Assembly: GCF_003003775.1 (NCBI RefSeq)
Contig: NZ_PVWJ01000004.1
Coordinates: 1 to 64,000, forward strand
Reading direction: 5' to 3'
Length of the DNA: 64,000 nt
Source of the DNA: Merismopedia glauca CCAP 1448/3
GTDB lineage: Bacteria > Cyanobacteriota > Cyanobacteriia > Cyanobacteriales > CCAP-1448
Positions 1 to 64,000 of the stretch are shown in pieces (position 1 is the stretch's first letter; the number at the start of each line of letters is the position of its first letter). The notes beneath the pieces were generated by a model. The model did not search any database and was not told the DNA's origin. It saw only the letters and a program-made list of their open reading frames with translations. The position numbers and the translations under genes were made by a program.

Positions 1-2
1 AA

Positions 3-209
3 CAAAGATACGTTTCTCGCCCAACAGAGAAAAGTAGAAATAGAAGAAGACATAGTAATTTTTTGATAGGTTTAAATAGTGAAACTTGGACGATAGCTGT
101 TGATGTGTGTCAGTTATCGGTCCAAGAATTGATGGATTTGAATCGCAATAAGAAGTTATTTTATCAACGGGGGTTGAGAGCTATAACGCTGATACAGCAA
201 GCTTTTTAG
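3..209 (+). CDS. C-terminal fragment of a gene cut by the window edge
   Basis: An open frame runs from the left edge to a TAG at 207-209. The last 68 residues are visible. They start with a basic stretch rich in Arg and Ser and end with a more ordinary hydrophobic/charged segment containing TWTIAVDVCQLSVQELMDLN. I do not recognise a family. The next frame opens only 6 bases after this stop, in a different phase, so the two could be a gene pair or one frame-shifted gene. That cannot be settled without the upstream sequence. Confidence 0.45.
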   Translation, partial: QRYVSRPTEKSRNRRRHSNFLIGLNSETWTIAVDVCQLSVQELMDLNRNKKLFYQRGLRAITLIQQAF

Positions 210-214
210 TTACC

Positions 215-1051
215 TTGTCGCCCCCTGAAGTTTTTACTAGTCAAACTAGTGAAATAAGCGATATTACTTGCCCAGTAGACCCTCTAACTGGAAAACGTAC
301 AGTTAAAAACAAAAACACTCAAACTTTGGTTTACGATCTTCCGCTTTCTCAATCTCCCAATCGGAAGAAATATACGACTAAATTGAGTTGTGGGGCAATA
401 TCATCTGAGGCAAGCACATTAGTTAATGTGCTATTTGACCGAAATACCAACACTTTTACGGGAAAATTAGCCGTTGAAGGTTATGTAACTAAACCTACAT
501 TACCACGATTATCACAAGGCGGAGTTTTTGCCTCTAGTTCGGCTCAGCTTACTGTCCAAACGCTAGCCCAGCAACCTAGCGGTAGTTTCAACTTAGCATC
601 TATTGATGGCAGTGCAGCACTACCGTCGGGTTACAAACCGACAAATAGTACTACCATTATCCAATATCAGGTAAAAGAGCGACGAAGCCCCAAAGTTTTG
701 GCACAGGGAAATCTATTTCAAATAACTAGTACTCTAGATCGCCAAATCAAATGGGAGCGAGATTCTCTTGACTTTACTGGTGTCAAAGAAGGGACTTTTA
801 GTCTTCGTTTTGGCAAATTTACGAACAAGCGAGGGCATTTATCGCTCGAATTTAAGCAGGGCAAAATCTGGAAATCAGAAGATAGTGGCTTTTTTGAAGG
901 ATGGTTGCCAGCAGTAGGAACTTCTAGTAATTTTCGTCTGGATAGTTCCCGACTCAATCAATCTTTCAACTCTGATTTTCACTATAATTTAGGTAATTTT
1001 GGCAAACCAGTAATATTGTCTTTAAACTGGAAGTCAAGAATTCTCGATTAA
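215..1051 (+). CDS. Hypothetical protein, family not recognised
   Basis: This 278-residue frame begins at a TTG just after the previous stop. No ATG lies in frame upstream and no clear Shine-Dalgarno sequence precedes it, so the start is weak. The frame is in fact open back to about position 152. The protein is rich in Ser, Thr and Asn, has few hydrophobic blocks and no visible signal peptide, and reads like a beta-rich domain. Two short Cys-containing segments (DITCPVDP and KLSCGAIS) sit near the N-terminus. No function can be assigned. The length and normal composition argue that it is a real gene, possibly the 3' part of a frame-shifted larger one. Confidence 0.5.
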   Translation: MSPPEVFTSQTSEISDITCPVDPLTGKRTVKNKNTQTLVYDLPLSQSPNRKKYTTKLSCGAISSEASTLVNVLFDRNTNTFTGKLAVEGYVTKPTLPRLSQGGVFASSSAQLTVQTLAQQPSGSFNLASIDGSAALPSGYKPTNSTTIIQYQVKERRSPKVLAQGNLFQITSTLDRQIKWERDSLDFTGVKEGTFSLRFGKFTNKRGHLSLEFKQGKIWKSEDSGFFEGWLPAVGTSSNFRLDSSRLNQSFNSDFHYNLGNFGKPVILSLNWKSRILD

Positions 1052-1152
1052 AATCAGGTCACTTTTGTGGAAAAACTGACACAGTATGCTTGAGCATACT
1101 GTGTATCTCTAAATACAAATTCGTCACCTTCGGATCTGTTGGTGTAAGTTAA

Positions 1153-1176
1153 GTATGACCTCACAAGAGGTCTAAT
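1153..1176 (+). repeat. Solo copy of the CAAGAGGTCTAAT repeat end
   Basis: The core CAAGAGGTCTAAT here recurs at about 2187-2199 and 41593-41605, and inverted at 63654-63667. In the 63.7 kb copy the same motif forms one end of an inverted-repeat element, so this looks like a solo or eroded end. Confidence 0.5.
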
Positions 1177-1260
1177 GTTTAAGAAATATTTACCCTCTAT
1201 ATAACTTGGTATTTTTATCTGAATTCCAAGCAGGAGATGAATTTAGCTTGAGCAAATAAA

Positions 1261-2010
1261 ATGGAAATATGGCTCGAAGAAATCTGGGCGGAAATATCGG
1301 CTTCAGGATGGGAATTTTTGACAGTCGCAAAGGAGACTTTTTCGGTCATTAAAAGACATAAAACTCAAATTATTTCTTTATTGATAATTCTATTAGTGCC
1401 TCTATATTTATCGCTAAGTACATGGGAACAAGGACGTATAAACTCACAAATTGACTTGGCGCTAGTATTATTTGTTCTGGTTGTTGCCTTATGCTGTGAT
1501 GCGCTACTTTATCGATTAGCGATTCTAGATAGCTTTCAAATAGAACCTTATGAATGGTGGGATTTATTGAAGCTAGGAGGGAGACTACTATTATGCTACA
1601 TCAAATTGGCAATTATTTGGCTACCAACATTGCTCTTGACAGTCATACCATTGATTGGCGAACTCCTATTTTTCCTAGTTTCAGGGTGGTTCATAGGCAG
1701 ATTTTTATTATTATTTCCAACTCTAGCAATAGGCTACGATCTTTCATTGAAATGGTCTTGGAATCAAACGAAAAACTATCAAGGTTTGATGTTTCTGATT
1801 GCCTTATTTATACCAGTTACATCGGCAATTTTCCAGTTGTTAATAGATAGTTTTGTGAAAACAAGCAATCTAGCTGCCTTCTGCCAATTGACTAATATAT
1901 TTATTTGTGGCTCAATTCAATCGATTTTGATATCTCGTGCCTATATGAAAATTCGTCAAGAACAGCAGTTACTCATTCAAGAATCTGGTTCAGGTACATC
2001 AGTTCGTTAA
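1261..2010 (+). CDS. Multi-pass membrane protein, unknown function
   Basis: The 249-residue protein has an amphipathic N-terminal stretch and then about five or six hydrophobic segments. The clearest are near residues 38-52 (IISLLIILLVPLYLSL), 67-85, 109-125, 129-150, 176-196 and 208-222. It ends in a charged, probably cytoplasmic tail. No transporter or enzyme signature is visible. It stands alone, with about 200 bases on either side that hold fragments of a dispersed repeat (CAAGAGGTCTAAT) and a GC-rich cyanobacterial interspersed sequence near 2120. The ATG start agrees with where the hydrophobic pattern begins. Role unknown. Confidence 0.6.
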   Translation: MEIWLEEIWAEISASGWEFLTVAKETFSVIKRHKTQIISLLIILLVPLYLSLSTWEQGRINSQIDLALVLFVLVVALCCDALLYRLAILDSFQIEPYEWWDLLKLGGRLLLCYIKLAIIWLPTLLLTVIPLIGELLFFLVSGWFIGRFLLLFPTLAIGYDLSLKWSWNQTKNYQGLMFLIALFIPVTSAIFQLLIDSFVKTSNLAAFCQLTNIFICGSIQSILISRAYMKIRQEQQLLIQESGSGTSVR

Positions 2011-2180
2011 TAAAGTCTTGAGATAGATGAAGCCTACTCGATCTGGGCTGTTGACCACTTTAACCTTTGAGTTATTCAATTAATAAAAAAAATTGAACTG
2101 TTCGCTGCTGCAAACAATTCCCGTAGCCGCAGGCTGCGCGCAGCGCATATCCCGACTCCCGAAACACCAGAAATATCGAA

Positions 2181-2200
2181 CTTATGCAAGAGGTCTAATA
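2181..2200 (+). repeat. Solo copy of the GCAAGAGGTCTAAT repeat end
   Basis: CTTATGCAAGAGGTCTAATA matches the end of the inverted-repeat elements at 41.5 kb and 63.7 kb. It has no partner nearby. It lies in the leader of ldpA. Confidence 0.5.
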
Positions 2201-2271
2201 TTTTTGTATTATAGTTGTATTATGTAGTATATGCAGTTTTCAATCGAGAGACTTTAGGTCAACATAGAGGA

Positions 2272-3345
2272 GTGAAAAATTATGAAAGTCCCTTACACGC
2301 CTTAGAGCAAGGCACTTGGTTTAAGCTGATTTGTGGAGCTAGCTACCAACACCTACCAGCGATTCGGAACCTAGCCTTAGCCTATACCTTAGCAGGAGCC
2401 GATTGTATTGATGTGGCTGCCGATCCTGCTGTTATTAGTGCGGCGAAAGATGGAATTTTAGCTGCTAGAGAACTAGCCAGAAGTTCGGGTAGTCATGACA
2501 AACCCTTACTCATGGCTAGCTTAAATGACGGGGAAGACCCGCATTTTCGCAAAGCCGAGTTTGACCCCAAATCTTGTCCTACCGACTGTCCTCGTCCTTG
2601 CGAACGGGTTTGTCCGGCTCAAGCTATTAACAGCACGGGAGTTATTGACGAGCGGTGTTATGGTTGCGGTAGGTGCATTCCTATTTGTCCGCAGCAACTT
2701 ATTTTCACCCGCAGTCACATTTATACACCAGAAGCGATCGCCCCGTTAGTTATTGCCTCTGGGGTAGAAGCCATCGAAATCCATACCCAAGTAGGAAGAG
2801 TGGCAGACTTTACTAGATTATGGCAAGCGATCGCTCCTCAGTTAGATAAACTCCAGTTAATTGCCGTTAGCTGTACCGACGGAGAGGGTTTAATCGATTA
2901 TCTCTGGGAAATAGCAGATCTAATGCAACCATCGCCAGCTACCTTGATTTGGCAAACCGACGGGCGATCGATGAGTGGAGATATTGGTAAAGGTACAACC
3001 CACGCCGCTATCAAACTCGGTGCAAAAGTAATGGAGGCGAAACTTCCAGGATTTGTGCAATTAGCAGGGGGAACTAATGAATATACCGTCGCGAAACTAG
3101 ATAAACTCAAACTCTTGAAGCCGCGATCGCCTAAAAGCCATAATTACATAGCTGGTGTCGCCTATGGCAGTTATGCTCGCACCTTACTTTCACCCATTTT
3201 AGATCGCCTTGAAAATCAGCCCAGTACCTCAGATGCCTGCTTAGAAACCAATCCTCAGCTACTATGGGAAGCAGTAGCTCTAGCCCGTTCCCTAGTTTCC
3301 CAAATCAAATCGTCATCTAAAGGACAAGTTACCAGTTGTGGATGA
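2272..3345 (+). CDS. ldpA: LdpA, iron-sulfur protein of circadian/redox input
   Basis: LdpA (light-dependent period) is a cyanobacterial Fe-S protein that senses cellular redox state and modulates the circadian clock. The sequence shows the family hallmark WFKLICGASYQHLP near the N-terminus. Two Cys clusters follow, CxxxCxxxCxxxCP (Cys 102-114) and CxxCxxCxxxCP (Cys 129-139), which fit 4Fe-4S binding. The C-terminal half resembles the LdpA_C domain. The frame is open from a TTG at 2215, but the family normally begins just before the WFKL block, so I prefer the GTG at 2272. The start is uncertain because the GAGG-like sequence there is almost adjacent to it. The 3' end overlaps the next gene by 8 bases, which implies translational coupling. 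Confidence 0.85.
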   Translation: MKNYESPLHALEQGTWFKLICGASYQHLPAIRNLALAYTLAGADCIDVAADPAVISAAKDGILAARELARSSGSHDKPLLMASLNDGEDPHFRKAEFDPKSCPTDCPRPCERVCPAQAINSTGVIDERCYGCGRCIPICPQQLIFTRSHIYTPEAIAPLVIASGVEAIEIHTQVGRVADFTRLWQAIAPQLDKLQLIAVSCTDGEGLIDYLWEIADLMQPSPATLIWQTDGRSMSGDIGKGTTHAAIKLGAKVMEAKLPGFVQLAGGTNEYTVAKLDKLKLLKPRSPKSHNYIAGVAYGSYARTLLSPILDRLENQPSTSDACLETNPQLLWEAVALARSLVSQIKSSSKGQVTSCG

Positions 3346-5083
3346 AGACATCTCATTAGGTAGGATGGAAATCACCGACGATCTAGCTCAACTTTTGAAA
3401 ATTTTGCCCCCAGGGATTCGCTCATCTTTAGAGAATCACTCCCAGCTAGATCAGCTAATTGAAGTGGTGATGGATTTGGGGCGATACCCAGAAGCTCGTT
3501 TTCCCGAACTTGCCCAATATCTCGGAGAAACGCCGATTTCTAGAGAAGATCTCAACTACAGTATTGAGCGGGTAGGTTTATTTAGCGGGGATAATCGAGC
3601 CGGAATCGAACGCACCTTGCATCGCATTAGTGCCATGCGAAATCGCCAAGGGGATATTATTGGTTTAACCTGTCGTGTAGGACGCGCTGTTTATGGCACG
3701 ATCGCCATGATTCGCGACCTAGTGGAAACTGGTAAATCTATCTTGATGCTAGGACGACCTGGGGTTGGTAAAACTACTGCTTTAAGAGAAATAGCTAGAG
3801 TTTTAGCCGACGATCTCCAAAAAAGGGTAGTAATTATCGATACTTCCAATGAAATCGCTGGAGATGGAGATATTCCCCATCCAGCTATTGGTAGAGCCAG
3901 GAGAATGCAAGTAGCTCGTCCAGAATTGCAACATCAAGTGATGATTGAAGCAGTGGAAAACCATATGCCAGAAGTCATTGTGATTGATGAAATCGGCACG
4001 GAATTAGAAGCTTTAGCGGCTCGTACCATTGCGGAACGGGGCGTACAGCTAGTGGGAACCGCTCACGGTAACCAGATTGCCAATTTGATTAAAAACCCGA
4101 CTCTATCTGACTTAGTAGGAGGAATTCAAGCTGTAACTCTGGGGGATGAAGAAGCCAGACGGCGCGCTTCCCAAAAAACCGTTTTAGAACGCAAAGCACC
4201 TCCTACCTTTGAAATTGCGGTAGAAATGCAAGAGCGCTATCGCTGGATCGTCCATGAAAGCGTGGCGGATACAGTTGATAGTTTACTACGAGGACGGCAA
4301 CCAGGATGGCAAGTGCGAAGTGTCAACGAAGCTGGTAAGGTTACCGTTACCCACGAACTACCGCCTACCCCCATCAGTGCGGTTCCTCAGACTACTTCCA
4401 AGCGGAATGGTGGATGGCGCGCTTCGGGAAGAATGACACCTTTGCAAGCTCAGAACCAGATTTCTACCCCAGAAATTACCTCCCCATCAGATGCTTTCGG
4501 GCAAATGTTGGAGAATTCCTGGCAACAAGCAGAACCACCCAAGGATAAAGATTGGAATCCTGGAAGCAATGACGAAGATGCTCCATTGCATATCTATGCT
4601 TATGGTATCAGTCGCCACCACCTCGAACAAATTAGTGAGGTGCTGAACCTACCAGTAGTTTTCACTAAAGATATGGAGGATGCTGAGATTGTTTTAGCCT
4701 TGCGATCGCACCTCAAAAATCACTCTAAATTGCGCCAAATTGCTAAAGCTCGTCAATTAGCTGTTTACACTGTCAAAGATAGCAGCGTTTCTCAGATTAC
4801 CCGCGCTCTACGGCGAATGCTGCGCTTAGACGATCCCAATATTCCAGAAGCAGAAGATATTCGCCTCTTTACCCAAAACGGCGAAGATGACGAAATCGAG
4901 GCTCTTGAAGAAGCTCGTCTAGCTGTAGAACAAATAGTCATCCCTAAAGGGCAACCCGTCGAATTATTGCCCCGTTCTCCCCAAATCCGTAAAATGCAAC
5001 ATCAACTAGTCGAACACTACCGACTCAAATCTAGCAGTTTTGGGGATGAACCTAATCGCCGCTTACGGATTTATCCAGCTTGA
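3338..5083 (+). CDS. R3H-domain AAA+ ATPase (Ycf45/SpoIIIAA-like)
   Basis: This 581-residue protein has a P-loop ATPase core with Walker A GRPGVGKTT at residues 139-147 and Walker B VIVIDEIG at 213-220. The core is of the type found in SpoIIIAA and in Ycf45 of algal plastids. A linker rich in Pro, Gln and Ser follows, then a small domain, and a C-terminal R3H-like single-strand nucleic-acid binding segment at about 515-575 ending in RRLRIYP. It is conserved in cyanobacteria but its role is not established; RNA or DNA handling is a reasonable inference. The GTG start overlaps the ldpA stop. An ATG ten codons later (3365) is an alternative start. Confidence 0.8.
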   Translation: MDEDISLGRMEITDDLAQLLKILPPGIRSSLENHSQLDQLIEVVMDLGRYPEARFPELAQYLGETPISREDLNYSIERVGLFSGDNRAGIERTLHRISAMRNRQGDIIGLTCRVGRAVYGTIAMIRDLVETGKSILMLGRPGVGKTTALREIARVLADDLQKRVVIIDTSNEIAGDGDIPHPAIGRARRMQVARPELQHQVMIEAVENHMPEVIVIDEIGTELEALAARTIAERGVQLVGTAHGNQIANLIKNPTLSDLVGGIQAVTLGDEEARRRASQKTVLERKAPPTFEIAVEMQERYRWIVHESVADTVDSLLRGRQPGWQVRSVNEAGKVTVTHELPPTPISAVPQTTSKRNGGWRASGRMTPLQAQNQISTPEITSPSDAFGQMLENSWQQAEPPKDKDWNPGSNDEDAPLHIYAYGISRHHLEQISEVLNLPVVFTKDMEDAEIVLALRSHLKNHSKLRQIAKARQLAVYTVKDSSVSQITRALRRMLRLDDPNIPEAEDIRLFTQNGEDDEIEALEEARLAVEQIVIPKGQPVELLPRSPQIRKMQHQLVEHYRLKSSSFGDEPNRRLRIYPA

Positions 5084-5245
5084 ATGTGAGTGGAAAATCG
5101 GGAATTTATCGCAATTATTAGCTGGATGAATTCAGAATTGGGGAGTATTTGTCTCCGTATCATTGAGGCGATCGCTCTAAAATCTCATTACTTGGGCGAT
5201 CGCTTTTAACAGCTAAAATTAAATTGATATCCTAGGGGCAAATCC

Positions 5246-5812
5246 ATGTCTTCCTCTGCAATGCAACGCATTTGTTGGACAACTGCCGATCTAGACTTGT
5301 TCGCAGATGAGAGCAAGCGCTACGAAATTATTGACGGAGAGTTATTTGTGACTAGAGCGCCTCATTTACGCCATCAAGGAGTGGCAGATGCCATTTGCGC
5401 GCAGTTACGTTCTTGGTCGAGACAATCTAACGTAGGAAATGCTTTTACAGGAATTGGGCTAATTTTTTCCGAAACTGATAATGTCATCGCCGATGTAATT
5501 TGGATTAGTCTAGAACGCCTCAACCTATTGCTAGATGAATCAGGACATTTAACGGGTGCGCCAGAGTTGGTTGTTGAAGTCTTATCTACTGCTCCTAAAG
5601 ACATTAAAAGAGATCGAGAACTAAAGCTCAAACTCTATTCAGTACAAGGGGTTCAGGAGTACTGGATTGCAGATCGCCAGCAACAAGCTATAGAAATTTA
5701 TCGCCGAGAGGATGGAGTTTTAAAGCGCGCCATCACTTTATTGAAAACAGATGAATTAACCAGTCCATTATTATCTGGCTTTCGTTGTGAGGTAGAACCA
5801 TTATTTGAGTAA
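5246..5812 (+). CDS. Uma2-family protein (DUF820), PD-(D/E)xK nuclease fold
   Basis: Uma2/DUF820 proteins are very numerous in cyanobacteria and have a restriction-endonuclease-like fold, but their biological role is unproven. The 188 residues show the usual order: a YEIIDGEL block near residue 30, VIADVIWIS, then PELVVEVLS followed by a Lys-rich stretch and LYSVQGVQEYWIAD. The Asp, Glu and Lys of the putative active site therefore appear intact. It stands alone, with a second family member at 63055-63630. It is probably functional, since no frame damage is visible. Confidence 0.85.
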   Translation: MSSSAMQRICWTTADLDLFADESKRYEIIDGELFVTRAPHLRHQGVADAICAQLRSWSRQSNVGNAFTGIGLIFSETDNVIADVIWISLERLNLLLDESGHLTGAPELVVEVLSTAPKDIKRDRELKLKLYSVQGVQEYWIADRQQQAIEIYRREDGVLKRAITLLKTDELTSPLLSGFRCEVEPLFE

Positions 5813-5855
5813 TTTTTGCGTATTAGAGATCGATTAAACTTCTGTCGTCAGCTTT

Positions 5856-6040
5856 CAGCAATATCAAAAAACGGCGTTGCTGAATCAAGGTATGAACTAG
5901 TGCATGAAGTCAGAAGTCAGAAGTCAGAAGTCAGAAGTCAGAAGTCAAAAGTCAAAATAGTGAGAGATAACGGCGAAAGAAAACCCAATCAACAATCAAC
6001 AATCAACAATTCATACTTCAAATCAGCAATATCAAAAAAC
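5856..6040. repeat. MITE-like element with two heptamer arrays, flanked by a 17-bp direct repeat
   Basis: The segment starts with TTGCTGAATCAAGGTATGAA at about 5877 and ends with its imperfect inverse TTCATACTTCAAATCAGCAA, so it has about 20-bp terminal inverted repeats. Inside are an array of GTCAGAA units (5906-5956) and an array of CAATCAA units (5986-6010), separated by a core reading ATAGTGAGAGATA...GCGAAAGAAAACC. The 17-mer CAGCAATATCAAAAAAC occurs directly at 5856-5872 and 6024-6040. A second copy without the right end lies at 22873-23024. Confidence 0.75.
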
Positions 6041-6880
6041 CTATACTGATAAATCTCGCCGCTTGAGAATTACCATGTTTCTACCAACTACAGGAGTACG
6101 AGCAACTAAAGTACCCTGGGGATCTGTCAGTTGTAATTTCTGAAAATTAAACTTTTCCGAGCGATTCAGCATTTGCTCGGTAATTTGATCTTGCTCTTCG
6201 TTAGAAAGATCGTACCAACCACTTCCTACTTTTACTTCTAGGCGACTCTTGGGAAAATTAACTTCCAAAGATTGAACTAAGTCGTTACTATACTCCTTCG
6301 TAATTTCTCCCACTTGGTCTTGAATCGAGGCGATGAGGGACTGTTCTGGAGTTAACTGTAAAGGAGGGGGAGTAGGAACCACAACTTTGACAGATCTTGG
6401 TTGGTTAGGTGCTTTAAGTTCAACTGGTGGTTGTAATTGCGGTGAAGGTACTTCAGCTACTTGTTTTGGCGAATCACCAGAAGAGATCGCAACCCCAATC
6501 CAAAATACTAGAATAGCGACACCAGCAATAATCCCTGTCAAACCCCAATCCGATAGCTTTTGACTGGTAGATGGCGGTAACAGAGAGCGGATTTTCTGCA
6601 ATACTACGTTCCAGAAACGTTGAATTTGTTCCAAACTAGGCAAAAACTTGTCTACCACAGCAGTAGACGGAGATTTGCTAGAGCCTTGTCCCCCAGATGG
6701 TGGAGAAACTTTTGGAGGGTTAGGATCTGCACCTAGTTTTCTAATTGTACTTTGCAAAAAGCTATCTAAACCCTTTAAGGTTTTGACTGTTTGCTGCTTC
6801 AAAGCTGGTTGGAAGCGATTCCAATTTTCTTGCAAAGTTTGCATGGATTTTGACTTTGGCGGTTGTTGGCTGTCTGGCAT
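6041..6880 (-). CDS. Single-pass membrane protein, cyanobacterial conserved, unknown function
   Basis: The protein has a hydrophilic N-terminal half rich in Pro, Ser and Lys and one membrane segment (GIIAGVAILVFWIGVAI, roughly residues 115-131). A Pro-rich spacer follows, then a C-terminal globular domain containing SRLEVKVGSGWYDLSNEEQD. I place the start at the ATG at 6880, preceded by a GGGGGGAAAG ribosome-binding site, rather than 14 codons upstream. The membrane anchor with a folded C-terminal domain on the far side suggests an envelope or thylakoid role, but this is inference. The stop lies right beside the repeat element at 5856-6040. Confidence 0.65.
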   Translation of the reverse strand: MPDSQQPPKSKSMQTLQENWNRFQPALKQQTVKTLKGLDSFLQSTIRKLGADPNPPKVSPPSGGQGSSKSPSTAVVDKFLPSLEQIQRFWNVVLQKIRSLLPPSTSQKLSDWGLTGIIAGVAILVFWIGVAISSGDSPKQVAEVPSPQLQPPVELKAPNQPRSVKVVVPTPPPLQLTPEQSLIASIQDQVGEITKEYSNDLVQSLEVNFPKSRLEVKVGSGWYDLSNEEQDQITEQMLNRSEKFNFQKLQLTDPQGTLVARTPVVGRNMVILKRRDLSV

Positions 6881-7219
6881 CTTCTTTCCCCCCAATGATT
6901 TACGGCACCCAACAGAAATCAATTTAACACTTCTAATAGCGATCGCCCAAATCTTACTTACTTCTACAGATTTATCTTGATTAGCTCCCTGGATTAATTG
7001 AGAAATATATTGCCAATATTGCCAATAAAAGTCATTATTTTGCGTTAAAGTCTCTAATCAACTAGATGGACTAGGGACTATATCGAAATATTAGCCAAGA
7101 CTATTTCTTCCAGTGGTCGAAACGGCATAAACTATTAGACAGTATTAATTTTTGCTTAAAAGTTTTAATTTAAAATTGTAAAGTAAAATTAAGATACCTA
7201 TACTGGTTGCTATCATCTA
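6881..7219. other. Intergenic region between divergent genes
   Basis: This is a 339-base AT-rich stretch between a minus-strand and a plus-strand gene, so it should hold both promoters. It contains one HIP1-like site near 6940 and a short direct repeat TATTGCCAATATTGCCAATA near 7013. I see no gene or RNA structure in it. Confidence 0.4.
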
Positions 7220-7798
7220 ATGCACGCAAGATTTTTTGCCTCTCAATCAGTTCACATTGCAGTTGCTCAGCAAACTATTCCAATTCAACACTATCTGCGT
7301 CAACCACAACGTTTAGTTAATGCCTTAGTAGAGCCAAGTCGGATGGAGCAATTAAGCGAGAATAGCTTTCGCTTAAAGATGCGTCCCTTGAGTTTTTTGC
7401 ATCTTAGCATTCAACCAGTAGTGGATCTGAAAATAGAAACTTACCCAGATGGCACTGTGCATTTAGAGTCAGTTCGGTGTGAAATTCGGGGTATAGAGTA
7501 TATTAATCAGCGATTTGGGTTAGCACTACAAGGAAAGTTGACTCCCAAGAATACTAGTGACGGCACTATTTTAGAAGGAATAGCGGATTTAGAAGTTCAA
7601 GTAGAACTACCACCACCTTTTTGGCTAACTCCCAAACCTTTGCTAGAAGCCACTGGGAACGGTTTACTTAAAAGCGTTTTGTTGACGATTAAGCAAAGAC
7701 TGATGCATCAACTGCTTTCAGACTATTACCAATGGGTAAATATCGAGCAACAAAAAATATCCACTAATCGTCAACCAGTTTTATCTATTAATAACTAA
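7220..7798 (+). CDS. DUF1997 family protein
   Basis: The 192-residue protein matches the pattern of the DUF1997 family found in cyanobacteria and plastids: YLRQPQRLVNALVEPSRMEQL near the N-terminus, a central FRLKMRPLSFLHLSIQPVVDLKI block, and a C-terminal segment containing LEVQVELPPPFWLTPKPLLE. No catalytic motif or membrane segment is visible. The family fold is lipid-binding-like by analogy, and its function is not established. It runs convergently with rnhB and is separated from it by 20 bases without a clear terminator. Confidence 0.75.
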   Translation: MHARFFASQSVHIAVAQQTIPIQHYLRQPQRLVNALVEPSRMEQLSENSFRLKMRPLSFLHLSIQPVVDLKIETYPDGTVHLESVRCEIRGIEYINQRFGLALQGKLTPKNTSDGTILEGIADLEVQVELPPPFWLTPKPLLEATGNGLLKSVLLTIKQRLMHQLLSDYYQWVNIEQQKISTNRQPVLSINN

Positions 7799-7818
7799 AT
7801 CAATCAAGCTATCAGCCT

Positions 7819-8505
7819 TTAATTCCCCTTCTGCCTACTGCAACGGTAAGAAGCAAAAGACTGTCGGTGGATTGAAGAAGCACCATGTAGACGTAAAGCT
7901 TGTAAATGCTTCGCTGTACCGTATCCCTTATTCGTTCCCAAGTCATATAAAGGGTAATCAGTAGCTAAATTAACCATGAGGCGATCGCGCCACACTTTAG
8001 CTACGATACTAGCAGCAGCAATGGTGAGCGATCGCTCGTCTCCCTTAACTAGATTTTCCTGGCGCACCTGAAGATTGGGAATAGATTGTTTCCCATCAAC
8101 CAAGCACACATCTGGCTGAATTGATAACTGATTGACGGCTCGTTGCATAGCTAGTAAAGAAGCTTGCAAAATATTGAGGGTATCAATTTCGGCGACATCA
8201 GCCCAGGCAATTTGGTATTCTAGGGCTAAAGATTGAATTTCGATAGCTAGGCGATCGCGAGTGGCACTAGAGAGCTTTTTGCTATCCCTAACACCAGATT
8301 TAGCTAGGACAGACCAAGCCGTCTGGGGCAAAATGACGGCTGCTGCGACGACAGGGCCGCATAAAGCCCCACGACCCACTTCATCGATTCCAGCGATTAT
8401 TTGCCCCAAATAGGAGCATTCTGGCAGTTCCTTGCAGTCAAACTGCCATTTAGGCGATCGCCTAGAGCGAGGGCGATCGCTACTCCCATTATCTTGCTGG
8501 TTCAA
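7819..8505 (-). CDS. rnhB: Ribonuclease HII
   Basis: RNase HII cleaves the RNA strand of RNA-DNA hybrids and removes single ribonucleotides from DNA. The motif AGIDEVGRGALCGPVVAAAV carries the Asp-Glu metal ligands, and KKLSSATRD, LVDGKQSIPN and the KGDERSLTIAAASIVAKVWRD block follow in the expected order. At 228 residues it has the normal bacterial length with a short basic N-terminal extension. It lies 11 bases downstream of rne on the same strand, an arrangement common in cyanobacteria, so the two are probably co-transcribed. Confidence 0.93.
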   Translation of the reverse strand: MNQQDNGSSDRPRSRRSPKWQFDCKELPECSYLGQIIAGIDEVGRGALCGPVVAAAVILPQTAWSVLAKSGVRDSKKLSSATRDRLAIEIQSLALEYQIAWADVAEIDTLNILQASLLAMQRAVNQLSIQPDVCLVDGKQSIPNLQVRQENLVKGDERSLTIAAASIVAKVWRDRLMVNLATDYPLYDLGTNKGYGTAKHLQALRLHGASSIHRQSFASYRCSRQKGN

Positions 8506-8516
8506 GATGGTTCCTC

Positions 8517-10595
8517 TTACATTTCTGGATCGAAACCCAATTCTGAGCCGTTAGCAGAGGAACGGCGGCGGCGGCGGCGTTTATCTGCACTAGCGGTCAT
8601 ATTTTCCTCTAAATTGATGCCAGTCATGACAGGTTCGGCGATGGCGTTAGATGCCACCTGCGGCGTTACCAGCATGGGTTCTAGAGGTTCAGTTTCTGCG
8701 ATCGTAGGTAGAGTGATGTCAATAGGTTCTGCTGGTTCTATCTCTCTGACTTGTTCAGTGGTTACTACAGGTTCTATGTGAGACACAGAAATTTCAGGAG
8801 GTAATTCTCCGGCACCGACCAAATTAACAATGACTGACTTCGGATTTTTGTACGGTTTGTCTAATCGGATCAAAGGTGAAATCCCCATCCAAGCATAAAC
8901 TTCCTGTTCTAAAGCACTCATTTCTAGAGAAACAGTTTCTTGAGGTTCACTTTCAATTCGTGTGGGTTTAGAGCGTGAAGGCTTTTCCCTGACCTCAATT
9001 TCGGGGGGAATTTCGGGAATAACAGGAGATTCATCTGCTTCATCCGAGTTATTTCGGTAGGAGTGATTCACCGTCCTGACTGCTAGCCGAGAAATTTTAT
9101 TAGCTTCTTCTCTAACTCCTCGCTGACGGCGGCGATTTTTCTGATTGATTCCCCGTTCCTGATAGCTAGGATGATGCATCAAACCTAAAGGTTCTTCTTC
9201 TTCTATCCAGCTACCTTCGCTAGGTTCAACTCGATCTAGTGGGGGTAAAGAGATCGTATTTTCTCGGAAAGGCTTAACTTCTTTAATCGGTGGGGCAATA
9301 ATTGGGTCAAATGCTTCTGGCGCTATAGGTTCTAGCTCACCAGGTAGGTGGACAACGTGTCCCAATCCTCCACAAGTCGGACAACTACGACCAAACAACT
9401 CATAGATATTTTGTCCTTGGCGTTTGCGGGTTAATTCCACCAAACCTAATTCTGATAATTGAGCAATTTGGGGCTTAGCCTTATCAGAACGAAGTTGTTT
9501 GTGAAAATGCTCTAGAACCTGTAATTGGTCTTTGCGAGCATCCATATCGATAAAATCGACTATAATTACCCCAGCTAAGTTACGAAGCTTGATTTGTCGA
9601 GCAATTTCGCTTGCTGCTTCGCAATTAGTCCACAAGACTGTTTCTCTTGCTGTCGCTGAGCGAGTAAAGGAACCGGAGTTCACATCTACGACAGTTAATG
9701 CTTCAGTTGGTTCGATAATGATATAGCCACCGGAAGGCAAATCCACTCTAGGTTTTAAAGCTTCCCGAATCGCAGCATTAACTCGGAAATACTCTAAGAT
9801 GGACATCTTACCTTCGCGAGTCGGCGATTCGCTACCTCGATACTGATCGATTAAGACTCCTTCTGGAGTTCTACCACTGCTCCAGTTGAGCAAGTATTGT
9901 TTCACCCGCTTGACACCAGTAGGAGAATCAACCACAATCCGATTCACATCGGCGGTATACATATCTCGCAGCACCCGTTGGATGAAATCGTCATCTCGGT
10001 CTAGCAATGATGGCGCTCTGGTAGAATTAGCCTCTTGCTGAATGATTTCCCACTGTTTTTGTAAAGATTCTAAATCTTCAATAATGGCTTCTTCTGCCTT
10101 TCCTTGAGCCTCTGTGCGAACTAATAAGCCCATTCCTGCTGGTTTAACTAAAACAGCTAAAGCTCGCAAGCGATTGCGCTCATTTTGACTATCAATTCGC
10201 TGAGATAGTTTGACACCGCGATCGAATGGCATCAAGACTAAGTAACGACCAGGCAAAGTAATATTACCAGTCAGCCGAGGACCTTTATTGCCTGTCGGCT
10301 CTTTCATGACTTGGACTAGCACTTTTTGCTGGGGAGCTAATAGTTCGGTAATGGCTCCTGCTGTACGTTTGAGCCGTAGTGGACCCAAGTCACTGACATG
10401 AATAAAACCATTGCGACTTGAATCTCCAATGTTGACAAAAGCCGCATCTATCCCTGGTAAAACGTTTTCGACGCTTCCTAAATAGATATCTCCTACCTGA
10501 TGATTACCGGTAGCTACAACAAGTTCTTGAATTTGATCTTCCCAAAATACGGCAGCAATACGATGCTGTTCGGCAATGATTATCTGTCTTGGCAT
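8517..10595 (-). CDS. rne: Ribonuclease E/G (cyanobacterial RNase E)
   Basis: This endoribonuclease initiates mRNA decay and rRNA processing. The N-terminal catalytic half contains the S1-like region (GDIYLGSVENVLPGIDAAFVNIG near residue 40), the DNase I-like metal site TVVDVNSGSF, VDFIDMDARKD, and the zinc-link CPTCGGLGH. The C-terminal half is low-complexity. Near the end, residues 673-681 read RRRRRRSSA. That nonapeptide is established as the PNPase-docking site of cyanobacterial RNase E, so a degradosome is predicted. The start is supported by a GAGGGAATTGA leader just before the ATG. A long region without genes lies upstream. Confidence 0.95.
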   Translation of the reverse strand: MPRQIIIAEQHRIAAVFWEDQIQELVVATGNHQVGDIYLGSVENVLPGIDAAFVNIGDSSRNGFIHVSDLGPLRLKRTAGAITELLAPQQKVLVQVMKEPTGNKGPRLTGNITLPGRYLVLMPFDRGVKLSQRIDSQNERNRLRALAVLVKPAGMGLLVRTEAQGKAEEAIIEDLESLQKQWEIIQQEANSTRAPSLLDRDDDFIQRVLRDMYTADVNRIVVDSPTGVKRVKQYLLNWSSGRTPEGVLIDQYRGSESPTREGKMSILEYFRVNAAIREALKPRVDLPSGGYIIIEPTEALTVVDVNSGSFTRSATARETVLWTNCEAASEIARQIKLRNLAGVIIVDFIDMDARKDQLQVLEHFHKQLRSDKAKPQIAQLSELGLVELTRKRQGQNIYELFGRSCPTCGGLGHVVHLPGELEPIAPEAFDPIIAPPIKEVKPFRENTISLPPLDRVEPSEGSWIEEEEPLGLMHHPSYQERGINQKNRRRQRGVREEANKISRLAVRTVNHSYRNNSDEADESPVIPEIPPEIEVREKPSRSKPTRIESEPQETVSLEMSALEQEVYAWMGISPLIRLDKPYKNPKSVIVNLVGAGELPPEISVSHIEPVVTTEQVREIEPAEPIDITLPTIAETEPLEPMLVTPQVASNAIAEPVMTGINLEENMTASADKRRRRRRSSANGSELGFDPEM

Positions 10596-11240
10596 TCAAT
10601 TCCCTCAAAAGCTGGCAGCAATTTCCATAAAACCTGGTTGATTTGAGGTTTGGATGTATGCTGCTCGATTTTTTATTAACTTAATATTTTTTTCGTCATC
10701 TAGAAGCGTTTGTCTTCACTCAATTAAACTTCTCTTGAGAAATTTTCTTGAGTATTCAAATCATAATCTAGAAGCTTGAGACTGCTTGACGATACCTAAA
10801 CCGGTCTGATATTCACCAGCAACACTCACAAAGCTGCTAAATTAGCAATTTTTCACACCTAGTCTTCTCAATAGATACCATGACTATAACCATAAGGGCA
10901 CTATGCCTTTGGCGATCGCTTTTTGGTCAAGAGAACTTAGCTGCAAAGCTGAAACTCAATCCTAACAACCTAGAAACTTCAGCCGTTAAAGCTTGAAGAT
11001 TGTGATTAGATTGGAGATTGCTGTTATGAAACAACTAGCTACTGGCACTTTGCCTGTATGTTTAAGGTTAACACTCGACCAGGATGGCAAACAAGAGAGA
11101 TAAACTGGGAAAATAGTTGAATGTATCCCTATAGGGTCAGAGTGAAGTTGTCCTAAGTGAAGACTATATGGCAAAAGTTGCTTCTTACTCAAATACTAAT
11201 ATAGCGTACTGGCAAACGCGATCGCTCATTACCCCTCAGC
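10596..11240. other. Long leader/intergenic region upstream of rne
   Basis: The 645 bases between rne and the cysteine desulfurase gene hold no convincing gene. A 68-codon minus-strand frame at 10986-11192 has an unlikely composition. The rne-proximal part is AT-rich, with A tracts on the rne strand near 10680 and two CTCAAGA-type repeats near 10730-10760. Long regulatory 5' leaders are known for rne in other bacteria, including cyanobacteria; that this is one is inference. Confidence 0.4.
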
Positions 11241-12422
11241 TTAAATCTGTAGATTTGGTTCCAGCACCCTTGCTTGTCTCAAGCTAGAGACAGTAGCCAT
11301 AATATGCTCAGCCACTAGATCGATTTCATCGGCTGTATTAAATCTACCTATTCCTAACCTTAAAGAAGCATAAGCGAGTTTTTCTGAAAGTCCTAATGCT
11401 AAAAGCACGTGAGAAGGACTAGTCTTGGTAGAACTACACGCCGAACCCGAAGATAGCGCCACGATAGGCTGCAATCCTAATAATAAAGCCGCCCCATCCA
11501 CATCTGCAATGCTAAAGTTCAAGTTTCCCACTAAGCGTCTGTCTAAATCGCCATTTGCTTGAAGGCCTGGTATAGTTTGCAGTTTTGACCATAATTTATG
11601 TCTTAAGGTTAGCAATCTTTGAGATTCTGACTTTTGTTCGGCTAAGCCAATTTCTACCGCTTTGGCAAATCCGACAATTTGGGGAGTATACAGGGTTCCA
11701 GAACGCATTCCTCGTTCGTGTCCTCCCCCATGTAGTTGAGGTACTAGCTGTACTCTAGGATGTTTGCGCCTAACGTACAAAGCACCTATTCCCTTGGGAC
11801 CATAAATTTTATGAGCAGTCATTGAGAGTAAATCAATTTTCATTTCCTCCACATCTAAGGGAATTTTACCAATTGCTTGGGCTGCGTCTGTATGGAAAAT
11901 TACTCCAGCTTGGCGACAAATACCTCCTATTTCTGCTAAGGGTTGTAGCACGCCAATTTCGTTATTAGCTGCCATGATGGAAACTAAAATTGTATCGGGA
12001 CGAATCGCTTTTTCTAACTCTTGTAGATCGATTAATCCATTTGGTTGAACTGGAAGTAAAGTAATTTCAAAACCCAAACTTTGGAGATAATGACACGGAT
12101 CTAAAACGGCATTATGTTCTGTTTGAACAGTAATAATATGTTGACCTTTAGAAAAATAAGCTTCAGATATTCCTTTAATAGCTAAATTGTTAGCTTCTGT
12201 CGCACCGCTAGTAAAAACTATTTCTGATGGTGAGGCATTAATAGCTTGAGCTAATATTTCTCTAGCTTGACTAATTGCAGCTTCTGCTTCCCAACCATAC
12301 ATATGATTGATACTAGCTGAGTTTCCAAAGTGTTGAGTAAAGTAAGGTAACATAGCAGCTAAGACGCGATCGTCTACAGGAGTTGTTGCTTGGTTATCTA
12401 AATATATAGGACGCTGATTCAT
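11241..12422 (-). CDS. Cysteine desulfurase, IscS/NifS type
   Basis: This PLP enzyme releases sulfur from cysteine for Fe-S clusters and thio-cofactors. At 393 residues it shows YLDNQATTP at the start, TSGATEANNLAI, the cofactor-stacking His103 in TEHNAVL, Asp179 in FHTDAAQA, and the PLP lysine Lys205 in TAHKIYGPKG. The persulfide Cys329 sits in SSGSACSSTKTSPSHV, the layout of class I desulfurases. No isc or suf partners are adjacent. I do not assign a gene symbol because cyanobacteria carry several paralogues. It is divergent from a broken toxin-antitoxin pair that starts 25 bases away. Confidence 0.9.
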   Translation of the reverse strand: MNQRPIYLDNQATTPVDDRVLAAMLPYFTQHFGNSASINHMYGWEAEAAISQAREILAQAINASPSEIVFTSGATEANNLAIKGISEAYFSKGQHIITVQTEHNAVLDPCHYLQSLGFEITLLPVQPNGLIDLQELEKAIRPDTILVSIMAANNEIGVLQPLAEIGGICRQAGVIFHTDAAQAIGKIPLDVEEMKIDLLSMTAHKIYGPKGIGALYVRRKHPRVQLVPQLHGGGHERGMRSGTLYTPQIVGFAKAVEIGLAEQKSESQRLLTLRHKLWSKLQTIPGLQANGDLDRRLVGNLNFSIADVDGAALLLGLQPIVALSSGSACSSTKTSPSHVLLALGLSEKLAYASLRLGIGRFNTADEIDLVAEHIMATVSSLRQARVLEPNLQI

Positions 12423-12446
12423 AGTTATTAATTTGTAGTCCCGATT

Positions 12447-12686
12447 ATGAGTAAAGAAGAACTTTTACTAGAATGTTGGCGAGAATTACCCCCCGAATCC
12501 CAAGAACAAGTTCTCTAACTAGCAAAATCCCTGAAACCGCATCCCAAATTCATTCCTGAAACTCCTCTAGCTGAGAAATTGTGGGAAATTAGGCAACGAG
12601 CGATCGCCAACGGGATGAAACTTTTGACAGAAGAAGAACTCGAACAAGAACTAGCAGAACGACGAGGTAGATATCGTGAGTCGTAA
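12447..12686 (+). pseudogene. Antitoxin-like gene (DUF2281 type) broken by an in-frame stop
   Basis: The 80-codon frame begins MSKEELLLECWRELPPESQ, the pattern of small cyanobacterial antitoxins paired with PIN toxins. It is interrupted by TAA at codon 24 (12516-12518) and then continues in the same frame through LAKSLKPHPKFIPETPLAE and an acidic tail ending in LAERRGRYRES. A single base change would restore it. The stop codon overlaps the GTG of the next frame, as in intact TA operons. Translation restart downstream of the stop cannot be excluded. Confidence 0.65.
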
Positions 12687-12810
12687 GATTGCCTATATCG
12701 ACTCTGGTATCCTCATCAATGCTTTTCGGGGAATCGATCTAGTTGGTATTGATGCACTTCAAATTCTCAATGATACAACACGAGAATTTGCCTCAATCGA
12801 ATTTTTATGA
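12676..12810 (+). pseudogene. Truncated PIN-domain toxin remnant (VapC-like)
   Basis: From the GTG at 12676 the frame reads VSRKIAYIDSGILINAFRG and continues through ALQILNDTTREFAS. That is the first strand and helix of a PIN-domain ribonuclease with its first catalytic Asp (IDSG). It ends at a TGA after 44 residues, where family members run to about 130. The remaining catalytic acidic residues are absent, and I cannot follow the domain in another frame over the next 260 bases. With the broken antitoxin this is a dead TA module. Confidence 0.65.
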
Positions 12811-13075
12811 CAACAGAAAAAATAACCAAGTCAATGCATCGCGTTAAAGAAATTCGGATTACCTCGATTGTTGTGGTAGAGACACCACGGCTAGCACCCC
12901 CTTACTCAAAGACAAAGACATTGTTACTGGAATTAGAAGTTAGAACTTTGTATAACTAAATAGCCGCACGCCAAGAAAGGCGATCGCACCCTGGCAAATC
13001 AGAGATATACCGAGTCAATGTCACGCCAGTTGGCTGACTCAACTCAAAAGCCAAGTTAAATTAGCTCTAAAAGTA

Positions 13076-14506
13076 ATGAAATTATTGAAAGATAGATTAA
13101 CATTAGCCAGACATTTAGCTGCACCGATTTTAGCTGCTGGTATGACTGTTGGGACGCTGCTACCAACACCCGCTTCGGCTCAACAAACTCCTTGGAATTT
13201 TGACCCATCGAACCTCACAAATGTCAATGGAACGTTGTACCTTAGTGGAAATTCTCGACCTTTTAGACCTCCTGGTGAGGAGTTATGGAAAAGTAATGGC
13301 ACGACTACTGGTACTACCCTCATCCAAGACATATTTCCTGGAAGTGCTAGTTCTGGGTTGTCTAACTTCATCAATGTTAATGGGACGTTATACTTTATTG
13401 CCGATAATGGCACTAATGGTTACGAGCTATGGAAGAGTAACGGCACGGCAGCCGGCACTGTCATGGTTAAAGACATAGTTCCTGGAAGTGGCAGTTCTTA
13501 CCCATATTCCCTCACCAACGTTAATGGGACGTTATACTTTATTGCCAATAATGGCACTAATGGTTACGAGCTATGGAAGAGTAACGGCACGGCAGCCGGC
13601 ACTGTCATAGTCAAAGACACAGTTCCTGGAAGTGGTAGTTCTGACCCCTCTAACCTTACCAACATCAATGGGACATTATACTTTACCACCTCTAATGGCA
13701 CTAATGGTTACGAGCTATGGAAGAGTAACGGCACGGCAGCCGGCACTGTCATGGTTAAAGACATAGTTCCTGGAAGTGGCAGTTCTTACCCATATTCCCT
13801 CACCAACGTCAATGGGACGTTATACTTTATTGCCAATAATGGCACTAATGGTTACGAGCTATGGAAGAGTAACGGCACGGCAGCCAGCACTGTCATGGTT
13901 AAAGACATAGTTCCTGGAAGTGGCAGTTCTGACTCATATTCCCTCACCAACGTTAATGGGACGCTATACTTTACCACCAATAATGGTACTCAGGGTTACG
14001 AGCTATGGAAGAGTAACGGCACGGTAGCCGGCACTACCATAGTCGTAGATCTCTTGCCTGGACTTGATAGTTCTAACCCGTATTCCCTCACCAATGTCAA
14101 TGGGACATTGTACTTTGTCGCTAATAATGGCAGTAATGGTTATGAACTGTGGAAAAGTAACGGCACGGAGGCTAGCACTGTCTTCATCAGAGATATTAAC
14201 CCTGGACTTGATAGTTCTAACCCGTATTCCCTCACCAATATCAATGGGACATTGTACTTTGCTGCTGATAATGGCAGTAATGGTTACGAACTGTGGAAAA
14301 GTAACGGCAGCTATGCCAGCACGGTTCTAGTCAAAGATATTCGGATTGGAAGTGAGAGTTCTTCCCTACGCGAACTCACCAATGTGAATGGAACATTGTA
14401 TCTTGTAGCTGATGATGGCTCTTTTGACCCCAATAATGCTACTTACGGGTCTAGATTGTGGAAGAGTAATGGCACGGTGGCTGGTACGGTCAAGGTTTAT
14501 CCTTAA
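13076..14506 (+). CDS. Secreted ELWxxDGT-type repeat protein
   Basis: A signal peptide (basic start, hydrophobic core, cleavage near PASA/QQ at about residue 36) is followed by nine tandem repeats. The central copies are 48 residues long, with consensus SLTNVNGTLYF...NNGTNGYELWKSNGT..GTV..KDI.PG..SS. This is the ELWxxDGTxxGT repeat class, predicted to form beta-propeller-like or beta-rich extracellular structures. Here the D of the consensus is replaced by N throughout. Blocks of more than 100 bases are almost identical between the second and fourth full repeats, pointing to recent duplication or gene conversion. The leader has no strong ribosome-binding site. Surface adhesion or matrix binding is only a guess. 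Confidence 0.85.
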   Translation: MKLLKDRLTLARHLAAPILAAGMTVGTLLPTPASAQQTPWNFDPSNLTNVNGTLYLSGNSRPFRPPGEELWKSNGTTTGTTLIQDIFPGSASSGLSNFINVNGTLYFIADNGTNGYELWKSNGTAAGTVMVKDIVPGSGSSYPYSLTNVNGTLYFIANNGTNGYELWKSNGTAAGTVIVKDTVPGSGSSDPSNLTNINGTLYFTTSNGTNGYELWKSNGTAAGTVMVKDIVPGSGSSYPYSLTNVNGTLYFIANNGTNGYELWKSNGTAASTVMVKDIVPGSGSSDSYSLTNVNGTLYFTTNNGTQGYELWKSNGTVAGTTIVVDLLPGLDSSNPYSLTNVNGTLYFVANNGSNGYELWKSNGTEASTVFIRDINPGLDSSNPYSLTNINGTLYFAADNGSNGYELWKSNGSYASTVLVKDIRIGSESSSLRELTNVNGTLYLVADDGSFDPNNATYGSRLWKSNGTVAGTVKVYP

Positions 14507-14799
14507 ATTGAAGATGGGGGATGGCAAGAATTTGTGAAATTAAATCCTATCTCCCCATCAAATCCTAGTTTTATCGCTAAAATCTCAATATTTGGTATTC
14601 TTAAGAGCCGCCTCGACATGCAACACCTGACGTGTAGCAGAAAATGATATCTAAATTACCTACCAAGCACTTTGCAAGCGCAGAACTCCGAAATCATTTG
14701 TCCGTGTTGGGTTGAACGCAGTGAAATTCAACCTACCAGTAACAACGGGTTGAATCCCTGATAACATCATTACTTCAGCTTTTTAACCTCTTCAATTGT
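14507..14799. other. Intergenic region with an interspersed repeat fragment
   Basis: This stretch is AT-rich and without a gene. Near 14705-14740 it holds GTTGGGTTGAACGCAGTGAA and a following CAACCTACC. The GTTGGGTTGA core recurs at 45548, so this is probably a copy of an interspersed cyanobacterial repeat. Confidence 0.4.
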
Positions 14800-15945
14800 A
14801 TGAGTATTGTAATCGGCTTAATCAGTGGCACCTCTGTAGATGGAATTGACACAGCTTTAGTAGAAATTCAAGGTAGAGAAGTAGATTTACAAGTCAAGCT
14901 GTTATCTGGTGAAACCTATCCTTATCTAGACAGTTTAAGACAGGAAATCTTAGAAGTTTGTGCGGGCAAGGCTTTATCTATGGCAGAATTAGCTAGGCTA
15001 GATGATGCGATCGCCGTTCAATTTGCTCAAGCTGCCCAAAAGATTCAAGTAAATCAGCCTGTAGCTGAATTAATTGGTTCTCACGGACAAACCGTATTCC
15101 ACCGTCCTCCTCACAATGGTACAGAATTGGGATATAGTCTCCAACTGGGTAGAGGGTCGCTGATTGCCGATTTAACGGTAATTGACACCATTAGTAACTT
15201 TCGGGCGGCGGATATCGATGCTAGAGGTCACGGTGCGCCCTTAGTCTCTAAAATAGATGCGTGTCTGCTAGGACATCCGACTGAAAATCGCTGCATTCAA
15301 AACATTGGTGGAATCAGTAACGTCACTTACTTACCCGCTAGAGATACCCAAAAAGGGACAGGTATGAAAGGTTGGGATATCGGTCCTGGCAACACTTTAC
15401 TCGATATTGCCGTGCAGCATCTCAGTCAAGGTACAAAAAACTATGACCAGAATGGAGATTGGGCAGCTAGTGGTAAGCCTTGTCAAGCTTTAGTTATTCA
15501 ATGGCTGCAAGAACCATATTTTCAGATTTCACCGCCTAAATCTACGGGAAGAGAACTATTTGGCTGGGATTATTTCCAACAGTGTTTGACAGATGCCCAA
15601 GAATATCATCTCAGCGATGCCGATTTGCTCGCTACGCTGACGGAATTGACCGTTAGTGCGATCGCCCACAGCTACCGTACTTTCTTGCCTCAAATGCCAG
15701 ATAGCGTGTTTCTGTGCGGTGGTGGCAGTCACAATCTTTATCTGAAAGATAGATTGCAAGCACAACTGGGCAAAATACCTGTAATGACTACAAATGAAGT
15801 GGGTTTGAATGCCGATTACAAAGAAGCTATCTCCTTTGCCGTTTTGGCTTACTGGCGACAGTTAAATATTCACGGCAATTTACCAGAAGTCACTAATGCT
15901 AGACAACCTAGACTATTAGGAGAAGTTCACTTGGCAATTAAGTAG
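14800..15945 (+). CDS. anmK: Anhydro-N-acetylmuramic acid kinase
   Basis: AnmK phosphorylates and opens 1,6-anhydro-MurNAc during recycling of cell-wall muropeptides, giving MurNAc-6-phosphate. The protein begins with the phosphate-binding [18 protein letters not shown]. It continues with [31 protein letters not shown]-like residues (here [17 protein letters not shown]), [25 protein letters not shown] and [10 protein letters not shown], all AnmK landmarks in order. Its 381 residues are the usual length. No other recycling genes are adjacent, and it is probably monocistronic. Confidence 0.93.
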
Positions 15946-16635
15946 ATTTGGAGGTTTTAGCCGCAGATATTTGAGAGCGATCGCTGAAAAGGCAATTATT
16001 GCTCATTAAACTCCGTGAAAACTCAGTCTGTCTTCCGAGAATTGACTCAATTTTTAGTCGGTTTTTCAGCATAAATACTATATGAAAACACTCTAAATTC
16101 ACCGAAATTAGAGTTAGATGCTGAGGAAATTTAGTTTTAATGAGTGAGCCATGCTGAAAGGATGTCTGAAAACTTAAAATCATTGCACTCGATCCCCCCA
16201 CAGTTTCAAAGTCCCCCTTTTTAAAGGGATCTCCAAGCTGGAAACGAAGCCCAAGGACTTCTCAGACATCCTCTGAGAGTTGATTAGGAAAAATTAAAGG
16301 TCTAAGTAAGTAAGTAAGTGGGCACAATTAAACATAAACAGATTGTAGGGGAGGTTGCTCCTCTGGCGTTGCACGGCAGACTTATGCCTACGGCAGGCTA
16401 CGCCAATAGCAACCGTGCGAGTTTAGCTAGTATCTATATGGTGTAACAGTTTCTGCTTATCCAAAACCCGCCCAGCCAACACAGTTTAATTACTATTGAG
16501 ATTTTGATTAATAATTGAAACTCTGGCGATTTATACTCACACTTTCACCATATAGATCGACAAATTAGTTTTTCATTTTCCCCCTCCATAACGCACTCTA
16601 AACACATTCTTGACATAGATAGGATAATTGATCTG
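15946..16635. other. 690-base region without a gene, containing small repeats
   Basis: No credible coding frame is present; an 87-codon minus-strand frame has atypical composition. The region holds the small inverted-repeat element described at 16158-16273. It also has a run of AAGTAAGT repeats near 16305-16318 and a GC-rich palindromic segment at about 16345-16430 (GGAGGTTGCTCC, then CCTACGGCAGGCTACGCC) of a kind widespread in cyanobacterial genomes. Confidence 0.45.
16158..16273. mobile_element. Short MITE-like element with AGGATGTCTGA inverted ends
   Basis: AGGATGTCTGA at 16159-16169 is exactly inverted as TCAGACATCCT at 16262-16272, bounding about 114 bases with no coding capacity. The inside carries a run of C and T bases (TCCCCCTTTTTAAAGGGAT) at about 16210-16228. 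Ends of this type resemble those of some IS5-group cyanobacterial elements. A short CTGA occurs at both edges but the fit to a target duplication is imperfect. Confidence 0.55.
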
Positions 16636-17130
16636 ATGCACACTTTCTTGATGGAGGCAGGGCGCTGGCAATTACGAGGAAATTGGTTAGAACGTCATCA
16701 AGAAACCGTCGGTATTAAAGGTCAAGTTTTAGTAGCTTGGAGTCAAGATAACTGGTTTACTATGGTGACTAAGTTAGTATTTGCTCAATCAATTGGGGAA
16801 AAATCTGAGGTGACTAAACGTCAGGATCTTTCTTTTTTATACAAAGGACGTTTGAACTCAGCCCAAAATCAATATACGTTCGTTTTACAACACAGTATGT
16901 TAGGTCGCTTGGAAGGAGAAGGTTGGGTAGCACCAGAAACTATAGTTCAAAGATATTGGGCCATAGGAGATATCCAAGGTCAAGATAAAAACCTCTCAAC
17001 CTTACGTCAACAATGTAGCGGTTTTGAAAGTTGGTATCGATTGAATGAAAGAACTTACCATGTCTCCAGTAGTATCATGACAGGTCATAATTTATTTAGC
17101 ATGATGGAAGCATTACTGGAAAAACATTAA
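16636..17130 (+). CDS. Conserved hypothetical protein upstream of a Ser/Thr kinase
   Basis: This 164-residue soluble protein contains MEAGRWQLRGNWLERHQ at the start, a central LSFLYKGRLNSAQNQYTFVLQHS segment and a C-terminal YRLNERTYHVSSSIMTGHNL block. The strands suggest a small beta-barrel domain, but no family is recognised with certainty. It lies 131 bases upstream of a protein kinase gene on the same strand, so co-regulation is possible. No membrane or signal segments are seen. Confidence 0.6.
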   Translation: MHTFLMEAGRWQLRGNWLERHQETVGIKGQVLVAWSQDNWFTMVTKLVFAQSIGEKSEVTKRQDLSFLYKGRLNSAQNQYTFVLQHSMLGRLEGEGWVAPETIVQRYWAIGDIQGQDKNLSTLRQQCSGFESWYRLNERTYHVSSSIMTGHNLFSMMEALLEKH

Positions 17131-17261
17131 AGATAAATTTGAGATTTTAAAAGTGGAAAACCTGTTTTACTGCTGGGAAAAATTAGAGTAATTGGAAATA
17201 TCGAGCTAGGTTTGGGAAAAATTGCTTTAGAGCCTTAAAGATTAGAGGCCGTCAATTTTGT

Positions 17262-18764
17262 ATGAATAAAGATGCTAACTATGGTCGAGTACTTGCTAAC
17301 CGCTATCAACTCGGCAATATGATCGGTAAAGGAGCTATGGGTCGTGTTTACCAAGCTAATGATTTGCTGTTGGGAGGCGTGGGGGTAGCAGTTAAATTTC
17401 TATCTCAGACAATTTTAAATCAGAAAACCCGCGATCGCTTTGAAACCGAAGCTAAGATTTGCGCTCTTTTGGGAGAACAAAGCATTAATATTGTGCGGGT
17501 GAGAGACTATGGCGTAGATGAAATGGAAATCCCATTTTACGTCATGGAATATTTACAAGGAGACAACTTACGAGAGTTGGTCAAGCGATGTCCCTTAACT
17601 TTACCCAGGTTTTTCAGTCTCACTCGCCAAATTTGCTTGGGATTACAATGCGCTCACCAAGGAATTGTCATTGATGGTCAATTATGTCCGGTGATCCATC
17701 GCGATATTAAACCTAGTAACATTCTGGTTATAGAAGATCTATCTTTAGGAGAGTTAGTTAAAGTCTTAGATTTTGGGATTGCCAAACTCCAGTCAGAACA
17801 AGATGCTACTTCCTCATTTAAGGGAACGCTAGCTTACTGTTCGCCAGAACAAATGGAAGGCAAAGAACTCGATAATCGCTCTGATATCTACAGTTTAGGG
17901 GTGTTATTGTTCGAGATGCTGACTGGCGAAATTCCTTTAAGACCAGAAACCCACTCATTTGCAAGTTGGTATCAAGTTCACCACCATCAACAGCCTAAAT
18001 CTCTAGCCAGCTTAAGACCCGATTTAAAGATACCTAAAAGCATAGAAAATCTGATCTATAGTTGTTTAGCGAAATCTGCTAGCGATCGCCCTAGCAGTGT
18101 CAGTACCATCATTAATATTTTAGAAAACGAACAGTTTTCCCTACGCAACTCGGCTGTAACTCAGCCTCCGCCAGTGGAGAGCATCGTAGCAGAACCGCTA
18201 CCAGAATTAGAAGATATTATTGGCGATCTATCTTTAGATAGCTTTTGTCAAACGCTACCTTGGCCGAAAAATAAACCACAAGCAGAAATTGTGTTTTCCC
18301 ATCTTTTGTCAACTCCTGAAGGAGTAATACCGACCCTTTGGGTCATGCTTTCGGAAAAAGAAGCAGAAAAGCGGCAGCAAGATAAACGTTACAACCACTT
18401 TCTGTTTTTAATGTCGCCTCATCCTATGCTGTTATGGATTACGGCTCTGTATCATTATCAACGTGGACCCCGTTGGCTCCCTTGTTATTTAGATTTAAAA
18501 TCTCCTACTAATCAAAAACTGCTCCAAGCGATCGCCGAAACAGGTAGCTATCGTTTACTATTTTTCTCTTTAGAAAAACCCGAAATTTGTGCCCACGTTA
18601 TGACTATTAATATTTCTCCGGCTCAATGCCCTCTACTCAAGGAGTGGGTTAATGCTGGAAAAACTTTGGTATCAGTCGCTCACCCAAAGATGAGCAAGAA
18701 TCTGTTAAAACAAGAGTTTGAAAAGTTAAAATCTCAAATATTAGCGAAATTACAACTAAGTTAA
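17262..18764 (+). CDS. Hanks-type Ser/Thr protein kinase
   Basis: The N-terminal kinase domain (residues 15-290) is complete. It has the glycine loop IGKGAMGRVY (21-30), ATP-binding Lys45 in VAVKF, the catalytic loop HRDIKPSN (146-153, Asp148) and DFG at 170-172. GTLAYCSPEQ is the activation-segment end and RSDIYSLGVLLFEMLTGE the helix F region. The C-terminal 200 residues form a separate soluble domain without PASTA, TPR or membrane segments; it contains TLWVMLSEKEAEKRQQDKRY and I do not recognise it. The kinase is therefore probably cytoplasmic. Substrate unknown. It faces nblA convergently. Confidence 0.9.
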   Translation: MNKDANYGRVLANRYQLGNMIGKGAMGRVYQANDLLLGGVGVAVKFLSQTILNQKTRDRFETEAKICALLGEQSINIVRVRDYGVDEMEIPFYVMEYLQGDNLRELVKRCPLTLPRFFSLTRQICLGLQCAHQGIVIDGQLCPVIHRDIKPSNILVIEDLSLGELVKVLDFGIAKLQSEQDATSSFKGTLAYCSPEQMEGKELDNRSDIYSLGVLLFEMLTGEIPLRPETHSFASWYQVHHHQQPKSLASLRPDLKIPKSIENLIYSCLAKSASDRPSSVSTIINILENEQFSLRNSAVTQPPPVESIVAEPLPELEDIIGDLSLDSFCQTLPWPKNKPQAEIVFSHLLSTPEGVIPTLWVMLSEKEAEKRQQDKRYNHFLFLMSPHPMLLWITALYHYQRGPRWLPCYLDLKSPTNQKLLQAIAETGSYRLLFFSLEKPEICAHVMTINISPAQCPLLKEWVNAGKTLVSVAHPKMSKNLLKQEFEKLKSQILAKLQLS

Positions 18765-18904
18765 TTGATATTTATGACATATTACTTAAATCTACAATCG
18801 CCGACTGAGTTATTTTTTGTCTGGCTGACGCCCCAACAACCCCAGCCCTTTTCTACGTAGAACTTAGCAAGAGAGGGAGGTCGCCTACCAAAGGCTAGAA
18901 TAAT

Positions 18905-19102
18905 TTACCCAGCCGGATTTCCAGACTCTATGCCCCACTGGTGTTTCAGAAGCTGCTTGTAAGTTGCTTCCCGCATCATCATTTGTCTATATAGTTGCAC
19001 CAGAAAGTCCTTGGCTTGGTCTACCGTGAGGTCTTTGACTTGAGTTTCAAAGGTTCTGATGCTGAATTGCTGTTCCAGGGATAACTCGATTGGTTGAGAC
19101 AT
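18905..19102 (-). CDS. nblA: NblA, phycobilisome degradation adaptor
   Basis: NblA binds phycobiliproteins and recruits Clp protease, so that phycobilisomes are dismantled during nutrient starvation. The 65-residue protein has the family pattern: LSLEQQFSIRTFETQVKDL, then QAKDFLVQLYRQMMMREATY and a C-terminal KHQWG. The length is typical. A TTAGGAGTCGATC leader precedes the ATG. The gene is monocistronic with a 374-base upstream region that should carry starvation control. It implies that the organism has phycobilisomes. Confidence 0.92.
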   Translation of the reverse strand: MSQPIELSLEQQFSIRTFETQVKDLTVDQAKDFLVQLYRQMMMREATYKQLLKHQWGIESGNPAG

Positions 19103-19476
19103 GATCGACTCCTAAAGTTAACTAAAAGTAGGTCGGAACGTTTATAAACAACATATATATGGGAAGTCAGGCTGTTATGCAGTCCCGATTATTTAGAAAG
19201 ATAACAAATGCTTGACAAAATTGCCACCAATCTAAATACTTATTTCCCATTTATCCAAAGACATAGTCTAGGTAATCTCCTGGTTGTGATGGCTGTTAGG
19301 GTATCAACTTATAAACTGGTAAAACTGCTCAAAATGAACAAAAAAGGGGAGTAGGGAGTAGGGAATCGGGAAGAGAGAGTGGTTTAATCAATTGAAAACT
19401 GCTGTAAGAAAACAGAACTAGGGATGCTGCGGTACAACATCCCTAGAGGGCGAATTTTAGCTATTTCAACCCAATC
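19103..19476. other. Upstream region of nblA
   Basis: The region has no gene. It includes the nblA ribosome-binding site (AGGAGTCGATC at about 19104-19114, minus strand) and a short GGGAGTA repeat array at 19346-19370. A GTATCAACTTATAA sequence near 19300 is one base away from the NtcA consensus GTA-N8-TAC. I do not call it a site. Confidence 0.4.
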
Positions 19477-20742
19477 CTACATGGGTAGCCATTCAGGAAT
19501 TGCTTCCTCTTTGGTATTGGTACGACGATGGGGAGTTTCGCGAGTAAACTTCATGTGGATCGAGCGGTTTTGTTCGCCATCAGCCGCTACAGCCATAATT
19601 GGGTAATCAATCAAGCCATCTTGGAAGGACATCTGGAAGCGGAAAGTGCCATCTGGATTGAGTTTGATTGGTTGTCCGCCGATGGTGACGGTAGCATCTG
19701 GTTCTGTAGCTCCGTAGACGATTAGTTCGGCATCAGCAACTAACCAGAACTGACGGGGACGAATGGGAGCTTCTGAAGCCCCCATACCTATACCAGACAT
19801 GGTTAGACCGACTCCAGACATATTGATGCCAGAAGCTGTAGGAACTGCCCACATACCTACGCCAGAGGGGAAAACGTAGGAACTGATGGCTTGTTCGGGG
19901 CCGACTGCGCCAGGAACTTGGTGCATGGAGCCAAATAGAGAACCAGCAACTCGTTGAGCTTCCATTCCTTGAACCATACCAAAGATTTCGTCGTAAATTG
20001 GGTTGGCGGTTCCAGGAATTGAGAGTCGTCTGGCGGGAGGTTCCAGTTCCACCAAGGTTTTACCCTTGATATCTTCGTCCCAATTGACTGAGATAAAGGT
20101 GTCTTCGATCCAATCAGAGGGATAAACTGGGGGAACGTGGACGGGTAAGGAACGAGCTAAGACTAACCAGCGACCATCAGCACAACGATAGCCGATATCT
20201 ACTACATAGTCGCGATCGCTTACGGGAATTGGCAAAAACCATTCTCTAGCTAGTTCGTCGCAAGGATATTCTTGAACGCTATGGGGACTTTGATAGTTAA
20301 TATTAATATCGGTGACATCGTATACTCGCAAGGCTAGTTGTTGTCCGCCTTGAAAGCGTAATTCTTGTTTCTTTTCTTGAGGAACATCCCAGTAAGTGTA
20401 TCCCCACTGGGGATCGCGAGGTAACAGGACAATCCGGCTTTCGCCATAGCCTTCTGGTAAATCTTTGAGTCCTTCATCTACAGAAGCGAGATTTCCACCA
20501 GTGAGATCTTCTTGACCTAGTTCAAATTTTGCTGCTTCCACTTCTTCTTGAGCCTCCAACGGTGACGGGGATATGTGCGATATGTTCTGAGTCTGTGACT
20601 TCTGTAATTGCTCGGCTTTTCTAATCTCTTCTAATAGCTGCGATTTCCGCATTCGACTATATCGAGAGACAGAGTATTCGCTAGCAACTCTCCTGAGTTG
20701 CCTGAGTGTCATCTCTTCTAAAGGTGGGCGTTGTTTAACCAT
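19477..20742 (-). CDS. DUF4912 domain protein with Rho-N-like N-terminus
   Basis: The first 45 residues (LEEMTLRQLRRVASEYSVSR and RMRKSQLLEEIRKAE) look like the Rho N-terminal SAP-like fold. A DUF4912 domain follows at about 95-200, marked by RIVLLPRDPQWGYTYWDVP and VDIGYRCADGRWLVLARS. A Gly/Met/Ser-rich linker and a C-terminal immunoglobulin-like segment (DAELIVYGATEPDATVTIGGQPIKL) ending at WLPM come next. DUF4912 proteins are common in cyanobacteria and of unknown function. It stands alone. Confidence 0.82.
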   Translation of the reverse strand: MVKQRPPLEEMTLRQLRRVASEYSVSRYSRMRKSQLLEEIRKAEQLQKSQTQNISHISPSPLEAQEEVEAAKFELGQEDLTGGNLASVDEGLKDLPEGYGESRIVLLPRDPQWGYTYWDVPQEKKQELRFQGGQQLALRVYDVTDININYQSPHSVQEYPCDELAREWFLPIPVSDRDYVVDIGYRCADGRWLVLARSLPVHVPPVYPSDWIEDTFISVNWDEDIKGKTLVELEPPARRLSIPGTANPIYDEIFGMVQGMEAQRVAGSLFGSMHQVPGAVGPEQAISSYVFPSGVGMWAVPTASGINMSGVGLTMSGIGMGASEAPIRPRQFWLVADAELIVYGATEPDATVTIGGQPIKLNPDGTFRFQMSFQDGLIDYPIMAVAADGEQNRSIHMKFTRETPHRRTNTKEEAIPEWLPM

Positions 20743-21140
20743 GTGCCTCGACTCCAGCTATCAAAAATGAATAGGGTACGCATATGAGCTAATTTGTCAA
20801 ATAAAAATCCAAAACCTAACCCCCATATATTCAGACCGTTATTACATCTACTGGTAATCGGATTTGGTCGATTTGGCATTACTCAACAACTAGAAATTCC
20901 ACCCTCCTAGGTTTGGCATTTTGGCTAGGGTTGGTACTAGAAAAGTTGCCAGCTAGGAATGAGTTGTTAATAATATGTAACAAAACTACACCCTGTTTAG
21001 TCAAGGGTATCAACCGACGATATTTCAAGCTTTTACGGAATCATAGGGGTTTTGGGGATCAATATGTCATGAAATCTTGATATATCGATCCCCGAAGATC
21101 GAGGTAAATTACAAAAAGAGCGATCGCGTCAAAACTAAAG
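20743..21140. other. Intergenic region between divergent genes
   Basis: This 398-base AT-rich region must hold the promoters of the DUF4912 and TPR genes. It contains two copies of TTTGGCATT and a CTAGG-TTGG motif repeated near 20905-20935. One HIP1 site lies at 21119-21126. No gene or RNA fold was recognised. Confidence 0.4.
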
Positions 21141-22292
21141 ATGATGAGTAAGACAAAGTTACTACTAGGACTTTTACTAAGTTCAGTTATAGCCCATGGG
21201 TTGATAGCCTCTTCTGGATTGGCTTTCGACAATCGCTTAGTTAAAGAATCAGCTAGTTATAGCGATCGGCAAACGTTATTATCTCAAAACAATAGGGAAG
21301 AACCTGGAGAAATAAACGATTTATTGCGATCTGCTGCTGATAAATTTGCCAAAAAAGACTATAAAAGTGCAATAGAGGACTATAATCGGGTTTTAGAGTT
21401 AGATCCCGAAAATTCCCTAGCCTATTGGGGGAGAGGAGTTATAGAAGACTCTCTAGATCGAGACAAAGAAGCTTTAGCAGATTACAACCAGGCAATTAAA
21501 CTCAATCCGCAATATCCTGAAGCCTATAACACCAGAGGGATGCTATATGTTCAAGCGAGAAACTATCAACAAGCCTTAGCCGATTTCGATCGCGCGATTC
21601 GTCTCAACCCTAAATATGCCTTAGCCTACCTGAATCGGGGTGAAACTTATCGCAGTCTGAAGCAACCTCAAAAAGCCCTGTCAGACTATAATAAAGCGTT
21701 AAAAATTAAACCAGATGAGGCGGATATTTACGTTAGCCGTGCCAATTTGCGGGATGATTTAGGCAAATACCCAGAAGCGATCGCCGATCTAGATAAGGCA
21801 ATTCGTCTCAAGCCTAGATATGCCAAAGCCTATCGATTGCGGGGTTGGATTTATGCCAACCGCTTACAGCAATATCAAAAAGGACTTAGCGATTTCGGTC
21901 GTACTATTACTATATCGCCAGATTATGCCCTAGCATACGTCAATCGGGGCAATGTCTATCGGCAACTCAAGGACTTTAAAAAAGCTATAGCTGATTACGA
22001 CAAAGCCATTCAGTTAGATCGAAGCGATGCTGATGCTTATTTTTATCGAGGAATTACTCGCGATGCGATGGCAAATTATCGAGGTGCGATCGCCGATTAT
22101 AACCAAGTTTTGCGTCTAGAACCTCAGTCAGCAGATGCTTACTACAACAGAGGATTGAGTCGCGAATCCCTCAAAGACAAACCTAAAGCTTTAGCTGATT
22201 TTCGCCAAGCGGCTAATTTATACAAGCAAGCTGGAGAAACTCAATATTATCAAGATGCTTTAGCTAAGATTAGAGAATTTGAGAAAAAATGA
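21141..22292 (+). CDS. Secreted/periplasmic TPR repeat protein
   Basis: A signal peptide (KTKLLLGLLLSSVIAHGLIA, residues 4-23) precedes about nine tetratricopeptide repeats from residue 55 to the end. The repeats have the recurring pattern A.AYYNRG......Y..AL.DYN.AI.LNP. They form a superhelical protein-binding surface, and no catalytic domain is attached. Export suggests a role in periplasmic or thylakoid-lumen assembly, which is inference. The stop overlaps the start of the next gene as ATGA, so the two are probably translated together. Confidence 0.85.
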   Translation: MMSKTKLLLGLLLSSVIAHGLIASSGLAFDNRLVKESASYSDRQTLLSQNNREEPGEINDLLRSAADKFAKKDYKSAIEDYNRVLELDPENSLAYWGRGVIEDSLDRDKEALADYNQAIKLNPQYPEAYNTRGMLYVQARNYQQALADFDRAIRLNPKYALAYLNRGETYRSLKQPQKALSDYNKALKIKPDEADIYVSRANLRDDLGKYPEAIADLDKAIRLKPRYAKAYRLRGWIYANRLQQYQKGLSDFGRTITISPDYALAYVNRGNVYRQLKDFKKAIADYDKAIQLDRSDADAYFYRGITRDAMANYRGAIADYNQVLRLEPQSADAYYNRGLSRESLKDKPKALADFRQAANLYKQAGETQYYQDALAKIREFEKK

Positions 22293-22900
22293 TCTTGTGG
22301 CTGATTAACAGCATGATTTTAACCGATCGCTTTGCCTCCGCTTTAGTTTATGCCAACCAACTCCATAAAACCCAAATCAGAAAAGGGACAAATGTGCCTT
22401 ATATCAGCCATTTACTCAGTGTCACGGCTTTGGTATTAGAAGATGGAGGAGATGAAGATCAGGCGATCGCAGCCCTTCTCCATGATGCTATAGAAGATCA
22501 AGGGGGTGAAGCAACCCGCCAAGAAATCTGGAGTAAATTTGGGCAGAAAGTTGCTGCTATTGTGGAAGGCTGTACGGATGCAGATACTATCCCTAAACCA
22601 CCTTGGCGAGAACGTAAGGAAAAGTATATCGAACATTTTCGTCACGCACCTCCAGAAGTGCGTCGGGTAGCCTTAGCCGATAAACTGCACAATGCCCGTT
22701 CCATTTTATCGGATTGGTATCGGCTAGGAGATGAGATCTGGAATCGATTTACAGGGAAAAAAGAGGGAAGTCTTTGGTACTATCGTTCTTTAGTAGAAGC
22801 ATCCAAAGCAGCAGGTGGTTTCTGTTATTTAACTGAAGAATTAGATCGAGTTGTCAGTCAATTGGAACAGTTGGCGTTGCTGAATCAAGGTATGAACTAG
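22289..22900 (+). CDS. HD-domain phosphohydrolase, short RelA/SpoT-like
   Basis: The 203-residue protein has the HD metal site: His in YISHLLSV, HD in ALLHDAIED and Asp in ADKLHNARSIL. It also has the KYIEHFRHAPPEVRRVALADKLH-type helix, as in single-domain (p)ppGpp hydrolase-like proteins. No synthetase or regulatory domain is attached. It is coupled to the TPR gene by an ATGA overlap; a later ATG (22313) is an alternative start. Its last codons (LLNQGMN and the TAG) are encoded by the start of a dispersed repeat element, so the natural C-terminus may have been replaced. Confidence 0.82.
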   Translation: MILWLINSMILTDRFASALVYANQLHKTQIRKGTNVPYISHLLSVTALVLEDGGDEDQAIAALLHDAIEDQGGEATRQEIWSKFGQKVAAIVEGCTDADTIPKPPWRERKEKYIEHFRHAPPEVRRVALADKLHNARSILSDWYRLGDEIWNRFTGKKEGSLWYYRSLVEASKAAGGFCYLTEELDRVVSQLEQLALLNQGMN

Positions 22901-23024
22901 TGCATGAAGTCAGAACTCAGAAGTCAAAATAGTGAGAGATCGGGGCGAAAGAAAACCCAATCAACAATCAACAATCAACAATCAACAATCAACAATCAAC
23001 AATCAACAATCAACAATCAACAAT
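22873..23024. repeat. Second copy of the heptamer-array element
   Basis: From GGCGTTGCTGAATCAAGGTA the sequence matches the element at 5.9 kb almost base for base. The match includes TGAACTAGTGCATGAAGTCA and the core ATAGTGAGAGAT..., then GCGAAAGAAAACCCAATCAA. The GTCAGAA array is short here (about three units, 22906-22930) while the CAATCAA array is long (about nine units, 22957-23024). The right inverted end is missing. Confidence 0.75.
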
Positions 23025-23039
23025 ATTTATTACGTAGTC

Positions 23040-23249
23040 CTAATGCGAGAGGACTTGCGATTCTATAGGTGAACCGTTGATAATTTGTTTTATACGCTCT
23101 AAACGCTGCTGGCGAAGATTAAGATCTAACTGAGAAATGAGTTCTTCCAGTTGTAAACCAGCTAATTCCATTTCTAGGCGACAACGACGAGATCTGGCTA
23201 TTGTCTGTTTCACCTTGTCTGGATCGGGCACAGGATATTCAGGATTCAT
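23040..23249 (-). CDS. Small hypothetical protein, second of a pair
   Basis: This is a 69-residue, mostly helical, charged protein with a basic RSRRCRLEMEL segment and LNLRQQRLERIKQ. I place the start at the ATG at 23249, preceded by GGAGCC, not at the upstream TTG. Its ATG overlaps the TGA of the preceding gene (ATGA), which indicates translational coupling and perhaps a complex of the two products. Family not recognised. Confidence 0.5.
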   Translation of the reverse strand: MNPEYPVPDPDKVKQTIARSRRCRLEMELAGLQLEELISQLDLNLRQQRLERIKQIINGSPIESQVLSH

Positions 23250-23590
23250 GGTAGGCTCCAATCAGATTTAATCTCTTGCACGCTACGTTTCAAGGCAGGT
23301 AGTTTTTCTTGAATATGCACGCTTACTCTACTGACTAGCTCTAGCATATCAGGTTGAGCATTTGGTTGAGTTTCGGCAATTCGCAGTTGAAGATTAGAAA
23401 GCTGCAAAAATTTATCTCTAGCTTGTTCTGCCACACTTTTTAGTTCATCTAGCGCAATTATTGTGGTAATTGTTTCTCCAAAACGTTCAAATAGCATCAA
23501 CTCTGCTGCTGTAGCTTCATCAATCATGTTCAATAACTGACGTTTCAGACTCCAGATAGTTTCAGCAGTTTCGATAAATAGTTTTGCCAT
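23246..23590 (-). CDS. Small helical hypothetical protein, first of a pair
   Basis: The 114-residue protein looks almost fully alpha-helical (LFIETAETIWSLKRQLLNMI, ELKSVAEQARDKFLQLSNLQ, VSVHIQEKLPALKRSVQEI). It has no Cys and no membrane segment, and could form a coiled coil. It starts 13 bases after aroA on the same strand and overlaps the next small gene by four bases. The three genes are therefore likely one transcription unit. Function unknown. Confidence 0.55.
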   Translation of the reverse strand: MAKLFIETAETIWSLKRQLLNMIDEATAAELMLFERFGETITTIIALDELKSVAEQARDKFLQLSNLQLRIAETQPNAQPDMLELVSRVSVHIQEKLPALKRSVQEIKSDWSLP

Positions 23591-23603
23591 TTTTAGTAAG
23601 CAA

Positions 23604-24947
23604 TTATTGAGCTAAAGATTGTAAAGTGCTGACAAAATCGGGATAGGAAATTGCTGCTGCTTCTGCACCGTGAATGGTAGTAGTTCCGGTGGCGTTGAGG
23701 GCAGCTATGGCTAAACTCATAGTAATGCGGTGATCGTGGCAACTTTCAACTTCTGCACCAGAAAGATGCGCTCCCCCAGTAATTTCCAAACCATCGGGAT
23801 GTTCCACGATCTTTGCGCCCATTTTACCAAGTTGAGTCGCCATGACAGCAAGGCGATCGCTTTCTTTCACTCTCAATTCGGCTGCATCTTTAATAATGGT
23901 AGTTCCTTCAGCAAAAACAGCCGCCACAGCTAAAATTGGAATTTCATCAATCAAACGGGGAATTAAATCGCCACCAATCTCGCAGGATTGTAGTTTTCCG
24001 TGGCGTACCCTGATATCTGCAACTGGTTCTCCGGCAACTTCTCTGGGGTTTTCTAAAGTAATATCTGCACCCATCATCTGAAGTGCGTCTAGAATTCCAG
24101 TGCGAGTGGGATTAATCCCCACATTTTCGACGATAATCTCGGAATCTGGGACGATTGCCCCAGCCACGAGCCAAAAGGCGGAGGAACTGATATCTCCAGG
24201 AACGATGACGGTTTGTCCGTAGAGTCGATTTCCTCCTGTAATAGTAACGCTGAGGGTTTCTGGATCTGTAGTTAAATTGGCTCCAAAAGCCTTGAACATC
24301 CGTTCGCTGTGGTCGCGAGATAAAGCTGGTTCTGTAACGGTTGTAGCGCCTTCTGTATTCAATCCAGCTAACAAAATACAAGACTTGACTTGGGCTGAGG
24401 CGATAGGGGAATGGTAGTGGATGGATTTGAGTGCTTGTCCTCGGATTGCTAAAGGGGCTAAACCACCATTTCTTGCCCAAATTGACGCGCCCATTTGCTG
24501 TAAAGGCTTGATTACGCGAGACATGGGACGCGATCGCAGGGAACTATCTCCCGTCACCGTGAAAAACCTGTCTGGGTGCGAAGCCAGTAAACCCATCATC
24601 AATCTAATTGTAGTTCCAGAGTTGCCTGCATTCAATACATCTGGGGGTTCTTGCAGGTTACCCAAACCAATCCCTGTGACTCTGACTTCTTGAGTGTTGA
24701 GTTCCGAAATTGATGCACCCATTTGACGAAAACAAGCTGCGGTACTGCGGGGATCTTCTCCTAATAGTAACCCTTGAATGATGGTTTCACCTTGAGCGAT
24801 CGCCCCTAGCATCAAAGCGCGGTGAGAGATTGATTTATCTCCTGGTATTTTTACCCTTCCTTGTAATGATAATCCCGATCTCGGCGAATTAATAACTAAA
24901 TCTTCTCGATCTTCAAGGCAGTGGAGACTAACAACACAAGATGACAT
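23604..24947 (-). CDS. aroA: 3-phosphoshikimate 1-carboxyvinyltransferase (EPSP synthase)
   Basis: AroA joins shikimate-3-phosphate and phosphoenolpyruvate, the sixth step of the shikimate pathway to aromatic amino acids. The 447-residue protein shows [18 protein letters not shown] near residue 38, [33 protein letters not shown], the [15 protein letters not shown] segment, [12 protein letters not shown] and [13 protein letters not shown]. All are landmarks of a complete two-domain enzyme. An unusual N-terminal extension of about 25 residues precedes the core. Two tiny genes follow on the same strand. Confidence 0.95.
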
Positions 24948-25083
24948 GGCGATCGCACAGCTTATAATAATGCGATCGCGATTTTACCAACTTTTCTGGT
25001 AAAAAAGTGCAGGCGATCGAGATTTATTTGAGTTGGAACTGATATCCTAATTTCATACAGAAATTTGTGTGGAGTGTGGGTTT

Positions 25084-27234
25084 ATGAACGGAATACATCA
25101 ACCGCGTTATTTACCTAAGTTAAAAGTCACCAAAGTTGCCACTACTACTAATCTAAATTTATTCAACTACCAAAGTCTTTCTCAACATCTGAAGCTTAAT
25201 TTTTTAGCTGTAGCAACTTTATCTATTTACCTCGCATTATTACCGAAGTTAGGATTAGCACAACCAACGCTGAGAGTGCTTCCACCTAATACTAACCCTA
25301 GCGGACAGCCAAATAATCCACCTCAGATTAATTCTGAATCTCAACCAGATAATTCTCCAGTTCCATTAATTAATAATGGCTTAGAAAACCCGCCTAATTC
25401 TCAACTGACAGAACCAACTAATCTACCTCCGAGTAATCCTGAATCTCAACCTAACAATCCTATTTCCACACCTACACCTATTCCAATAAATCAACCTGTT
25501 AGCCCTCAATCCTCCGATCCTAATTTATTACAATTATTGCGAGGAAGCCCTTTAGAATATCGCCATCCATCTTTAGGAACCGCCCACCAATTATGGTCAG
25601 GAGAAGTAATTACTATTCTTCGCTATCGTCAATCTTTTCCGCCTAAAGATGTTGCCAGTGGGATTACAGGTCAACCAACATTAGGTTTTACTTGGGGGAT
25701 TAATGATAACTTAGAATTAACTTTTGATGCCCAAACAGTTGATAATGAAGGTCCAGGAAAACAAGGTAATTTCCGTGCCCTAAGAACTACTTCTACAGGT
25801 AGTGGTAACTTCTTTCAAGAATTGACCTTACAAGCTAAACAAAGATTATGGCAAAACTCTTCAGGTACTCAAGCTTTAAGTGGGATAGTTTCTCTATCTA
25901 GAGGAGTTCGTTCTTACCGAATTAGTACCCTTACTGGTCAAATTCCCCAAGGTAATGATAACGATAGTAATAAACAAGAATTAGTCCCTACTTTGGAACT
26001 ACCATTTACTATTAGTAGCGGGAATAAACTGCAATTTACCATTTCTCCCAAAGTCGCTTTTTTACCATCAGATAATGCTCTCTATTTTCGGACATTACCT
26101 ATATCTAATCCTGGTAAATTTGGCACTACTTTAGGATTGGCTGGAGGCATTAGTTATCGCCCTAGTTCCAGAATTACTCTGTGGGGAGATGCTTTTGTGC
26201 CTTTTACTGGCAATAATACTATCAATCGAGATACTGGTTTGCCAGCTAAAACAGTAGTTTATAATGCTGGAATTAGATACATTGTCAATCCTAGGCTGTC
26301 TACAGATTTATTTATTTCTAATAGTTTGGGGAACACAGGTGCTTTATCAATTGTAGGCGATCGCGAGTATCCTTTTGTTGGTTTTGGGGTCACTTATCTA
26401 CCTGGAATTACTCAAGCAAATCGGCGTTATGCCACCTCATTTAAAGGTGAATCAATCACTCGACCAACTCCAGCCGGATTAGCCTTTTTAGATGGGGGAA
26501 CTCTCCCTAGCGGACAACTATTAACTACTATACAAGGAGGCGGTCAAGGATTACTTGGTTCGATCCAATTCGGGCTAATGGATGACTTCCAAATTGGCAC
26601 ATTCATAGATTTAATTCCGGGAACTGTAGATGAATCAGAATTTGGTTTTAATGGTAAGATTCGGTTTTTAAATCAAGCTGATGGCGACCCATTTACCTTT
26701 AGTATTGCTGCTACTTTGGCTAGAGGTAATAATGTCTTGATTAACTTAGTCGAAAACAACCGGAATGAATTTGAAGAACGAGGTTTAAAGAAAGGTGGGT
26801 TTGCCTTTGCTAATGAAGGAGTTGGGGAATTATTTATCTATACTATTTCCACTCCTATCCATTATGAATTTAAAAGTGGAACTGCACTTTGGCTAACTCC
26901 CACTTTAGGATTTGTCCAACGTAATGGATTACAAATTGGAGGAATTAATTTTGGTGGTTCCACCCCAATTACTAATAATTTGGAATTAGTGGCGGAAGCT
27001 GGGTTAGACTTTAGTGGCAAAGGTAATACTTTTATCGGTGATACTCGTAAAACAATTATTCCTTGGAATGTTGGGGTGCGGTGGAGTCCTTTTTCTCAAG
27101 ATAATAATTCGGGTTTACAACTAGAGGCGTACTTAACTAATCGACTTGGTTCTACACCTTTCCAAAACTTACGAGTTCAAGCTGATAATCCACTAACTTT
27201 TGGAGTCGGAATGCGTTTACCAATTGATTTTTAA
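25084..27234 (+). CDS. Probable outer-membrane beta-barrel protein
   Basis: The start is at the ATG at 25084, nine bases after GGAG; the frame is also open 15 bases upstream. A hydrophobic signal near residues 43-60 (FLAVATLSIYLALLPKLGLA) has an unusually long N-terminal extension. A Pro/Asn/Gln-rich spacer (about 65-145) follows, then two beta-rich halves with alternating strands such as QPTLGFTWGINDNLELTFDA and GLLGSIQFGLMDDFQIGTF. The two halves have similar strand order, suggesting an internal duplication. The last residues LTFGVGMRLPIDF fit a barrel with a C-terminal aromatic. Porin or exporter function is not shown. Confidence 0.6.
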   Translation: MNGIHQPRYLPKLKVTKVATTTNLNLFNYQSLSQHLKLNFLAVATLSIYLALLPKLGLAQPTLRVLPPNTNPSGQPNNPPQINSESQPDNSPVPLINNGLENPPNSQLTEPTNLPPSNPESQPNNPISTPTPIPINQPVSPQSSDPNLLQLLRGSPLEYRHPSLGTAHQLWSGEVITILRYRQSFPPKDVASGITGQPTLGFTWGINDNLELTFDAQTVDNEGPGKQGNFRALRTTSTGSGNFFQELTLQAKQRLWQNSSGTQALSGIVSLSRGVRSYRISTLTGQIPQGNDNDSNKQELVPTLELPFTISSGNKLQFTISPKVAFLPSDNALYFRTLPISNPGKFGTTLGLAGGISYRPSSRITLWGDAFVPFTGNNTINRDTGLPAKTVVYNAGIRYIVNPRLSTDLFISNSLGNTGALSIVGDREYPFVGFGVTYLPGITQANRRYATSFKGESITRPTPAGLAFLDGGTLPSGQLLTTIQGGGQGLLGSIQFGLMDDFQIGTFIDLIPGTVDESEFGFNGKIRFLNQADGDPFTFSIAATLARGNNVLINLVENNRNEFEERGLKKGGFAFANEGVGELFIYTISTPIHYEFKSGTALWLTPTLGFVQRNGLQIGGINFGGSTPITNNLELVAEAGLDFSGKGNTFIGDTRKTIIPWNVGVRWSPFSQDNNSGLQLEAYLTNRLGSTPFQNLRVQADNPLTFGVGMRLPIDF

Positions 27235-27256
27235 ATATAACTTAAGATACTGGGGA

Positions 27257-27310
27257 GGGCGGGTTTTGTTATCGATCTGTAAAATTGAAATCTATCTGCT
27301 AAACCCGCCC
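27257..27310. repeat. Inverted repeat GGGCGGGTTT/AAACCCGCCC
   Basis: GGGCGGGTTT at 27257-27266 is exactly inverted at 27301-27310 around an AT-rich 34-base loop. It lies just after the barrel gene stop and could act as a terminator. A GGGCGGGTTT-type palindrome is also a familiar interspersed sequence in cyanobacterial genomes. Confidence 0.55.
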
Positions 27311-27478
27311 CTACAGACTCGTCTCTACAATCTGTTTGTGTTGAATTATGCCCACTTACTTATTGCTCAATACGGTTCAGTTAAAGAAAAAGTTGTTAGT
27401 TTGGCTAACGAGAGATGTGGCATTCAGCCCATCATCCAGAGACAATAAAAGCTTATCTGAACTGTATTGACTTATTGC

Positions 27479-27501
27479 TAGGGTGCATCTGACGCACCCT
27501 A
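27479..27501. terminator. Palindrome TAGGGTGC/GCACCCTA between convergent genes
   Basis: This 8-bp perfect stem has a 7-base loop, ending 6 bases beyond the ndhD stop. There is no long T run on either side, so it may be a weak terminator or an interspersed palindrome rather than a classical terminator. Confidence 0.5.
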
Positions 27502-27506
27502 CTAAA

Positions 27507-29138
27507 TCAATAAAATTGAGATGCGTTTTCCCTAGCTACCAACTGATTTTTACTTCTGACTTCGGCGATGATTTCTGGAGCATTCAAAGTCGCTTTAGCA
27601 AGTTGCAACGCTTTTGATTGCTGAGCTAAAACTGGTAGAGTATTTCCCACATGAGTAGCCACATCTACAGTTTTCACATCATATGTTTGAGTCACAAGTT
27701 TGGGATACAATCCAATTGCGATGATAGGTACTAGCAAGCACAAAGTTACAAATATTTCTCTTGGTCTAGCATCAAACCATGAATTGGTATCGAAATCAGA
27801 ACTTTGTTCGCCGTAAAATACTCGTCTGAGCATCGAAAGTAGATAGATAGGAGTCAAAATTAAACCAACGGCAGCTAAAAAGATAATTAAACCTTTGAAC
27901 AAGCCATTGTAAGCATCACTGCTAGCAAAACCTAGGAATATCGTCAATTCGCTGACAAATCCGCTCATCCCAGGTAAAGCTAAAGAAGCCATTGCACCAG
28001 CCGTAAATAGAGCAAATACTTTAGGCATTGCTTTCCCGACTCCGCCCATTTTTGCCATCAGTAGGGTGTGAGAGCGTTCGTAAGTTACGCCAGACAGAAA
28101 GAATAAGTAAGCAGAAATTAAACCGTGGGAAATCATCTGTAACATGGCTCCATTCATTCCCAAAGCGGTAAATGAACTAATACCAATCAAAACAAAGCCC
28201 ATATGAGAAATAGAAGAGCAAGCTAACCTCCGTTTGAGATTATCTTGTCCAAAAGCGGCTAATGCTCCATATATGATATTCACAGTACCTAATATGGCTA
28301 AAAGTGGAGCAAAATAGATGTGGGCATGGGGTAACATTTCCACATTCATCCTAATCAGAGCGTATCCACCCATTTTTAAAAGTACACCTGCCAAAATCAT
28401 GGAAACGGGTGCTGAAGCCTCACTATGAGCATCTGGCAACCAGGTATGCAGGGGGAAAATCGGTAATTTAACCCCAAAAGCCACAATAAAAGCAGCGTAG
28501 ACTAGTAATTCAAATAAGATAGGGTAGTTTTTTGCTCCCAAAGCAGCCATATCAAAAGTGATAGTATCGCCGTAGAATGCCATTGCTAAGGCAGCTACCA
28601 AAATAAATATAGAAGCTAGGGCTGTATAAAGAATAAATTTAGTGGCAGCATATTGGCGTTTTTGCCCGCCCCAAATCGAAATTAACAAGTATACAGGGAC
28701 TAACTCCAATTCCCACATCAAAAAGAACATCAGCAAGTCTTGAGCCGCAAATACCCCAATTTGGGCACTGTACATCACCAGCATTAAGCCATAAAATAGC
28801 CTGGGTTGTCTTTTCACGTCCCAGGCAGCTAAGATTGCTAAGCTATTTACTAGGCAAGCTAGCACAATTAGAGGCATCGATAAGCCATCAACTGCTACTG
28901 ACCAATTTAAACCTAGCTGGGGTATCCAACTGTAAGTTTCAGCTAACTGGAATTCTAGGGTTTGTAAGTTATAGTGCTGCCAAAAGGCATATATAGTTAA
29001 AACTAAGTCTAATAAAGCTACACCTAATGCATACCAACGGACTATTTTGCCGTCTTTTGCTGGTATTAAAGGTAACGGAGCGCAGGCAACTAACGGTATT
29101 GCAATAATCGCAGTTAGCCAAGGAAATTCAGATGTCAT
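27507..29138 (-). CDS. ndhD: NAD(P)H-quinone oxidoreductase subunit 4 (NdhD)
   Basis: NdhD is a proton-pumping membrane subunit of NDH-1, used in respiration and cyclic electron flow around photosystem I. About 14 membrane helices are visible. The conserved antiporter-like block includes [20 protein letters not shown] (the key Glu), [20 protein letters not shown] with its Lys and His residues, and [12 protein letters not shown] choose the ATG at 29138 (MTSEFPWLT), which matches NdhD1 proteins, over a GTG three codons earlier. The paralogue (D1 versus D2) is not certain, though the N-terminus favours D1. No ndhF is adjacent. Confidence 0.92.
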
Positions 29139-29418
29139 GTTTACCACCCCTTACGGGTAATTTATTCTATGAGGGGACATCTAGGTTGCTGAATCAAATA
29201 TCTACAGAGATGTTTACAGTAAATTTGGCATCTTCTGAGATACTAAACCAGTAGGGCTAGTAAGCATATATACTCAATGTAATTATATTACATTACTTTA
29301 AGAATTATAAAACTAAAATAAAATAGATAGCAAAAAATCAGCAAATGTGCTGAAAAAGCAAAACATCCATTATTTGGGACAATAAAGGGGAAAAACTTTG
29401 TGAAAGCGGCTCAAGATA

Positions 29419-30339
29419 TTGACTCAAAATGATGTAAAAAAGCCTAAATCATCCTGGAAATCTCGACTAGGTTGGCTAGTTTGGGGAGTAGTAATATTTT
29501 TCTTAGTCAAAGTCGGTAAAGATCGCGCTCAAGAAGTCGCAGGTATCAAAATAACGAGCCAGGGATGGATTTATCTAGCTATAGCTTTTGGTTTCACTCT
29601 ATTAGCTCATATTTGGTCGGGATTAGTTTGGGGTAAGATCTTACGGTACTTCCAGCAACCATTACCTTATAGCTGGCTATTAAGAGTTTACCTAAAAACC
29701 AATATTGCCAAATATTTACCAGGGAACATTTGGCACTACTACGGCAGAATTTCAGCGATTCAAGAAGCTGGAGGGACTTTGGAAGTCGCTACTTTCAGCG
29801 TTTTACTAGAACCGTTGTTAATGGCTGCGGCGGCTATAATTATAGCTTTGTCAGGGAATAACTCAGTGAATCGGGTGTGGCAAATATTGTCTTTGCTAGG
29901 GGTGATATTAGCCGTACATCCTAGAGTTTTAAATCCCTTAATGCAACTGTTAGCCAAATTTAAAGGAAAAGCAGATGCCTCTTTAAAATTGCAAAGCTAT
30001 CCTGTATTGCCGTTATTGGGAGAAATGGGATTTGTAGGGTTGCGGGGAACTGGGTTTGTGTTTGCGCTTCTGGCTTTTACTGCTATTATCCCCAGTCAAA
30101 TTCCCCAGATTTTGAGTGGATTTAGTTGGGCATGGCTGCTGGGATTGATTATACCAGGTGCGCCAGGTGGAATAGGGGTTTTTGAGGCAACGGCGATCGC
30201 TATTTTGCAACCTCTTTTTTCTCCAGGTTTGTTGTTGAGTGTGGTGGCGATCTTTCGGGTGGTGAGTTTATTAGCTGAGGTGGTAGCTGCGGGATTAGCA
30301 GTAGTAGGAGATGTTGGTTTGAGGATCTCAAAAGAGTGA
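29419..30339 (+). CDS. UPF0104/YbhN-type flippase-like membrane protein
   Basis: This 306-residue integral membrane protein has about eight hydrophobic helices. It has the family features of the lysylphosphatidylglycerol synthase membrane domain: WSGLVWGKILRYF, YLKTNIAKYLPGNIWHYYGR and a C-terminal LLGLIIPGAPGGIGVFEATA. Members are thought to move lipids or lipid-linked precursors, but no substrate is indicated here. The only in-frame start is a TTG at 29419 (an in-frame TGA lies at 29401), with a weak ribosome-binding site. It is divergent from ndhD. Confidence 0.75.
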   Translation: MTQNDVKKPKSSWKSRLGWLVWGVVIFFLVKVGKDRAQEVAGIKITSQGWIYLAIAFGFTLLAHIWSGLVWGKILRYFQQPLPYSWLLRVYLKTNIAKYLPGNIWHYYGRISAIQEAGGTLEVATFSVLLEPLLMAAAAIIIALSGNNSVNRVWQILSLLGVILAVHPRVLNPLMQLLAKFKGKADASLKLQSYPVLPLLGEMGFVGLRGTGFVFALLAFTAIIPSQIPQILSGFSWAWLLGLIIPGAPGGIGVFEATAIAILQPLFSPGLLLSVVAIFRVVSLLAEVVAAGLAVVGDVGLRISKE

Positions 30340-30530
30340 TAGTTTCCGGCTTGTAAAGTTTTAATCAGGTAATGACAAGCTATAGCAGTTCTCAATTGAG
30401 TTAGGTACAGATTACTTTTTTGAAACTCTTGTTTGCTGTGCATCTTGCCCGCCCATGAGTAGTGCATCAAAACCCGAACCGCTATAGTTGTGGTTTGCCT
30501 TCTTCACCGCAAGTAAAGACATCCATTGAA

Positions 30531-30562
30531 AAGCGCCGTCATGAGGAAGTCAGACGGCGCTT
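30531..30562 (-). terminator. Terminator of the psbEFLJ operon
   Basis: AAGCGCCGTC at 30531-30540 pairs with GACGGCGCTT at 30553-30562, a 10-bp GC-rich stem with a 12-base loop. On the minus strand it is followed by TTTTCAATGG. It lies 47 bases beyond the psbJ stop. Confidence 0.8.
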
Positions 30563-30608
30563 AAAAGATTTAACTCAGAACCTAAGAGTCAAATCAGGGT
30601 AAATATTT

Positions 30609-30731
30609 TTACGAACCTGCCGAACCTAGACCTACATAAGCTCCGTAGAAAAATGTTCCGACTACTACTAAGACTCCCATACCAGCAACAGTGGCTACTA
30701 CCCACAAAGGAATTCTACCGCTTCCAGACAT
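30609..30731 (-). CDS. psbJ: Photosystem II protein J
   Basis: PsbJ is a one-helix thylakoid protein needed for normal PSII assembly and electron flow at the acceptor side. The 40-residue product reads [20 protein letters not shown] at the start and ends in [12 protein letters not shown], as expected. It is the last gene of the psbE-psbF-psbL-psbJ operon. A clear GGAGGAAAAGTCA leader precedes the ATG. Too short to be found by length-based ORF calls. Confidence 0.93.
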
Positions 30732-30782
30732 TGACTTTTCCTCCTGATTAAATCACTAGCAAGCCTAAATACCGCTATCCAG

Positions 30783-30905
30783 TTAGTTGAAAAAGTAACT
30801 GGAAAACAAAATTCCTAAAACAAAGATCAGGAGTAATCCTAAGTACAGAGAAGTCCGATTTAATTCGACAGGCTGAGCATTAGGATTACGCATTCTTTCT
30901 GGCAT
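30783..30905 (-). CDS. psbL: Photosystem II protein L
   Basis: PsbL is a single-helix PSII subunit near the dimer interface and the quinone site. The product is 40 residues, with the diagnostic [16 protein letters not shown] and the end [10 protein letters not shown]. The ATG at 30905 is preceded by GGAGAAAAAG. It lies 9 bases after psbF and 51 bases before psbJ. Confidence 0.93.
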
Positions 30906-30914
30906 CTTTTTCTC

Positions 30915-31046
30915 CTATGGTTTAATAAATTGCATAGCAGTAATCGCACCGATGAAAAATACTGAAGGTACTGCTAGGGCGTGAACTGACAACCATCTAA
31001 CTGTAAAAATCGGATAAGAAACTGGTTGATTAGGAGTATTTGTCAT
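30915..31046 (-). CDS. psbF: Cytochrome b559 subunit beta
   Basis: PsbF provides one of the two axial histidines for the b559 heme of photosystem II. The 43-residue protein reads [20 protein letters not shown], with heme ligand His22, and ends MQFIKP. It follows psbE by 23 bases with a GAGGTGATAAGTT leader before its ATG. The operon order psbE-psbF-psbL-psbJ is intact. Confidence 0.95.
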
Positions 31047-31069
31047 AACTTATCACCTCGGTTTTTTAA

Positions 31070-31321
31070 CTATTTATTATCTACAAATTGGTCAATCTGT
31101 TGCTTAGAGCTAAAGCGGTCTGATACCAGTGGTAATTCTTGTTGAGGTTGGGTGAAATATTCATTAGGACGGGGAGTCCCGAAAACATCATATGCCAAAC
31201 CAGTACTCACAAATAGCCACCCAGCAATAAATAAGGCTGGAATGGTAATACTGTGAATTACCCAATAACGGATACTAGTCACAATATCGGAAAATGGTCG
31301 TTCCCCTGTAACTCCTGACAT
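31070..31321 (-). CDS. psbE: Cytochrome b559 subunit alpha
   Basis: PsbE is the larger b559 subunit and is essential for PSII assembly. The 83-residue protein begins [20 protein letters not shown] and has its heme-ligand His in [17 protein letters not shown]. The usual lumenal part containing PRPNEYFTQ follows. A strong AGAAAGGAGAAATTGAT leader precedes the ATG. It is 76 bases downstream of ycf48, the usual arrangement. Confidence 0.96.
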
Positions 31322-31397
31322 ATCAATTTCTCCTTTCTCTAACTAATCGGAAACCCATTTACTATGATACGCAAACCCTGTCAACACTCACAAGAAA

Positions 31398-32393
31398 CTA
31401 AGCTTGTGCAGCAGCAGGATTATATTTGAGGATAACTCCTCGTTGACCAAGAACAAACCCTCTTTCTGGACTCAAGAAGGTGACCTTGTAAAAGTTAGAA
31501 GCTACATCTTGAACTGCTGTATCTTTTTTCCAGGTTTTTCCACCATCAAAACTACACAGCAAATTAGCACTACCTCCAGCCAACCAGACTTCATCTGGGC
31601 TGCGATAGGCTAAGTCTAGCAATCCCCAACTAGTTGATACTTCTGGATATTGGGCTTTTTCCCAATTTTCATCTTCTCCAGGAACACTAAACTGCAATTG
31701 TCCGCCTCTGGCTAGCATCCATAGTCTACCATCAGTGGTAAACCCCATATTCTCAACTCGACGAGAACTATTGCGGTTATGGGGTGTCCAAGCCTTTTGA
31801 CCTGGTATCCAAGTCGAATAGAAGTTACCCTTAGCAGATACGGCGACATACTCTCCAGAAGGAGAACGAGAAATATTACGCACTACTCCCACAGCTTCAG
31901 CTACCAGAGCTTTCCAAGTCTTCCCTTCATCTGAAGTTCGATAGATAGCTCCTACTGTCGTACTCATTTCCGCCGAATCAGAACCTAGAGCTAGAACTCT
32001 ATTGGGAGCGCCTGGTAATTTATTACTTAAGGAAATCCGAGACCAAGATTTACCTCCATCATCAGTGTGTAGAAGGATAGCTGGTTCTCCCACAATCCAC
32101 CCTTCATCTCCAGAAAAACTGACGGAGTTTAATCTATATTTCTGCTCTCCTAATTCTAAATTTCGTGGCTCCCAACTTTCGCCACCGTCGGTTGATTCAA
32201 AAAAAGCGGAATCGCTACCTACAGCCCATCCATGTTGGCTATCTCCTGTGAAGGCTAAATCGAGGATGTTAGCCTCAGTGGACAAATTCAGCACTTTCCA
32301 CGGATTATTTGGTAAAGATGCCAGTCCATTACAGCTAGTGCAAAGGAACAACGCTAAAAAAACTACCAGAATTTGTTTGAGATATCTCACCAT
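31398..32393 (-). CDS. ycf48: Ycf48/HCF136, PSII assembly factor
   Basis: Ycf48 binds newly made D1 during photosystem II assembly and repair. It has a signal peptide with lipobox LCTSC (Cys about residue 20), so the mature form is probably a lumenal lipoprotein. A seven-bladed beta-propeller with recurring Asp-box-like DGGESWE, DDGGKSWSRI, DEGKTWKAL and DGGKTWKK motifs follows. The 331-residue length is typical. It lies between rubA and psbEFLJ, the conserved cyanobacterial order, so the group is probably co-expressed for PSII biogenesis. Confidence 0.95.
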   Translation of the reverse strand: MVRYLKQILVVFLALFLCTSCNGLASLPNNPWKVLNLSTEANILDLAFTGDSQHGWAVGSDSAFFESTDGGESWEPRNLELGEQKYRLNSVSFSGDEGWIVGEPAILLHTDDGGKSWSRISLSNKLPGAPNRVLALGSDSAEMSTTVGAIYRTSDEGKTWKALVAEAVGVVRNISRSPSGEYVAVSAKGNFYSTWIPGQKAWTPHNRNSSRRVENMGFTTDGRLWMLARGGQLQFSVPGEDENWEKAQYPEVSTSWGLLDLAYRSPDEVWLAGGSANLLCSFDGGKTWKKDTAVQDVASNFYKVTFLSPERGFVLGQRGVILKYNPAAAQA

Positions 32394-32475
32394 TGATGAC
32401 TAATTTTTTAATAAGAAACTGAAGCTCAGAAAAATCAAACTAACTGCCACTTCACCTTAAAGCAATCTCGCGTTT

Positions 32476-32811
32476 CTACTGCAACCCGTAAAGGCTAATA
32501 AAAAAGATCACCCCTAAGATTAAGCTACCGAAAATTAAGATATTCTTTTGCCCAGGAGTTAATCGATTGACTCCCACCCCATAATTCAAGTATTCTTTAA
32601 ACCCTGAAGGCGTTTCGGCAGGACCCATGTTTTGAAATGCGGTGGCTTTGGCTCCGCAAATCGGACAGCGCCATCCAGCAGGAAGTTCTGTAAATAGGGT
32701 TCCTGCTGGAATATTATGTTTGCTGTCTCCTTTTTCTGGTTCGTATATATAGCCGCAAGCTTTGCATTCATAGCGGTCTAGTTCTTGGGCTTCAGCAGCT
32801 TCAGTGGTCAT
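32476..32811 (-). CDS. rubA: Membrane-anchored rubredoxin RubA
   Basis: RubA is a thylakoid rubredoxin required for photosystem II (and reported for PSI) biogenesis. The iron site is CKACGYIYEP (Cys17, Cys20) plus CPICGAK, and a single C-terminal membrane helix (ILIFGSLILGVIFFISLYGL) anchors it. It is the first gene of the rubA-ycf48-psbEFLJ group and is divergent from ndhC, with 179 bases between the starts. Confidence 0.95.
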   Translation of the reverse strand: MTTEAAEAQELDRYECKACGYIYEPEKGDSKHNIPAGTLFTELPAGWRCPICGAKATAFQNMGPAETPSGFKEYLNYGVGVNRLTPGQKNILIFGSLILGVIFFISLYGLQ

Positions 32812-32990
32812 CGGTCGCTAAGGATGAATGGTTAAAGAAACCTGAAAGTCTCTGTTACAAATTATGGCATAAGAGTTAACATTTTTTAAGCTATGTACCT
32901 GTTGGTTCTCATTTAACCGTTTTGGGTATCCCAACCAACCGGATATAATGTGAAGAACTAGCAACACAATTTGGGGAAAATCGCGATACT

Positions 32991-33353
32991 GTGTTTGTTC
33001 TTAGCGGTTACGAGTATCTTCTAGGCTTCCTTCTTGCCTGTAGTCTAGTACCTTTGTTAGCTTTATCTGCGTCTAAATTATTAAGACCTAGCGGTACGGG
33101 TCCCGAACGACGTACTACTTATGAGTGCGGGATGGAACCGATTGGGGGAGCCTGGATTCAGTTCAACATCCGATACTATATGTTTGCTTTAGTATTCGTA
33201 ATTTTCGATGTAGAAACTGTGTTCCTTTACCCCTGGGCAGTAGCTTTTAATACATTGGGGCTGCTGGCATTCATCGAAGCATTAATCTTTATTACCATTT
33301 TGGTAGTAGCTCTCGTTTATGCATGGCGCAAAGGAGCGCTGGAATGGTCATGA
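32991..33353 (+). CDS. ndhC: NAD(P)H-quinone oxidoreductase subunit 3 (NdhC)
   Basis: NdhC is a three-helix membrane subunit of NDH-1 at the quinone-site loop. The 120-residue protein has [20 protein letters not shown], with the loop Cys, and [15 protein letters not shown]. The start is GTG. Its TGA overlaps the ndhK start region, and ndhC-ndhK-ndhJ form one transcription unit. Confidence 0.95.
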
Positions 33354-34075
33354 ACTCGAATCTGATAACTCAAGAAAACGAGCGAATTCTTAACCCGATT
33401 GAGCGTCCCCAAGTAACTCAAGGTCTTTCGGAAAATGTCATTTTGACTACCGTTGACGATCTGTACAATTGGGCAAGGCTATCGAGCTTGTGGCCGTTGA
33501 TGTTTGGTACTGCCTGCTGTTTTATCGAATTTGCGGGCATGATTGGTTCGCGCTTCGATTTTGACAGGTTTGGGCTAGTTCCTAGAGCAAGTACCAGACA
33601 AGCCGACCTACTCATCACAGCCGGAACTATTACGATGAAGATGGCTCCTGCTTTAGTGCGGTTGTACGAGCAAATGCCGGAACCCAAGTACGTCATTGCG
33701 ATGGGAGCTTGCACGATCACTGGGGGAATGTTCAGCGTTGATTCTCCCACTGCCGTCAGGGGTGTAGATAAGCTAATTCCGGTGGATTTATACATTCCTG
33801 GCTGTCCGCCGCGCCCTGAAGCGATTATGGATGCGATCGTAAAACTGCGGAAAAAGGTGGCTAATGAGTCTTTACAAGAGCAAGCACTTTACAAGCAAAC
33901 TCACAGGTTTTACAGTACTACCCATGAGATGAAGGTGGTAGAGCCAATCCTGACAGGTAAATACTTAGAAACCCAAAGTCGCAAAACTCCACCTCAAGAG
34001 TTGACGGAAGCAATGGGAATGCCTGTACCGCCAGCGCTACTAGCATCTCAAAAAGAGGAGGTAAGTCGTGGCTGA
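33344..34075 (+). CDS. ndhK: NAD(P)H-quinone oxidoreductase subunit K
   Basis: NdhK carries the N2 4Fe-4S cluster of NDH-1. The tandem Cys pair in [11 protein letters not shown], the Cys in [11 protein letters not shown] and [14 protein letters not shown] supply the ligands. I choose the ATG at 33344, because AGGAG lies seven bases upstream; the ATG at 33350 overlaps the ndhC stop and the frame is open to 33323. The C-terminal tail is somewhat longer and more variable than the core. Confidence 0.95.
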
Positions 34076-34592
34076 TGAAGTGAAACCAGAAACTACTGAA
34101 AATACGGAAATAGTCGAGGCTGGCAAGGTTTCTCAGTGGTTGACTAATAATGGCTTCGAGCATCAAGCTTTAGAGCGCGACAAGCAAGGAGTTGAAGTTA
34201 TTAAAGTCGCACCCAACTTTCTCTTACCAATTTGTACTGCTTTATATGCCTACGGGTTTAATTATATGCAGTGTCAAGGTGGCTACGATGTTGGTGCTGG
34301 GGACGAATTAGTCAGTTTTTATCACTTAATCAAAGTCAGTGATGATGCTTCCCATCCAGAAGAAGTTAGGGTTAAAGTGTTTTTACCGCGAGATAATCCG
34401 ATAGTGCCTTCGGTTTACTGGATTTGGAAGACTGCTGATTGGCAAGAGCGAGAAACTTACGATATGTACGGGATTATTTATGAAGGACACCCGAATCTGA
34501 AACGAATCTTGATGCCAGAAGATTGGGTGGGTTGGCCTTTAAGAAAGGATTACATCTCGCCTGATTTCTACGAGTTACAAGATGCATTTTAG
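34068..34592 (+). CDS. ndhJ: NAD(P)H-quinone oxidoreductase subunit J
   Basis: NdhJ is the peripheral 30-kDa-type subunit of NDH-1. The 174-residue protein contains the signature [20 protein letters not shown] followed by [17 protein letters not shown]. It starts at GTG, overlapping the ndhK end by eight bases, and is the last gene of the operon. A hairpin follows at 34697. Confidence 0.95.
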
Positions 34593-34648
34593 ATTGAAGT
34601 TCAGGGGCGACAACCGCCAGGGGTTCAAAACTCCTGTCTCATAGCTAA

Positions 34649-34666
34649 AGTCCTCTTTAGAGGACT
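34649..34666. repeat. Short hairpin after ndhJ
   Basis: AGTCCTCT and AGAGGACT form an 8-bp stem with a 2-base loop. Just upstream, GGGGTT.AAAACT.CTGTCTCATAG (34620-34646) recurs at about 42480-42504. No T run follows, so termination is doubtful. Confidence 0.4.
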
Positions 34667-34696
34667 AGATGCGTTTTCGCTTAGCTAGTTTAAACG

Positions 34697-34727
34697 GGGA
34701 GGAAAAATATTTTTCCTCCCTTGTTTT
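34697..34727. terminator. Bidirectional terminator after ndhCKJ
   Basis: GGGAGGAAAAA at 34697-34707 pairs perfectly with TTTTTCCTCCC at 34710-34720 around a 2-base loop and is followed by TTGTTTTA. It sits between ndhJ and a minus-strand gene ending at 34726, so it can serve both. Confidence 0.75.
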
Positions 34728-35055
34728 ATCCAGTTGCGGCTATTTCCCAATTTCCATGATTTTGAGCGTAGTAATCAAGGATTTGAGCGACTCTTTGGCG
34801 ATCGCCTTCAGATAAATCAGGGACAAAGTTCAGGGACATAGCCTCGATTTGGCTGGTATAGTAACTGAATTCTTGGCTGGTTTGAGTAATTAATCGGACA
34901 CTAACACCTTTTACCTGTTGTAAATGAGCCGCTATCTCTCGATATACTGCCAAAGGTAATTGGGAACAGGTCAGTCGATAGTTATGAGTTTGCAGGTTGA
35001 ATTGGTACACAGGGTGATCGCTGATTTTGAGGATTGACCAAAGTAGGGTAGGCAT
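34726..35055 (-). CDS. Conserved hypothetical protein whose start lies in a hairpin
   Basis: This 109-residue soluble protein contains HPVYQFNLQTHNYRLTCSQLP, then VYREIAAHLQQVKGVSVRLI and FSYYTSQIEAMSL. It looks like a small alpha/beta domain, and no function is known to me. The ATG at 35055 is exactly at the centre of a perfect 18-bp inverted repeat (35037-35073), so the first six codons are repeat sequence. The original start may have been different; a GTG at 35010 is the next candidate. It follows a lipoprotein gene on the same strand. Confidence 0.55.
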   Translation of the reverse strand: MPTLLWSILKISDHPVYQFNLQTHNYRLTCSQLPLAVYREIAAHLQQVKGVSVRLITQTSQEFSYYTSQIEAMSLNFVPDLSEGDRQRVAQILDYYAQNHGNWEIAATG

Positions 35056-35073
35056 TGCCTACCCTACTTTGGT
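35037..35073. terminator. Perfect 18-bp inverted repeat at a gene junction
   Basis: The stem arms (ACCAAAGTAGGGTAGGCA and its complement) flank a single central base. The repeat begins right at the stop codon of the minus-strand lipoprotein gene and carries the start codon of the next minus-strand gene at its apex. It has no T run. It may be a terminator, a translation-control hairpin or an inserted palindromic repeat. Confidence 0.6.
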
Positions 35074-36383
35074 TATATAGGGGGATTAGGACTAGAAGGC
35101 GAGAATCCAGGCGATTGAATCGGAGTAGGCGCGATCGTAGCGGGAGGATTTACGAGCGGTTGTGGAGTAGGCGTAATATTTCCTGGAGGATTGGGTACTG
35201 GTTGGGAGGTGGGTGTATTAAATTGCTGCGTTCCAGGATTTTGATTCTCGTGATCTGGAGGATTTGCTTCATTATTTGGGTAATTATTTGTGGTTCCTCC
35301 AGGAGTCGGTTCTGACCCATCCCCAGCGCCTGCTACTTTCTCTCCTACTGGTCTGGTAACTTCTAGACCATTTTCTTCTAAAACGACCATTCCAGACATT
35401 CTGCCTTCTTTATCTTGTAGAATATCGATTTGTTTGACCGAGACAAGTATTTCATTACTTGTATCTGGGTTTACGTTCCCTTTACTATCTATTTTGTCTC
35501 CCGTACTAACGGAACTAGTAAATTTTGAGTTAGGTGCTTTCACAATTGCATAAGAGGAACCATTATCTAGCTGAACTAATCCTCTAACTTCGATTTGAGA
35601 GGCTAGTTGCAATGAAGATGGGGTGTCTGGAATTGAAGATCCATCAGGAGTACTGCCTGGAGGCGTTCCAGGCGGTACTCCTGGAACGCCTCCAGGATTA
35701 ATGGCTATGGGTGGCGTATTTTGATTATCGTTGGGGAAAGTGGGGACTGAAGGTCTAGTGTTATTATTATTCGTTTTACCACTATTGCCAGAGCCAGTTT
35801 TACCACTATTACCAGATTTTTTGCCTTGATTTCCAGAAATCGCTTTTGATGAGCCAGATTTACCTGTCTTTGAGGCTTTAGTTTTGGTATCTTTAGTCGA
35901 TTTATTGGCTTTTGAAGTGGTTTTAGAGGTTTTCTTGGAATTATCTTGAGTTTTATTGGCGGAATCTTTTCCTGATTTAGCTCTGACTACTCGCCCTTTT
36001 GAGTTTTTGCTCCCAGAATCATTGTTTGAGCCGTCTAAGATCTCACTGAGATCTGGTGTAGTTCCTTCTTGATCCGAATTACCGTTAGAGTCCTTTGTTG
36101 GTGCTGTAGAGATAATTAACGCTGTTGGCGGGTTGGCGGCGAAGGGGTCTTTATTGCTAATTTTTAATTGTTTCAATCGTTCATTTGGATTAGTAGATTG
36201 AATTAATCCAGGGTTTGCCACGATTTGGGGCACAGGAGTCACAATGACTGAAGGGGTAGTCACAGGTGTAGGAACAACTACAACAGGGGATTTGTTATTA
36301 TTAGAGCCGTCTGGTAATGTACATCCTCCAAGCAAGGCTCCCAATACGAGGGAACCACAAATATAAAACTGGATTTTACGCAT
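35073..36383 (-). CDS. Low-complexity lipoprotein, unknown function
   Basis: The start is taken at the ATG at 36383 behind GGGGGAG. A lipoprotein signal with lipobox LLGGC (Cys about residue 21) is followed by a Pro/Thr/Val stretch. A long Lys/Ser/Thr/Asn/Gly-rich region, a Pro/Gly-rich linker and a folded beta domain of about 100 residues (QIEVRGLVQLDNGSSYAIVK to VVLEENGLEVTRP) come next, and then another Pro/Thr/Asn tail. The folded domain resembles the small regulator-like domains seen in pilus-assembly lipoproteins, but this is only an impression. It is probably attached to the envelope. Confidence 0.65.
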   Translation of the reverse strand: MRKIQFYICGSLVLGALLGGCTLPDGSNNNKSPVVVVPTPVTTPSVIVTPVPQIVANPGLIQSTNPNERLKQLKISNKDPFAANPPTALIISTAPTKDSNGNSDQEGTTPDLSEILDGSNNDSGSKNSKGRVVRAKSGKDSANKTQDNSKKTSKTTSKANKSTKDTKTKASKTGKSGSSKAISGNQGKKSGNSGKTGSGNSGKTNNNNTRPSVPTFPNDNQNTPPIAINPGGVPGVPPGTPPGSTPDGSSIPDTPSSLQLASQIEVRGLVQLDNGSSYAIVKAPNSKFTSSVSTGDKIDSKGNVNPDTSNEILVSVKQIDILQDKEGRMSGMVVLEENGLEVTRPVGEKVAGAGDGSEPTPGGTTNNYPNNEANPPDHENQNPGTQQFNTPTSQPVPNPPGNITPTPQPLVNPPATIAPTPIQSPGFSPSSPNPPI

Positions 36384-36389
36384 ACACAC

Positions 36390-37103
36390 TCCCCCAACCT
36401 TTAGCCAGATTAACCACTTTGTGCAAGTTAGAAGTCAGAAGTCGTTATCGCATCAAGCTTTTGGCATCTGAGCAAATGGCTTCTTATTTCTTTCAACCTG
36501 TACTAGATGAAATGTGAAGTACCCGCCACTTTAGTGGGGGCTTCCAGATTCATTCGCCCTGCCTTCTATTTTTGTTTCCTATCTTCGAGAGGTCTTACAA
36601 AGCATCCACTGGCAGGAGTCCGCCTTCCGCAGACCCATAGTTGAAGCTCTAAAAATTGTCTAACTTTTACCTGTTGGCGATCGCAAGGATGTCTGTCTAG
36701 CTTGGTTTTCGCTTTTCACAGAGCCTTACAACTCCAAACAGAACCTATGTTAGAGAATATTTAGATTTCAAGGTATTCAATGTATTGTGCCACATCCCAA
36801 ATCTCCTTTAACAGTTAAGTTGGATTTTGACACAATTGGTCAATGATAATTTTTTTTAGGTTAAATTTAATAGTTCTCAGTTTTTAGGATAAGTATTTTG
36901 ACTTGAGATAATAACTGGAAAGTCTATTAATTATAAGTATAGCAAGCTAATCAATTTGGGAGGGAAAAGCCTATGTACTGTTAAGTACCTCAACAGAATT
37001 AATTGTATATTTTCAAGCGGGGTATGCCCATGCCCTATACCGAGACTCAACTTATACAATTCATTTTGTCTACCTACTTAAATTACGGTAATGTCGAACA
37101 GTC
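36390..37103. other. 714-base intergenic region with a transposon remnant
   Basis: The part near 36427-36443 holds a short GAAGTCA repeat. The segment 36511-36660 looks like the 3' end of an IS200/IS605-type element (separate entry). The rest up to the sigma-factor gene is AT-rich and shows no gene; the final 100 bases contain GGTAT/ATACC at about 37021-37043, a weak hairpin downstream of sigF. Confidence 0.4.
36511..36660 (-). mobile_element. Probable tnpB 3' remnant and right end of an IS200/IS605-type element
   Basis: On the minus strand a short frame ends RANESGSPH followed by TAA (36533-36535). NESGSP is a common C-terminal tail of cyanobacterial TnpB proteins. It overlaps a hairpin, CCCCCACT-AA-AGTGGCGGG, and then TACTTCAC, resembling the right end of such elements, which also forms the scaffold part of the TnpB guide RNA. 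An in-frame stop lies 16 codons upstream of the terminal TAA and no intact tnpA or tnpB is present. This is recognition by pattern only. Confidence 0.45.
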
Positions 37104-37886
37104 TTAGTCACAATTATCACTTCCTGCCATAGATACCTTGAGAGAATCTAAGCCTTTTTTGACACGACGAGAAACAGTTACCACACTGATATTAAGGCGA
37201 TCGGCCACTTCTTTTTGAGTTAAGTCTTGGAGGAACACGAACTCTAAAATTTCACGAGTGCGATTTTCCAATTGAACTAAAGCTTGTTGAAGGCGGATGC
37301 GATCTTCTTGAGCGAGTTGAAAACTTTTATATTGTTGATCTGGAACCAATTCTCCCAAACAATGAGAGTCATCATCTCCGTCACCAATAGGAGTATCTAG
37401 ACTGAGCGGTTCGCGGTTGAGGTGAGCTAATTTAATTTCTTGCCATTCTTCAATTGAAATTGCCAAAGCTTCAGCGATTTCTGTATCGTTAGGTTGACGA
37501 TGATAACTACTTTGAAATTCTCTGGTCATTTGCATAGCTTGTTGACGGAGAGTCAGCCAGCGTCTAGGAATACGGACTGTAGTGCTTTTATCTCGTAGAT
37601 AGTGTTGAATTTCACCGCGCACATAGGGTAGAGCAAAAGAACTAAAAGCACAGCCTTTAGCCATGTCAAATCTTTCAATAGCTCTAATCAAGCCGATAGA
37701 ACCAACTTGCATTAAATCTTCGTAAGATTCCTGACATTGGTTCACCCAATGATGAGCTTCTTTTCTGACTAAACCCAAATTTAACTCGACTAACTGATTG
37801 CGTAACTTAGGCGATCGCGAATTTTGATAGGCTCTCAATATCTGTAAGGTTTCGTGCTTAAGATTCTCGGTTACAAGTGTGGACAT
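37104..37886 (-). CDS. sigF: RNA polymerase sigma factor, SigF-like (group 3)
   Basis: This is a 260-residue alternative sigma factor with region 2 (LVRKEAHHW, SYEDLMQVGSIGLIRAIERFD, FSSFALPYVRGEIQHYLRD), region 3 (VRIPRRWLTLRQQA) and region 4 (LTQKEVADRLNISVVTVSRR). That is the architecture of cyanobacterial SigF, which controls motility, pilus and some stress genes. I use the ATG at 37886; the frame continues to a TTG at 37910. No anti-sigma gene is adjacent. Assignment to SigF rather than SigJ-type paralogues is likely but not certain. Confidence 0.85.
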   Translation of the reverse strand: MSTLVTENLKHETLQILRAYQNSRSPKLRNQLVELNLGLVRKEAHHWVNQCQESYEDLMQVGSIGLIRAIERFDMAKGCAFSSFALPYVRGEIQHYLRDKSTTVRIPRRWLTLRQQAMQMTREFQSSYHRQPNDTEIAEALAISIEEWQEIKLAHLNREPLSLDTPIGDGDDDSHCLGELVPDQQYKSFQLAQEDRIRLQQALVQLENRTREILEFVFLQDLTQKEVADRLNISVVTVSRRVKKGLDSLKVSMAGSDNCD

Positions 37887-38035
37887 ATAAGAAGATGCTT
37901 GTAATAGCAATATGTGAACTTTGCTTGTAACCTCAGATTACTTTTTCTCTCTGATGTCTCACAACGGCATTTACACCGAAACGGTTCTACTGTATATGTC
38001 TTAAACCACCGTATTTTTACGGAAATACTCAGCCA

Positions 38036-38060
38036 TAAAAAAAGGGGCACTTTGCCCCTG
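38036..38060 (-). terminator. Rho-independent terminator downstream of psbO
   Basis: On the minus strand AGGGGCA-AAG-TGCCCCT is followed at once by a run of T residues. It is a classical intrinsic terminator 115 bases past the psbO stop. Confidence 0.85.
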
Positions 38061-38174
38061 TAGCTATTTTGCGAGTTAATATATAGCAGTTTTCATGTGG
38101 CTGAATTAGAAATTGGAAATTGGGAATTACCACTCAAGACTCAACAGAAAACAGCTATATTTCGATTGAGATAT

Positions 38175-39005
38175 TTATCCTTGAGCTTCTAAGCGACCAT
38201 AGAAGAGTCCCCGAACTTTAACTTCTTTAGGATCGGCTGCTCCCAGATCGGTATCAGAAGGTTGTTCTGCCTCAAATGTGCCAGCAATCTCACCTGTAGT
38301 TGGATCTACTTTGGCAATTTCCAAAGACATTTTGCCTTGGAGGATTTGAGTACGTTTGACGTTAGCACGCATCAGATCGGTACTATCTGCTTCTGCTGGT
38401 AAAGCAACAGCATTATCATAACCAGATGCCTCACCACGTCCTTTAGGATCGAGGAAAACTGCACCGCGATAGGAAGGTACTTTGTACTGTCCTTGGAAAT
38501 CGATAGAAGCATTAATCCGATCCATTCCTGGTTGACTAGTTGCTTTTAATCCTTTGATAGTAAACAAGAAAGGCACCCGTTCGCCCCCTGGAAGTTGAAC
38601 GGTAATCGGCTGGAAGTCGATACCGTCTTTCTCTTGGAAGGTTAAGCTACCATCACTATTAACATCTATTACCCCTTGAATTTGATCTAAGCTAGAAGTT
38701 GCGCGAGTCAACAATTTGCCACTGATAAATTCTGCTGCTTGACGTTTATTAAGAGATTCTTCTTTGACAAAGAAAGTCGTTGGCTGCAAGCACATATCTT
38801 TGATGGTATAACTCTTGCTGCGATCGATGGGAATATAACCGCGTGTGGTTTCTGCCAAAGTGGGACAGTTGTTTGCTAATCCAGTCCCTCTAATTTGATC
38901 GTAAGTGAGGGGAACATTGCTAGCAGTAGCCGGACCTTGACTACAAGCAGTTAGAAAACCCAAACATAAGGCCAGAAAGCTAACTATAAAAGCACGATAC
39001 CTCAT
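38175..39005 (-). CDS. psbO: Photosystem II manganese-stabilising protein PsbO
   Basis: PsbO stabilises the oxygen-evolving Mn4CaO5 cluster on the lumenal side. A signal peptide with lipobox-like LTACS precedes the mature protein, which begins with the family segment LTYDQIRGTGLANNCPTL. The two conserved Cys (NNCPTL and KDMCLQP) form the known disulfide, and GGERVPFLFTIKGL, GEASGYDNAVALPA and KGRGEASGYD follow. I choose the ATG at 39005 with GAGG six bases upstream, rather than the ATG nine codons earlier. It is monocistronic with its own terminator. Confidence 0.96.
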   Translation of the reverse strand: MRYRAFIVSFLALCLGFLTACSQGPATASNVPLTYDQIRGTGLANNCPTLAETTRGYIPIDRSKSYTIKDMCLQPTTFFVKEESLNKRQAAEFISGKLLTRATSSLDQIQGVIDVNSDGSLTFQEKDGIDFQPITVQLPGGERVPFLFTIKGLKATSQPGMDRINASIDFQGQYKVPSYRGAVFLDPKGRGEASGYDNAVALPAEADSTDLMRANVKRTQILQGKMSLEIAKVDPTTGEIAGTFEAEQPSDTDLGAADPKEVKVRGLFYGRLEAQG

Positions 39006-39590
39006 GGTAAACCTCAATTTTCCATCTCTCATATCAAAATATTTTCAGGCACTTTGGCGCATCTCCCATATTTGGGGACAAAAATGTGGGCGACTTTGGC
39101 GATCGGGTGGTAATTTTTCACCCAAGCACTGAGGAAAGCTGCTCACACATTTTGCGTCACGTAGCTGCCGCCAAAGAGCGGCATCGCTCCGTAGGTCTTT
39201 TCTGGTTCACCCAAAATATACAATCTGAGAAACCTTCTAGCCCCGTTTGCCAGATCCACTGGAGTGCTACCGACTTTTGCTCTTAGAATTGTACACGGGA
39301 AGAGTCGCCTTTCCTCTTCGTAGTTAGCACACAGCTACTGAGCCAAGTTTGGTAGATCTAGTCTGGTTAAGAATTGATAAGGATTTGCCGCTTTTTGAGG
39401 CTTAAGTTCTAGCTTTCATTAAGTATAAGTTTCTTTACAATTTACTCAGCTAGTGGGGCTTAATCGGTGGCAAGCGGCTTAAATTTTCTTAAGATAATAT
39501 CGCAATGCTGCTCTTTGGCGGCGAAGCGATCGCTAGCCCCTTTAGGGCGGCTGCGCCAAGGCGAATCGCTCACTCCTAAAATTGAGGAAT
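39006..39590. other. Upstream region of psbO and intergenic sequence
   Basis: Over 580 bases hold no convincing gene. The psbO promoter should lie in the first 150 bases. A GC-rich interspersed sequence with a HIP1 site occurs at 39515-39575 (GGCGGCGAAGCGATCGCT, then GGCGGCTGCGCCAAGGCGAA). Short frames here have atypical composition. Confidence 0.4.
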
Positions 39591-39938
39591 ATGATACCGG
39601 ACAATCATCCCGAAATCCCAAAATTAGAAACACAATGGTTAACCCAAGCCGCACAAATCCGTACTTTGGCTGGGGAACATCAAAAAGATAGACTGGCTGT
39701 ATTGTATATCCTCAGAGGCTTAGAGCAATTACATCGAGAAATTCGCGATGGTTTATTTCAAACATCTTTACCCGAAAATCGTCAGGAATTATATGCTCTC
39801 CTCAAAGAGATAGAAGAAGAAGGTGGTTGGCCATATATTGAAAGAATGAGTCTGCGAACTCTACTAGCTGCACTAGGAGATGACTTTTGGACTAAAGAAA
39901 CCTCTATTACTAGTCAAGTTGAGGAAACAGAAGAATGA
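39591..39938 (+). CDS. Conserved hypothetical protein, helical
   Basis: The start is placed at the ATG at 39591 behind GAGG, three codons after a TTG. The 115-residue protein is mostly helical with many charged residues (LETQWLTQAAQIRTLAGEHQ, LYILRGLEQLHREIRDGLFQ, MSLRTLLAALGDDFW). No membrane segment or known motif is seen. It is followed by a heptamer array just beyond its stop. Function unknown. Confidence 0.6.
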   Translation: MIPDNHPEIPKLETQWLTQAAQIRTLAGEHQKDRLAVLYILRGLEQLHREIRDGLFQTSLPENRQELYALLKEIEEEGGWPYIERMSLRTLLAALGDDFWTKETSITSQVEETEE

Positions 39939-39948
39939 CATAATCAAC

Positions 39949-39977
39949 TCAGAAGTCAGAAGTCAGAAGTCAGAAGT
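39949..39977. repeat. Heptamer array (GTCAGAA)
   Basis: About four units of the same heptamer as at 5906-5956 and 45503-45535. It begins 11 bases after a stop codon. Confidence 0.75.
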
Positions 39978-40047
39978 ATTGGTGGGAACTAGAAATCCAG
40001 CAATTTTCGATAAAATGATTGAGTCTTTAGTTTGGTTGTGAGTAGCT

Positions 40048-41472
40048 GTGCATCCGATAAAGTTTGGTACTGATGGCTGGCGAGGTTTGATTGCTGCCGA
40101 TTTTACTTTTGAGAGGTTAAAGCTGGTTGCTCCTGTGGCAGCTTTAGTTCTAAAAGAAGTTTATGGTTCCGAAAACGGCAATAATCAAGTTATTATCGGT
40201 TACGATCGCCGTTTCTTAGCTGATAAGTTTGCTCGATCCGCAGCCGAAGCGGTTCAAGCCGTAGGGTTTGATGTGCTGTTGAGTCAAAGCTATGCACCGA
40301 CACCTGCATTTAGTTGGGCAGCGTACCAAAAAAAGGCTCTAGGTGCTTTAGTCATCACCGCCAGTCACAATCCTGGTGGCTATTTGGGATTAAAAGTTAA
40401 AGGGGCCTTTGGGGGTTCTGTTGGTGGGGAAGTTACCCAGCTAATTGAGGCAAAAATTGGGCAGGAATTGGGACTAGCTACGCCAGGAAGCTGGCAAATT
40501 TTCGATCCGTGGGAAAGTTACTGTCAAGCCTTGCGTAGCCAGGTAGACATGGCTCAGATTCAACAGGCGATCGCCCAGGGTAAACTACAGGTATTTGCTG
40601 ATGTGATGCATGGGGCTGCGGCTACGGGTTTGGCAAGATTGTTAGGTACGGAAATCTGCGAAATTAATAGCAATCCAGATCCTTTGTTTGATGGGGCTGC
40701 GCCAGAACCTTTACCTCGGTATCTTTCCCAGTTATGTCGCTTGATTCGGACTCAAAAACTCCAACACCCAGATCGATTGAGGGTAGGATTAGTATTTGAT
40801 GGAGATAGCGATCGCATTGCAGCAGTCGATGGGTCTGGGAATTTCCTTAGTTCTCAAATTCTGATCCCAATTTTAATTGAACATTTAGCCCTGCGACGAG
40901 GGATGACAGGAGAAGTCATTAAAACTCTCAGCGCGTCGGATCTAATTCCCCGTTTGGCGAGTTTATATAATTTACCTGTATATGAAACCCCTGTGGGTTA
41001 TAAATATATTGCTGATCGGATGTTGACTACCAAAGTCTTAATTGGTGGCGAAGAATCTGGGGGAATTGGCTACGGGCATCATATCCCCGAACGGGATGCT
41101 TTATTGTCAGCTTTGTATGTCTTAGAAGCTGTAACTCAATCTGAACGAGATTTAAGTCAGCTTTACGAGAATTTACAGGCTAAAGTTAATTTTATCTCAG
41201 CTTACGATCGCATCGATTTACCACTAGCTGGGATGGAAGTGCGATCGCGTTTGCTAAAACTGCTAGAAACTCACCCTTTAACGGAAATTGCGGGAGAATC
41301 TGTCCTCAGTTACCAAAGTATAGATGGTTATAAATTTCGTTTGGCTGACGGTAGTTGGTTAATGATTCGCTTTAGCGGTACTGAACCTGTTTTGAGACTT
41401 TACAGCGAAGCGCCAAATTTAGAATTGGTGCAGAGAAACCTAACTTGGGCGGAAAAATGGGCAAATAGTTAG
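40048..41472 (+). CDS. Phosphoglucomutase/phosphomannomutase family protein
   Basis: These alpha-D-phosphohexomutases interconvert hexose 1- and 6-phosphates for nucleotide-sugar and glycogen metabolism. All four domains are present. The phosphoserine loop is TASHNPGG (Ser106), the metal loop VFDGDSDRIAAVD lies near residue 250, the sugar-specificity loop is GGEESGGIGYGHHIPERDAL and the phosphate-binding RFSGTEPVLRLY is near the C-terminus. The EESGG loop is typical of glucose/mannose-type enzymes. The start is GTG. Substrate preference cannot be read from the sequence, so no symbol is given. Confidence 0.9.
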   Translation: MHPIKFGTDGWRGLIAADFTFERLKLVAPVAALVLKEVYGSENGNNQVIIGYDRRFLADKFARSAAEAVQAVGFDVLLSQSYAPTPAFSWAAYQKKALGALVITASHNPGGYLGLKVKGAFGGSVGGEVTQLIEAKIGQELGLATPGSWQIFDPWESYCQALRSQVDMAQIQQAIAQGKLQVFADVMHGAAATGLARLLGTEICEINSNPDPLFDGAAPEPLPRYLSQLCRLIRTQKLQHPDRLRVGLVFDGDSDRIAAVDGSGNFLSSQILIPILIEHLALRRGMTGEVIKTLSASDLIPRLASLYNLPVYETPVGYKYIADRMLTTKVLIGGEESGGIGYGHHIPERDALLSALYVLEAVTQSERDLSQLYENLQAKVNFISAYDRIDLPLAGMEVRSRLLKLLETHPLTEIAGESVLSYQSIDGYKFRLADGSWLMIRFSGTEPVLRLYSEAPNLELVQRNLTWAEKWANS

Positions 41473-41522
41473 ATTAGATTGGATTGGTAAAGCATTATAT
41501 CTATTTTTTGCTGTTTTATAGC

Positions 41523-41612
41523 TATCCCTTCTTCCCTCTTCCTTCTTCCTTCTTCCTTCTTCCTTGACTCAACTAACAATTCTAGTATTTACGCAAGAGG
41601 TCTAATCTGTCA
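41523..41612. repeat. TTCTTCC-array element, partner of the inverted copy at 63.7 kb
   Basis: About four TTCTTCC units are followed by TTGACTCAACTAACAATTCT and then AGTATTTACGCAAGAGGTCTA. The same sequence occurs inverted at 63654-63730 with about two units. It ends 9 bases before the LRV gene. Confidence 0.75.
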
Positions 41613-41620
41613 CTAAATTT

Positions 41621-42463
41621 ATGTTGAATAAGCTAACTATTGCTAGTGATTTAACTACTTCAGCCGATATATTGGCTCAAATAGCTGAAGATCCAGATAA
41701 TGAGGATGATTCATTGATTAAAGCTGTTGCTGATAATCCTAATACTCCTGGATCGGTGCTGGCAACATTGTGGAAAAATCGAGATGAATGGGGTAAAAAG
41801 TATAAAAGCTGTGAAATATGGCATTTTCTTGATATTGCAATTGCGCGCCATCCAAATACACCTGTTTCACTAATTGCTGAATTATTTGCTGATAACTATG
41901 CACGGGGGAATCTTTTCGTGCGGGAAGCATTGGCTCAAAACCCGAATACGCCAGCACAGATACTTGTGAAACTAGCTCAAGAGGAACATTACTCAGTACG
42001 CAAAGGAGTGGCGAAAAATCCTAATACTCCTAGAAATATCTTAGAAAGTTGGGCAAGTGAATCGATTCTAATTGAGTGCTATCTTCAAAAAAATCCTCAA
42101 TTGCAAGCAGATATTAAAGCTGCTCAAAGTTTAGATACAGAAGTTGACAGGCTACTGGAACTCGCTCAAAGCCCATTTTCTTTCATTCGGATGTTAGTTG
42201 GAGGGAATTCTAGCACTCCAGCGATCGCTCTGCAAACATTATCTCGCGATCGCAAATCTATAGTTAGGCTGTTTGTAGAACAAAATCCTCAATTTCAGAT
42301 AGATATTCAAGCGGCTGAGAGTTTAGATCCAAATATTCACAGGTTAGTAGAACTTTCTGGAAGTCCATATCCTTTCCTCCGTAAAGCAGTAGCCAAAAAT
42401 CATCCAACTCTACTGCCTGTGTTACAACAATTAATTTCTGTCTTGACTCAGATCTTGCGCTAG
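41621..42463 (+). CDS. Variant leucine-rich repeat (LRV) protein
   Basis: The 280 residues are made of LRV-type repeats with the hallmark NPNTP turn (DNPNTPGSVL, RHPNTPVSLI, QNPNTPAQIL, KNPNTPRNIL, then degenerate GNSSTPAIAL). Each is followed by a short helix and a VR..VA or VRKGVAK segment. The C-terminal third is more divergent but keeps the spacing. There is no signal, membrane or catalytic domain and no Fe-S cysteine cluster. LRV proteins are solenoids for protein binding, and the partner is unknown. The gene has its own start immediately after a repeat element. Confidence 0.78.
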   Translation: MLNKLTIASDLTTSADILAQIAEDPDNEDDSLIKAVADNPNTPGSVLATLWKNRDEWGKKYKSCEIWHFLDIAIARHPNTPVSLIAELFADNYARGNLFVREALAQNPNTPAQILVKLAQEEHYSVRKGVAKNPNTPRNILESWASESILIECYLQKNPQLQADIKAAQSLDTEVDRLLELAQSPFSFIRMLVGGNSSTPAIALQTLSRDRKSIVRLFVEQNPQFQIDIQAAESLDPNIHRLVELSGSPYPFLRKAVAKNHPTLLPVLQQLISVLTQILR

Positions 42464-42763
42464 TACCAACTATTCCCAGGGGTTGAAAACTGCTGTCTCA
42501 TAGGCACACAGACGCAGCAGTGCTAAATTTCTACAAATGGGAATTACTAATAGATTTTAAGTTTTTTGAGAATTAATTTCATTAAGTTGACACTAATGTA
42601 AAGAATCAGATAAATTAATAACTTACATATAAGTGCTATTTCACATACAGATGGTTGATGTGTAACTGTCTGTATTTATTATGGATTTGCATATTTATGT
42701 CATTTACTAGCAATAATTATCAAAAACTTAGGGAATATAAGTTTATGCAGTCAGGAGATATGG
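42464..42763. other. Upstream region of the iron ABC operon
   Basis: These 300 AT-rich bases without a gene begin with a copy of GGGGTTGAAAACTGCTGTCT (42480-42499), also present after ndhJ. The rest should hold the futA promoter; AT-rich palindromic stretches are present, but I cannot call a Fur box with confidence. TCAGGAGATATGG is the ribosome-binding site of the next gene. Confidence 0.4.
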
Positions 42764-43798
42764 ATGAAACGTAGGCAAGCTATATTTTTATTAGGATTGG
42801 CGACTGTTAGTGGAGGATTGGCGATCGCCTGTAGCAACCAAACTCCTAATACCGCTAACGTAGGTGGTGGCACCAATAGTCAAGAGTTGACAATCTACTC
42901 AGGGCGCAGCAAAAAGCTGATAGATCCGTTAATTCAACAATTTCAACAGAAAACTGGGATTAAAACCCAAATTCGCTATGCTAGTACCGCAGAACTAGCT
43001 GCAACTATCCAAGAAGAAGGAAAAAATAGTCCAGCCGATGTATTTTTTGCTCAGGATGCAGGAGCGTTAGGAGCAATTCAAAAAGCAGGATTAGCAACTA
43101 AGTTACCAGATAAATTCCTCAACCAAGTTGAACCCCGTTTTCATTCGCCAGACGGAATGTGGGTGGGTATTAGCGGTCGAGTGCGTACCCTAGATTACAA
43201 TACAAAGCTGGTAAAACCGACAGATCTGCCTAATACAGTTGTTGGACTGACTGAGGCGAAATGGAAAGGTAAAGTGGGTTGGGCACCTAGTAACGGTTCA
43301 TTTCAGGCTTTTGTGACAGCTTTGAGAGTATCGGTAGGGGAAGCGAAAGCCAAGCAGTGGTTAGAAGCCATGAAAGCCAACGATACTAAAGTCTATGAAA
43401 ATAATGTCCAGATCTTGGAAGCATTATCTAAAGGGGAAGTGACTGTAGGCTTAGTTAATCACTATTACCTAGAAGAATTAAAAAAAGAAAATCCTCAAGT
43501 TCCGGTAGCGCATCATTTTCTTAATGATGTGGGATCGATGGTAAATGTAGCTGGAGTCGCGATCTTGAATACTTCTAAACATCGAGAAGCGGCAGATAAA
43601 TTGGTGGAATTCCTGCTGACTCCAGAAGCACAGAAATACTTTGCTGAAGAAACTTACGAATATCCTTTAGCAGATGGAGTAAAACCCGCCACTAATGTTA
43701 AAAGCTTAGCTGAAATTAAAACTCCTAAACTGGATTTGAGCAACTTGGATGATTTAAAAGGAACTTTGAAGCTATTGGAACAAACAGGAGTATTGTAA
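42764..43798 (+). CDS. futA: Iron(III) ABC transporter, substrate-binding lipoprotein
   Basis: This FutA/IdiA-type periplasmic protein binds ferric iron. A lipoprotein/Tat-like signal (RRQAIFLLGLATVSGGLAIAC) ends at Cys23. The mature part starts ELTIYSGRSKKLIDPLI and includes PADVFFAQDAGALGAI, GISGRVRTLDYN and the iron-binding Tyr pair in GLVNHYYLEEL. The 344-residue length fits. It is followed closely by a permease gene and then an ATPase gene, a complete importer. A strong AGGAG site precedes the ATG. Confidence 0.92.
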   Translation: MKRRQAIFLLGLATVSGGLAIACSNQTPNTANVGGGTNSQELTIYSGRSKKLIDPLIQQFQQKTGIKTQIRYASTAELAATIQEEGKNSPADVFFAQDAGALGAIQKAGLATKLPDKFLNQVEPRFHSPDGMWVGISGRVRTLDYNTKLVKPTDLPNTVVGLTEAKWKGKVGWAPSNGSFQAFVTALRVSVGEAKAKQWLEAMKANDTKVYENNVQILEALSKGEVTVGLVNHYYLEELKKENPQVPVAHHFLNDVGSMVNVAGVAILNTSKHREAADKLVEFLLTPEAQKYFAEETYEYPLADGVKPATNVKSLAEIKTPKLDLSNLDDLKGTLKLLEQTGVL

Positions 43799-43801
43799 AA
43801 G

Positions 43802-45538
43802 TTGAAATCTCAGGTTAGCCGTTCAGTTGCTCAAAACCCCAATGTGCCTCCTGAAAGTTCTACTCTAGGATTCATGAAGATCTCATCCTTATGGAGTAGG
43901 AAAGGGAATCAACCCCCTTGGGTGTTACTAGTAGCGGCTGGAATAGTAGCAATTGCGATCGCCTTACCCCTAGCTTATCTGGTAATGCGCACCGCTAGCA
44001 TTGAAAGTTCAGAACTGTGGGAATTAGTTTCCAGGCGGCGCACGTTGCAAGTATTATTCAACAGTGCTGCAATGGCAGTTATTGTAACTCTTAGCTGTGC
44101 GGCGATCGCCATTCCTCTAGCTTTCTTAACTTTGCGTACCGATCTGAAGTGGCGGCGATTTTGGCTGATAGCGACGACTTTACCCCTAGCTGTTCCCAGC
44201 TATGTCGGTAGTTTTACCCTATTATCAGCTTTTAGCCCCAAAGGTAGCTTATTACAACTTCTGGTAGAACCTTTGGGTGTCAAAGAGTTACCATCTATTT
44301 ATGGTTGGACGGGCACAATTCTAGCCATGACTCTGTTTACTTACCCTTACTTATTACTGAGTGTCAGGGCAGGTTTGCAAGGGATAGATCCAGCCTTAGA
44401 AGAAGCTGCGCGCAGCCTAGGAAAAACCCCACAACAGACATTTTGGCAAATTACCTTACCCCAATTACGCCCAGCTTTAGTTGGTGGCGGGTTATTAGTC
44501 GCCCTTTACTCTTTGCGGGATTTTGGTACTCCTTCTTTGATGCAATTTGATGCCTTTACCCGCATTATTTACTTACAGTATAGAGGCAGTTTTGATCGCC
44601 ATGCCGCAGCCGCTTCAGCATTGATGTTAGTCGGACTAATTTTATTAATTCTATGGCTGGAAAATCGCGTCAGAACCCGTGCTAAATACTACAGTCGTGG
44701 TTCCGGGCGATTCAACCAGGGATCGCTTCGTCAATCCCATTCTCCCCATCTGGTTAAGCTCGGTTTTTGGCAGTTGCCAGCGCAGATTTTTTGCACGTTG
44801 GTAGTCAGTTTAAGTTTAGTGTTGCCGATTGGTGTGACTTTGTTTTGGTTACTTCGGGGTTGGAGTAATACCGAAATCTTGCCTAGTTTACTCCCAGCCG
44901 TGTTGAATTCGGTTTGGGCATCGGGAATCGCAGCATTGGTAGCGATATTATTTGCTCTGCCAGTAGCTATCTTATCCATTCGCTTTCCATCTCGCTTGAG
45001 CGCCATTTTAGAAAGGACTGCTTATCTGGGATTTGGCTTACCAGGAATCGTCGTCGCCCTATCTTTAGTATTTTTTGGGGCGAATTATGTTCCCTGGCTG
45101 TATCAAACCATACCCATGCTGGTTTTTGCCTATTTAGTCCTATTTTTACCCCAAGCCATCGGGACTTTACGCAGTTCCCTGTTGCAAATCAATCCCCAGT
45201 TAGAAGAATCGGCGCGAATTTTGGGAAAAAGCCAATGGTCTAGCTTTTGTCAAATCACCTTACCACTATTGCGCCCAGGAGCGATTGCCGGAGCGATGTT
45301 AGTCTTTTTGACTGCAATTAAAGAGTTACCTGCAAATTTGTTACTTGCTCCCATCGGCTTTGAAACTTTAGCCGTCCAAATCTGGAAAGCGACGGAAAAC
45401 GTGGCTTTTGCTGATGCAGCCGCCGCATCTTTGACAATTTTACTGGTTTCGTTGGGTTCCACCCTATTATTACTGTCTCAGGAGGAAGGAAGAGGAAGAG
45501 ATGAAGTCAGAAGTCAGAAGTCAGAAGTCAGAAGTTAA
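43802..45538 (+). CDS. futB: Iron(III) ABC transporter permease (FutB/FbpB type)
   Basis: This is a fused permease with about 12 membrane helices in two halves. Each half carries an EAA loop for ATPase contact (EEAARSLGKTPQQTFWQITLP and EESARILGKSQWSSFCQITLP). It starts at a TTG three bases after futA. The last 20 or so residues (EEGRGRDEVRSQKSEVRSQ...) are encoded by an AGGAAGAGG stretch and a GTCAGAA heptamer array. The natural C-terminus has thus been extended or replaced by repeat DNA; the transport core looks intact. Confidence 0.92.
   Translation: MKSQVSRSVAQNPNVPPESSTLGFMKISSLWSRKGNQPPWVLLVAAGIVAIAIALPLAYLVMRTASIESSELWELVSRRRTLQVLFNSAAMAVIVTLSCAAIAIPLAFLTLRTDLKWRRFWLIATTLPLAVPSYVGSFTLLSAFSPKGSLLQLLVEPLGVKELPSIYGWTGTILAMTLFTYPYLLLSVRAGLQGIDPALEEAARSLGKTPQQTFWQITLPQLRPALVGGGLLVALYSLRDFGTPSLMQFDAFTRIIYLQYRGSFDRHAAAASALMLVGLILLILWLENRVRTRAKYYSRGSGRFNQGSLRQSHSPHLVKLGFWQLPAQIFCTLVVSLSLVLPIGVTLFWLLRGWSNTEILPSLLPAVLNSVWASGIAALVAILFALPVAILSIRFPSRLSAILERTAYLGFGLPGIVVALSLVFFGANYVPWLYQTIPMLVFAYLVLFLPQAIGTLRSSLLQINPQLEESARILGKSQWSSFCQITLPLLRPGAIAGAMLVFLTAIKELPANLLLAPIGFETLAVQIWKATENVAFADAAAASLTILLVSLGSTLLLLSQEEGRGRDEVRSQKSEVRS
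45503..45535. repeat. Heptamer array (GTCAGAA) forming the 3' end of futB
   Basis: About four to five units of GTCAGAA are translated in frame as repeats of EVRSQKS before the TAA of the permease gene. It is the same heptamer as at 5906 and 39949. Confidence 0.8.
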
Positions 45539-45547
45539 CAATCGTAG

Positions 45548-45598
45548 GTTGGGTTGAGCTTGCGTTCGCGCAGCATCTCCGATAGGAGAAAACCCAAC
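45548..45598. repeat. Inverted repeat GTTGGGTT/AACCCAAC
   Basis: The arms at 45548-45555 and 45591-45598 enclose a GC-rich 35-base interior containing GCGTTCGCGC. A run of CAACA- and CCAACA-like units follows up to 45665. The GTTGGGTTGA arm also occurs at about 14707. Confidence 0.5.
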
Positions 45599-45665
45599 AC
45601 CCCCAACAATCAACCATTAACCACCAGCATCCAACAGTCAACATCCAACATCTAACACCCAACCG

Positions 45666-46718
45666 ATGAACATAACCCCAATCCTGGAATTAGAAGGTGT
45701 AACAAAGTCTTTTTCTGCTGAGCAAGTACCAGCAGTAGCAGATTTGAGCTTGAGCGTGCCTCCAGGAGATATTTTGGGCTTACTTGGTCCTTCTGGTTGC
45801 GGTAAAACTACTTTGTTGCGCTTAATTGCTGGATTTGAACGACCGAATCTCGGTAAAATCCAAATAGGCGGACAAGTCGTAGCTAGTGAAAGTAAATGGA
45901 TACCACCAGAACAGAGACAGCTAGGGATGGTATTTCAAGACTATGCTCTGTTTCCCCATTTGACGGTTTTAGAAAATATCGGTTTTGGGTTGCAAAATAT
46001 AGGTAAAGTAGAAGCTAACCAAAGAATCACAGAAGCTATAGCTTTGGTAGGACTTAAAGGACTAGAAAAGCGCTATCCTTACGAACTTTCTGGGGGTCAG
46101 CAGCAACGAGTCGCTTTGGCTAGGGCATTGGCTCCTAGACCCAAATTAATTTTACTAGATGAAGCCTTGAGTAACTTAGATAGACAGGTACGCGATCGCC
46201 TCCGAGAAGAAGTCAGACATATCCTCAAAAGTGCGGGAATCTCGGCTGTCTTCGTCACTCACGATCAACAGGAAGCCTTAGCCATTTCCGATCTAGTCGC
46301 GGTGATGCGCCAAGGACATTTGGAACAGTGGGGAACCCCAGAAAGCATCTATACTAAACCTGCATCCCGTTTTGTCGCCTCCTTTGTCACCCAAGCCAAC
46401 TTTCTCGCCGCTAAGAGATTAAGCGCAGATCTGTGGGAAACCGAGATTGGCTGCTTTGAACTCCCCCAGAACTACGTCAATGGCGATACTGGAGAATTGA
46501 TGATTCGTCAAGAAGATTTAATCTTGAAAGCAGATCCAGAAGGGAAGGTGAGGATTTGCGATCGCCAGTTTTTAGGTAGAGAATATAGGTATTGCTTACA
46601 AACCTCTTCTGGAAAAGAATTACACGCCCTGACAGATAAAGAAACAGATTTATCTATCGGTACTCCCGTGCAACTATATTTAACTCGTCAGCAACCGCAG
46701 ATATTTATGGAAATGTAG
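45666..46718 (+). CDS. futC: Iron(III) ABC transporter ATP-binding protein
   Basis: This 350-residue ATPase of the FbpC/FutC class has Walker A GPSGCGKTT, a Q-loop in VFQDYALFPH, the ABC signature LSGGQQQRVALARAL, Walker B LILLDEALSNLD and the switch His in FVTHDQQEAL. A C-terminal regulatory domain follows (residues 240-350). The D-loop region reads DEALSN, as in iron transporters. It is the third gene of the importer, separated from futB by 127 bases of repeat-rich sequence, so it may also have its own promoter. Confidence 0.93.
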   Translation: MNITPILELEGVTKSFSAEQVPAVADLSLSVPPGDILGLLGPSGCGKTTLLRLIAGFERPNLGKIQIGGQVVASESKWIPPEQRQLGMVFQDYALFPHLTVLENIGFGLQNIGKVEANQRITEAIALVGLKGLEKRYPYELSGGQQQRVALARALAPRPKLILLDEALSNLDRQVRDRLREEVRHILKSAGISAVFVTHDQQEALAISDLVAVMRQGHLEQWGTPESIYTKPASRFVASFVTQANFLAAKRLSADLWETEIGCFELPQNYVNGDTGELMIRQEDLILKADPEGKVRICDRQFLGREYRYCLQTSSGKELHALTDKETDLSIGTPVQLYLTRQQPQIFMEM

Positions 46719-46763
46719 ATAGTCCTGGATGAGCTATATCGGCTTGCACCACGATATACGCTT

Positions 46764-49697
46764 TTAATTTTTATTGTTGCTCACAGATATTTCTCCCTCG
46801 TCGGTTGAGGTGAGAGTCTCGGAGGAACTTGACGGTGCAGTCTCTTCCAGATTGGCTCGCAGAGGTAGCCACACGGTAAACGTTGCTCCTTGCCCAACAC
46901 CTGGACTTTCAACCTCAATCGTCCCGCCATGAAGTTCTACCAATTGTCGAACAATTGATAATCCCAAGCCCAGACCAGAATTTGACCGAGTTGGGGAACC
47001 ATCTGCTTGACGGAAGCGATCGAATACGTAGGGCAGAAAGTCGGCACTGATGCCCTGCCCTGTATCGCTGACGGTTATTTGAGCTTGAGCGCCAAGAGCC
47101 GCCAGAGTAACGTTCACTCGTCCTCCGATGGGAGTGAATTTGATGGCATTCGTCAACAAATTCCAGATAACCTGCTGCAAACGGTCTGAATCTCGAGCGA
47201 TCGCTTCAGCCAGAGGCTGAAGCGATCGCTCGATCTGAATCTGTTTGGCATCTGCTGACACTTGCACCACGTCAATCGCCGCTTCAATTACCGAGGTCAG
47301 CCGAAGGGGACGAGGTTTCAAACGCAGCTTACCTGAAGTAATGCGGGAGATATCTAAGAGATCTTCAATCAGTTGGTTTTGTGCCATCGCACTTCGCTCG
47401 ATTGCTTCAAGTGCCTGAGTCATTTTGGTTGCGTCCATGTTTCGCTTGCGGAGCAACCGCGTCCAGCCCAGCATGGCATTGAGGGGGTTGCGAAGTTCGT
47501 GAGAAACTATCGATAAGAATTCATCTTTGGCAGTTTCTAGTTCCTCATTACTGCTTTGCAATTCCTCATTGCTGGACAAAATCTCTTCATTTGCCGCTTT
47601 TAAGTCTTGATTGGTGGCTTCCTGCTCCTCAATAATCGATCGCAGATATTCTTTGGTGGTTGTAAGTTCCTGTTCCAGTCGGTCAATTTCCTGTTTATCG
47701 CTCGTCGATTGGGTTTCAATTTCCCTAGCCTCCGTGGATTGAGGCATTATCGCTGAGGAAACTTCTTCAAACAGCACTAAAAAGTAGCCTTCTTCCAGGT
47801 TGCCAGTGGGAAGGGGGATCGCATCCACACTCACCTGTCTGACTCTATCGCCTTCTCGGATCTGCAAGCCGTCCTTTCTGACTGGCACTTCTCCCTTTTT
47901 TGCCTGGTGGATGGCGGTGCGTAGCTCTATCTTCAAGCCTTCTTTTGCCATTTTGAGTAGGTTGAGGCTGGCTCTACCAGGAGCGGGTTCCAGATAGAGA
48001 CTAGTCTGTCCGCGAAAATGCACAATCTCTAAATCACTGTTAATAATCACGCCGACAGGGGCGTACCTATCTAAAACGATCCGATCTGCCTGTTTCTGCA
48101 AGTCGAAGTCATTGCTGGCAGAATCCTTGATTCTAGAGTCAGAGCTAGCGATTGCACTAGGATAGTTGCTGGTAACCAGATCCAGGGTCAGTCGCGCTGA
48201 GGCTAGCTTTCTGGCATAAATTTTCTGTTTTTTATCTACCAAAGCAAACAAGTCTGACGCTTCACCCGTCGTCTCGGAAGTGCCCAACATCAGAAAGCCA
48301 GTTGGTTTCAGACCATAGTGGAAGATGGGCAGAATCTTCTTCTGCAACGCTGCGCCCAGATAAATCAGCACGTTGCGGCAGCTAATCAGGTCTAGCCTGG
48401 AAAATGGAGGATCGCTGCACAGGTTTTGTTTGGCGAAGACACACAGTTCGCGGATAGACTTGCCGATCTGATACCCGCCCTCGATCGGTACAAAGAATCG
48501 GTGGAGCCTTTCTGGGGAGACATCCGCAACCATGCTTTGCTGATAAACCCCCGCCCTAGCTCTTTCGATCGCCATCTCACTAATGTCTGTGGCATAAATC
48601 TGAATCGGTGGCTTGATGGGCTGGTTCTCCAAAAACTCCAGCAAGCAAATAGCGATCGAGTACGCTTCTTCCCCCGTCGAACATCCCGCTACCCAGATGC
48701 GAATCGGCACTTCTGGCGCTTTATCTTGGACAATTGCCGGAAACACCTTGCTTATTAAGGCTTCAAAGGCGGCTGGGTCGCGAAAGAAACTGGTGACATT
48801 GATCAACACATCCTCGTACAATGCCTGGACTTCTGCTGGGTGTTCTCGCAGGTAGGTGACGTAACTATCCAGACTTTCTAGCTTGTACAGCACCATCCGC
48901 CGCAAAATTCGCCGCTTCAAGGTGGTTTCTTTATAAAAGGTAAAATCTACCCCTGTCGCCGTCCGCAGCAGCCCAAAGATAGCTTGCAGGGCAGTCTCGT
49001 CTTCCGAGAGCGCTGCAACGGCTCTAGCAGGGTTTGGGTGAGTAACGTAAGGATTACGGCTAATTTTTGCCAGTTCTTCGGCAATCTCCTGCGGCGGCAG
49101 GATGAAATCTACTTGACCTGTGGCAACAGCAGTGTTGGGCATACTGCTGACCTCGGCTGAGTCCTCACACTGAGCAAATGTAATCCCACCTGCCCCTTTC
49201 ACGGCTTCGAGTCCCCGCGCCCCATCCCCATCACCTCCAGATAGCACGATTGCGATCGCTTTGCTGCCCCGATCTGCTGCTAGTGAGAGAAAGAAGGCAT
49301 CTACGGGCATGGAAACCCCACGGTTTCTCTCACGCGGGGTCAGTCTGAGCAATCCTTGAGCGATCGCCATCTTCGTGTTGGGCGGAATCACGTAAACACA
49401 GTTCGGCTCTACTACCATGCCATCTTGTACCTCAACCACCGGCATTGCGGTTTCTCTGGCAAGAATCTCCCTCAACAGGCTTTTTTGGTTGGGGGCTAAG
49501 TGCTGAATCAGCACAAACGCCATGCCTGTATCCGTTGGCAAATGACTCAGCAGTTGCCGAAATGCGTCTAAGCCCCCCGCAGAGGCTCCAATCCCGACGA
49601 CGGGGAATTGTTCATTCCGACCGCTTAGCTGCTCGCTATCAAGCTTTTCAGCAGCGTCAGGTTGAGGATAATCCTCAGATGATTGCTTTGGGTTCAT
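46764..49697 (-). CDS. CheB-CheR-PAS-histidine kinase hybrid
   Basis: The 977-residue multidomain sensor has, in order, a CheB methylesterase (about 30-215; Ser39 in GIGASAGG, His66 in IQHLAP, Asp156-158 in SGGDGDG) and a CheR methyltransferase (about 235-500; CSTGEEAYSIA, SCRNVLIYL). A PAS-like segment (about 550-650) and a long coiled coil (about 660-725) follow. The end is a HisKA domain with phospho-acceptor His733 in SHELRNPL and a HATPase domain (NLLTNAIKF, SDTGQGI, GLGLGLSIV). No receiver domain is present. An AGGAACTG leader supports the start. The gene looks more GC-rich than its neighbours, suggesting transfer. It runs convergently with futC. Confidence 0.9.
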   Translation of the reverse strand: MNPKQSSEDYPQPDAAEKLDSEQLSGRNEQFPVVGIGASAGGLDAFRQLLSHLPTDTGMAFVLIQHLAPNQKSLLREILARETAMPVVEVQDGMVVEPNCVYVIPPNTKMAIAQGLLRLTPRERNRGVSMPVDAFFLSLAADRGSKAIAIVLSGGDGDGARGLEAVKGAGGITFAQCEDSAEVSSMPNTAVATGQVDFILPPQEIAEELAKISRNPYVTHPNPARAVAALSEDETALQAIFGLLRTATGVDFTFYKETTLKRRILRRMVLYKLESLDSYVTYLREHPAEVQALYEDVLINVTSFFRDPAAFEALISKVFPAIVQDKAPEVPIRIWVAGCSTGEEAYSIAICLLEFLENQPIKPPIQIYATDISEMAIERARAGVYQQSMVADVSPERLHRFFVPIEGGYQIGKSIRELCVFAKQNLCSDPPFSRLDLISCRNVLIYLGAALQKKILPIFHYGLKPTGFLMLGTSETTGEASDLFALVDKKQKIYARKLASARLTLDLVTSNYPSAIASSDSRIKDSASNDFDLQKQADRIVLDRYAPVGVIINSDLEIVHFRGQTSLYLEPAPGRASLNLLKMAKEGLKIELRTAIHQAKKGEVPVRKDGLQIREGDRVRQVSVDAIPLPTGNLEEGYFLVLFEEVSSAIMPQSTEAREIETQSTSDKQEIDRLEQELTTTKEYLRSIIEEQEATNQDLKAANEEILSSNEELQSSNEELETAKDEFLSIVSHELRNPLNAMLGWTRLLRKRNMDATKMTQALEAIERSAMAQNQLIEDLLDISRITSGKLRLKPRPLRLTSVIEAAIDVVQVSADAKQIQIERSLQPLAEAIARDSDRLQQVIWNLLTNAIKFTPIGGRVNVTLAALGAQAQITVSDTGQGISADFLPYVFDRFRQADGSPTRSNSGLGLGLSIVRQLVELHGGTIEVESPGVGQGATFTVWLPLRANLEETAPSSSSETLTSTDEGEISVSNNKN

Positions 49698-50101
49698 CAG
49701 TTCCTATTCACAAAAACTAGTCTGAACTGGCTATTGGAGGTGTATAAATTTAATCTTCACAGTAGCAGATGGGGATAGTTCATCCAGTCTATCTTAAGTC
49801 CCAATACCTTTCTTTCTACAGGCAGTACTCACCAGGGCAATCGCATCTAATTCGAGGATAAAGCAGAGATGAGATATTAACCCAAGTTGCTAGTGATAAA
49901 TTGGATGTACTCTTGGGGGATTGGGGGACACGGAGACACGGAGACACGGAGACACAAAGAGGAAAATTTAATCAACAATCAACAATCAACAATCAACCAA
50001 GACGTTCATAACTCGGTAAAGTAGCTTAAGATTATTTAAAGAATCATAATTTGTCTCAAAGCGATCGGCTCGTCAAGACAGAAAACTTAGGAGGATAATC
50101 T
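49698..50101. other. Intergenic region with two tandem arrays
   Basis: About 400 bases lie between divergent genes, with no coding frame. They contain an octamer array ACACGGAG (about three and a half units, 49927-49956) and a heptamer array AATCAAC (about four units, 49971-49999). The aldolase promoter must lie in the last 100 bases; its ribosome-binding site is AGGAGGATAATCT. Confidence 0.6.
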
Positions 50102-51181
50102 ATGGCGCTCGTACCTATGCGGTTAATGTTGGATCATGCCGCCGAGGAAGGTTACGGCATTCCTGCATTCAACGTCAATAACATGGAGCAGATCCAATCA
50201 ATCATGCAGGCTGCTGCTGAGACAGATAGCCCTGTGATTTTACAAGCTTCTCGCGGTGCCCGTTCCTATGCTGGGGAAGCATTTCTGCGCCATTTGATTT
50301 TAGCAGCAGTTGAAACCTATCCCAATATTCCCATTGCCATGCACCAAGATCATGGTAATAGTCCTGCAACTTGCTATTCAGCCTTAAAAAATGGCTTTAC
50401 TAGCGTTATGATGGATGGTTCTTTGAAATCAGATGCTAAAACCCCAGCTAGCTTTGAATATAACGTCGATGTGACCCGCCAAGTGGTGGAAGTAGCCCAT
50501 GCTATAGGTGCTAGTGTCGAAGGCGAATTAGGGTGCTTAGGTTCACTCGAAACTGGTATGGGTGACAAGGAAGATGGTCACGGTTTTGAAGGTAAACTCT
50601 CTCACGACCAACTATTAACCGATCCTGATGAAGCCGTTCAGTTTGTAGAACAAACTGGTGTAGATGCTTTAGCTGTAGCCATTGGAACCAGCCACGGTGC
50701 ATACAAATTTACCCGCAAACCAACTGGAGAAATCCTCGCTATCAGCCGGATTGAAGAAATTCACAGCCGCTTACCCAATACTCACTTGGTGATGCACGGT
50801 TCTTCTTCGGTTCCTGAAGACTTGTTAGCTTTAATTAACCAGTATGGCGGTCAAATTCCTGAAACCTATGGTGTTCCTGTTGAAGAAATTCAAAAAGGAA
50901 TCAAGAGTGGCGTTCGTAAGGTGAATATTGATACCGATAACCGCTTAGCTATTACTGCTGCCGTTCGCGAAGCTTTAGCTGCAAATCCTAAAGAGTTCGA
51001 TCCCCGTCACTTCTTGAAGCCATCGATCAAGTATATGCAGAAAGTCTGTGCCGATCGCTATCAAGAATTTGGCGCTGCTGGTAATGCTAGCAAGATGAAA
51101 ATCATGAGTTTAGATGATTTTGCGGCTAAATATGCCAAAGGTGAATTACAAGGACCTCGCAAACAAGCTGTAGCGGTCTAA
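50102..51181 (+). CDS. fba: Fructose-1,6-bisphosphate aldolase, class II
   Basis: This zinc aldolase acts in glycolysis, gluconeogenesis and the Calvin cycle; the cyanobacterial form also takes sedoheptulose bisphosphate. Key residues are in AMHQDHGNS (metal His and catalytic Asp), [33 protein letters not shown] (metal His), [10 protein letters not shown] (metal His) and [13 protein letters not shown]. At 359 residues it is the cyanobacterial CbbA type. A strong AGGAGGAT site seven bases before the ATG predicts high expression. A clear terminator follows at 51242. Confidence 0.95.
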
Positions 51182-51241
51182 GTTAATTAAATAATATAGG
51201 GGTTAGCTTTAATTCACTTTCCCCTGACCTATTCGTTTATG

Positions 51242-51269
51242 AGGTAGCTTCACAGCTACCTTATTTTTT
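51242..51269 (+). terminator. Rho-independent terminator of fba
   Basis: AGGTAGCT-TCAC-AGCTACCT is followed by TATTTTTT. The 8-bp stem and T run are typical, 60 bases past the aldolase stop. Confidence 0.88.
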
Positions 51270-51315
51270 ATGCGCTTTGGGAACATCTGCAAAGCTTACC
51301 CAAAGGATAGACTCA

Positions 51316-51459
51316 ATGCCAGAAAAGTTACTTCTCAAGAGCGATCTGAGAGGGTTAAATAATATGTCACCGTTTAAACAGATCCAAAATCCAAGTTGTT
51401 TTGATCTACCTAAGTCCAAACTCACGCTATTTGAGCAACCAGAAAGGGGTAAATTATGA
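51316..51459 (+). CDS. Possible small gene coupled to the next one
   Basis: This 47-codon frame starts at an ATG eight bases after AAAGGAT. The product is basic and polar, with no known motif (MPEKLLLKSDLRGLNNMSPF at the start). Its TGA overlaps the ATG of the next small gene (ATGA), which is the main reason for listing it. It lies beyond the fba terminator. It could equally be a leader without a protein product. Confidence 0.3.
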   Translation: MPEKLLLKSDLRGLNNMSPFKQIQNPSCFDLPKSKLTLFEQPERGKL

Positions 51460-51608
51460 AAAAGATGATTTGGCATCCAGAAGAAAAGGATAAAGAAGTC
51501 AATCAGTATCTAGAAAAAGCTAACCACGCCCCTTATGTAGGTATTTGGGCACTGATGCTACTTTTGATTACTGGTTTCACTGTTTTAGTATTGATGGGCA
51601 GTGTATAG
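51456..51608 (+). CDS. Small single-pass membrane protein
   Basis: The 50-residue product starts MKKMIWHPEEKDKEVNQYLE and ends with one hydrophobic helix (YVGIWALMLLLITGFTVLVL). GAAAGGGG lies six bases upstream of the ATG. The pattern of a charged N-terminus plus one helix is that of small thylakoid or plasma-membrane subunits, but I do not recognise the family. It is missed by length-based ORF calls. Confidence 0.6.
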   Translation: MKKMIWHPEEKDKEVNQYLEKANHAPYVGIWALMLLLITGFTVLVLMGSV

Positions 51609-51715
51609 GAAATTTTGCGGTTGGAGCTTAAAAAGACCTGGCAAGTCTTTTCGTCAACCAGTTATTGGAGATGCAAAGTCTTGCCTTTTAGCGCACTAAA
51701 TCTCTCCCAAAATCT

Positions 51716-52291
51716 TCACACAGTCAAATTCCGCTCAATCCGGCGATCGGGGAGAAGCCACATGGCTGCAACCAAAATGTAGATGCCAAAGGCAACCCAT
51801 GAATTCACAAAGGCGAGGGGGATGGCTAAAGCATAGAATACTACAGACAGCTTGCCTTTTAAATCTCGACCTAGCGCTAGAGCCAAAGGCGAATCTGTGC
51901 CGTGGAGAGCAATGAGAACGCGGGTAAGAATATAGTAAGCGATCGCAGCTAATAACAATACCCCACCATAAAGGGCAACTGGTAAAGCAGCAAAGTGATT
52001 TTCTCCCATCCACCCCGTAGCGAAGGGGATGAGTGACAACCAGAACAGCAAATGCATATTAGCCCAAAGAACATAACCATTAACGTGGCGCACTGCTTGT
52101 AGCAAGTGATGGTGGTTGTTCCAATAGATACCGAGATAAATAAAACTCAGCACATAGCTCAAAAATACTGGAAGTAATGGGCTTAAGGCTGCCCAATCAT
52201 CTCCATGAGGTACTTTGAGTTCTAGCACCATGATAGTTAGAATGATGGCAATTACAGCATCGCTAAATGCTTCTAACCTTCCTTTTCCCAT
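51716..52291 (-). CDS. TMEM175-family (DUF1211) membrane protein
   Basis: Bacterial TMEM175 homologues are potassium-permeable channels. The first helix holds the family signature RLEAFSDAVIAIILTIMVLE (RxxxFSDAVxAI). Five further helices follow, including VFLSYVLSFIYLGIYWNNHH, which is the usual six-helix topology for a 191-residue member. The C-terminus (WLLPDRRIERNLTV) is normal. It is next to minE on the same strand, 42 bases away. Channel function here is inferred from the family. Confidence 0.85.
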   Translation of the reverse strand: MGKGRLEAFSDAVIAIILTIMVLELKVPHGDDWAALSPLLPVFLSYVLSFIYLGIYWNNHHHLLQAVRHVNGYVLWANMHLLFWLSLIPFATGWMGENHFAALPVALYGGVLLLAAIAYYILTRVLIALHGTDSPLALALGRDLKGKLSVVFYALAIPLAFVNSWVAFGIYILVAAMWLLPDRRIERNLTV

Positions 52292-52332
52292 CTATCTAAG
52301 CACTCCTTTATTGGTTGGGCTACGATCGCCTC

Positions 52333-52611
52333 TTAATCGTATTCCGTCTCTTTAACCCTACGAATGGGTAAGTTAGCAATTAGGGCTGTAGTTCTTTGAT
52401 TGCTTTCTAAAGAAAACTCTAATCCGTCTGGATCGATTTCTACGTAGCGAGATACTACTTCTAGGATTTCTCGACGCATAGCCTCAACCATAACTGGACT
52501 AAGTTCAGAGCGATCGTGAGCTAGCACTAGTTGCAGACGATGCTTAACTTGTTTGCGGCTACTATCGCTATTTTGACGGGGAAACAGTTGATCTAAAAAT
52601 TCGCTGATCAT
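52333..52611 (-). CDS. minE: Cell division topological specificity factor MinE
   Basis: MinE releases MinD from the membrane and drives its pole-to-pole oscillation. The 92-residue protein has an N-terminal amphipathic segment ([13 protein letters not shown]) and the anti-MinCD/dimerisation region ([14 protein letters not shown]-like, here [18 protein letters not shown]). [20 protein letters not shown] follows. It is the last gene of minC-minD-minE; a 145-base gap with GC-rich interspersed sequence separates it from minD. Confidence 0.95.
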
Positions 52612-52756
52612 GGGGTTGCTCGAACCTGATGAAATTTAGAAGCTCTCACTTGAAGTTTGCTATAAAAATGAGGGATGGGGACTATCAGATAGAGCGATGC
52701 CGCTAGATAGTCTTCAAGCCTTGTCGAGACGCGGCGGCTACGCGATTCGCCAAAAT

Positions 52757-53563
52757 TTAAAAAATATTGCTCCAGAGTAACTTTTTCATTTTTGTCAAAA
52801 ATCCCTCTTGCTGGTTATCTAGATCCAGATAATCTACTGATTCTCCCGTCACCCGACGGGCTACGTGTTGAAAAGCTAATCCCGCTAGAGATGGGTTTTC
52901 TCCTAGTACTAATGGTTCCCCTCGGTTGGTAGAAACAATCACTTTTTCGTCTTCTGGAATCACCCCAATCAAGGGAATTGCTAAAATTTCTTGTACGTCT
53001 TCAACAGACATCATGTCATTTGCCTGTACCATGACAGGGCGCAGGCGATTGAGGATTAAACGTACTGGTTTGACTCCTTGAGCTTCCAATAAACCTACCA
53101 CTCGATCGGCATCTCGAACCGCAGCAATTTCGGGGGTAGTAACGATTAAAGCTTCTTGAGCGCCAGCGATCGCATTTTTAAACCCCATTTCAATCCCGGC
53201 GGGGCTGTCAATCAACACATAATCATAAGTTTGCGATAATTCGGTCACCAAATCCTTCATTTGCGGAGGAGTAATGGCTTCTGCGCGACGATTCTGGGTA
53301 GCTGGTAACAGAGCTAATCCAGGTTGGCGCTTATCTTTAACTAATGCTTGTTCGAGGCGACATTCCCCGATAATGACTTCTGCGGCGGTATAAACTACGC
53401 GATTTTCCAATCCGAGGAGCAGATCTAAGTTTCTTAAACCAAAATCAGCATCAATCAGAGCCACTTTATGTCCCAAACTGGCGAGACTCATGCCGATATT
53501 AGCTGTAACAGTGGTTTTGCCTACTCCTCCTTTACCGGAGGTAACGACAATAATACGACTCAT
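52757..53563 (-). CDS. minD: Septum site-determining ATPase MinD
   Basis: MinD is a membrane-associated ATPase that positions the inhibitor MinC. It has the deviant Walker A GKGGVGKTT (residues 10-18), the switch DADFGLRNLDL and YVLIDSPAGIE. A C-terminal amphipathic membrane-targeting helix (FLTKMKKLLWSNIF) completes it. The 268-residue length is standard. It follows minC by 8 bases and is clearly in one operon. Confidence 0.96.
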   Translation of the reverse strand: MSRIIVVTSGKGGVGKTTVTANIGMSLASLGHKVALIDADFGLRNLDLLLGLENRVVYTAAEVIIGECRLEQALVKDKRQPGLALLPATQNRRAEAITPPQMKDLVTELSQTYDYVLIDSPAGIEMGFKNAIAGAQEALIVTTPEIAAVRDADRVVGLLEAQGVKPVRLILNRLRPVMVQANDMMSVEDVQEILAIPLIGVIPEDEKVIVSTNRGEPLVLGENPSLAGLAFQHVARRVTGESVDYLDLDNQQEGFLTKMKKLLWSNIF

Positions 53564-53571
53564 GGGCAGGT

Positions 53572-54354
53572 TTATAGTTGGTTTCTTAAAAATTCACTAG
53601 CTTTACTAATACGGATGCCTTCCGTTGTTACGTAGGCAACCTCTGGAACGTAGTAAGTGAGTTGTTTTTGGGGCGCTCTAGCTACGTAGCCAGCGATACG
53701 TAGTTGAGTTGGCTGCATTTCCAAAGCCATAATGCGGCAATTAGAATTACCTTTGGCTCCAGCATGGGCTATCCCACGCAACCGCCCCCAAACTAGGATA
53801 TCTCCTGCTGCTACTACACTACCACCTGGATTGACATCACCCAAGACGATCGCCGTCCCAGGATGAGAAATTTCTACCCCAGAACGGACTGTCAGTTGCA
53901 AATATAAAGGATCTGCAAGAACTTGAGGTAGTTTTTCTCCATTGTCTGGCAACAAAGTAGGTCGGTTTGTGGTTTGTTCTACAGAATAACCAGCACTAGC
54001 AGCAGCAATAGCAGTTTGACGGCGATGGGTAATCACCTTTTGCAAGTTTAGCTCTACCGATTGTACTGCGTCAGCTATTTCCTTGAGTTGGCGACTATCG
54101 AGCAAGCGATCTTGAGCTACTAAATGTACTGGTGCTTGGGGTGACCAAAAGCGATCGCCTCCCTGTAAACGTACCTGGAGTTGCTCCCACAAGTCAATCC
54201 AACCCGTCGTCACAGGGGTTTCTGCTTCTTTGGGCAAAATTATCTGGATCGCTCCAGCTTGGGCTTTGAGACAGATCTGGATTTTACTTGTCTGCTCCCC
54301 AGATTCAGTAGGTAAAGTAGATGTCAAATCCGACGGGGGTGAATCAGAACTCAT
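53572..54354 (-). CDS. minC: Septum site-determining protein MinC
   Basis: MinC inhibits FtsZ polymerisation away from mid-cell. The C-terminal beta-helix domain is clear (VRSGVEISHPGTAIVLGDVN, PGGSVVAAGDILVWGRLRG, HAGAKGNSNCRIMALEMQPT, QLRIAGYVAR). The N-terminal domain is cyanobacterial in type and more variable. I take the ATG at 54354; the frame extends six codons further to a TTG. It is the first gene of minCDE. Confidence 0.94.
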   Translation of the reverse strand: MSSDSPPSDLTSTLPTESGEQTSKIQICLKAQAGAIQIILPKEAETPVTTGWIDLWEQLQVRLQGGDRFWSPQAPVHLVAQDRLLDSRQLKEIADAVQSVELNLQKVITHRRQTAIAAASAGYSVEQTTNRPTLLPDNGEKLPQVLADPLYLQLTVRSGVEISHPGTAIVLGDVNPGGSVVAAGDILVWGRLRGIAHAGAKGNSNCRIMALEMQPTQLRIAGYVARAPQKQLTYYVPEVAYVTTEGIRISKASEFLRNQL

Positions 54355-54784
54355 GGAAGGGAAACTCAGCAAAAACCATTTCTCTAATTATTCATTACTT
54401 TACCGGAAAAAGCTCGACAACCCCAGGGTAATAGTAAATAAAAAGATATAAGTATAACGCTTGTGTCTGACTCTTAACATTGCTCATCTTAATAGGCTTC
54501 AGACATTGTTTTTATTTTTGAAACATTGATAATTAACTTCAATTTTAACTAATAATTTAAGGGAAGAAGTATTAATCAGACGCTGCAATTTGCCGAGCCA
54601 AATCAAAGAATACATGAGCAAATTAATTCACTACTTTTAGAGGTGTATGAGAACCTGATTTGGTATTAAAATTGACGCTCGTCGATCAATCTAAATCCTC
54701 ACGAGCGTCACCGAAAAACCATTCTCTATTGTATATACATCTAAATTTTCTCTGGAGCGAAGTCAACCGAAAACTCTGATAATT
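54355..54784. other. Upstream region of minCDE
   Basis: These 430 AT-rich bases hold no convincing gene. The hairpin at 54673-54710 probably ends the bacterioferritin transcript. The minC promoter should lie in 54360-54550; I see no clear operator. Confidence 0.4.
54673..54710 (-). terminator. Hairpin downstream of the bacterioferritin-like gene
   Basis: TGACGCTCGT (54673-54682) pairs exactly with ACGAGCGTCA (54701-54710) around an 18-base loop, then ATTTTAAT on the minus strand. A 10-bp stem with a modest T-rich tail is a probable terminator. Confidence 0.65.
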
Positions 54785-55219
54785 TCAACTGAAATCACGC
54801 AACATTTTTTTTATCTCAATGTTGTGCAATTCTTCTGTTCCAATCATAGTTCTAGCGAATTCTTCTAAGTAAACACTAGCGTCTTCAACGGTATCTAGTA
54901 ACTCTTTGTACAACTCCAAAGCTTTTTTTTCATGAGCCAAACTTTCTTCTAAAATATCTTTAACAGCGTGTTTGTAAGTTTCCTCTATGGGAGCAATTTT
55001 CAGGCTAGGGTGTCCTTCTAAACCTGTCAAAATCTCGCCAACTTGTTGCGCGTGGGTTAAAGATTCATTGGCTTGCATTTTAAAGAAGTCAACGATGGGA
55101 ATGCGATTAGGACCTGTTACCATCAGGGAGTAATGAGTATAGCGGACTACCCCTGCTAACTCAAACTCCATCAAGGTTTTGAGTAAATCTATAGTTTTTT
55201 CGTGATTGAGACTTTTCAT
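54785..55219 (-). CDS. Bacterioferritin-like protein
   Basis: This 144-residue four-helix ferritin-fold protein has the diiron ligand pattern: Glu in LMEFELAGVVRYTHYSL, ExxH in NESLTHAQQVGE, Glu in ESLAHEKKALELYKELL and ExxH in GTEELHNIEIKKML. It would store or detoxify iron. A heme-ligand Met cannot be assigned from the sequence alone, so it may be a heme-free bacterioferritin paralogue. It is monocistronic, downstream of flv1 and upstream of minC. Confidence 0.82.
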   Translation of the reverse strand: MKSLNHEKTIDLLKTLMEFELAGVVRYTHYSLMVTGPNRIPIVDFFKMQANESLTHAQQVGEILTGLEGHPSLKIAPIEETYKHAVKDILEESLAHEKKALELYKELLDTVEDASVYLEEFARTMIGTEELHNIEIKKMLRDFS

Positions 55220-55393
55220 CGGTTTAACAGCACCTTCACTCTTATAAAGTTTTCACTTTACTACTTTTTGAATATTTTGCTCAATGGTCTTGACTAACTA
55301 AGATAGCTTTTCTTGGTATAGTCAGAGGATGTCAATAGGTTTGAACTAGGATTTAAAGGAATAAAACGGTTTAAAGCCTGTCTCGTACTTAGT

Positions 55394-57118
55394 TTAATAA
55401 TGACTCCCCGACTTACGTTGGTGTACCGCAGTCAAACCATCTGAGAGTAACTTACCATTATTGACCTCTGCATAGATCACCCAATGATCGCCGCATTCCA
55501 TGCGATTCAACACGCTACATTCAACATAAGCTAAACCATCGGTGAGAATTGGACAACCATTTTCTGCTTTTTCAGTACTCACTCCCGCAAAACGGTCTTC
55601 TCCTGGGTTAAAGGGTTTCAAAAAGTGCTTCATCAACCCTAAATGGTTACCTTGTGCCAAAATATTCAGAACAAATTGACCCCCAGGATACATCATAGAT
55701 TCTATAGCTCGATCTTTAGCTACTGCTAGGGTAAGTCCAGGAGGCGTAAAAGTAGCTTGAGATACCCAAGAAGCTAGCATCGCACCGGAAACATCCCCTT
55801 GGGTAGTTGTCACGACGCATAGCGAACCAACGATTCTTCCTACAGCTTGTTCCGTGCGATCGCCTTGATTTCCCAATCCACTTTGACGAGAAGTACGGGT
55901 TTTCTTGGCTTTCTTCAACGCTTGAGCAAAATCCGTCCCCGCTTCTTCACAGGTTTGCAAGGTCACCTCAGTGGGTTTAAATTTGACCCTAATGGTGTCA
56001 AATCCCAAGCTGAAGCCCGCATCTTTCAGTTTTCCTTCAATCAGGTCAATTGCTTCGCCACTCCAGCCATAGGAGCCAAATACCCCCGCTAGCTTAGCTT
56101 TATTAGCAGTAGATAATACCAATCCCAAAGCCGTTTGAATCGGCGTGGGTGCGTGACCACCTAAAGTGGGAGAACCAATCACAAAACCATCTGATTTTTC
56201 GACAATAGCTTGAATTTCGCCAGGTTCGACGATTTCACTATCGATTGTTTCGACTCTAACCCCAGATTTAGTAATCCCTCTCGCGATCGCTTGTCCTACT
56301 GTAGCTGTATTTCCATAAGCAGAAGCATAAATCAAAGCTACCTGCAAATCTTGGGTTTGTTGCTGTTTAATCCATTGGCGATACTCTTGAGTTAGGGTTT
56401 GTAAGGCATACTTAACTAAAGGGCCATGAGCAGGTGCATAGACTTCCACCTCAAAATCTTTGAGTCTATCCAACGCAGATTCTACTTGTCTGGCTTGAGG
56501 AGCTATGACACAATCAAAGTAGTAACGGCGATCGTCTTCAAACACCGAAAACCCTTCATCAAACACCTGATCGCCACAGACATGAGCGCTAAATAGCTTA
56601 TCTGTATAGAGTATTTTGGTTCGGGGGTCGTAAGTACAGATACTATCTGGATAGCGAGGATTGGGAGTCAGAGTAAACTGTAAATTATGACCTTGACCTA
56701 AATCGAGATCTTCCTCACCTTTCACTACTAAAATCTGCAATTTTTGACCTTCAAAAGCGGCTCTCAAGTTAATTGCGGCTGGGTTAGAGCAAACTATTGT
56801 AACTTGAGGTGCTATTTTAAGTAGTTCTTTCAGAGTAGCCATTCGATTAGGATTGCTATGACCTAAAATGACATAATCTAGCTTTGTCAGATCTAACCTA
56901 CTTTGCAAATTGCTCAAGAAAATATTCGTAAAAGATTCCCCTGGAGGATCTAGTAAAGCAATTTTATCCCCTTGAATCAAGTAAGAATTTGCCGTCGTAC
57001 CGCGCTGACGAGCATATTCAATTTCAAACTTAAGTCTATCCCAGGTACGCGATCGCACCAAGGTAGTATCTTCATTAATCAAAATAGTTTGGACATCGCG
57101 AGGTTTAATTATATTCAT
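55394..57118 (-). CDS. flv1: Flavodiiron protein Flv1 (non-canonical metal site)
   Basis: With Flv3, Flv1 reduces O2 to water using electrons from photosystem I, a safety valve under changing light. Three domains are visible: beta-lactamase-like (1-245), flavodoxin (about 262-405, VALIYASAYGNTATVGQAIA) and a C-terminal flavin reductase (430-574). The usual diiron motif HxExDH is replaced by HSNPNR (residues 87-92), the hallmark of Flv1/Flv2-type subunits. LDPPGESF and CGDQVFDEGF also match Flv1. The ATG directly abuts a CAATCAA heptamer array, so no Shine-Dalgarno sequence is present. It lies 290 bases downstream of flv3. Confidence 0.93.
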   Translation of the reverse strand: MNIIKPRDVQTILINEDTTLVRSRTWDRLKFEIEYARQRGTTANSYLIQGDKIALLDPPGESFTNIFLSNLQSRLDLTKLDYVILGHSNPNRMATLKELLKIAPQVTIVCSNPAAINLRAAFEGQKLQILVVKGEEDLDLGQGHNLQFTLTPNPRYPDSICTYDPRTKILYTDKLFSAHVCGDQVFDEGFSVFEDDRRYYFDCVIAPQARQVESALDRLKDFEVEVYAPAHGPLVKYALQTLTQEYRQWIKQQQTQDLQVALIYASAYGNTATVGQAIARGITKSGVRVETIDSEIVEPGEIQAIVEKSDGFVIGSPTLGGHAPTPIQTALGLVLSTANKAKLAGVFGSYGWSGEAIDLIEGKLKDAGFSLGFDTIRVKFKPTEVTLQTCEEAGTDFAQALKKAKKTRTSRQSGLGNQGDRTEQAVGRIVGSLCVVTTTQGDVSGAMLASWVSQATFTPPGLTLAVAKDRAIESMMYPGGQFVLNILAQGNHLGLMKHFLKPFNPGEDRFAGVSTEKAENGCPILTDGLAYVECSVLNRMECGDHWVIYAEVNNGKLLSDGLTAVHQRKSGSHY

Positions 57119-57143
57119 ATTGTTGATTGTTGATTGTTGATTG
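57119..57143. repeat. Heptamer array (TTGATTG) in the flv1 leader
   Basis: About three units of the CAATCAA heptamer (minus-strand reading) end two bases before the flv1 start codon. It is the same heptamer as at 5986, 22957, 49971 and 61950. Confidence 0.8.
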
Positions 57144-57372
57144 GGAATCGGGAGTGGTTTCCAGCACTAAAAAGTTGGATTTCTCTGATTAATTAAAAAG
57201 TGTCTCAAACCCTTAGCGTGAAACAATATTGCTTTAGTTTCGCAAGAGTTCTAAGGTTGAAACCGCAGCTACACAGGCAAAAACCTTGAGATTCTGTCAT
57301 TCCGCGCAGGCGGACTTAGTTTGTGTGTAGCCGCGAATTCTATTCGCTGGGATTTGATGCAAGATATGAGTC

Positions 57373-57406
57373 TCCCCTCTTCCTTCTTCCCTCTTCCCTC
57401 TTCCTT
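57373..57406. repeat. CTCTTCC/TTCTTCC heptamer array
   Basis: About four mixed CTCTTCC and CTTCTTC units begin just past the flv3 stop, related to the array at 41529-41564 and 63695. Confidence 0.7.
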
Positions 57407-57408
57407 AA

Positions 57409-59127
57409 TTAATAGTAATTACCAACCTTGCGGTGGTGAACTGCTGTCAAACCTTCGGGACGAGAAACTCTACCATTATCAATAGTGCTGTAGACTATCC
57501 AATGATCGCTACAATCCATCCGACTAGATACTTGACACTCGACATAAGCCAAAGCATCTGTCAGAATAGGGCTACCGTTATTGGCTGGTTGAGTGTCGAT
57601 ACCTGCAAAGCGATCGGCACCAGGCGCAAACCGTTTCAGGAAGTGCTTCATCAGGGTTTGATAGTTACCTTCTTCTAGAATGTTGAGGACAAAGCGATCG
57701 CCTACCTGCATCAAAGATTCTATCGCCCGATCTTTAGCTACCGCAATAGTTACTCCCAAGGGTTCAAAACTCGCTTGAGTCACCCAAGAAGCTAACATCG
57801 CCCCACTTAGTTCGCCTTTTTTGGCAGTAATGATGTACAATCCGGTGCTAATGCGTCCTAAAGCTTTTTCAACTTCGCTATCTACAGCTTTTCTTTGCTT
57901 GATGCTAATGTCTTTAGTTAATAACTGTCCAAAGTCGGTTCCCGCTTCTTCACATTGTTGGTAAATGGCTTCCGTGGGAGTATCTTTAATCTTAATCGGT
58001 GCAAAACCTTGAGCTAAACCTGATTCTTTGAACCTAGTAACTAAAGGATCTATCGGTTCATCGTCTCCACCGTAACACTCAAAAATTGCTACAGTTTGTT
58101 TCTCTTTCACCGCAGCTAACAAGGTTCCCAAAGCAGCTTGCATATACTGATCGCTAGCAGGAGGCGTACCAATGACAATTCCTGTAGAACGAGAGGTAAT
58201 TTCCTGGATTTCTTGCGGATCTGCGGCTTTGAAATCCATCATTTCTACCGCGACACCTGTTTTAGTAATCCCTCTAGCTATGGCTTGGGAAAGGCGATCG
58301 CTATAACCGTAATCAGCAGTATAAAATACAGCTACAGTTTTCTCAGCTTTAGCTTGCGCTTGACTCCATTTCCGGTAGCGTTCGACTAGTTCCCCAGTAT
58401 GGTATTGTAGGATCGGCCCGTGACCGTTGGCGATGGTTTTGATTTCTGGCAGTTCTCCCATCCGCTTCAAAGCCGAAATCACAGATCTGGCATTAGGTGC
58501 CATCAAGCACTCATAATAAAACCTGTAATCCGGTTCGATCGCGCTTAAATCTTCATCAAAGGTGAGATCGGAACAATAATGTAGCCCAAATGCATCGCAG
58601 GTGAACAGGATTTGGGTAAGATGGTCGTAGGTAAACATTGTATCGGGCCAATGCAGATTTGGCGCAATCACGAACTCTAATTCGTGTCCCTTACCTAAGT
58701 CTATGCGATCGCCGTTTTTCACAATCTGCTGTGTGAATGGCTGATGCACGAAATCTGTCAAAAATTGCAATGCTACTTTGGAACCGACTACAGTAGCTTG
58801 TGGTGCGAGTGCGAGAAAATCTCTAACTAACCCACTATGATCTGGTTCGGTATGGCTAATAATTAGATAATCTATCTCTTCGGGATTAATCAATCCTTTG
58901 AGGGTGTCTAGATATAGCTGACGGAACTTTTCATGAGAAGTATCGACTAGGGCAATCTTTTCACCCTGAATCAAGTAGGAATTGTATGTAGTTCCGTTTT
59001 GCAAGCCAAATTCAATGTCAAAGCGATCGCGATCCCAGTCTAATGACCGAATCGTGGTGGTATTTGCCGCAATTTCTTGAGTTTTTATCGATAAACGTTT
59101 TTGGGTTTTTTCGCTCAGAACTACCAT
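57409..59127 (-). CDS. flv3: Flavodiiron protein Flv3 (canonical metal site)
   Basis: This is the partner of Flv1 in light-driven O2 reduction. It has the same three-domain layout with a full diiron motif, HTEPDHSG (His92, Glu94, Asp96, His97). APNLHWPDTMFTYD and TCDAFGLHYCSDLTFDED follow, then a flavodoxin domain (YTADYGYSDRLSQAIA) and the flavin reductase. The N-terminus RSLDWDRDRFDIEFGLQNGT is characteristic of Flv3 rather than Flv4. An AAGGAGAAATAA leader supports the start. No sll0218-type gene lies between the pair, which also argues for Flv3/Flv1 over Flv4/Flv2. Confidence 0.94.
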   Translation of the reverse strand: MVVLSEKTQKRLSIKTQEIAANTTTIRSLDWDRDRFDIEFGLQNGTTYNSYLIQGEKIALVDTSHEKFRQLYLDTLKGLINPEEIDYLIISHTEPDHSGLVRDFLALAPQATVVGSKVALQFLTDFVHQPFTQQIVKNGDRIDLGKGHELEFVIAPNLHWPDTMFTYDHLTQILFTCDAFGLHYCSDLTFDEDLSAIEPDYRFYYECLMAPNARSVISALKRMGELPEIKTIANGHGPILQYHTGELVERYRKWSQAQAKAEKTVAVFYTADYGYSDRLSQAIARGITKTGVAVEMMDFKAADPQEIQEITSRSTGIVIGTPPASDQYMQAALGTLLAAVKEKQTVAIFECYGGDDEPIDPLVTRFKESGLAQGFAPIKIKDTPTEAIYQQCEEAGTDFGQLLTKDISIKQRKAVDSEVEKALGRISTGLYIITAKKGELSGAMLASWVTQASFEPLGVTIAVAKDRAIESLMQVGDRFVLNILEEGNYQTLMKHFLKRFAPGADRFAGIDTQPANNGSPILTDALAYVECQVSSRMDCSDHWIVYSTIDNGRVSRPEGLTAVHHRKVGNYY

Positions 59128-59243
59128 TTATTTCTCCTTGCACGCCACCCGTTGCGTCGGTATTTATCTCTATTACTATTGTGCCACGTCCTCTTTGTAA
59201 ATTTTTATTAAAATTCTTATTTGAACCATAAGTAACCTTCCAT

Positions 59244-60002
59244 ATGGCAACAGATTGGCTAGCTTTATGCATCGGAAACTCTCGCTACCACTGGGGTTGG
59301 TTCCAAGGGAATATACTGATAGAGACGCAGGATACGGGGCATTTGGGAGCAGAGGGGCAGAGGGGCAGAGGGGCAGAGGATGGCGCTCTAAAGGCTGCTA
59401 TTCCTTGGAAAGAAATACCCGATACTACGCCTATTTATTTAGCTTCTGTCGTTCCCGAACAAACTAATATTTGGCTGAATTATCCTAATTTGAGTCAAAT
59501 TAAGTTGGAAGATATTCCTATATTCGGTATTTACCCAACTATGGGTATAGATAGAGCCTTAGCAATATTTGGTGCTAGCAAAGTTTATGGAGCGCCAGTT
59601 TTAGTTATCGATGCGGGAACTGCGTTAACTTTTACGGGTGTCAATGCTGAACTAGAGTTAGTCGGAGGGGCAATTTTACCAGGATTGAACTTGCAGTTTG
59701 AGTGCTTATCTAAGAATACGGCTGCACTCCCTCAAGGAACTATTCCTACTACTCTTCCACCCAGATGGGCAACAGATACATCGCAAGCAATTCAAAGTGG
59801 AATTATCTACACTATTTTAGCAGGAATTAAAGATTTTATTGAGGATTGGCAAGCCGAATTTGAGTCGAGTAAAGTAGTTATTACTGGTGGCAATAGTTCA
59901 ATTATTTATCAATTATACTCTCAAACTTCACCGATTCAGACCAATTTACTGACTGATTCTCAGTTAGTTTTTTGGGGTTTTAAAAACTTATTAATATTTT
60001 AA
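59244..60002 (+). CDS. coaX: Pantothenate kinase, type III
   Basis: CoaX performs the first step of coenzyme A synthesis. ATP-binding residues are near LALCIGNSRYHWGWF (the usual Asp of DxGN is replaced here by Cys-Ile-Gly-Asn). The pantothenate site is MGIDRALAIFGA and the second phosphate loop VLVIDAGTALTFTG, with GGAILPGLNLQ following; the last part (VVITGGNSSI) is intact. Residues 35-46 are encoded by an octamer array (59348-59381), an insertion in a surface loop relative to what I expect for the family. It is divergent from flv3. Confidence 0.88.
   Translation: MATDWLALCIGNSRYHWGWFQGNILIETQDTGHLGAEGQRGRGAEDGALKAAIPWKEIPDTTPIYLASVVPEQTNIWLNYPNLSQIKLEDIPIFGIYPTMGIDRALAIFGASKVYGAPVLVIDAGTALTFTGVNAELELVGGAILPGLNLQFECLSKNTAALPQGTIPTTLPPRWATDTSQAIQSGIIYTILAGIKDFIEDWQAEFESSKVVITGGNSSIIYQLYSQTSPIQTNLLTDSQLVFWGFKNLLIF
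59348..59381. repeat. Octamer array inside coaX
   Basis: About four units of CAGAGGGG lie in the coding region and translate as GAEGQRGRGAED. A change of one unit would shift the reading frame. Confidence 0.8.
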
Positions 60003-60110
60003 ATAAAGATGTTAAGTAGGTTGGTTTGAAAAATTGTCGTTAGGATAAGGCAGTAGGCACAAGGGAAGATACAAAACCTTGAAAAATATTTCCTTAACTC
60101 AGGCTAAGTC

Positions 60111-60845
60111 TCATTCAAAAACGACATGGTTTACAACTAGCTCTAAAAACTTTGGTATATATAGATTACTTGCCTCATCAAATGTATAAATGGGATGCTC
60201 CAAATTTTCAATCAAAACAATTGAATTATCTAACGGTGGGGAAGGTAAAAATTCGCGGTCGCATTCATAACCTTCAACTAAAAATTGTTGGCTTTCACCA
60301 TTTTCATCTTGATAGCTAATGCGGGAAGCTCCAGTTTCTGTAAATCTAGTATCTTCAATTACCTTGAGATCGGTTTCAATTGTTATTTGATACTTTCTAA
60401 ATTTTATGTCATTAGAATTCGTTAAATAAGTTACTTGCAATGATGGAACTTTAGGATGTAACATCTTAAATATTGAAGCTTCTGTTCCATCTTTTAACCT
60501 AAATTTTTCACCTGTAAGCCGATAATCTAGAGATGCTGCTTTCTCAGATAATAAACAAGTTGTTACATAAATAGAATAGTTATCTAACGTGTCATATTTA
60601 ATGGCTGAAGTTATAATGAAAGTAACACTATCTTCATGAAAAACTTCATCTAAATCTAGCTCGTTATTTTCCAACTTGACAGAAGAAAATTGCTCAATGT
60701 AATTACGGGGTAAATTAGTTAATTGAGCCGCAGGAAGATTCCATCTTTTGATAATTTCATTTGGTACTTCTTCAAATTCTATTTCCCAAGCACCCATATC
60801 GCCGAAATACGATATGGGAAGTAAAGAGCGAATGTTTGTATTCAA
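60111..60845 (-). CDS. Hypothetical protein, family not recognised
   Basis: This 244-residue soluble, acidic protein has many beta-type alternations (SVTFIITSAIKYDTLDNYSI, LQVTYLTNSNDIKFRKYQIT, GESQQFLVEGYECDREFLPS). No signal, membrane or metal motif is seen. It stands between coaX and a beta-lactamase gene with its own promoter region. The sequence is AT-rich, and the codon use looks slightly poorer in GC than the flanking housekeeping genes. No function is proposed. Confidence 0.55.
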   Translation of the reverse strand: MNTNIRSLLPISYFGDMGAWEIEFEEVPNEIIKRWNLPAAQLTNLPRNYIEQFSSVKLENNELDLDEVFHEDSVTFIITSAIKYDTLDNYSIYVTTCLLSEKAASLDYRLTGEKFRLKDGTEASIFKMLHPKVPSLQVTYLTNSNDIKFRKYQITIETDLKVIEDTRFTETGASRISYQDENGESQQFLVEGYECDREFLPSPPLDNSIVLIENLEHPIYTFDEASNLYIPKFLELVVNHVVFE

Positions 60846-60965
60846 ATTAAATCCTCAAAGTATTTTATAAGATGTTTTTAGTACCGATTGACAGCAGTTG
60901 GTTAGCACAGTTTTAAACTAAGATAGTTTTTAGTATATTCTAAGCCTCTCGATCGCCCTTATTGT

Positions 60966-61835
60966 ATGAACAAAATATTTCACTCGATCGCTATTACTTT
61001 AGCCACGTTGACTAGTGCTACATCTGCGATGGCAAAAACTCCAGATCTGACCTCAGTAACGCCCAATTCACCTAAGAATTTGCCAGTCGAGATCGCAGTT
61101 GCCCAAGAATTTGATTTTGGACGACATTTCAAACAATTAGGCATTCAAGGATCGATAATAATTTACGATCGCAATCGCAAACGCTTCCACGAACACAATT
61201 TAAAACGCAATGTAACTCGCTTTTCACCCGCATCAACTTTTAAAATTCCCAACTCGTTAATTTCTCTAGAAACCAAAGCTATTTCTGATGAAAAAGAAGT
61301 TATCAATTGGGATGGCGTATTTAGAGAGATTGATGATTGGAATCAGGATTTAAACATCAAAGAAGCCTTTAAGTTTTCTGCGGTTTGGTTTTACCAAGTT
61401 TTGGCGCGTCGGGTAGGATACGAACGGATGCAACAATGGCTAAAAAAAGCCAAATATGGCAACCAAAAAATTGGTAGTAAAGAACAAATAGATCGCTTTT
61501 GGTTAGATGGAACTTTGCAGATTTCTCCTAGAGAGCAAGTTCTATTTATGCAACGTCTTTACGAGAATAAATTACCTTTTTCCAAGCGATCGCTCTCTAT
61601 CGTTAAAGATATAATGGTTATGGAGAAAAAGCCAAATTACACCATTAGAGCAAAAACAGGTTGGTTTGGGTTTGGAACCAAAACTAAGCCACAAATCGGA
61701 TGGTATGTAGGTTACTTAGAGAAAGGCAAAAACGTTTATTTCTTTGCAACTAACATTGATATTCGTCAAGAAAAAGATGCTGCTGCTAGAAAGGAATTAA
61801 CGTACCGTTGTTTAAAGGAAATGGGACTGCTCTAA
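60966..61835 (+). CDS. Class D (OXA-type) beta-lactamase homologue
   Basis: All class D serine beta-lactamase motifs are present: STFK at 90-93 (nucleophile Ser90 and the Lys that is carboxylated), SAV at 138-140, YGN at 164-166, a Trp-Leu-Asp-Gly block at 179-182 and KTG at 230-232. A signal peptide (residues 1-23, ends AMA/K) and a non-conserved stretch of about 35 residues precede the domain. Chromosomal class D homologues are known in cyanobacteria. Whether it hydrolyses drugs or binds native peptidoglycan is not shown by sequence. Nothing suggests a resistance cassette. Confidence 0.9.
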   Translation: MNKIFHSIAITLATLTSATSAMAKTPDLTSVTPNSPKNLPVEIAVAQEFDFGRHFKQLGIQGSIIIYDRNRKRFHEHNLKRNVTRFSPASTFKIPNSLISLETKAISDEKEVINWDGVFREIDDWNQDLNIKEAFKFSAVWFYQVLARRVGYERMQQWLKKAKYGNQKIGSKEQIDRFWLDGTLQISPREQVLFMQRLYENKLPFSKRSLSIVKDIMVMEKKPNYTIRAKTGWFGFGTKTKPQIGWYVGYLEKGKNVYFFATNIDIRQEKDAAARKELTYRCLKEMGLL

Positions 61836-61949
61836 TAAGTAGTCGTAGTTGCATTAATTAGATTGTTGAGATCGGGGTTAGGGGAATATGGAATCTACAA
61901 ATCATTAAATCATTCTGCTTGCAGGTACTTAGTGAGTTCAAAGTTTCCC

Positions 61950-61979
61950 ATCAACAATCAACAATCAACAATCAACAAT
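61950..61979. repeat. Heptamer array (ATCAACA) before the CbiG-like gene
   Basis: About four units, in frame with the downstream gene if the upstream TTG start is used, where it would encode NNQQSTINN. Confidence 0.8.
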
Positions 61980-61994
61980 AGAGTTATTTTTCAG

Positions 61995-62429
61995 GTGGAA
62001 TGTAGATCTAAAGTTTTCTGGATTGGGATTGGTTGTCAAAGAGGAACGCCAAAGTCAGTTATTGAAACGGCTATTGTAGAGGTATTTGCTAATCATCATC
62101 TTGCCATAGATAGAATTAAGGGTGTCGCTACCATCGATTCTAAGGCTGATGAAGTAGGTTTAGTAGAATTTTGCCGCGATCGCAATTTACCTTTAGTTAC
62201 CTTTTCTACAGAATTACTTAAAAGTATCAATGTGCCTAATTCTTCTCAGATTGTAAGTGCCAGAATGGGAACATTTAGTGTTGCCGAAGCAGCCGCGATT
62301 TGTGCGGCAAAATCAGATCTAATAGTTCCTAAACAGATTTTTAAGCAAGTAGGTGAAGTCGGTGCAGTGACAGTAGCGATCGCGCGCAGCAGTATTACTT
62401 CTTTTCGGGAATACCAAACCAAAAATTGA
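61995..62429 (+). CDS. CbiG C-terminal-domain protein (cobalamin biosynthesis)
   Basis: The sequence matches the C-terminal domain of CbiG (cobalt-precorrin-5A hydrolase): FWIGIGCQRGTPKSVIETAI, then RIKGVATIDSKADEVGLVEF and SVAEAAAICAAK, with VGAVTVAIARS near the end. The central and N-terminal CbiG domains are missing. The frame is open upstream to a TTG at 61863, but that part is a heptamer array with atypical residues, so I prefer the GTG at 61995 (144 residues). No other cob or cbi genes lie nearby. Stand-alone CbiG_C proteins are common in cyanobacteria. Confidence 0.75.
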   Translation: MECRSKVFWIGIGCQRGTPKSVIETAIVEVFANHHLAIDRIKGVATIDSKADEVGLVEFCRDRNLPLVTFSTELLKSINVPNSSQIVSARMGTFSVAEAAAICAAKSDLIVPKQIFKQVGEVGAVTVAIARSSITSFREYQTKN

Positions 62430-62547
62430 CAAACTTATTATAGACAAAAATAGGGGAGAATTTATTTCTCCCCCAAATATACTTGCGATTTTAGGTTGGC
62501 GATCCGAGCAGATTGAAGATAAACTTTAGCCAATATATCTCAGGTAT

Positions 62548-62913
62548 TTACTTTGACTCATTGTCTAAAATTTGACGAATTCGACGCTCTAATAAATCTA
62601 CATCTAAACCGCATTCATCGCGGTTAATTCGGCGCACAGTCGAATTAACATTACCCAAATCTACTAATAAATCTTGAAGGATTTCCTGTTGCTGACGTGC
62701 TTGAGTAACTTCACGGGGTTCTTGTACTAAATCGCGCACGATCGTATCTTCGGCTCTTGAGGCAACAATTGGGTGAATTTGTCCTTCCAGATGAACGATA
62801 GTGCGTCGTCCAGGCCCTCTGTCTTCTTCAATTGGCATTACTGATGTCACTCGATCCGAACGCACGTACTTGCCAAATCCTAAATGAACTAGCACTGATG
62901 GTTGTATTTTCAT
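62548..62913 (-). CDS. RemA/RemB-like (DUF370) protein, probable
   Basis: This 121-residue protein has an N-terminal VLVHLGFGKYVRSDRVTSVM and GRRTIVHL...IVASRAEDTI, which resemble DUF370 regulators such as RemA and RemB that control matrix genes in Bacillus. The C-terminal helix-rich extension (QARQQQEILQDLLVDLGNVN to LLERRIRQIL) is not part of that family. Many cyanobacteria carry a similar small protein of unknown role. DNA binding is possible but inferred. Confidence 0.55.
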   Translation of the reverse strand: MKIQPSVLVHLGFGKYVRSDRVTSVMPIEEDRGPGRRTIVHLEGQIHPIVASRAEDTIVRDLVQEPREVTQARQQQEILQDLLVDLGNVNSTVRRINRDECGLDVDLLERRIRQILDNESK

Positions 62914-63054
62914 ACAATTATAAGTTTCTTGTTTATTAATTATATTTTAGAATATTATCTGAGGTGTTTATACATTAAAATTAAACGGGTTCCACCACAG
63001 GAAAAGTAGTAATTTACCGTTGTAAAAATTTCAGTCAATCTCAAGTTTATTTAT

Positions 63055-63630
63055 ATGACAGCAATAGTAATTAATTTACCAGCGATCGCTCAATTTAATG
63101 ACGAACAATTCTATCAATTATGCCAAGCTAACTCAGATTTAAAGCTGGAACTTAGTGCAGTAGGAGAATTAATTGTTATGCCACCCACTGGAGGAATAAC
63201 TGGCAAACGTAATTCCGATATTATTGCGGATTTAGTAATTTGGAATCGACGAACTGGTTTGGGTGTAGTTTTTGATTCTTCTACGGTATTTAAACTTCCT
63301 AATGGTGCTAATCGTTCTCCAGATGCCGCGTGGATTCCTCTAGATAAATGGAATGCTTTAACATCAGAACAACAGGAAAAATTCTTGCCTCTTTGTCCAG
63401 ATTTTGTCATTGAATTACGTTCTCCCAGTGACTCTTTGAAGACTCTTCAAAATAAAATGCAAGAGTTTATCGATAATGGCACTGTTTTAGGTTGGTTAAT
63501 TAATCCTCAAGCTCGACAAGTAGAAATCTATCATCAAAGTAGAGAAAAAGAGGTTTTAGAACACCCGATTAATGTGTTAGGAGAAAATGTTTTACCTGGA
63601 TTTGTGTTTAATTTACAACTAATTTGGTAG
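63055..63630 (+). CDS. Uma2-family protein (DUF820)
   Basis: This is the second DUF820 member in the window (191 residues). The order of motifs is as expected: LKLELSAVGELIVMPPTGG, NRSPDAAWIPLDKWNAL, PDFVIELRSPSDSLKTLQNK and GWLINPQARQVEIY. The core acidic residues and Lys of the PD-(D/E)xK fold are present. It differs clearly from the copy at 5.2 kb, so it is not a recent duplicate. It is monocistronic and followed by a repeat element. Confidence 0.88.
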   Translation: MTAIVINLPAIAQFNDEQFYQLCQANSDLKLELSAVGELIVMPPTGGITGKRNSDIIADLVIWNRRTGLGVVFDSSTVFKLPNGANRSPDAAWIPLDKWNALTSEQQEKFLPLCPDFVIELRSPSDSLKTLQNKMQEFIDNGTVLGWLINPQARQVEIYHQSREKEVLEHPINVLGENVLPGFVFNLQLIW

Positions 63631-63653
63631 CAAAAGTTGTCAAGCAAATTATA

Positions 63654-63760
63654 ATAGACCTCTTGCATAAATACTAGAATTGTTAGTTGAGTCAAGGAAG
63701 AAGGAAGAGGGAAGAAGTAGGAAGGGATCGATTTCTCAAATACTTTTGCAAGAGATCTAA
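63654..63760. repeat. Inverted-repeat (MITE-like) element with AGGAAGA arrays
   Basis: The left end ATAGACCTCTTGCATAAATA is imperfectly inverted at the right end (TACTTTTGCAAGAGATCTAA, 63741-63760). The interior contains TTAGTTGAGTCAAGGAAGAA and short AAGGAAG/AGGGAAG units. It matches, inverted, the repeat at 41523-41612. There is no coding capacity. Confidence 0.7.
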
Positions 63761-63842
63761 TTTAAACCTTTGTGGAGTAGGCATTATCCCTGTTTCAGTT
63801 ATAAACTTTAGAGGTAAGACAATTTACTATAATTTACTGATA

Positions 63843-64000
63843 ATGCGAGTTTCCTCCTTCAAGTGCTTTACCGCTAAGTTATTCAAAGCGCTACTGATAC
63901 TAACTGTAGCCATAACAATTTGGCTGCATCTGCAACCCGCTCAAGCTTTTGATAAAATGTATCCGCCACCGCTATCCTTTAGCAATGCTCAATTGATGGG
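63843..64000 (+). CDS. Start of a secreted protein, probably pentapeptide-repeat, cut by the window end
   Basis: The first 52 residues are visible. A basic N-terminus and hydrophobic core (LLILTVAITIWLHL) end in QPAQA/FDKM, a good signal peptide with cleavage at about residue 35. The mature part starts FDKMYPPPLSFSNAQL, which resembles the beginning of lumenal pentapeptide-repeat proteins of cyanobacteria. The repeats themselves lie beyond the window, so this is a tentative call. Confidence 0.5.
   Translation, partial: MRVSSFKCFTAKLFKALLILTVAITIWLHLQPAQAFDKMYPPPLSFSNAQLM

Follow-up and report, generated by a model that had tools for sequence, protein, structure and literature searches.

A dispersed, putatively IS1-derived MITE that carries heptamer arrays in the cyanobacterium Merismopedia glauca

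The window analyzed here comprises the first 64,000 nucleotides of contig NZ_PVWJ01000004.1 (forward strand) from the Merismopedia glauca CCAP 1448/3 assembly GCF_003003775.1. Between the convergent ORFs 5246-5812 and 6041-6922 lies a repeat (copy 1, 5873-6032) that is one member of a dispersed family of 104-174 bp elements; a second copy lies some way downstream (Table 1). A sequence-only reading of this DNA had described a composite of two different heptamer arrays around a conserved core, enclosed by imperfect 20-bp inverted ends and present twice in the same order. Both arrays and the core were found in both copies where that reading had placed them. The inverted ends of copy 1 are real, but the left one measures 24 bp and the right one is imperfect. 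Copy 2 resembles copy 1 in its left end, arrays and core but is missing the right inverted end, its CAATCAA array passing directly into unrelated DNA. An HD-domain-like ORF (22289-22900) runs in frame into the left end of copy 2, from which it takes its final residues (ALLNQGMN) and its stop. The terminal pattern had three matches in the window, compared with none in 100 shuffles. Elsewhere in the window, positions 13368-14419 hold a 144-bp tandem repeat of 6.5-7.3 units, perhaps within a repeat protein gene.

Table 1. Coordinates of the element copies in the window and of examples of a second dispersed repeat (TSD, target site duplication)
Feature	Position	Strand	Remark
Copy 1, left 8-bp TSD, CAAAAAAC	5865..5872	+	Direct reading; TSD is 8 bp family-wide
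Copy 1, left terminal inverted repeat, GGCGTTGCTGAATCAAGGTATGAA	5873..5896	+	Same 24 bp end the IS1-family element L093 (other cyanobacterium)
Copy 1, GTCAGAA heptamer array, 7 units (GAAGTCA x7.0)	5906..5954	+	
Copy 1, conserved core, AATAGTGAGAGATAACGGCGAAAGAAAACC type	5955..5985	+	
Copy 1, CAATCAA heptamer array, 3.6 units	5986..6010	+	
Copy 1, right terminal inverted repeat	6010..6032	+	Last bases altered (CAGCAATAT replaces CAGCAATGCC)
Copy 1, right 8-bp TSD, CAAAAAAC	6033..6040	+	Direct reading
Copy 2, left terminal inverted repeat	22873..22896	+	In frame with ORF 22289-22900
Copy 2, imperfect GTCAGAA units, about 3	22906..22929	+	
Copy 2, conserved core	22930..22957	+	
Copy 2, CAATCAA array, 9.6 units	22958..23024	+	Element stops here, without right inverted repeat
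TATAGCA...TGCTATA repeat, examples	L165:776-903; L174 near 18000; L183 near 4720; L333-L351		

In the genome as a whole, a draft assembly of 5.2 Mb in 254 contigs, the element consensus matches about 40 places by BLAST, and the terminal pattern occurs at 137 sites versus 0 for a reversed-pattern control. From fetched loci (L numbers), we assembled 47 copies with both ends, all within the length range given above and without a transposase. They terminate in imperfect inverted repeats of 24 bp (GGCGTTGCTGAATCAAGGTATGAA ... TTCATACTTCAAATCAGCAATGCC) that vary little among the 47 copies. In 29/47, 8 bp of flank are perfectly repeated in direct orientation, with a sequence that differs by site and a length that is never greater; nine more copies have a duplication that matches at 7/8 positions (one mismatch). 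When flank partners were shuffled, a match of at least 7/8 arose in about 0.6% of cases. Exact 8-bp duplications that are different at each site and abut fixed ends are a signature of transposition. The family could instead be an old repeat cluster or a duplicated intergenic segment whose boundaries coincide by chance, and some copies, window copy 2 among them, do miss one end. However, the site-specific duplications refute this possibility, and the family's common ends recur in IS1 elements throughout the phylum, which leaves it with practically no probability. Thus, the suggestion that this is a non-autonomous mobile element was borne out by fixed boundaries, TSDs, many sites and a transposase-bearing relative with shared ends (see below); the genome search and copy alignment that had been advised to look for common boundaries returned the same ends and 8-bp TSDs in the 47 two-ended copies. 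TSD mismatches, at 3% of positions in 38 copies, suggest that many of the insertions are not recent.

The exact 17-bp direct repeat that had been noticed at the edges of copy 1 (CAGCAATATCAAAAAAC, 5856-5872 and 6024-6040) is present but is not general to the family. It is made up of the 8-bp TSD and nine further bases peculiar to this copy: CAGCAATAT, which precedes the duplication CAAAAAAC, reads the same on either side of the element, whose right end is without its normal GCC. A target duplication of 17 bp was dropped, the family rule being 8 bp. Conversion over a short stretch, with the left flank as donor, is a candidate origin that would explain the extra nine bases.

The two-ended copies are of two types. 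In type A (15/47), 1-7 GTCAGAA units are present, and in type B (32/47) GGTTGACACCCCAA... stands in their place; CAATCAA units (2-10) precede the right end in nearly all copies. Type A copies have the commonest type B core (AATAGTGAGAGAT...GGCGAAAGAAAACC), while type B also includes a more diverged group (AAGAGTGAGAG...), which suggests that type A probably arose from within type B. At L188:11892-11960, a MITE copy has array sequence (...AATCAACAATGCC) in place of its right end. The array unit differs from the usual end, AATCAGCAATGCC, at a single base, so array and end may recombine.

None of the 30 copies with enough flank lies inside an ORF of at least 100 aa, and when the flanks of copies were joined, just two long frames were restored, neither of which makes a convincing case for an interrupted gene. 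Intergenic placement in 30/30 tested copies, together with the long hairpin predicted for a type B copy (-36.6 kcal/mol), would suit a function for the host, such as that of a transcription terminator or an intergenic RNA hairpin, tuned by the arrays. We consider such a role very unlikely: the hairpin is a consequence of the inverted ends, the flanking ORFs occur in all four relative orientations, and an Rfam search of the window gave no match.

Copy L057 is inserted between CTCTACTAGTAAATTA and AATGTATCACAGCTTA of a sequence that is itself dispersed. Uninterrupted versions of this host sequence, with a single ..AAATTA, occur at L159:7205 and L174:8491 and represent related, not exact, empty sites. 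The joined flanks of three copies were also compared with 10 relatives; matches ended at the coding parts and none spanned the junction, intergenic DNA being unalignable at genus distance.

Ends of the same kind enclose IS1-family elements in other cyanobacteria. On a Microcystis plasmid, an annotated IS1-family transposase lies directly inside them and, with its two frames joined at an A-rich run, the expected place of IS1-type frameshifting, matches DDE_Tnp_IS1 (PF03400, E 2.5e-26). A Geminocystis plasmid carries an IS1-family element of 895 bp with similar ends and an 8-bp duplication, and a Nostoc plasmid an IS1-family copy of 915 bp with the same kind of ends. Closest are a 753-bp IS1-family element of a relative (L093), one end of which is identical to the MITE end over 24 bp, and L071/L088, where an end identical over 22 bp adjoins an IS1 transposase; the ends at L084-L086 are similar. 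The M. glauca genome itself contains a decayed IS1 (L111) with the left end and a broken InsA. The full-length transposase element with shared ends that the sequence-only reading had advised looking for does exist in other cyanobacteria; the draft M. glauca assembly yielded only the decayed L111. An intact IS1 transposase was sought with PF03400, which had no match in the genome, a draft of 254 contigs in which a multi-copy parent may have collapsed; multi-copy IS often break assemblies. The ends matching those of cyanobacterial IS1-family elements, and the decayed IS1 in the genome, argue that the element is an IS1-derived, non-autonomous MITE. With no intact transposase identified, the family has probably fallen idle or depends on incoming IS1 copies.

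Scanning species genomes for these ends gave over 112 stretches. At 80 loci fetched from other genomes, nearly all of them cyanobacteria, there were about 40 short elements with matching ends and 8-bp duplications, in Okeania, Tolypothrix, Nostoc, Calothrix, Chamaesiphon, Tychonema, Dolichospermum and others. Heptamers in these similar MITEs of other genera amounted to only 2.6-2.7 units, of other sequence, in L212 and L250. A single end-pattern match in a Bacteroidetes-labelled MAG (L213) had no paired end and was ignored. The core pattern had no match in GTDB species genomes outside the M. glauca genome, and the right end plus CAATCAA array, with three mismatches allowed, was found in 1 of 386 genomes of the phylum, this one only. 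As far as these pattern searches reach, the end type is phylum-wide and the CAATCAA-bearing version is seen in the M. glauca genome only.

How far does the MITE account for the heptamer arrays? In a 0.84-Mb sample of the genome, we counted 97 perfect heptamer arrays of at least three units, the commonest being AACAATC (28) and AAGTCAG (25). CAATCAA arrays lay within 160 bp of a MITE end in 16 of 28 cases and elsewhere in 12, compared with 3 (near an end) and 22 (elsewhere) of the 25 GTCAGAA arrays; the MITE thus explains about half of the CAATCAA class and little of the GTCAGAA class. The earlier proposal that the element spreads the arrays therefore holds in part: arrays travel inside it and the CAATCAA class is often near its ends, but few GTCAGAA arrays are, and most copies are without GTCAGAA. 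A stronger version would make the MITE the main vehicle for both arrays, with solo arrays as remnants of decayed copies. The 16 CAATCAA arrays near ends speak for it, as do further arrays with the core but no end (L165:10913, L188:11892). It is nonetheless unlikely, given (i) the 3/25 count for GTCAGAA, (ii) the window arrays at 39949, 45503, 49970, 57119 and 61950, which have no adjoining MITE sequence, (iii) other heptamers that are common without any MITE (AAGAAGG, 14 arrays) and (iv) the relatives G001 and G019, which have many GTCAGAA matches and no element. A recurrent composite of GACACGGA-like units, AAATTT and a CAATCAA array was also seen at window 49927-49997, L162:11969 and L193:8002.

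The two window copies do have the opposite unit numbers that had been reported, but this reflects independent variation and no trend: in type A copies, the unit numbers of the two arrays are uncorrelated (Spearman 0.20, p 0.46, n=16). In 14 pairs of copies, the sequences outside the arrays are no more than two edits apart yet the unit counts are unequal, which suggests that the arrays change faster than the rest of the element, whether before or after insertion.

GTAG-tagged palindromes are nested in GTCAGAA arrays. The heptamer stands on both sides of palindrome GGGCGCAACGCGTTGCGCCC at 6/8 sites and of palindrome AGACGTAGCAnTGCTACGTCT at 6/15, compared with 0.06% of random positions for either. 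In MITE copies L012 and L036, one and the same palindrome occupies the same array position while the TSDs differ, which indicates that array and element moved together. A second family of dispersed repeats, TATAGCA...TGCTATA (about 91-198 bp, in dozens of places), is unrelated to the MITE; it also carries a GTCAGAA array (2-5 units), often with the same palindrome block, and probably has TA target sites. The block GTCAG-TCGTAG-palindrome-GTAC-AGAAGTCAG occurs in the MITE, in this second family and in solo arrays (L166:17065, L165:800, L174:18006, L184, L185), and the array + GTAG-tagged palindrome + array arrangement is near-identical over about 55 bp across both families and some solo arrays. 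The genome has five Y1-type transposase matches (PF01797). We tentatively suggest that GTCAGAA arrays could link unrelated mobile repeats by giving them a stretch of sequence in common. If so, recombination or repeated insertion at heptamers would shift inserts between non-homologous elements, with the arrays as landing pads and exchange points.

The occurrence of GTCAGAA arrays in both the IS1-type MITE and the unrelated TATAGCA...TGCTATA repeat also bears on which partner is active. The heptamer arrays might originate or spread by a route of their own (slippage, template switching or recombination) and enter any intergenic repeats, MITEs included. GTCAGAA and CAATCAA arrays adjoin in the same order outside any MITE, without its ends, at L178:12813-12885 and L184:7159-7235, which speaks for this reading. 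However, a CAATCAA array beside the right end in nearly all copies points to a progenitor array and passive spread, and we regard active arrays as possible though doubtful. This reading is compatible with the explanation we prefer and differs from it on where the arrays originate.

Our preferred explanation, which we consider very probable, is that an IS1-derived MITE was moved by transposase acting in trans and copied host heptamer arrays along with it. An IS1-family transposase supplied in trans would recognize the 24-bp ends, and insertion would produce the 8-bp target duplication to which the anatomy of the copies attests. The progenitor of the lineage would have had a CAATCAA array beside its right end, and type A would later have gained a GTCAGAA array between left end and core, in that presumed order. 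Both arrays would have been drawn from the host's own heptamer pool and copied with the element, and their length may have been altered by slippage or unequal recombination.

These observations bear on why cyanobacteria accumulate heptamer arrays: some have a clear vehicle and others clearly none. The dozens of near-identical MITE copies are a ready-made set in which to measure array growth and loss. In addition, the recurrence of IS1-type ends and 8-bp duplications across many cyanobacterial genera marks out a short element that is widespread and goes unmarked in the gene annotation of the examined records.

Cyanobacterial STRR sequences are arrays of 7-bp units in head-to-tail order. The M. 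glauca arrays resemble them in being intergenic, in having 7-bp units, several different ones in one genome, and in occupying several loci, but differ in that part of them lie inside mobile elements with defined ends. The Nezha MITE of Anabaena/Nostoc, reportedly the subject of Zhou et al. 2008 (doi 10.1016/j.bbrc.2007.11.038), is said to have 24-bp ends; on that basis, and comparing by description only, it may fall within one broad group with the M. glauca MITE. We are aware of no heptamer arrays reported in Nezha. PMC3049150 describes Nezha as a cyanobacterial MITE with proposed mobilization by an ISNpu3-like IS with shared ends, and PMC3733652 also cites it; the present element is likewise a cyanobacterial MITE that has its ends in common with an IS.

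BrickBuilt of Porphyromonas gingivalis is likewise an intergenic MITE with an internal tandem array of variable unit number (PMC4596501). Its 19 copies have IS5-type ends and irregular TSDs, and their array is of a single 23-bp repeat (PMC4596501). The M. glauca MITE has IS1-type ends, TSDs of a regular 8 bp and two different 7-bp arrays, whose units are common outside the element as well; having neither IS5-type ends nor 23-bp units, it falls outside the BrickBuilt definition. GTAG-tagged REP palindromes (PMC3733652) recall the GTAG-ended palindromes inside several arrays, but in M. glauca they form short repeats of their own within the array and are distinct from the element itself. Finally, the IS1-family IS of Microcystis, Nostoc and Geminocystis plasmids share terminal repeats and a short TSD (8 bp in Geminocystis) with the MITE; at about 750-915 bp, cyanobacterial IS1-family elements differ from it in size and in their transposase gene.
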